Below, piece by piece: positions 1 through 20,265 of a DNA stretch of 20,265 nucleotides. This DNA comes from a virus. The stretch spans positions 1-20,265 of IMG/VR virus record IMGVR_UViG_3300032087_000027; one strand, 5' to 3'. How positions within the stretch are numbered: position 1 is the stretch's first letter; every line of letters starts with the position of its first letter. The notes beneath the pieces are model-generated. The model searched no databases. It was not told the origin of the DNA and saw only the letters and a list, made by a program, of their open reading frames with translations. A program made the translations under genes and the position numbers.

Positions 1-48
1 AATGTTGTGACATTGACGGCAGAGCAAGATCGAGCATACACCCCATAA
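1..48 (+). CDS. 3' end of an unidentified upstream gene (partial)
   Basis: Frame 1 is open from the first base to a TAA at 46-48 and gives a 15-residue tail ending in AEQDRAYTP. The stop lies 16 bases before the next start, the tight same-strand spacing seen throughout the window, so this is probably the C terminus of another phage gene. Too little is present to assign a function. A 48-base open frame can also occur by chance. Confidence 0.5.
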   Translation, partial: NVVTLTAEQDRAYTP

Positions 49-64
49 TTAAAGGAACGTCATT

Positions 65-2161
65 ATGACAGGTGAGCGCCAATACGTTCAGGTTCCGCCC
101 GATTCTACTGGAAAGAAGATCCGGCATGAGCCACATCATCGCGTAGGCTACAACACCCGCGTCAACAACCACATCTGGAAGCTCGGTGAGGAATACACCA
201 TCACTGGGTCTGTCAGCATAACGGTTGTTGTCTTTCGTGGGCCAAACCAAGACACGGGCTATTTGGGCATACGCTTTTTAGGCTCTGATGACTTTGACAA
301 TGTTAGCCTCACCGCAGGTGACGCAATCAATTATGAAGGGTCGCAGGTTGCTACTGTAACGTCGGATGAAATCATTCACGTTCAGTACAACCACATATCG
401 GGTGGTGACAGCCCTCAAAACACGGCGAATGTTGATGAGTTTGGCTCATTAAGCACTCGCTTTGCTGAGGGTGCGCCACAGCTCGATGCCTTTGGTAGAT
501 TGCGGGTTTCCGAGGGCACATCACTAGGCGACTATCAGTTTGCCTTTGATGTACTGCGGAACTCGTTTTCAACAAATCGCGTAGGCAATGCGACGGTATC
601 TCACGACGACAATCGCAAGTCGCTTGTATTGACTTGTCCAACGGGGACTCCCGCCTCTGGCTCTGTAGATGAGGCTGGTGCGACGGATCTTGTTGCCCAC
701 ACGTCTAACACTTACCACCATTACTTCCCCGGATTCTCTCAGGAGTTTGTGGCTACGGTTGCATTGAGCGATGAAGGCGTGGCTGGCGTTACTCGTAATT
801 GGGGATACTTTGATTCCAAAAACGGCTATATGTTCCGTTGTAACGGCGCATCTGGTCTTGAGTTGGTCATCCGCACAAGTACATCGGGCACAGTTACTGA
901 AACAGTTATACCGAAGGCAAACTTCAACAAAGACGTTCTTGATGGAACAGGCACAAGTCAGTTCGATATTGATCTTCGCCAAGACAACATTTACTGGATT
1001 GATATTCAGTGGCTAGGGGCTGGTCGAGTTAGATTCGGCACCTACTTCCGTGGCAAGCGAATCGTTATGCACGAGCATTATCACGAGGGCGCTTTGGCTA
1101 CGGCTTTGCCGTCTTCTCAGACAGGATCTTTGCCTGTTTGCTTTGTGCAAAAGAATACGAGTGCAGTACTGGCCACAGATGCCAAGCTGTATGCGTGGTG
1201 CGCTTCGGTAAACACCGAACACAAACTAGATATCAAAGAGTTTGGTAGAAACCGTCTCGAAACAATTAGTAAGACGTTTGATCCTGTAAACCTAGAGAAC
1301 GGCGCTGAGTATGAGCTGTTAGGTGCGCTTGCCCCATCAAAGCTGATCGGATCAAGTGCCTCAAAAAACAGATCCCTATACCTGCCTAACTACTTAGAAA
1401 CGATGGCTTATTGGTCTACTGCCGGAAACGGCGGCGGTGGCACCACTGTTGGTCAGGATGCTTTAGTTGAGGTTGAGGTTTATTTGGACCCAATTGTAGG
1501 TGGCGGTAATACGTCATTTACTAACTTCTTCACAGATGTGAATCCAAATGACTCTACCAACGCTGTTGATGTGTTCATCTCCGAAAATACGGCAAATGTG
1601 GCAGACCGCCCAAGGTTTTACGCTAAAGGTGGGCACGTACTTCAAACCTACATAAACGGTAGGGGCTTCCAAGATCTTTCAGGGCTTTATGGCAACTACC
1701 AAGATGGTGCCTTTAAGAACTACGCAGAGAACGGCGGGACAAGAAACTGTGCGATCCAGACAATTACGCCCGGAGCAAGCACTACCCTACAGATAGACAC
1801 AGGCAGTCATCCTGCTCACGTTCATCGCGAAGGCTATGCACTTAAGTTCAATGGGATTACTGGGACAGTCGGCACCGACGCTACTAACGGGCTCAATTAC
1901 GACTCAGTAAGAGACAACCAGTATTACTTAAAGCTGACAAGCGCGACAGAAGCAGAGCTTTATTTGGATGACGCATTCACGCAAGCTGTTGATACTTCAG
2001 GCCTTTCTTACACCAGCGGCGGGATTATGGTTGGCGATTACGGCGATCAGATGTACTTCGTTGTTGTGTGCAAGCCGCTTCAGCCAACGATAGATCAGAA
2101 TGGTGCAAATGGTCGTGTGACTACGCACTTCAATCTGGGCTGGTCTGAAGTTATCCAGTAA
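65..2161 (+). CDS. Marine-phage structural protein, probable tail/receptor-contact protein (698 aa)
   Basis: The ATG follows a good Shine-Dalgarno (AAGGAA, 52-57). The protein begins with the YVQVPPDSTGK-type opening that I recognise from marine phage virion proteins. It carries DAFGRLRVSE at residues 141-150, then YFDSKNGYMF near 248-257 and GAGRVRFGTYFRGKRI near 320-335. This motif order recurs in large structural proteins of marine myo- and podoviruses. The composition is rich in Gly, Thr, Asn and aromatics, as in beta-rich virion proteins; no membrane segment or signal peptide is visible. The C-terminal half (about 400-698) is less familiar and could carry a receptor-binding or decoration domain. 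Its stop shares bases with the next start (TAATG), so the two are probably co-translated. A virion role is well supported by family resemblance; placement in the tail or fibre is inference. Confidence 0.7.
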   Translation: MTGERQYVQVPPDSTGKKIRHEPHHRVGYNTRVNNHIWKLGEEYTITGSVSITVVVFRGPNQDTGYLGIRFLGSDDFDNVSLTAGDAINYEGSQVATVTSDEIIHVQYNHISGGDSPQNTANVDEFGSLSTRFAEGAPQLDAFGRLRVSEGTSLGDYQFAFDVLRNSFSTNRVGNATVSHDDNRKSLVLTCPTGTPASGSVDEAGATDLVAHTSNTYHHYFPGFSQEFVATVALSDEGVAGVTRNWGYFDSKNGYMFRCNGASGLELVIRTSTSGTVTETVIPKANFNKDVLDGTGTSQFDIDLRQDNIYWIDIQWLGAGRVRFGTYFRGKRIVMHEHYHEGALATALPSSQTGSLPVCFVQKNTSAVLATDAKLYAWCASVNTEHKLDIKEFGRNRLETISKTFDPVNLENGAEYELLGALAPSKLIGSSASKNRSLYLPNYLETMAYWSTAGNGGGGTTVGQDALVEVEVYLDPIVGGGNTSFTNFFTDVNPNDSTNAVDVFISENTANVADRPRFYAKGGHVLQTYINGRGFQDLSGLYGNYQDGAFKNYAENGGTRNCAIQTITPGASTTLQIDTGSHPAHVHREGYALKFNGITGTVGTDATNGLNYDSVRDNQYYLKLTSATEAELYLDDAFTQAVDTSGLSYTSGGIMVGDYGDQMYFVVVCKPLQPTIDQNGANGRVTTHFNLGWSEVIQ

Positions 2162-3369
2162 TGAGTCTGGCGTTATGGACCGCGTTTGGCAATCAGTGGC
2201 TAGACGACGACAAGGTATCGTTTAACGGTTCCTCTCGCGAGATCGTGGTTCACGATGGTGTGACTCAGCTTGATATACGCGACGACGTTTATTCGGCTTG
2301 GGTGCGCTGGCTTGAGCGTGACGACAATGAGCGTTATGTCTTTGCAATGCGATTCACTGGTCTTGACCCTATTCCGGGTGGCCAGACGGGTGACACTTAC
2401 TTCCTGATTAACAACTGGAAGTTGATATACGATCCTCGCATTGTTGCGGTAACGGGCATCTTGTACTCAGACGATTACGCTACGCCGTACTTTTTTACGG
2501 ATGGTTTGCCGGTATATCCCGCGACGGTATCGGCTCTGGGTATTAAGAGTAATGTAACCGTTGACTACAACCAGTTAGCGGCGGCGGTAGCACAGCAGTT
2601 TGCTGAGCCATCTATGACTACGGCGGGCATTGCCTCTGCTACGGCAACGGCTATTGGCACTGTAGATGTAGACGCCACTGAGATTGCTGACGAGGTAGAG
2701 AGCAGGTTTACGTTTGGTGATGACGGTCGTGTTGCGGCTGATATTACTGGGTCGCTATCTGAGAAGGACATCAAGCGCACTGTGCAGGCGTCGATACCTG
2801 CATTTCCTGCGCCATCGACTATTTGGGATGCGGCACCACGACATCTCAAGAAGGCGATCAAGCAGAAGGATTACTCAGACGCTATACGCTCACTGAGCAA
2901 CAAACTGGATACCCTCTATAACGCCGTAAACAGCGCTCAGAGAGACGATATACCCAGCATAGACCTAGACCCCATCTTGGAGGCTATCGGCGCGTCACGG
3001 GCTCCTGAGAGCGCAGAAATACTAGATAGGATTGCCGGTCTGTCTATACCGGACAATACGCAGGATATTGCCTCAATCAGAGCGCAGGTTGAGGCATTAC
3101 AGACAGAGATTGAGTCGATTACGGATTCGATCATTGAGGTACGCGACGAGATTACGAGAATCCCGCCGCCGGACCTATCAGCTATTGCAACCAAGTCGGA
3201 GCTTTCTGCCGTTAGATCGCTGGTCGGCAAGCTGTCTAACTATGACGATATGCAGGTTAAACAGATGCTTGAAGCCATCATAACTAACACAGAGGCGCTA
3301 CCGGATGACATTGAGAGGGTTAGTAGGAAGGCTGACCTAATGCTCGATAACCAAATGAAATTATTCTGA
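2161..3369 (+). CDS. Structural protein with beta-rich head and helical C-terminal half (402 aa)
   Basis: The start overlaps the preceding stop (TAATG), and its own stop overlaps the next start (TGATG). The first 120 or so residues are rich in Trp, Tyr and Asp and include RFTGLDPIPGG followed by YFLINNWKLIYD. This resembles N-terminal domains in marine phage proteins encoded beside the 698-aa type. From about residue 235 the protein becomes helical and charged, with several coiled-coil-like stretches (for example EIESITDSIIEVRDEI) broken by Pro and ending near NQMKLF. An N-terminal domain with a trimer- or dimer-forming stalk would suit a small fibre or baseplate-like part. I do not recognise a named family. 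The virion role comes from neighbours and resemblance only. Confidence 0.55.
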   Translation: MSLALWTAFGNQWLDDDKVSFNGSSREIVVHDGVTQLDIRDDVYSAWVRWLERDDNERYVFAMRFTGLDPIPGGQTGDTYFLINNWKLIYDPRIVAVTGILYSDDYATPYFFTDGLPVYPATVSALGIKSNVTVDYNQLAAAVAQQFAEPSMTTAGIASATATAIGTVDVDATEIADEVESRFTFGDDGRVAADITGSLSEKDIKRTVQASIPAFPAPSTIWDAAPRHLKKAIKQKDYSDAIRSLSNKLDTLYNAVNSAQRDDIPSIDLDPILEAIGASRAPESAEILDRIAGLSIPDNTQDIASIRAQVEALQTEIESITDSIIEVRDEITRIPPPDLSAIATKSELSAVRSLVGKLSNYDDMQVKQMLEAIITNTEALPDDIERVSRKADLMLDNQMKLF

Positions 3370-3653
3370 TGACTGAAGAAGCAAAGAACGTACCACCGAA
3401 AAGGCGTGGACGCCCAAAGGGTAGCTCAAACAAGGCATCTGCCGCGCAGATCGCCAAGGTTACCGCTGACGGCAAGCTATCACCCCTTGAGTATCTGGCG
3501 TCTATCTATCAGAACCCAAGCGAAGAGAAGAAAGACAGGATCGAGGCCGCTAAAGCCGCCGCGCCCTATATTCATTCCCGTCTCTCTACTACTGAAGTCA
3601 AGGCGGCAGTTACGGAATTGTCGCACGAAGAATGGCTAAAGAGCTTGAAATAA
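3369..3653 (+). CDS. terS: Small terminase subunit-like protein (94 aa)
   Basis: This short basic protein lies directly before the large terminase and overlaps it by 22 bases. Residues 11-22 (KRRGRPKGSSNK) form an AT-hook-like RGRP patch, a common N-terminal DNA-binding element in phage small terminases. It is followed by a helical stretch, LSPLEYLASIYQNP (38-51), and a Lys/Ala-rich helix ending AAPYIHSRLSTTEV, which matches marine phage small terminases. The protein would recognise the packaging site and load the large subunit. It is short for the family (often 130-200 aa), so it may be a minimal form. The start shares bases with the previous stop (TGATG). The function rests on composition, motif and position rather than a defined catalytic signature. 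Confidence 0.7.
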   Translation: MTEEAKNVPPKRRGRPKGSSNKASAAQIAKVTADGKLSPLEYLASIYQNPSEEKKDRIEAAKAAAPYIHSRLSTTEVKAAVTELSHEEWLKSLK

Positions 3654-5152
3654 CCCGGTTGCGTCTGAAAGACGACTTCGATTTTTACGCAAGAAACTGC
3701 TTATACATACGATCTAAATCGGGCGAGGTTAAATCGTTCGAGATGAACAAGGCGCAGAAGTACATTCACGCCTGCATCCAAGAGCAGAAAGAGAAGACCG
3801 GCAGGGTTAGGGCAATTGTCCTCAAGGGCCGACAGCAGGGCGTATCGACCTACACAGAGGCTCGGTATTACTGGAAGGTAACGCACAGGGTTGGCGTTAG
3901 GGCGTTCATCTTGACGCACGAGGCTGACTCTACGGCATCGCTGTTTGAGATGGTGGAGCGTTACCACAAGGAAGCGCCACAGTTTGTAAAGCCATCGACT
4001 GGCGCATCCAACGCAAAAGAGCTCGCGTTTGACGAGTTGGACTCGGGCTACAAAGTAGGAACGGCAGGCAATAAGTCAGTAGGTCGAGGCTCAACGATCC
4101 AGTATTTCCACGGGTCGGAGGTGGCGTACTGGCCTAACGCGGCAGAACACGCAAAGGGCATCTTGCAGGCAGTGCCTGATGAAGAGGACACAGAGATCAT
4201 TCTGGAGTCCACTGCCAACGGAATCGGCAATTACTTCTACCAGCAATGGCTAAAGGCTGAGGCGGGGGAAGGTGGCTTTCAAGCGATATTCGTGCCTTGG
4301 TACTGGCAGGAAGAGTATCGGAAGTTTGGCCTTGGCCTAAAGCGCACTCCCGAAGAGGAGAAGCTGGTAGAGTTGTATGGGCTCGATGACGAGCAGTTAG
4401 CGTTTCGCAGGGCGAAGATTGCGGAGCTTTCTGCGGATGGTACTGACGGCCTTGTAGCGTTTAGGCAAGAGTACCCAATGACGGCTCAGGAGGCTTTCCA
4501 AGTCTCTGGTGGCCACAGCCTGATTAGGCCAGAGCAAGTAATTCAGGCCAGAAGAAACAAGGTATTAGCGATAGGTCCGCTGATTATTGGCGTTGACCCC
4601 GCAAGATTTGGTGACGATAGGACAGCGATAGTTCGCCGTAAGGGCAGGGCGGTGTATGACCTAGAGGTCTACGAAAAACTGTCAACTATGGAAGTCGCTG
4701 GCATTGTCCACAGCATCATCAAGGAAGAAAACCCCGATCAGGTGGCTATCGACGTTGGTGGTCTGGGTGCTGGTGTTGTTGACCGCCTCGAAGAACTTGG
4801 CCACGGGAATGTGGTTGTTGGAATTAACTTCGGGAGCGCGGCTCTTGACCCAAAGAAGTTTGTCAATCGTCGAGCCGAAATGTGGTGGGAACTCAGAGAC
4901 TGGTTAGACGGTGATATGCCGGTAATGATCCCTGATCGGGATGACCTGCATACAGATCTCGTTGCGCCGCAGTACAAGTACGACTCGAATCAGAGACGAA
5001 AGCTAGAAAGCAAAGACGATATTAAGAAGCGCGGGATGCGGTCTACGGACTGTGCCGATGCGCTGGCGCTCACGTTTGCTGAGCCACTAATCAAAGATGA
5101 ATTTGAGATGCCGACATCACCGTCAATTGTTGACAAGGTGGCTGGTTACTAA
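3632..5152 (+). CDS. terL: Terminase large subunit, DNA-packaging ATPase/nuclease (506 aa)
   Basis: This is the packaging motor that pumps DNA into the prohead and cuts the concatemer. The N-terminal ATPase shows a variant Walker A, GRQQGVST (66-73). A Walker-B-like YFHGSEVAYW (158-167) follows, then the coupling motif ILESTANG (190-197) and IFVPWYWQEEY (219-229). The C-terminal RNase H-like nuclease shows GVDPARFGDDRTAIV (320-334, Asp322), AIDVGGLGAG (372-381, Asp374) and RSTDCADALAL (470-480), which supply the expected acidic residues. At 506 aa it is the usual size and looks intact. The ATG lies inside the small-terminase gene, so translation is probably coupled. The portal follows after 11 bases, the standard packaging order. 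Confidence 0.93.
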   Translation: MAKELEITRLRLKDDFDFYARNCLYIRSKSGEVKSFEMNKAQKYIHACIQEQKEKTGRVRAIVLKGRQQGVSTYTEARYYWKVTHRVGVRAFILTHEADSTASLFEMVERYHKEAPQFVKPSTGASNAKELAFDELDSGYKVGTAGNKSVGRGSTIQYFHGSEVAYWPNAAEHAKGILQAVPDEEDTEIILESTANGIGNYFYQQWLKAEAGEGGFQAIFVPWYWQEEYRKFGLGLKRTPEEEKLVELYGLDDEQLAFRRAKIAELSADGTDGLVAFRQEYPMTAQEAFQVSGGHSLIRPEQVIQARRNKVLAIGPLIIGVDPARFGDDRTAIVRRKGRAVYDLEVYEKLSTMEVAGIVHSIIKEENPDQVAIDVGGLGAGVVDRLEELGHGNVVVGINFGSAALDPKKFVNRRAEMWWELRDWLDGDMPVMIPDRDDLHTDLVAPQYKYDSNQRRKLESKDDIKKRGMRSTDCADALALTFAEPLIKDEFEMPTSPSIVDKVAGY

Positions 5153-5163
5153 AGGGAAGTCAT

Positions 5164-7359
5164 ATGCACGACGATATGGGCTATAAGGCGGAAGGGCCAG
5201 AAGATCTTGAGCTTGAAATTGCGGAGCGTCTTCACGTTTTTGCGTCTCGCCTAAGCAAGCTGTGCCACGAGCAGGTAGCGAAGCGAAGCCAGATTGAGCA
5301 ACGCTGGCTAGAAGATCTCCGTCAGTATCACGGGGAATACTCTGCTGATGAGGCGTCAAGACTGGCTAGGGCTAAGGGCTCAGAGGTCTACGTCAACATC
5401 ACGCGAAATAAGACAAATGCGGCAGAAGCACGTCTTCAGGATATGCTCTTCCCAACGGATGATCGCAACTTTGCTATTCAGCCAACGCCAGTTCCTGAGC
5501 TTGATGCACTAGCGGAAAGAAGCCCTCAGAGCCCAGATGATCCGGCAATCTATGCTCGCGAGCAGGTGGCGCTTGCCAAGAAGTCTGCGGAGCTAATGCA
5601 GGAAGAGATCGACGATCAGCTCGTTGAGTCTCGCTACCAGATTAAGGCGCGTGACGTTATTCACGATGCCTGCCAGTTAGGCACGTCTGTTATCAAAGGC
5701 CCAATCATTATCGGCAGAACCAAGAAGCGCTGGGATGTTATGCCCGATGGTATGAGTGTGCTTCAGGTGGTAGAGGCGTTAGAGCCTACGGTAGAGCGCA
5801 TCGACCCTTGGGACTTCTTTCCTGATATGTCGGCTCGCACAATCGACGAGGCGGAGTTTGTGTTTGAGCGCCGCCGAATGTCCAAGAAGCAACTACGCGA
5901 GATGGCAAAGCTACCCGGCGTTTTGGTAAGTCAGGTGCGAGAGCTGGTCAAGGGCTCTGCCAAGTCAACGCATATTGCAAGAGATTTCATCGACGATATC
6001 CGCAACATCACCGGCATCAACACGGTAGGTGAGGGCAACAAGTACGAGATCTGGGAGTATCACGGCCCTATCTCAAAGTCAGAGCTTGTAGACGCGCTGT
6101 ATATGCAGGAGGGCGGAATCGACGAGACTGACGTTGACGAGCTAGATGATGAGGTAGATGCAGTTGTTTTCTTTTCCGGTGAGAAGGTTATCAAAGTCGC
6201 CGTCAACCCAATGGAGACTAATGACCGTCCCTTTGCGGTCTTTAACTGGGAAAAGGACGAATCCTCAATTTTTGGTTTTGGCGTTCCCTATCTCATGCGG
6301 AACCCACAGCGAGTTATTAACGCCTCTTGGCGAATGATGATGGATAACGCGGGTCTGGCGGTAGCGGATCAGCTTGTTGTCAACAAAGAGCTTCTCTCCC
6401 CGGCTGACGGTAGCTGGGAGATGACGCCTAAAAAGGTTTGGTATCTGCGCGATAAGACGCGATCGGTAGGCGAAGCGTTTGCCTCTTTTTCAACGCCAAG
6501 CCATCAGGTGGATCTTGCAAACATTTTCTCGATGGCGCGACAGCTTGCCGATGAGGAAACCAACTTGCCACTGATCGCTCAGGGCGAGATGGCTCCGCAC
6601 GTTACGAAAACATCGTCGGGTATGGCGATGCTGATGAACAGCTCAAACATCGTGCTTCGCAAGGCGGTTAAAAACTGGGATGACGACGTAACCCGTCCAC
6701 TGATTACCCGCTTCTACGACTGGAATATGCAGTTCAGCGATAACCCGGCTGTTAAGGGTGATTTTGCTATTGAGGCTCGGGGATCGTCGGCGCTCTTGGT
6801 ACGCGAGAAGCAACAAGAGAACCTCATGATCTACGCAAACATTTCTGCTCAGAACCCAGAGCTGTTCAAGCGTCGAGACTGGGCAGGCTTGGATCAGGAG
6901 ATCGCCAAGTCCCTTGAGGTTCCATACGAGCTGATTACTAAGCCGCAGGCTGAAATCACAGAGATGGAAGAGCAAGAGATGGCAATGGCTGAAGCGCCTA
7001 ACCCAGAGATGGAGGCCGCTCAGTTCGAGATGCAGATGAAGCAGGCGGAGTTCCAGCTTGAGCAACAGAAGTTGCAGGTTGAGGCGCAGATCAAGGCTAA
7101 CCAGTTCCAGCTCAAGGAAATGGAAATGCAGATGGATCAGCAGATGAAGCAGGCTGAAATGGCTCAGGAAGAGCGCATTAAGGTTGCTGAGATTGCGGCT
7201 AAGGCGGAGATGACTGAGCGACAGCTACAGGCGCGTATGGCGATTGACTCTGAGAAGAATCGCACTAACCGCGATAAAGCCGCCGCTGACACCAACATCA
7301 AGCTGACCACAGCACAGCTTAGAGCGCAGAACCTAGAAAAAGGATTCGATAGCTACTAA
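5164..7359 (+). CDS. Portal protein, P22-like size (731 aa)
   Basis: The portal forms the dodecameric ring at one head vertex through which DNA enters and leaves; it docks the terminase and later the adaptor. A strong Shine-Dalgarno (AAGGGAAG, 5152-5159) precedes the ATG. Portal-type segments include YVNITRNKTNAAEARLQDML near residue 78, RIDPWDFFPDMSARTIDEAEF near 215 and NPQRVINASWRMMMDNAGLA near 380. A further one, THVTKTSSGMAM-like (actual PHVTKTSSGMAM), lies near 478. Residues from about 592 to the end are extremely rich in Gln, Met, Glu and Lys and form a long helix, like the C-terminal barrel of P22-type portals. The length is close to that of the P22 portal (725 aa). The stop shares bases with the next small ORF (TAATG). 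Confidence 0.9.
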   Translation: MHDDMGYKAEGPEDLELEIAERLHVFASRLSKLCHEQVAKRSQIEQRWLEDLRQYHGEYSADEASRLARAKGSEVYVNITRNKTNAAEARLQDMLFPTDDRNFAIQPTPVPELDALAERSPQSPDDPAIYAREQVALAKKSAELMQEEIDDQLVESRYQIKARDVIHDACQLGTSVIKGPIIIGRTKKRWDVMPDGMSVLQVVEALEPTVERIDPWDFFPDMSARTIDEAEFVFERRRMSKKQLREMAKLPGVLVSQVRELVKGSAKSTHIARDFIDDIRNITGINTVGEGNKYEIWEYHGPISKSELVDALYMQEGGIDETDVDELDDEVDAVVFFSGEKVIKVAVNPMETNDRPFAVFNWEKDESSIFGFGVPYLMRNPQRVINASWRMMMDNAGLAVADQLVVNKELLSPADGSWEMTPKKVWYLRDKTRSVGEAFASFSTPSHQVDLANIFSMARQLADEETNLPLIAQGEMAPHVTKTSSGMAMLMNSSNIVLRKAVKNWDDDVTRPLITRFYDWNMQFSDNPAVKGDFAIEARGSSALLVREKQQENLMIYANISAQNPELFKRRDWAGLDQEIAKSLEVPYELITKPQAEITEMEEQEMAMAEAPNPEMEAAQFEMQMKQAEFQLEQQKLQVEAQIKANQFQLKEMEMQMDQQMKQAEMAQEERIKVAEIAAKAEMTERQLQARMAIDSEKNRTNRDKAAADTNIKLTTAQLRAQNLEKGFDSY

Positions 7360-7538
7360 TGGCAATAGACATTAACTCACTGACTTGGAAGTCAGTCCTC
7401 AAGTTTGTTGAGCAAGAGCGTCAGGACGCAATCCAGATGCTTATTGCTGACAGAGATTCAGAGCGACAGCGCGGAGCGTTAGTCATTCTGGAAAGGCTGG
7501 AGGCGCTTGCGTCTCTTGAAGACACCACTGACCAATAG
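7359..7538 (+). CDS. Small conserved-position protein between portal and scaffold (59 aa)
   Basis: This short ORF starts on the last base of the portal stop (TAATG) and ends at TAG 7536-7538, filling a gap that would otherwise be empty. The predicted protein begins MAIDINSLTWKSVLKFVEQE and is one amphipathic, charged helix with many Glu, Arg and Gln. It has no Cys, signal peptide or membrane segment. A short helical protein between portal and scaffold is common in marine podoviruses, where it is normally annotated as hypothetical. The coupled start and lack of other coding in this gap argue that it is real. No function can be assigned; a head-assembly helper is only a guess from position. Confidence 0.65.
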   Translation: MAIDINSLTWKSVLKFVEQERQDAIQMLIADRDSERQRGALVILERLEALASLEDTTDQ

Positions 7539-7554
7539 CCGCCTTCGGGCCGCT
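7537..7554 (+). other. Short hairpin with a cUUCGg tetraloop before the scaffold gene
   Basis: The 18 bases form AGC and GCC arms, with one C-C mismatch, around a C(TTCG)G loop. This is the same exceptionally stable tetraloop used in the terminator after the capsid gene. No T-run follows, so it is not an intrinsic terminator. It sits just before the scaffold Shine-Dalgarno (GGAG, 7555-7558), where it could protect an mRNA end or separate the two translation units. The stem is short and the role is inference. Confidence 0.35.
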
Positions 7555-7564
7555 GGAGTATGGC

Positions 7565-8413
7565 ATGACCAACGAAACTGAAGAGCAGTCCTTCGAGGAC
7601 GCATTCGATGAGCTGGCGGAAGGTAAAACCGCCGAAGAGCAACCCGAACTTGAATTTGAGACCGAAACCGAGGAGGTAGAGGATGTACAGCTACGGGAAG
7701 GGCAAGAAGAAGAAGAAGACGAAGGGCAAGTAGAGGCTGAGCCTCAACCCGAGTTTTCTTTGGAAGAAAGGCTGGAGGAAGCAGAGCGTCAAGCTCAACT
7801 CTGGCAACACAAGTACAACTCTGATTTAGGCAGGCAAAACGCTTATCAGAGGAAAGTTTCTGAATACGAAAAAGAGATTCAGCAACTTAAAAAACAGGCA
7901 GAACGATCCGAAAGCCCAGATAGCATGACGCCATCTGAGTGGAAGGCGCTACAAGAAGATTACCCCGACATCGCTCAAGGTGTTCAGTCACAGTTTGCCC
8001 AGCTACAAGCTCGGCATCAGGCTGAGATCGAAAGCATTAGGCGTGAACTTCAGCCCATCCAAGCTCAGGCGCAAGAAAGCTATGTGCAGGATCAGTTCAG
8101 GATTTTAGAGATGGAGCATCCAGACTATCGAGAGATAGCGCAATCGGAGAGCTTCAAATCGTGGGTTCAATATCAGCCCCAGAACATCAGGGATATGATT
8201 ACTAGCCAGCAGGCGGGAGATGCCGCTTATTTGCTACGGACCTACAAGAATGACTTGATGCCCGGTCAACAGGCATCCACAGAATTGAAGTCGCGACGAG
8301 AGAAGCAACTTCGACAAGCTCAGACCGTTCCTCAAAGAGGAGGAAGGTCACGATCTAATATGCCGCCAGAAGATGACTTCGAAGCCGCATTTGATTACTT
8401 CGCCTCTAAGTAG
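7565..8413 (+). CDS. Capsid scaffold protein (282 aa)
   Basis: Scaffold proteins guide prohead assembly from inside and then leave. The gene sits between portal and major capsid, the standard place. The N-terminal 75 residues are extremely acidic, with runs such as EEEEDE. Residues about 70-120 and 140-175 are Gln/Glu/Lys-rich helices typical of coiled-coil scaffolds. The C terminus has a basic patch, SRREKQLRQ to GGRSRS (about 244-265), then DDFEAAFDYFASK; basic C-terminal elements bind coat subunits in P22-type scaffolds. The terminal DDFEAAFDYF echoes the opening FEDAFDEL, so similar short motifs mark both ends. GGAG at 7555-7558 supports the start. No protease domain is visible here or nearby, which suggests assembly without a dedicated prohead protease in this cluster. 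Confidence 0.85.
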   Translation: MTNETEEQSFEDAFDELAEGKTAEEQPELEFETETEEVEDVQLREGQEEEEDEGQVEAEPQPEFSLEERLEEAERQAQLWQHKYNSDLGRQNAYQRKVSEYEKEIQQLKKQAERSESPDSMTPSEWKALQEDYPDIAQGVQSQFAQLQARHQAEIESIRRELQPIQAQAQESYVQDQFRILEMEHPDYREIAQSESFKSWVQYQPQNIRDMITSQQAGDAAYLLRTYKNDLMPGQQASTELKSRREKQLRQAQTVPQRGGRSRSNMPPEDDFEAAFDYFASK

Positions 8414-8561
8414 AGAGTCTGAGTTTATGACTAACACCCAAACAATGACGTTACCTAGCGCCGCCGCGAAAGCCGCATTAGTGATGGTTTCCTCATTGGG
8501 TAGGTGATCGGTCGATTGATACTTTAATTTGCCAATCAACACTCAATAGGAGACTTTAACA
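8414..8561 (+). other. Capsid-gene leader (148 nt), possible 26-aa ORF inside
   Basis: This is the longest gene-free interval. It holds a possible 26-codon ORF (8427-8507) starting MTNTQTMTLPSAAAKAAL, with only a weak AGAGAG upstream, so it could be chance. No intrinsic terminator is present. TTTAAT at 8523-8528 resembles a -10 box but has no good -35 partner at normal spacing. A strong Shine-Dalgarno (AGGAG, 8548-8552) closes the leader. Extra promoter or mRNA-stabilising elements before the most abundant virion protein would be expected, but none can be proved by eye. Confidence 0.4.
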
Positions 8562-9554
8562 ATGGCAACAACTAGCTATGCTTCGCTTACACAGCGGACC
8601 CAAGCGTATGCGGCAAAAGAAATGCTCGCTCACGCAGAACCCATCCTTTGTCTTTCAAAGTTTGGTATGACCAAGCCAATGCCAAAGAACAAGGCGCAGA
8701 CTGTTAAGTTCCGCCGCCCCGAACCTTTTGCTGTGGCGACAACTCCACTGACAGAAGGTGTTACACCTACCGCTACTCAGATGACTTATACCGATGTAGA
8801 AGTCGTTCTGAGCCAGTACGGTGACATCGTTGAAATCACTGACGTTGTTCATGACTTGGCGGAAGATCCTGTACTCAAGGACTCGGCAATGATGTGTGGT
8901 GAGCAAGCCGCAGAGACTATCGAGACTTTGATGTGGGGTGTTATTCAGGGTGGAACTAATGTGTTCTACAGCAACGGCTCAGCTCGTACTGACGTTAACA
9001 CTGCCATCAGTCTTGATCGTCAACGCGCTATCACTCGTCAGTTGAAGTCACAGCGAGCTAAGAAGGTTACTTCTATGCTGTCTTCTTCTGTCAAGTATGG
9101 CACTGAAGCGGTTGATGCGGCGTTCATCGCGTTTGCACACACCGATCTAGAAGCGGACATCCGTGACTTGGCTGGTTTTGTTCCTACTGAAAAGTACGGC
9201 TCAATGAAGGCTCTGCCTTACGAGGTCGGAAAAGTCGAAGATGTACGTTACATCCTGACTCCTGTGCTTTCTTCTATCGAAGATGCAGGTGGTGCGCCGG
9301 GCTCTACAGTCCTTTCTACATCTGGCACTCAAGCTGACGTATACCCAGTTGTTTACGTCGGTAAGGATGCTTACGGCCACGTTGCTCTGAAGGGTGCGGA
9401 AGCTATTACTCCCACCATCATCAACCCCGGTCAGGTAGACAAGTCCGACCCTCTCGGCCAGAAGGGCATTGTTGGCTGGAAGACTTACCACAAGTCATTC
9501 ATCGCCAATCAGGCTTGGATGTGCCGCTTAGAATGTGCCGCTTCGGTAATCTAA
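8562..9554 (+). CDS. Major capsid protein, N4-gp56 family (330 aa)
   Basis: This is the shell-forming coat protein with an HK97-type fold. The N-terminal part follows the N4-gp56 pattern. HAEPILCLSKFGMTKPMPKN (about 25-44) is followed by QTVKFRRPEPF, then TTPLTEGVTPTATQMTYTDV. Next come LSQYGDIVEITDVVHDLAEDPVL (about 83-105) and EQAAETIETLMW. The middle and C-terminal parts include RAITRQLKSQRAKKV and HTDLEADIRDLAGFVPTEKYG, also typical. The length is normal for the family. AGGAG lies nine bases before the ATG. A 148-nt leader stands before the gene and a strong terminator after it, so it may be transcribed or terminated differently from its neighbours to give high yield. The identification is firm. 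Confidence 0.95.
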   Translation: MATTSYASLTQRTQAYAAKEMLAHAEPILCLSKFGMTKPMPKNKAQTVKFRRPEPFAVATTPLTEGVTPTATQMTYTDVEVVLSQYGDIVEITDVVHDLAEDPVLKDSAMMCGEQAAETIETLMWGVIQGGTNVFYSNGSARTDVNTAISLDRQRAITRQLKSQRAKKVTSMLSSSVKYGTEAVDAAFIAFAHTDLEADIRDLAGFVPTEKYGSMKALPYEVGKVEDVRYILTPVLSSIEDAGGAPGSTVLSTSGTQADVYPVVYVGKDAYGHVALKGAEAITPTIINPGQVDKSDPLGQKGIVGWKTYHKSFIANQAWMCRLECAASVI

Positions 9555-9565
9555 GAAAACCCAGC

Positions 9566-9591
9566 AAGGGGGCTTCGGCCCCCTTATTTTT
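9566..9591 (+). terminator. Strong intrinsic terminator after the major capsid gene
   Basis: A perfect 8-bp stem (AAGGGGGC paired with GCCCCCTT) closes on a TTCG tetraloop at 9574-9577, followed directly by ATTTTT. This is a textbook rho-independent terminator 12 bases after the capsid stop. It would reduce transcription into the adaptor and tail genes, so capsid message would exceed that of minor virion proteins. Partial read-through is likely needed because no clear promoter follows. Confidence 0.92.
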
Positions 9592-9615
9592 AACTAATGC
9601 CGCCTAATGGCCGCA

Positions 9616-9622
9616 GGAGACT
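9616..9622 (+). promoter_or_regulatory. GGAGACT ribosome binding site
   Basis: The heptamer GGAGACT precedes the start at 9626. The same heptamer precedes the starts at 8562 (8549-8555), 12128 (12115-12121) and 17340 (17329-17335). GGAG is ordinary Shine-Dalgarno pairing; the shared ACT goes beyond it and may reflect a phage-specific translation signal. Confidence 0.6.
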
Positions 9623-9625
9623 TTT

Positions 9626-10024
9626 ATGTCAGAAGTAAACCTTTACAACCTATCGTTAGATCAGCTCAAGGAGCAGGCTCGCATTCTGGGCATTGTCATT
9701 AAAGGCAACCCCAGCGCGGATACTCTTCGCACCCGAATCAAAGCGGCTGTTGAGATTGAGCCGCCAGCAAATCAGAAAGTAAAAAAGGAAGAAGACCCAA
9801 ACCGAAAGAAGGACTGGATCACAATCGTCATAGATCAGGACGAAAAGGATCAAGCTCCAGTTTTTGTTGGCGTTAATGGAAAGAGCTACTACATCCGCAG
9901 GGGTGAACCAGTAGCTGTGCCACCGCCGGTTGTAGAAGTTCTTGGTAACGCGAAGCAAGTCGTTCTTAATAAAGATGGTAGCTCGCGAACAGTTCCAACA
10001 TACCCATTTAGAGTTGAGAAATAG
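9626..10024 (+). CDS. Capsid-adjacent protein with SAP/HeH-like N terminus (132 aa)
   Basis: An AGGAG Shine-Dalgarno six bases upstream supports the start. Residues 5-42 (LYNLSLDQLKEQARILGI, then a second helix with TLRTRIKAAV) resemble the helix-extended-helix/SAP fold, which often binds nucleic acid or partner proteins. A charged Lys-rich linker (51-63) follows. The C-terminal domain reads DWITIVIDQDEKDQAPVFVG, then NGKSYYIRRGEPVAVPPPVVEVL (about 84-106). I recognise this 'VFVGVNG, RRGEPV, VP' pattern from small proteins encoded beside capsid genes in many phages. It may be a head-completion or decoration protein. The gene lies between capsid and adaptor and ends three bases before the adaptor start. 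No function is proved. Confidence 0.65.
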   Translation: MSEVNLYNLSLDQLKEQARILGIVIKGNPSADTLRTRIKAAVEIEPPANQKVKKEEDPNRKKDWITIVIDQDEKDQAPVFVGVNGKSYYIRRGEPVAVPPPVVEVLGNAKQVVLNKDGSSRTVPTYPFRVEK

Positions 10025-10026
10025 CT

Positions 10027-10650
10027 ATGACTTTTTTGGAGCTTTGTCAGCGTCTTGTCAGAGAGACAGGTATTGCAGATACCGGCCCATCATCAACAGT
10101 CGGTCAGACTGGCGATATGCGGCGCATTGTTGATTGGACTAACGACGGCTGGCTAAAGATCCAGTCTATGCGGAAAGACTGGGCGTGGATGTGGGCCACT
10201 GGCTCCTCCACGCTCACCGCAAACACCTACCTAGTAACGCTCCCTTCTACCGTAGAAGATATTGAGCGAGTGTCTCTGGGTGAGAATTTTTTGCAGAAGC
10301 TAACTTACGACGAGTTTGCAGATGCTTACCGTACCGTTGAAGCAGGCGAGCCTACAGCTTGGGCAATCAGGCCAGACGGTCAGCTTGCATTTAACGCAAA
10401 GCCTAGTGCAGATAAGACAGTTACTTACGAGTATTACAGCGTTCCGGTCTCGATGATCGAAAACTTTGATGCGCCCGGTATGCCCGATCAATACCATATG
10501 CTAATTGTCTACTCGGCTCTTCGCGATTATGCCTTGTTTGACGACGCCTTAGAGCTAGAGAAGAAGGCGCTGATTAACTACGAGATGATGCTTGCCGCTC
10601 TGGAGCGAGATCAGCTACCCAAGATTCACGCGCCGGACTGTCTTGTATGA
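10027..10650 (+). CDS. Head-tail adaptor protein, SU10-adaptor type (207 aa)
   Basis: Adaptors bind beneath the portal ring and provide the docking surface for the tail. The N-terminal helical part has LCQRLVRETGIADTGP, then GDMRRIVDWTNDGWLKIQSM (about 29-48) and the Trp-rich RKDWAWMWATGSSTLTA (about 49-65), the pattern of phage adaptors of the SU10 type. A beta-rich insertion follows, with TYLVTLPSTVEDIERVSL and EPTAWAIRPDGQLAFNAKP. The C-terminal helices (YHMLIVYSALRDYALFDDA to the ALINYEMMLAAL segment) complete the usual layout and length. The gene overlaps the next by ATGA, so translation of adaptor and nozzle is probably coupled. The Shine-Dalgarno is weak; the start sits just after the previous stop. 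Confidence 0.82.
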   Translation: MTFLELCQRLVRETGIADTGPSSTVGQTGDMRRIVDWTNDGWLKIQSMRKDWAWMWATGSSTLTANTYLVTLPSTVEDIERVSLGENFLQKLTYDEFADAYRTVEAGEPTAWAIRPDGQLAFNAKPSADKTVTYEYYSVPVSMIENFDAPGMPDQYHMLIVYSALRDYALFDDALELEKKALINYEMMLAALERDQLPKIHAPDCLV

Positions 10651-12131
10651 TTACACCCAGTTACTTCCCGCTAATTGGAGGATGGAACATTGAAGCTCCA
10701 CCGCTTGCTACTCAGCCGGGTGAAGTCCTTGATGCTACTAATTATGAGTGTCTTATTGGTGGCGGCTATCGTCGTATTTACGGCTATGATTTATATGATG
10801 GGCAGGCTACTGCTTCTCAGTCAGTACCCGGCACGGGCTCTGTCTTGCTTGTTCACATTTACAAGAACGAGCTTTACGCGATTCGCGAAGATGGTGCCGC
10901 CGCTCGACTATACAAGGCCACCACCTCCGGCTGGTCAGAGGTTAATAACGCCTTTACGTGGTCGCTCGGCGGAAACTATAGAGCCGTCAACTACAACTTC
11001 TTCGGGCAAGACGCTCAAGAAGAAATGTATATCGTTAATGGCGTTGATAAGGCAGTCCGTTTTGATGGGACTACACTTACCCAAATAACGACCGGCGTAG
11101 GTACTGACGACCCTTCCTGCGTTGCTGGATACCGAACACAGTTATTCTTGGGTGTGGAGTCTAGTCTGGTTGCAAGCGAGCCCGGCAACCCCTCTGGATA
11201 CGACCCCGTTCAGAACGCCTTTGAGGTCGCTGTAGGAGACACAATCACGGACCTTATGGCGGCACCAAGCGCATTGATTGTTGGCTCTGAGAACAAGACA
11301 CAGCTCCTTTCAGGGGATACAAGCGCTAATTTCCGCTTGGATACGATGACAGAGATCGGCCCTTACCCAAGGACGATGGCAAACATCGGTGGTCAGGTAA
11401 TTGGCCTAGATCAGCAGGGTGTTATGAGCCTTACTGCAACTCAAGCATACGGCAACTTCTCGTATGCGCTTTTGAGCCAGAAGATTGCTTCATATATGAG
11501 CAACTTCCCGTTAGGTTCTTTGGCAGTAATTAGTCGTGCGTCTAGCCAATATCGACTGTATAATGGCCGTCAGGGGCTCTACTTTACCTTCGCGGGGACC
11601 GAGCTAATCGGCGCTATGCGAGTGGCCTATGCTCACTCCGTAGAGTGCGCTTGCGAAGGCTTATTTCCCAACAACGAGCCTGTTTCATTTTTCGGATCTG
11701 ATGATGGCAATGTCTACCAGCTAGAGGTAGGCACGAACTTTGCTGGCCAAGAGATTTACGCTTACCTCGTAACCAGCTTTCACCATCACGGATCTCCATC
11801 GCAATACAAGCGATTCCGCATGATCCAGCCAGACCTATCTGTAGATGGGGACTCAACAACGCTGGCTGTTAGCGGCACCACCGATTACGGCAAGGGACTG
11901 TACTCAAGAGGCAATACTGGCTCTCTAGGGCAGACCAATGGTGCGCTATGGGATTTTGCGGTATGGGATCAGTTTTACTGGGACTCTGTGTATCACCACG
12001 ACGCCAGAGTCCGCCTGAGTCTAGTAGGAAAGAACCTTGCAATTCTTATGAGTTCAACGTCCGCCACAGACTCTGTTCACACGCTCTATGGCGTTACGGT
12101 GCATTTTTCTCCAAGGAGACTCGCTAGATGA
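10647..12131 (+). CDS. Probable tail nozzle / beta-propeller structural protein (494 aa)
   Basis: The protein opens PLIGGWNIEAPPLATQPGEV, then LDATNYECLIGGGYRRIYGY (about 28-47). This 'all-start, annotated Gly-Tyr' opening is found in podovirus proteins placed immediately after the adaptor. Repeated short beta segments, such as LLVHIYKNELYAIREDGAAA, EMYIVNGVDKAVRFDG, YRTQLFLGVESSLVASEPGN and FFGSDDGNVYQLEVG, look like propeller blades. Nozzle proteins of T7 gp12 and SU10 type contain propellers. It would form the lower tail tube. No membrane or signal segment is visible. Its stop overlaps the fibre start (ATGA). Structural role is well supported; the precise nozzle label is inference from position and pattern. 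Confidence 0.7.
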   Translation: MITPSYFPLIGGWNIEAPPLATQPGEVLDATNYECLIGGGYRRIYGYDLYDGQATASQSVPGTGSVLLVHIYKNELYAIREDGAAARLYKATTSGWSEVNNAFTWSLGGNYRAVNYNFFGQDAQEEMYIVNGVDKAVRFDGTTLTQITTGVGTDDPSCVAGYRTQLFLGVESSLVASEPGNPSGYDPVQNAFEVAVGDTITDLMAAPSALIVGSENKTQLLSGDTSANFRLDTMTEIGPYPRTMANIGGQVIGLDQQGVMSLTATQAYGNFSYALLSQKIASYMSNFPLGSLAVISRASSQYRLYNGRQGLYFTFAGTELIGAMRVAYAHSVECACEGLFPNNEPVSFFGSDDGNVYQLEVGTNFAGQEIYAYLVTSFHHHGSPSQYKRFRMIQPDLSVDGDSTTLAVSGTTDYGKGLYSRGNTGSLGQTNGALWDFAVWDQFYWDSVYHHDARVRLSLVGKNLAILMSSTSATDSVHTLYGVTVHFSPRRLAR

Positions 12132-15100
12132 CAAACCAATATGTACCCGATCTAACTCCGCTTGGCTCTGGAGATCTTGCACGATCGGCTGACGTTAATG
12201 ATCGTTATGAGAATACGGTATCGGGATTCGATAGATTACCTACGCCAAAGGTAGGCGAGCAGGGATTCTCTGCCGCAGTACCCGTAGGCACTCCTGTAAA
12301 CGCAGATCACGCAACAACCAAGAACTGGGTTGAGACTGCGATGACTTCGCAGGTCAATATTGCAGAGGGACACGCAGATGACGCAGAAGCGGCCAAACTT
12401 GCGGCCCAGACATCCGAAGCAAACGCTCTGTCCTCCGCTAATACAGCATCGACTCAAGCTGGCGTAGCAACTACCAAGGCAGGTGAGGCGGCTACATCGG
12501 CAAGCAATGCGGCGACAAGCGCAACCAATGCCGCCACATCTGAGAGCAACGCGGCCACTTCAGAAAGCAACGCGGCCACCTCAGCAAGTAACGCATCCAC
12601 AAGCGCATCAAGCGCATCTTCTTCGGCAACGGCGGCTCAGACAGCAGAAACCAATGCTGTAGCCGCATACGATTCGTTTGATGATCGTTACCTCGGCCCT
12701 AAATCGGCTGACCCTAGTACTGATAACGACGGAAATACACTTTTAACTGGTGCGCTGTACTTTGACACCAACAACGGAACAATGAAGGTTTGGGATGGAA
12801 CCTCTTGGGATCCCGCATATGTTCCGCCAGATCTTCTTACTCTTGATGAAGTGACCACCAACGGCAACACAACCACTAACGCCGTAACGGTTGGCCAATT
12901 TACATCAACAAATCCTTCCGTAAACTTCACCAACCTCGGCAACACCACATCGACAACCGATCCTGTATTGATGATTACAGCGGCAGGTCTTGTTCAGGAA
13001 AGACTCCTTGGTTCTAACGCATTTAACAGCAACACATACGACAACTATCAGGGTTGGCAGTTAAACGGGGGTAGCAGTACAGAAGCTATTGGCAAAAACG
13101 AAACTGTTACCTTTACAGGCGCCGGGGGTGCAACGGTAACAAACTCCGGTAACACGGTAACAATTAACTCTACTGACACTAACACCACAGACTTCAACGT
13201 GTCGGCAAGTGGCGGAACTGCGGAGAATATCTCTGCTGGCGAGACGGTAGATTTTGCTGGCACTGGCGGTATTTCGGTTTCCCGAACAGGAAATAACTTT
13301 ACGATCGACGGCTCTGCGGCTGGTACAACCGAGTTATCAACCGACACAACGCCTCAGCTCGGCGGTACGCTTGATGCCAATGGCAACACCATTGATATGG
13401 GCGTTAACGTCATTACTGATACTGCGGTAGGCAACTGGAACACAGCCTATAACGACAAGATCACAACTGTCGTTTTTGACACAAACAACGGTAACTTGAC
13501 TCTTAATCAGGTTGATGGCGGAACGGTCGTTGTAAACCTCGATGGTCGTTATGGCGCAATCACCGGATCACTTACAACGTCAACTACGTTTGGTGGCGAT
13601 GTAAGCGGCACCTACAACACCATTTCTGTTACCGATGACAGCCACGGCCACTCGTTTGCAAACCTTCTTAACAAGGGATTAGGCACTGGCACTTACACCA
13701 CAACAGGCGCTTACTCCGCACCTGAGCTTATTACAGCGGAAGTTCGAACCAACAACGGCACACAGCTTGTTCTAAGTGGCGGTGATTCTTCTACTCAGGC
13801 AACAGGCCAGACTGGTGAAAAGGTTTATCTCAACGCAGAAAATGGCATAGAGATTGTTTCCTCGCCAGACAACTGGGCAAGTGGCTGGGCTGGTCGTAAG
13901 ACAGCGACAATCAACGACTCATCAGGCAACTCATCATTGCCCGGCAATCTTGGCTTGACAGGGAATCTTACCGCCGCCGCCATCACGGGCACTGGCGACC
14001 TAGTTGTTGATACAGACACGCTGTTTGTTGACGCATCGACTGATCGGGTTGGCGTGGGAACTACGTCTCCGGGCGTAGATCTAGATATACACAGCGCGGG
14101 TGACACGGTATTAAGAGTATATACCAGCGGGACTGGAGTGTCAGACGACACCATCATTCGCACACAAATTGCCGGCACTACCGCAAGTAACTACATTTAT
14201 TTCGGCGATGCAGATGACATAAATACTGGGCAAATACGCTACGTCCACAGTGACGACAGTATGCGGTTTTATGCTGGCGCAACAACGGAAAAAATTAGAA
14301 TAAGCTCCACTAATATTGGCTTTAGAGATGCCGCTGGTGAGATCGCTAGATTTGACAGCGCCAGAAACCTCACCGTCAATGGAATTGGTATCTTCGGGGG
14401 CACATCTGTAAGCGGCGGAGAAGGCGGCGAGCTTCGCCTTACGATGCCCCCAACGACAAACCTTTCTGGTACTCACGTAACGCTAGACGCGCAGACAAAC
14501 AGTGTGCGCTTCTTTGAGTCAGGCGGTACTACCCGAGGGGCTACATTAGACCTTACCGGATGCGCCGCCTCTGCTGGATCAACAATCTGGCACTCAGGCA
14601 ACGACGGTGCGAGTTCAGGTCTCGATGCCGATCTGCTTGATGGTCTTCAATCTGCCACTACCGCAACAGCAAGCACAATTGTAGCTCGTGATGCGAATGG
14701 CGATACCAATATTAGGTACTGCTATACAAGCTACCTGAATATGAGTCATACCACAGGGACAAGAAACTCTGACACCATATTCTATTCCTCGGATGACAAC
14801 TTCCTTCGCAAAAACAATGCTACCGGAATGCGATCTTCCCTCAATGTCCCAACTAGAACTGGAGGGGACGCAAGCGGAACTTGGGGTATTAGCATCACTG
14901 GTAATGCCGCGACTGCGACAAGTGCGACAAGCGCGACAACCGCCACAAGTGCCACAAGCGCGACAACCGCAAGCAGACTTGTCTCAACAACCACAACCAC
15001 AGCAACAAACAAAACACTTGCTGACGGTGAGTTTTGTACGGTTACAGCTTCAGGAAGAACTATTACACTGCCTGCTTCACCTACTGCGGGTGACAGGGTT

Positions 15101-15253
15101 TACATTAGCGTGGGCAACTTCACCGACACGACTGTCGGCAGAAACTCACAGAACATTATGGGATTGGCAGAGAATATGACAATCGACAAGGCGTATGTAG
15201 GACTTGAGTTCGTGTACTCAGGCAACGCAACTCAGGGCTGGAGGATCATCTAA
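12128..15253 (+). CDS. Long tail fibre protein (1041 aa)
   Basis: The N terminus (about 1-75) contains RLPTPKVGEQGFSAAVPVG and NADHATTKNWVETAM, typical of virion-anchoring parts of marine phage fibres. Residues 121-169 are seven tandem 7-residue units of the AATSxSN type. They are followed by YDSFDDRYLGPKSADPSTDN (181-200) and LLTGALYFDTNNGTMKVWDG, a well-known fibre module. The centre is Asn/Thr/Gly-rich beta repeats, with LFVDASTDRVGVGTTSPG (about 636-653) and TIWHSGNDGASSGLDADLLD (about 818-837). A second low-complexity tract, TSATSATTATSATSATT, precedes a C-terminal domain ending YSGNATQGWRII. A trimeric receptor-binding fibre is expected. GGAGACT precedes the ATG. The exact receptor cannot be read from the sequence. 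Confidence 0.9.
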   Translation: MTNQYVPDLTPLGSGDLARSADVNDRYENTVSGFDRLPTPKVGEQGFSAAVPVGTPVNADHATTKNWVETAMTSQVNIAEGHADDAEAAKLAAQTSEANALSSANTASTQAGVATTKAGEAATSASNAATSATNAATSESNAATSESNAATSASNASTSASSASSSATAAQTAETNAVAAYDSFDDRYLGPKSADPSTDNDGNTLLTGALYFDTNNGTMKVWDGTSWDPAYVPPDLLTLDEVTTNGNTTTNAVTVGQFTSTNPSVNFTNLGNTTSTTDPVLMITAAGLVQERLLGSNAFNSNTYDNYQGWQLNGGSSTEAIGKNETVTFTGAGGATVTNSGNTVTINSTDTNTTDFNVSASGGTAENISAGETVDFAGTGGISVSRTGNNFTIDGSAAGTTELSTDTTPQLGGTLDANGNTIDMGVNVITDTAVGNWNTAYNDKITTVVFDTNNGNLTLNQVDGGTVVVNLDGRYGAITGSLTTSTTFGGDVSGTYNTISVTDDSHGHSFANLLNKGLGTGTYTTTGAYSAPELITAEVRTNNGTQLVLSGGDSSTQATGQTGEKVYLNAENGIEIVSSPDNWASGWAGRKTATINDSSGNSSLPGNLGLTGNLTAAAITGTGDLVVDTDTLFVDASTDRVGVGTTSPGVDLDIHSAGDTVLRVYTSGTGVSDDTIIRTQIAGTTASNYIYFGDADDINTGQIRYVHSDDSMRFYAGATTEKIRISSTNIGFRDAAGEIARFDSARNLTVNGIGIFGGTSVSGGEGGELRLTMPPTTNLSGTHVTLDAQTNSVRFFESGGTTRGATLDLTGCAASAGSTIWHSGNDGASSGLDADLLDGLQSATTATASTIVARDANGDTNIRYCYTSYLNMSHTTGTRNSDTIFYSSDDNFLRKNNATGMRSSLNVPTRTGGDASGTWGISITGNAATATSATSATTATSATSATTASRLVSTTTTTATNKTLADGEFCTVTASGRTITLPASPTAGDRVYISVGNFTDTTVGRNSQNIMGLAENMTIDKAYVGLEFVYSGNATQGWRII
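12488..12634 (+). repeat. Seven 21-bp units encoding AATSxSN repeats in the fibre
   Basis: Seven in-frame 21-base units encode residues 121-169. The first five are AATSASN, AATSATN, AATSESN, AATSESN and AATSASN; the last two have drifted (ASTSASS, ASSSATA). Codon choices differ between units, so the copies have diverged at synonymous sites while keeping the protein pattern. Such tracts are flexible or helical spacers in phage fibres and can change length by slippage or recombination. Confidence 0.9.
14915..14968 (+). repeat. Two near-identical 27-bp direct repeats in the fibre C-terminal part
   Basis: Bases 14915-14941 and 14942-14968 each encode ATSATSATT and differ only at two third-codon positions (GCG to GCC). 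Each unit is itself made of three 9-base ATS/ATT subunits. The high identity points to recent duplication. The tract separates the fibre shaft from its terminal domain. Confidence 0.88.
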
Positions 15254-16347
15254 TGAGTTCATTATCAGGATTTTTTGGTGGCGGAGGCGGCTCAACCCCC
15301 CCGTTGTATTTGAGTGAGTCTGGCACATATTACTTCCCAGTAGGCGGCACAGTTGACATTTATTGTATTGGCGGCGGCGGTGGCGGCGGCGGATCGTCAT
15401 CCACAGGAATAGGCGGAACTGGTGGCGGTGGCGGCGGAACGGCAGTCAAACGGTCTGTTACCGTTACGGCGAACGATACGCTTACTATCTCGTGTGGCGC
15501 TCGGGGTATTAAAAATCCTAACAACGCTGGAGGTACAGCGTCGGCTGGCGGAACAACAACAGTAAACTCAAATAACATTGCTGGCTTTACGCAACTCACT
15601 GCAAATGGCGGTAATGGAGGAACGCTTGCGACACTAACGACAGCAGGAACCCCAATTGCTGGAGGCACCGGAGGAAATGGCTCTGGTGGAGATGAGAACT
15701 TTACTGGCGGCTCAGGTGGCACGATAAATTACAACCTCAACAATGGATCAAACTCTGGCAATGCAATAGTCCTTGCGACTGGGGGTGGTTCTTGCGGGAT
15801 AAATAGAAATGGCTTTAGCGGCGGTAATATCAACATAAACACCGGCTTGACCAGCGCAAGCGGAAGGGCAACCGGCGGCGGCGGAATTGGTGGCAAAGGA
15901 ACTGATTTAAATAGCAACAATAACGCTTATGAGGCCTCTCAAGGTGGCGGCACTCTTGCGGGCAGTATGCCTAATGTTAGCAATGACTATCACGGTGCAA
16001 GTTTTATTCCACTCGGTGGCGGCGCTCCCCCCTCTACTAGTGATGATTATGATACTGCTTATAACAGAATCTTGGCAGGCGGATCTCAAGGCAGATCAAA
16101 TACAAATGTTGGGCCTCGAGCCGACATTGGGGCGGGAGCAGGCGGTAATAGTTCGGTCAGTCAGTTCGATGAAAGTGCCGCTACGATGTTTGGCGGCGGT
16201 GGCGGCACAAAATATACAGGCACTAACAACGGGTCCTATCCCGGCAACGGTGGTCTTGGTGGTGGCGCTGGCGGCGGCGAATATCACAACAGTCCATTGT
16301 CTATGAATGGCGGCGGTGGCGTCGTTTATATAGTCTACAAGGGGTAA
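15253..16347 (+). CDS. Glycine-rich tail-tip / adhesin-like protein (364 aa)
   Basis: The start shares the fibre stop (TAATG) and has GGAGG at 15240-15244. Residues 1-35 resemble a short beta domain (YLSESGTYYFPVGGTVDIYC). Residues 40-47 are eight consecutive Gly, and 57-62 six more. VKRSVTVTANDTLTISCGARG (about 65-85) follows in the pattern of the Gly-rich domain found in phage and bacterial surface proteins. Gly-rich stretches then alternate with Asn, Ser and Thr to the end (NGGGGVVYIVYKG). Polyglycine sandwiches form the tip of T4-like gp38 adhesins; a similar structure here is inference. Position after the fibre supports a tip or receptor-contact role. No signal peptide is visible. Confidence 0.75.
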   Translation: MSSLSGFFGGGGGSTPPLYLSESGTYYFPVGGTVDIYCIGGGGGGGGSSSTGIGGTGGGGGGTAVKRSVTVTANDTLTISCGARGIKNPNNAGGTASAGGTTTVNSNNIAGFTQLTANGGNGGTLATLTTAGTPIAGGTGGNGSGGDENFTGGSGGTINYNLNNGSNSGNAIVLATGGGSCGINRNGFSGGNININTGLTSASGRATGGGGIGGKGTDLNSNNNAYEASQGGGTLAGSMPNVSNDYHGASFIPLGGGAPPSTSDDYDTAYNRILAGGSQGRSNTNVGPRADIGAGAGGNSSVSQFDESAATMFGGGGGTKYTGTNNGSYPGNGGLGGGAGGGEYHNSPLSMNGGGGVVYIVYKG

Positions 16348-16351
16348 GAAA

Positions 16352-16678
16352 ATGTATTACGTTCCAAAACAAGGCTATTGGAATATTCAAGATTCAGACG
16401 GCAATACCGTTAACAGGATAAATGGCAGTGAAGAGTTTGTAGCTCAAAACTACGATCATTATGAGTGGGTGGAGATTCCAGTAGATCCAGAGCCTTTTGC
16501 TAGGAGCTGGAGAGACGAAGAGCTGGCCAAGACGGACGATTTTGCGAAGCTCCCAGACTACCCGCATCACGCTATTTTATTAGAGTACAGACAGGCTTTA
16601 AGAGACTGGCCAAGCACTGTAGACTTCCCTGATACCTTACCGGAATCATTGGAGTCCCGTATTGAAAACGCCTCTTAA
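16352..16678 (+). CDS. Tail-assembly chaperone-like protein (108 aa)
   Basis: AAGGGG lies 12-17 bases upstream, and the gene starts four bases after the Gly-rich stop. The N-terminal half (MYYVPKQGYWNIQDSDGNTV) is a small beta-like domain. The C-terminal half has SWRDEELAKTDDFAKLPDYP, then HAILLEYRQALRDWPSTVDF (about 72-91) and PDTLPES. The 'WR..EL..TD, YRQALRDWP' pattern is that of the phage tail assembly chaperone family near fibre genes (Pfam Phage_tail_APC). It may assist folding or attachment of the fibre or Gly-rich protein. It overlaps the next gene by 17 bases. The family match is good; the client protein is unknown. Confidence 0.75.
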   Translation: MYYVPKQGYWNIQDSDGNTVNRINGSEEFVAQNYDHYEWVEIPVDPEPFARSWRDEELAKTDDFAKLPDYPHHAILLEYRQALRDWPSTVDFPDTLPESLESRIENAS

Positions 16679-17246
16679 TACACCTGATTTTATTCTGCAT
16701 AAAGAGTCCGCATATTCTGAGGAATACTGCGCTAAAGTCATAGAGCAATTTGAAAAGGCTCAGTCCGTTGGCAACGTCATAGACAGGCAGGCTAACGGAG
16801 AGGGATACAAGCTAAGAAAAGACGACTTAGCTTACTATCCATTTAAGGAAACTGAAGCTGAAGCGTTAGATGTTGTCGCTGATTTCAACCAAGTATTTTG
16901 GGGTGAGGTTTACTCTGAATACTCGGGGAAGTGGCAGATACTAAACGACTTTGACAAGCACCATATCTGGCATCACAAGGTCCAGAAGACGGAGCCTACT
17001 GAGGGCTACCACGTCTGGCATACAGAGAATATGAATCGGCAGTCGGCCAACAGGGTGTTGACTTATATTCTCTACCTTAACGATGTCGAGGATGGTGGAG
17101 AGACAGAGTTCTTGTACTACTCGAAAAGGTTTAAGCCAAAGGCGGGAGACATCCTACTTTGGCCAGCAGGGTTTACACACACGCACAGAGGCAATCCACC
17201 TCTGAGCAACACTAAATACATCATGACTGGATGGGTCGAATTTTGA
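16662..17246 (+). CDS. 2OG-Fe(II) oxygenase, prolyl-hydroxylase-like (194 aa)
   Basis: This family uses 2-oxoglutarate, O2 and Fe(II) to hydroxylate proteins or small molecules. The iron site is visible: HTE at 120-122, with the distal His at 175 (FTHTHRGNPP) and Lys185 ten residues later for 2-oxoglutarate. The core YLNDVEDGGETEF (138-150) and FKPKAGDILLWPAGFTH (157-173) are classic. The first acidic ligand is Glu rather than the more usual Asp. The start is TTG, with GGAG seven bases upstream (16651-16654); the first internal Met is residue 124, too late to give a working enzyme, so TTG is well supported. It lies in the tail-fibre operon. Substrate is unknown; virion or host protein is possible. 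Confidence 0.88.
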   Translation: MKTPLNTPDFILHKESAYSEEYCAKVIEQFEKAQSVGNVIDRQANGEGYKLRKDDLAYYPFKETEAEALDVVADFNQVFWGEVYSEYSGKWQILNDFDKHHIWHHKVQKTEPTEGYHVWHTENMNRQSANRVLTYILYLNDVEDGGETEFLYYSKRFKPKAGDILLWPAGFTHTHRGNPPLSNTKYIMTGWVEF

Positions 17247-17249
17247 CTT

Positions 17250-17327
17250 ATGAATCATTTCGCAGAGAGCGCCCTAGTGGCGCTTTTTTTATACCTAGCA
17301 ATTTTTGCCATCACTGAGCTGGTTTAA
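17250..17327 (+). CDS. Possible 25-aa single-pass membrane peptide
   Basis: An ATG three bases after the oxygenase stop opens 25 codons ending TAA 17325-17327. After MNHFAES comes an almost unbroken hydrophobic stretch (ALVALFLYLAIFAITELV), long enough for one membrane helix, with almost no charge inside. It could be a small holin-like or membrane-targeting peptide. However, the reading overlaps a terminator (17268-17290) whose T-run necessarily encodes Phe/Leu, and there is no good Shine-Dalgarno (GGATGGG ends 14 bases upstream). Expression would rely on coupling to the oxygenase stop. It may be chance; both readings fit. Confidence 0.35.
   Translation: MNHFAESALVALFLYLAIFAITELV
17268..17290 (+). 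terminator. Intrinsic terminator after the oxygenase gene
   Basis: AGCGCC pairs with GGCGCT around CTAGT, followed by seven Ts (17284-17290). G-U and A-U pairs could extend the stem outward. It closes the fibre/oxygenase transcription unit 21 bases after its last firm stop and lies before the 841-aa gene. Confidence 0.85.
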
Positions 17328-17339
17328 CGGAGACTAAAT

Positions 17340-19865
17340 ATGGCGATCCACTATCAACAGCCAAATTTGGAGGAGTTCGATAATCGATCCCGACAAAATC
17401 AAACAGGCTTACTACAACGATCTCCGGCAATTGCCTTTGGCACTGGAGGCGATGCGGCCCCAGCTCCAAGTGGTATGCCAAGCCCCGCAAAGCCTATGGG
17501 CGCTACTGTTAATCAGCAAGCAAATGCGGCGCAGATGTCAAATATGGCGGCTAAGCCCGGATCAACGCCTGTAGCGACAGCGCAAACTACTCAGGCAAGG
17601 TCTCAGGGCTATGACCCAGCTCAGATTGGCGATGCTACTCAGGCGCAGGTTCAGGAGGCTGAAGCAGTTACTCGCGCAGTACAGAACAATGAGCTATCTC
17701 AGCAACAGCTAGAGAATATGCTTGCCTCTAACTCTCCCTTGATGCGCCGTGCGGCGGCTCAGGGATTGCAGGTAGCGGCATCACGAGGTCTCCTAAACTC
17801 CAGTATGGCGGCAGGCGCGGCACAGGCGGCATTGATTGATGCGGCGGCACCTTTTGCGCTTCAGGACGCTCGCACATTCTCCGACACTGCGGCACAGAAC
17901 CAGCAGGCCCAGAATCAGGTTAATCTGGCTAACGCTCAGATGGGCACTGAGACTAACATCTTTAACGCTGGCCAGCAGAACGAGAACCAGCGTATTGATG
18001 CGTCATCACAGAATCGCGCTAGTGAGTTTGGTGCAGACGCTAGAAACCAAGCCTCATTGTTTAACGCAGGCGAAGCAAACCAGACATCTCGCTTCAACGC
18101 TGATTCTCGTAATCAGGCGACTCAGGCAGATGCAGATCGCTCTCAGGCTCGATTCCTTCAGGATGACTCTCAAGAGTTTGAATCTGGTGAGAGACAGCTT
18201 GATCGAGATGAGCGCTCAACTGATCGCGATTTTGACGCCGAACAGCGACAGCTTGATCGCGACTTTACCTCTAGTGAGTCAGCACTTGATCGTAACTTCC
18301 AGTCTACCGAAAGGGCGGCTGATAGAGAGCTTACTCGAAGCGAGAGCGCACTGGACCGAATGTCTGCGGCAGAGCTTCAGGATCAACGCATCCAGACTGA
18401 GCTACAGATTCAGGACATTCAAAACAACTTCCAAGGAACCCAAGCAGAGCTGGATCGCTTACAGCAGTTAGAGGTTCAGAAGAACGACATTGACGCAAGG
18501 CTTGAGCTTCAGGAAAACGAGCAAGATTTTCAGTCTACAGAGCGCCAAGCGGATAGAGACTTCCAGTCAAGTGAATCTGCATTGGATCGACTCTCAACTC
18601 AAGAACTTCAAGACGCTCGCATTGCCAATGAGCGCGAGATGCAGGACATCCAGAACAACTTCACTGGAGAGCAGTCACAGCTCGATCGTCTGCAACAGCT
18701 TGAGGTACAGCAGAACGATATTGATGCGCGTCTTGAGATTGAGCGAGAGCGCCAAGAGTTCCAGTCAGGCGAGAACCAAGCAGACCGTGATTTCCAGTCT
18801 AGCGAGCGAGCCCTTGATCGAGATCAGGAGCGCGGCCTATTAGAGACTGAGCTTGACTTCCGTGGCACTCAGGCAGAGCTTGACCGTATGTCTGCCGCAG
18901 AGTTGCAGGATGCCCGTCTCGCTAATGATCGAGAAATGCAGGAAATCCAGAACAACTTCCAAGGAACTCAGGCGGAGCTTGATCGGATTCAACAGCTTGA
19001 GATGCAGAACAACGACATCAACGCTCGTATTTCACTGCAAGAAAGCGACCAGAGCTTCCGCGCAGACCAGAGCGCACTTGATCGTGAGCAACAGCGCGGA
19101 CTCCTTGAAACAGAGCTTGACTTCAGAGCAGGCGAATCTCAAGCGGATAGAGAGTTCCGGTCTCAAGAAGCACAAGAAGATCGTGACTTCCGGGGCGATC
19201 AGGCTCAGCGAGATCGTGACGCGCAGGCTGAATACCAGAGCATACAGAACACGTTTGCGGCGGCGGAAGCACAGCTTAACCGCGATGCCTCTGCGGAGGC
19301 TCAGGCTTCAGCGCAGGCGTTCTCCGAATGGCAACAAACAAACCAGCAAGAATGGTCGGCCATTCAAGCTGATCTTGATCGTCAGTTCCAAAGAGAAAAC
19401 ATTGACCAGCAGTCTGCAACGATGATCTTGGGTCAGACAATGACCTCTATCGGCGCGATCTACGCAGATCCAAACCTAACGCCACAGCAGAAGGCTCAGG
19501 CCGTTGCGAACCTTCAGAACCTTGCGACATCAATGCCTGAGCTTCTGGCTAGAATCCAAGATCCTGATTACGACGTTGTTAATCCCCTGCCTATTGACGA
19601 CGGAAACGACGACGGCGGAAACGACGACGGCGGCAATGATGATGGCGGTAATGATGATGGCGGCAATGATGATGGCGGAAACGACGACGGTGGTAATGAT
19701 GATGGTGGCGATGATGAGCAGACTTGGACGCCTCCTTCTAATTACGTTGATTATGGAAACGGCAACTACCTAGACCCAGAAACTGGCGACATCTACAACA
19801 GTGACGGCGAGGTTATAACCACGATTCCTACTGACGACCTTCCTGACATTCCGAATCTTCCGTAG
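17340..19865 (+). CDS. Large repeat-rich virion-type protein with 11-residue periodicity (841 aa)
   Basis: GGAGACT precedes the ATG. Residues 1-110 are Ala/Gln/Pro-rich. Residues 131-185 contain the RGLLNSSMA motif (149-157) and AALIDAAAPFALQDARTF, a conserved N-terminal pattern I recognise in uncharacterised marine phage proteins of likely virion role. From residue 304 to about 655 the sequence follows an exact 11-residue period (QLDRDFTSSES, ALDRNFQSTER and so on). A looser 11-residue pattern (F208, I219, F230, F241, F252) lies upstream. Within it a 60-residue block recurs at 336, 413 and 512. The segment 656-750 is helical and non-repetitive. An acidic DDGGN tract (753-792) and a short Asp/Tyr-rich end close it. 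A long helical rod or ejected internal protein is plausible; no enzymatic motif is seen. Confidence 0.65.
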   Translation: MAIHYQQPNLEEFDNRSRQNQTGLLQRSPAIAFGTGGDAAPAPSGMPSPAKPMGATVNQQANAAQMSNMAAKPGSTPVATAQTTQARSQGYDPAQIGDATQAQVQEAEAVTRAVQNNELSQQQLENMLASNSPLMRRAAAQGLQVAASRGLLNSSMAAGAAQAALIDAAAPFALQDARTFSDTAAQNQQAQNQVNLANAQMGTETNIFNAGQQNENQRIDASSQNRASEFGADARNQASLFNAGEANQTSRFNADSRNQATQADADRSQARFLQDDSQEFESGERQLDRDERSTDRDFDAEQRQLDRDFTSSESALDRNFQSTERAADRELTRSESALDRMSAAELQDQRIQTELQIQDIQNNFQGTQAELDRLQQLEVQKNDIDARLELQENEQDFQSTERQADRDFQSSESALDRLSTQELQDARIANEREMQDIQNNFTGEQSQLDRLQQLEVQQNDIDARLEIERERQEFQSGENQADRDFQSSERALDRDQERGLLETELDFRGTQAELDRMSAAELQDARLANDREMQEIQNNFQGTQAELDRIQQLEMQNNDINARISLQESDQSFRADQSALDREQQRGLLETELDFRAGESQADREFRSQEAQEDRDFRGDQAQRDRDAQAEYQSIQNTFAAAEAQLNRDASAEAQASAQAFSEWQQTNQQEWSAIQADLDRQFQRENIDQQSATMILGQTMTSIGAIYADPNLTPQQKAQAVANLQNLATSMPELLARIQDPDYDVVNPLPIDDGNDDGGNDDGGNDDGGNDDGGNDDGGNDDGGNDDGGDDEQTWTPPSNYVDYGNGNYLDPETGDIYNSDGEVITTIPTDDLPDIPNLP
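18249..19304 (+). repeat. 33-bp periodic region (32 diverged units) encoding hendecad repeats
   Basis: Residues 304-655 can be written as 32 consecutive 11-residue units with no insertion or deletion. Position 2 is often Leu/Ala/Ile and positions 3-4 often Asp-Arg. LDR or ADR occurs at residues 305, 316, 327, 338, 371, 404, 415, 448, 481, 492, 514, 547, 580 and 602, always in register. Three 60-residue super-units begin at 336, 413 and 512, that is 77 and 99 residues apart, both multiples of 11. DNA copies are well diverged. Confidence 0.9.
19605..19709 (+). repeat. Seven 15-bp units encoding NDDGG
   Basis: Seven in-frame 15-base units encode Asn-Asp-Asp-Gly-Gly. Units 1, 2 and 6 use AAC GAC GAC and units 3, 4, 5 and 7 use AAT GAT GAT, so the three codons change together. 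Gly codons vary separately. The tract is a strongly acidic flexible linker (within residues 753-792) and a candidate for length variation by slippage. Confidence 0.93.
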
Positions 19866-20265
19866 TGATTAGACCAGCTACTCTTTCAGATATAGCGGCA
19901 ATCGCTGATATTGCTATTGAATCGGTTTCAATAGATCCGCTTCCCGTTCGCGTTGATCCTGATTCGATCAAGGACACGATCAGGGAGGCGGTATCTAGCA
20001 ATCAACACTTTGTCTGGGTGTCTGAGATCGACGGGAAGGTTGTTGCGGCTGTAGGCGCTATGAGCGAGAGATCGTTTTGGTATGAGCGCCAGCAGTGTTC
20101 GGTTATGTTGTACTACACAAGGGTGCCGGGTGAGGGCATCAAATTACTTCGTGAGCTTGGCAGATGGATCAAGTCCAGACCAGTCATCAAGGTGGCTGTA
20201 ATGGAGCTTGAGCCTAACGCTGATCCTCGTCTTATTAAATTTTTAGGGCGCATAGGCTTTTCGCG
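19865..20265 (+). CDS. GNAT-family N-acetyltransferase (partial, 133 residues seen)
   Basis: A GTG that shares its first base with the preceding TAG opens a frame to the window end with no stop. The start MIRPATLSDIAAIADIAIES is the standard GNAT opening (beta1-alpha1). FVWVSEIDGKVVAAVGAM (about 49-66) fits beta2-beta3. The acetyl-CoA pyrophosphate loop RVPGEG (86-91) matches the RxxGxG signature, followed by helix IKLLRELGRWIK. VAVMELEPNADPRLIKFLGR (110-129) and IGF fit the beta5-alpha4 region with the usual Asn. Only the last few residues seem missing. The substrate is unknown. The coupled start ties it to the 841-aa gene; no separate Shine-Dalgarno is evident. Confidence 0.8.
   Translation, partial: MIRPATLSDIAAIADIAIESVSIDPLPVRVDPDSIKDTIREAVSSNQHFVWVSEIDGKVVAAVGAMSERSFWYERQQCSVMLYYTRVPGEGIKLLRELGRWIKSRPVIKVAVMELEPNADPRLIKFLGRIGFS

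Follow-up and report, generated by a model that had tools for sequence, protein, structure and literature searches.

Judged from its sequence, the 841-aa protein encoded in this IMG/VR viral fragment (the whole stretch analyzed, 20,265 nt, is called the window here) belongs to an undescribed and widespread protein family in which a conserved RGLxxSS...ALPIAxQDA domain is followed by a rod of 11-residue (hendecad) repeats. Based on gene context and rod composition, we hypothesize that it is, on balance, probably a packaged ejection (pilot) protein of a podovirus related to HMO-2011 and SU10, and that its hendecad helices may pack side by side in a conduit. The ORF spans positions 17340-19865 on the plus strand, and its parts and the next gene are as follows.

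17340..19865, +: whole gene for the 841-aa hendecad-rod protein (ORF); identical copy in contigs L001 and L002, 83% identity in L003 and 75% in L004
17340..17651, +: N-terminal variable linker, residues 1-104; pLDDT about 30, seven indels relative to L003 in residues 1-67
17652..17870, +: conserved RGLxxSS...ALPIAxQDA domain, residues 105-177, the family signature (alignments A1 and A7)
17961..18125, +: five N-terminal hendecads (FNA..N..), residues 208-262, seen in the sequence; their phase differs from that of the main rod
18198..18251, +: 7-residue step from LDRD287 to TDRD294, then 11 residues to LDRD305, seen in the sequence immediately N-terminal of the strict tract
18249..19304, +: main hendecad rod, 32 units, residues 304-655 (autocorrelation, hydrophobicity power, and moment phase)
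19305..19403, +: hendecad register carried on, residues 656-688 (sequence and phase)
19407..19559, +: C-terminal helices, residues 690-740 (AlphaFold, pLDDT 70-85)
19596..19717, +: acidic NDDGG pentapeptide repeats, copy number differing among relatives (alignments and Tandem Repeats Finder)
19865..20263, +: GNAT-type acetyltransferase, the next gene of the module, cut at the window end (phrog_1249, E 6.6e-13; the Y3 counterpart matches Pfam Acetyltransf_1)

The hendecad rod and its family

An earlier reading of the sequence alone (the sequence-only reading) had described 32 units of 11 residues without an indel over residues 304-655, and these mapped exactly onto positions 18249-19304. Identity autocorrelation over residues 285-690 rose above shuffles solely at multiples of 11 (0.22 at offset 11, 0.24 at 33, and 0.31 at both 77 and 99; the threshold of 0.17 is the 99th-percentile maximum over all offsets in shuffles). 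Hydrophobicity power reached 9.9 at 3/11, a value equalled by none of 5,000 shuffles, compared with 0.6 at 2/7 and 0.3 at 1/3.6. Between residue 257 and about residue 718, the hydrophobic moment at 3/11 kept its direction (about 330-78 degrees), so that the phase of the hydrophobic stripe persists on both sides of the tract first reported, with the register itself continuing to about residue 688. Hydrophobic residues occur at positions 2, 6, and 10 of the unit, with some at position 8, rather than about two per unit at positions 2 and 6 as had been proposed, and this arrangement matches the 3-4-4 core of a true hendecad coiled coil. With 11 residues per three turns, such a pattern would pack chains or segments into a nearly straight coiled coil.

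The rod contains no Cys and carries a net charge of -44 over 352 residues. A likeness to LEA-type or membrane-surface 11-mer helices had also been suggested, in which case the tract would be disordered or a single helix. The moderate hydrophobicity of the 11-residue units and the low AlphaFold confidence would suit such a protein, but Lys makes up only 0.3% of the rod and Pro is absent, which does not fit a Lys-rich amphipathic helix; the 3-4-4 stripe is coherent over >400 residues; and the rods admit no indels, whereas disordered tracts do. We therefore regard this explanation as very improbable.

Pfam, PHROGs, NCBIfam, and PDB gave no match for the rod protein, and tblastn searches of isolated phages with the whole protein and with its N-terminal part returned nothing significant; relatives were located through synteny and profiles. 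Counterparts identified by synteny in Y3 (519 aa), HMO-2011 (gp25), and CRP-1 (gp35) all contain the domain and helical repeats, and alignment scans of the candidate set picked out 146 and 583 relatives. Five domain residues (R46, G47, L48, S51, and A70) are invariant across 34 diverse members, and the window protein has both the domain and a period-11 rod C-terminal to it. The family occurs in marine podoviruses (HMO-2011, CRP, HTVC, Y3, and phiM6), in hundreds of viral contigs, and in bacterial genomes, the latter with 34 family loci. Of 36 isolate records linked by their portal, 29 carry a rod protein, which is almost always labeled hypothetical; HMO-2011 gp25, CRP-1 gp35, HTVC115P gp47, phiM6 ORF25, and the Y3 519-aa protein are all annotated in this way. 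These five share the domain, rod, and gene module of the window protein but differ from it in rod length and composition. HMO-2011-type phages are reported to be prevalent marine podoviruses, and the rod family is a concrete candidate for the means by which their DNA crosses the envelope.

Among periods 5-19, period 11 scored highest in most homologs, and short members often had no clear sequence period. The longest rods, in a Marinobacterium genome (L017:5920-8964) and a prophage-type contig (L187), hold about 68 hendecads, or roughly 750 residues, in register. Rods have a median of 31% Q+N+R, compared with 9-17% in the other proteins encoded by the window's virion genes, and 95% of 166 rods are net negative. 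Packaging by DNA binding is therefore unlikely, and the proposal of an internal DNA-associated protein is disfavored.

Register and quantized length

Homologs of the HMO-2011 type carry two anchors flanking the rod, RGL and a WRRxI.TA motif, and we measured the distance from RGL to W. This distance was 8 mod 11 in 104/105 homologs. It fell into nine classes (118, 140, 162, 173, 184, 250, 272, 338, and 360 residues), which are not independent trials, as the homologs are kin. The control distances, from the start to RGL (78 different values) and from W to the C terminus (38 values), were uniform mod 11. The single exception, phiM6 (L177:13724-15460), has a distance of 172 (7 mod 11), one short of 173. 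Selection of homologs for alignments A1 and A3 drew partly on hendecad sequence; the mod-11 anchor test does not depend on it directly. That nine classes share one residue class while two controls are uniform is hard to explain otherwise than by a constraint on the rod. We also considered length steps of multiples of 22, an idea dropped once added homologs gave 173 and 184.

Indels show the same confinement. Relative to reference L073, linkers accumulated 354 indels in 17,315 aligned residues (20 per 1000), whereas the conserved domain and the 232-residue rod had none among about 70 true homologs; 18 apparent rod indels were traced to two wrong ORFs (L123 and L157) and removed. The window protein aligns with L003, its 83% identical relative, without an indel over residues 67-749, and differs from L004 within the rod only by -11 and a net +44. 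Rod length thus changed by multiples of 11, with a further 7-residue step at greater distance, where L012 differs from the window protein by 24x11+7. Such a step, also present just N-terminal of the strict tract, would appear to be tolerated between distant members too; 7 residues make two turns and nearly keep the helix phase.

Because linkers take up 20 indels per 1000 aligned residues and rods take up none, the strict register is under selection. Selection on 11/3 helix geometry had been proposed from the sequence, with free off-register variation in homologs named as the contrary outcome; the HMO-type lengths step by 11 instead, which bears the proposal out. We suggest that rod length would evolve by whole hendecads only, because any other change would break the helix phase.

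The register could also be a mere by-product of duplication of a DNA repeat unit, with no selection on geometry. The larger repeated blocks noted earlier, 77 and 99 residues apart, were confirmed (67% and 62% of residues shared), as expected if the tract was built by duplication. However, the synonymous sites of these blocks are saturated (pS 0.71-0.81), neighboring units have only 37% of bases in common, and Tandem Repeats Finder detected no DNA array in the rod, its sole report being the NDDGG repeat. The frequent linker indels, moreover, end at the domain and rod. We consider this by-product explanation the least credible of those weighed here. Given the saturated synonymous sites and the lack of a DNA array, the rod repeats are old; duplication built the tract long ago, and its register has been preserved ever since. 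The NDDGG array (19596-19717) is, unlike the rod, a DNA-level tandem repeat with varying copy number.

With the same anchors and nine rod-length classes from 118 to 360 residues, the family offers a clean natural experiment, and a hendecad helix that keeps its register strictly for hundreds of residues bears on the design of coiled coils and helical barrels.

Gene module and the ejection reading

Pfam SU10 models recognize both the portal and the adaptor of the window, and relatives of the portal are found in HMO-2011-type, CRP, HTVC, Rhizobium, Vibrio, and Aeromonas podoviruses. The longer contigs L001 and L002, which hold the identical rod gene, extend the order downstream: GNAT, a basic then Ala/Gly-rich protein with a weak tape-measure match (phrog_1272), a short acidic protein, a 226-aa protein, and a 2701-aa giant. 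The order conserved across the family is rod gene, short acidic protein, helical protein, and giant protein, with the GNAT and basic/Ala-Gly-rich genes interposed in the window clade. We scored the 128 loci whose downstream sequence was long enough; in 120 of them, one of the seven genes after the rod gene, most often the third or fifth, is a giant ORF, defined as at least 600 aa long or extending past the contig end. The giant protein carries Pfam LPD38 (E 2.7e-33) and shows similarity to the virion RNA polymerase (vRNAP) family in that family's N-terminal region (E 1.6e-17). The 2701-aa giant (L175:6288-14393) has a HEGTHG metallopeptidase-like motif in addition to LPD38 and is likely an injected polyvalent protein of its phage. 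The 226-aa protein (L002:12502-13182), four genes downstream of the rod gene, has short hendecads of its own (FQTSER/FQTTER/FQSQEN) like those of the 841-aa protein, and the two might co-assemble.

A case has been made that phages package and inject their polyvalent proteins (PMC5512222). The vRNAP of N4/DEV is itself ejected, and the DEV tunnel and pore proteins are encoded beside this giant (PMC10925440). Since the rod gene belongs to a conserved module ending in a giant polyvalent/vRNAP-like protein, and thus sits beside a giant that is probably injected, we read it as encoding an ejection protein. This context agrees with the virion-type or ejected protein proposed from the sequence; we infer its location in the virion and think its ejection likely. 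A literature search found no published virion proteomics or mutant for any family member.

The shaft of a fibre was another option raised earlier, namely, a trimeric coiled coil in a tail fibre or appendage. The gene does come after tail-fibre and fibre-assembly genes, and coiled-coil shafts are common in fibres, but it heads the polyvalent/giant-protein module rather than a fibre module. In addition, no receptor-binding or fibre domain is present, the conserved domain being N-terminal and most members stopping soon after the rod, and Q/N/R are unusually abundant in the rods. A fibre shaft is therefore improbable.

For the ejection protein, we propose that copies would exit the head before the DNA via the portal and tail, and that their Q/N/R-rich hendecad helices would come together within the envelope to form part of the channel, on the model of the phiX174 H helices and their tube. 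Oligomerization and lining of a channel by the rods are possible but somewhat doubtful. More tentatively still, and rather unlikely as a whole, the family could represent a major, so far undescribed kind of DNA-delivery device used by abundant marine podoviruses, namely, a one-protein hendecad tube far longer than phiX174 H and tuned in 1.65-nm steps. Several observations count against the ejection reading: the low AlphaFold confidence and the breaks in the rod, and the strongly acidic character of the window rod, which is unexpected for a DNA-touching surface. Further, within a single phage group the longest rods are about three times as long as the shortest, and L017 has about 68 hendecads, so that rod length does not obviously track envelope width.

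Predicted structure and known delivery systems

AlphaFold2, run on the window protein as a monomer with 12 family members, predicted helix nearly throughout residues 155-740, with a mean pLDDT of 57.7 and a pTM of 0.23. Breaks were predicted at residues 332-341, 416-419, 517-518, and 597-602. An HMO-type prediction from a 71-sequence alignment was similar (pLDDT 57.4, pTM 0.24), and a Foldseek search with the low-confidence model gave no match at E <= 0.001. Helix in the rod is thus supported by modeling. The roughly 53-nm straight rod once envisaged is retained in its helical character but not as one straight rod, given the low confidence and the four breaks.

These breaks bear on a further alternative, an internal head or core protein whose tract is folded into hairpin bundles round the portal, like the T7/N4 core before ejection, and never forms a long rod or tube. 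The breaks at 332-341, 416-419, and 517-518 coincide with MSAAEL/LSTQEL capping-box sequences, which recur at offsets 77 and 99, and the differing rod lengths would not suit one envelope width. However, the breaks sit in low-confidence segments, and AlphaFold has been reported to yield spuriously bent coiled-coil models (PMC11676326); the rod of L017, with about 68 units, lacks these motifs altogether. We judge hairpin bundles unlikely.

The closest parallel to a conduit of hendecad helices is the phiX174 H tube (PDB 4JPP; PMC7354561), also a Q/N/R-rich helical coiled coil with 11/3 hendecads that serves phage DNA delivery, a role the rod protein would share. The first three units of the H tube are hendecads, and 18/23 of its inward positions are N/Q/R (PMC7354561). 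H continues in heptads and belongs to an ssDNA microvirus, whereas the window rod has 32 or more uninterrupted hendecads in a dsDNA podovirus, and a PDB sequence search gave no match to H. SU10 (a Kuravirus) has five ejected proteins, gp20-24 (PMC9509320), and shares with the window a related portal and adaptor, the genome position, and an order in which small proteins precede a large one; unlike the rod protein, gp20-24 have no clear period 11. Homology to SU10 gp21/gp22, considered because of a shared GxxxSS motif, was rejected (hhalign probability 0.9%, E 0.062, not significant). The N4/DEV ejectosome proteins gp71-gp73 are likewise encoded beside a giant, to whose vRNAP family the giant here matches in its N-terminal region. 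The available part of that report (PMC10925440) describes no hendecad rod in these periplasmic tunnel proteins, and the rod protein has no PHROG or PDB match.

Two other genes of the window deserve mention. The 494-aa protein at 10647-12131 is an amidase by PHROG name, and its Y3 counterpart is called a stabilization protein; it directly follows the SU10-type adaptor in the gene order, a place that points to a tail nozzle or stabilization protein instead. Between the tail-fibre assembly and ejection genes lies a 2OG-Fe(II) oxygenase (16662-17246; phrog_61, Pfam 2OG-FeII_Oxy_3).
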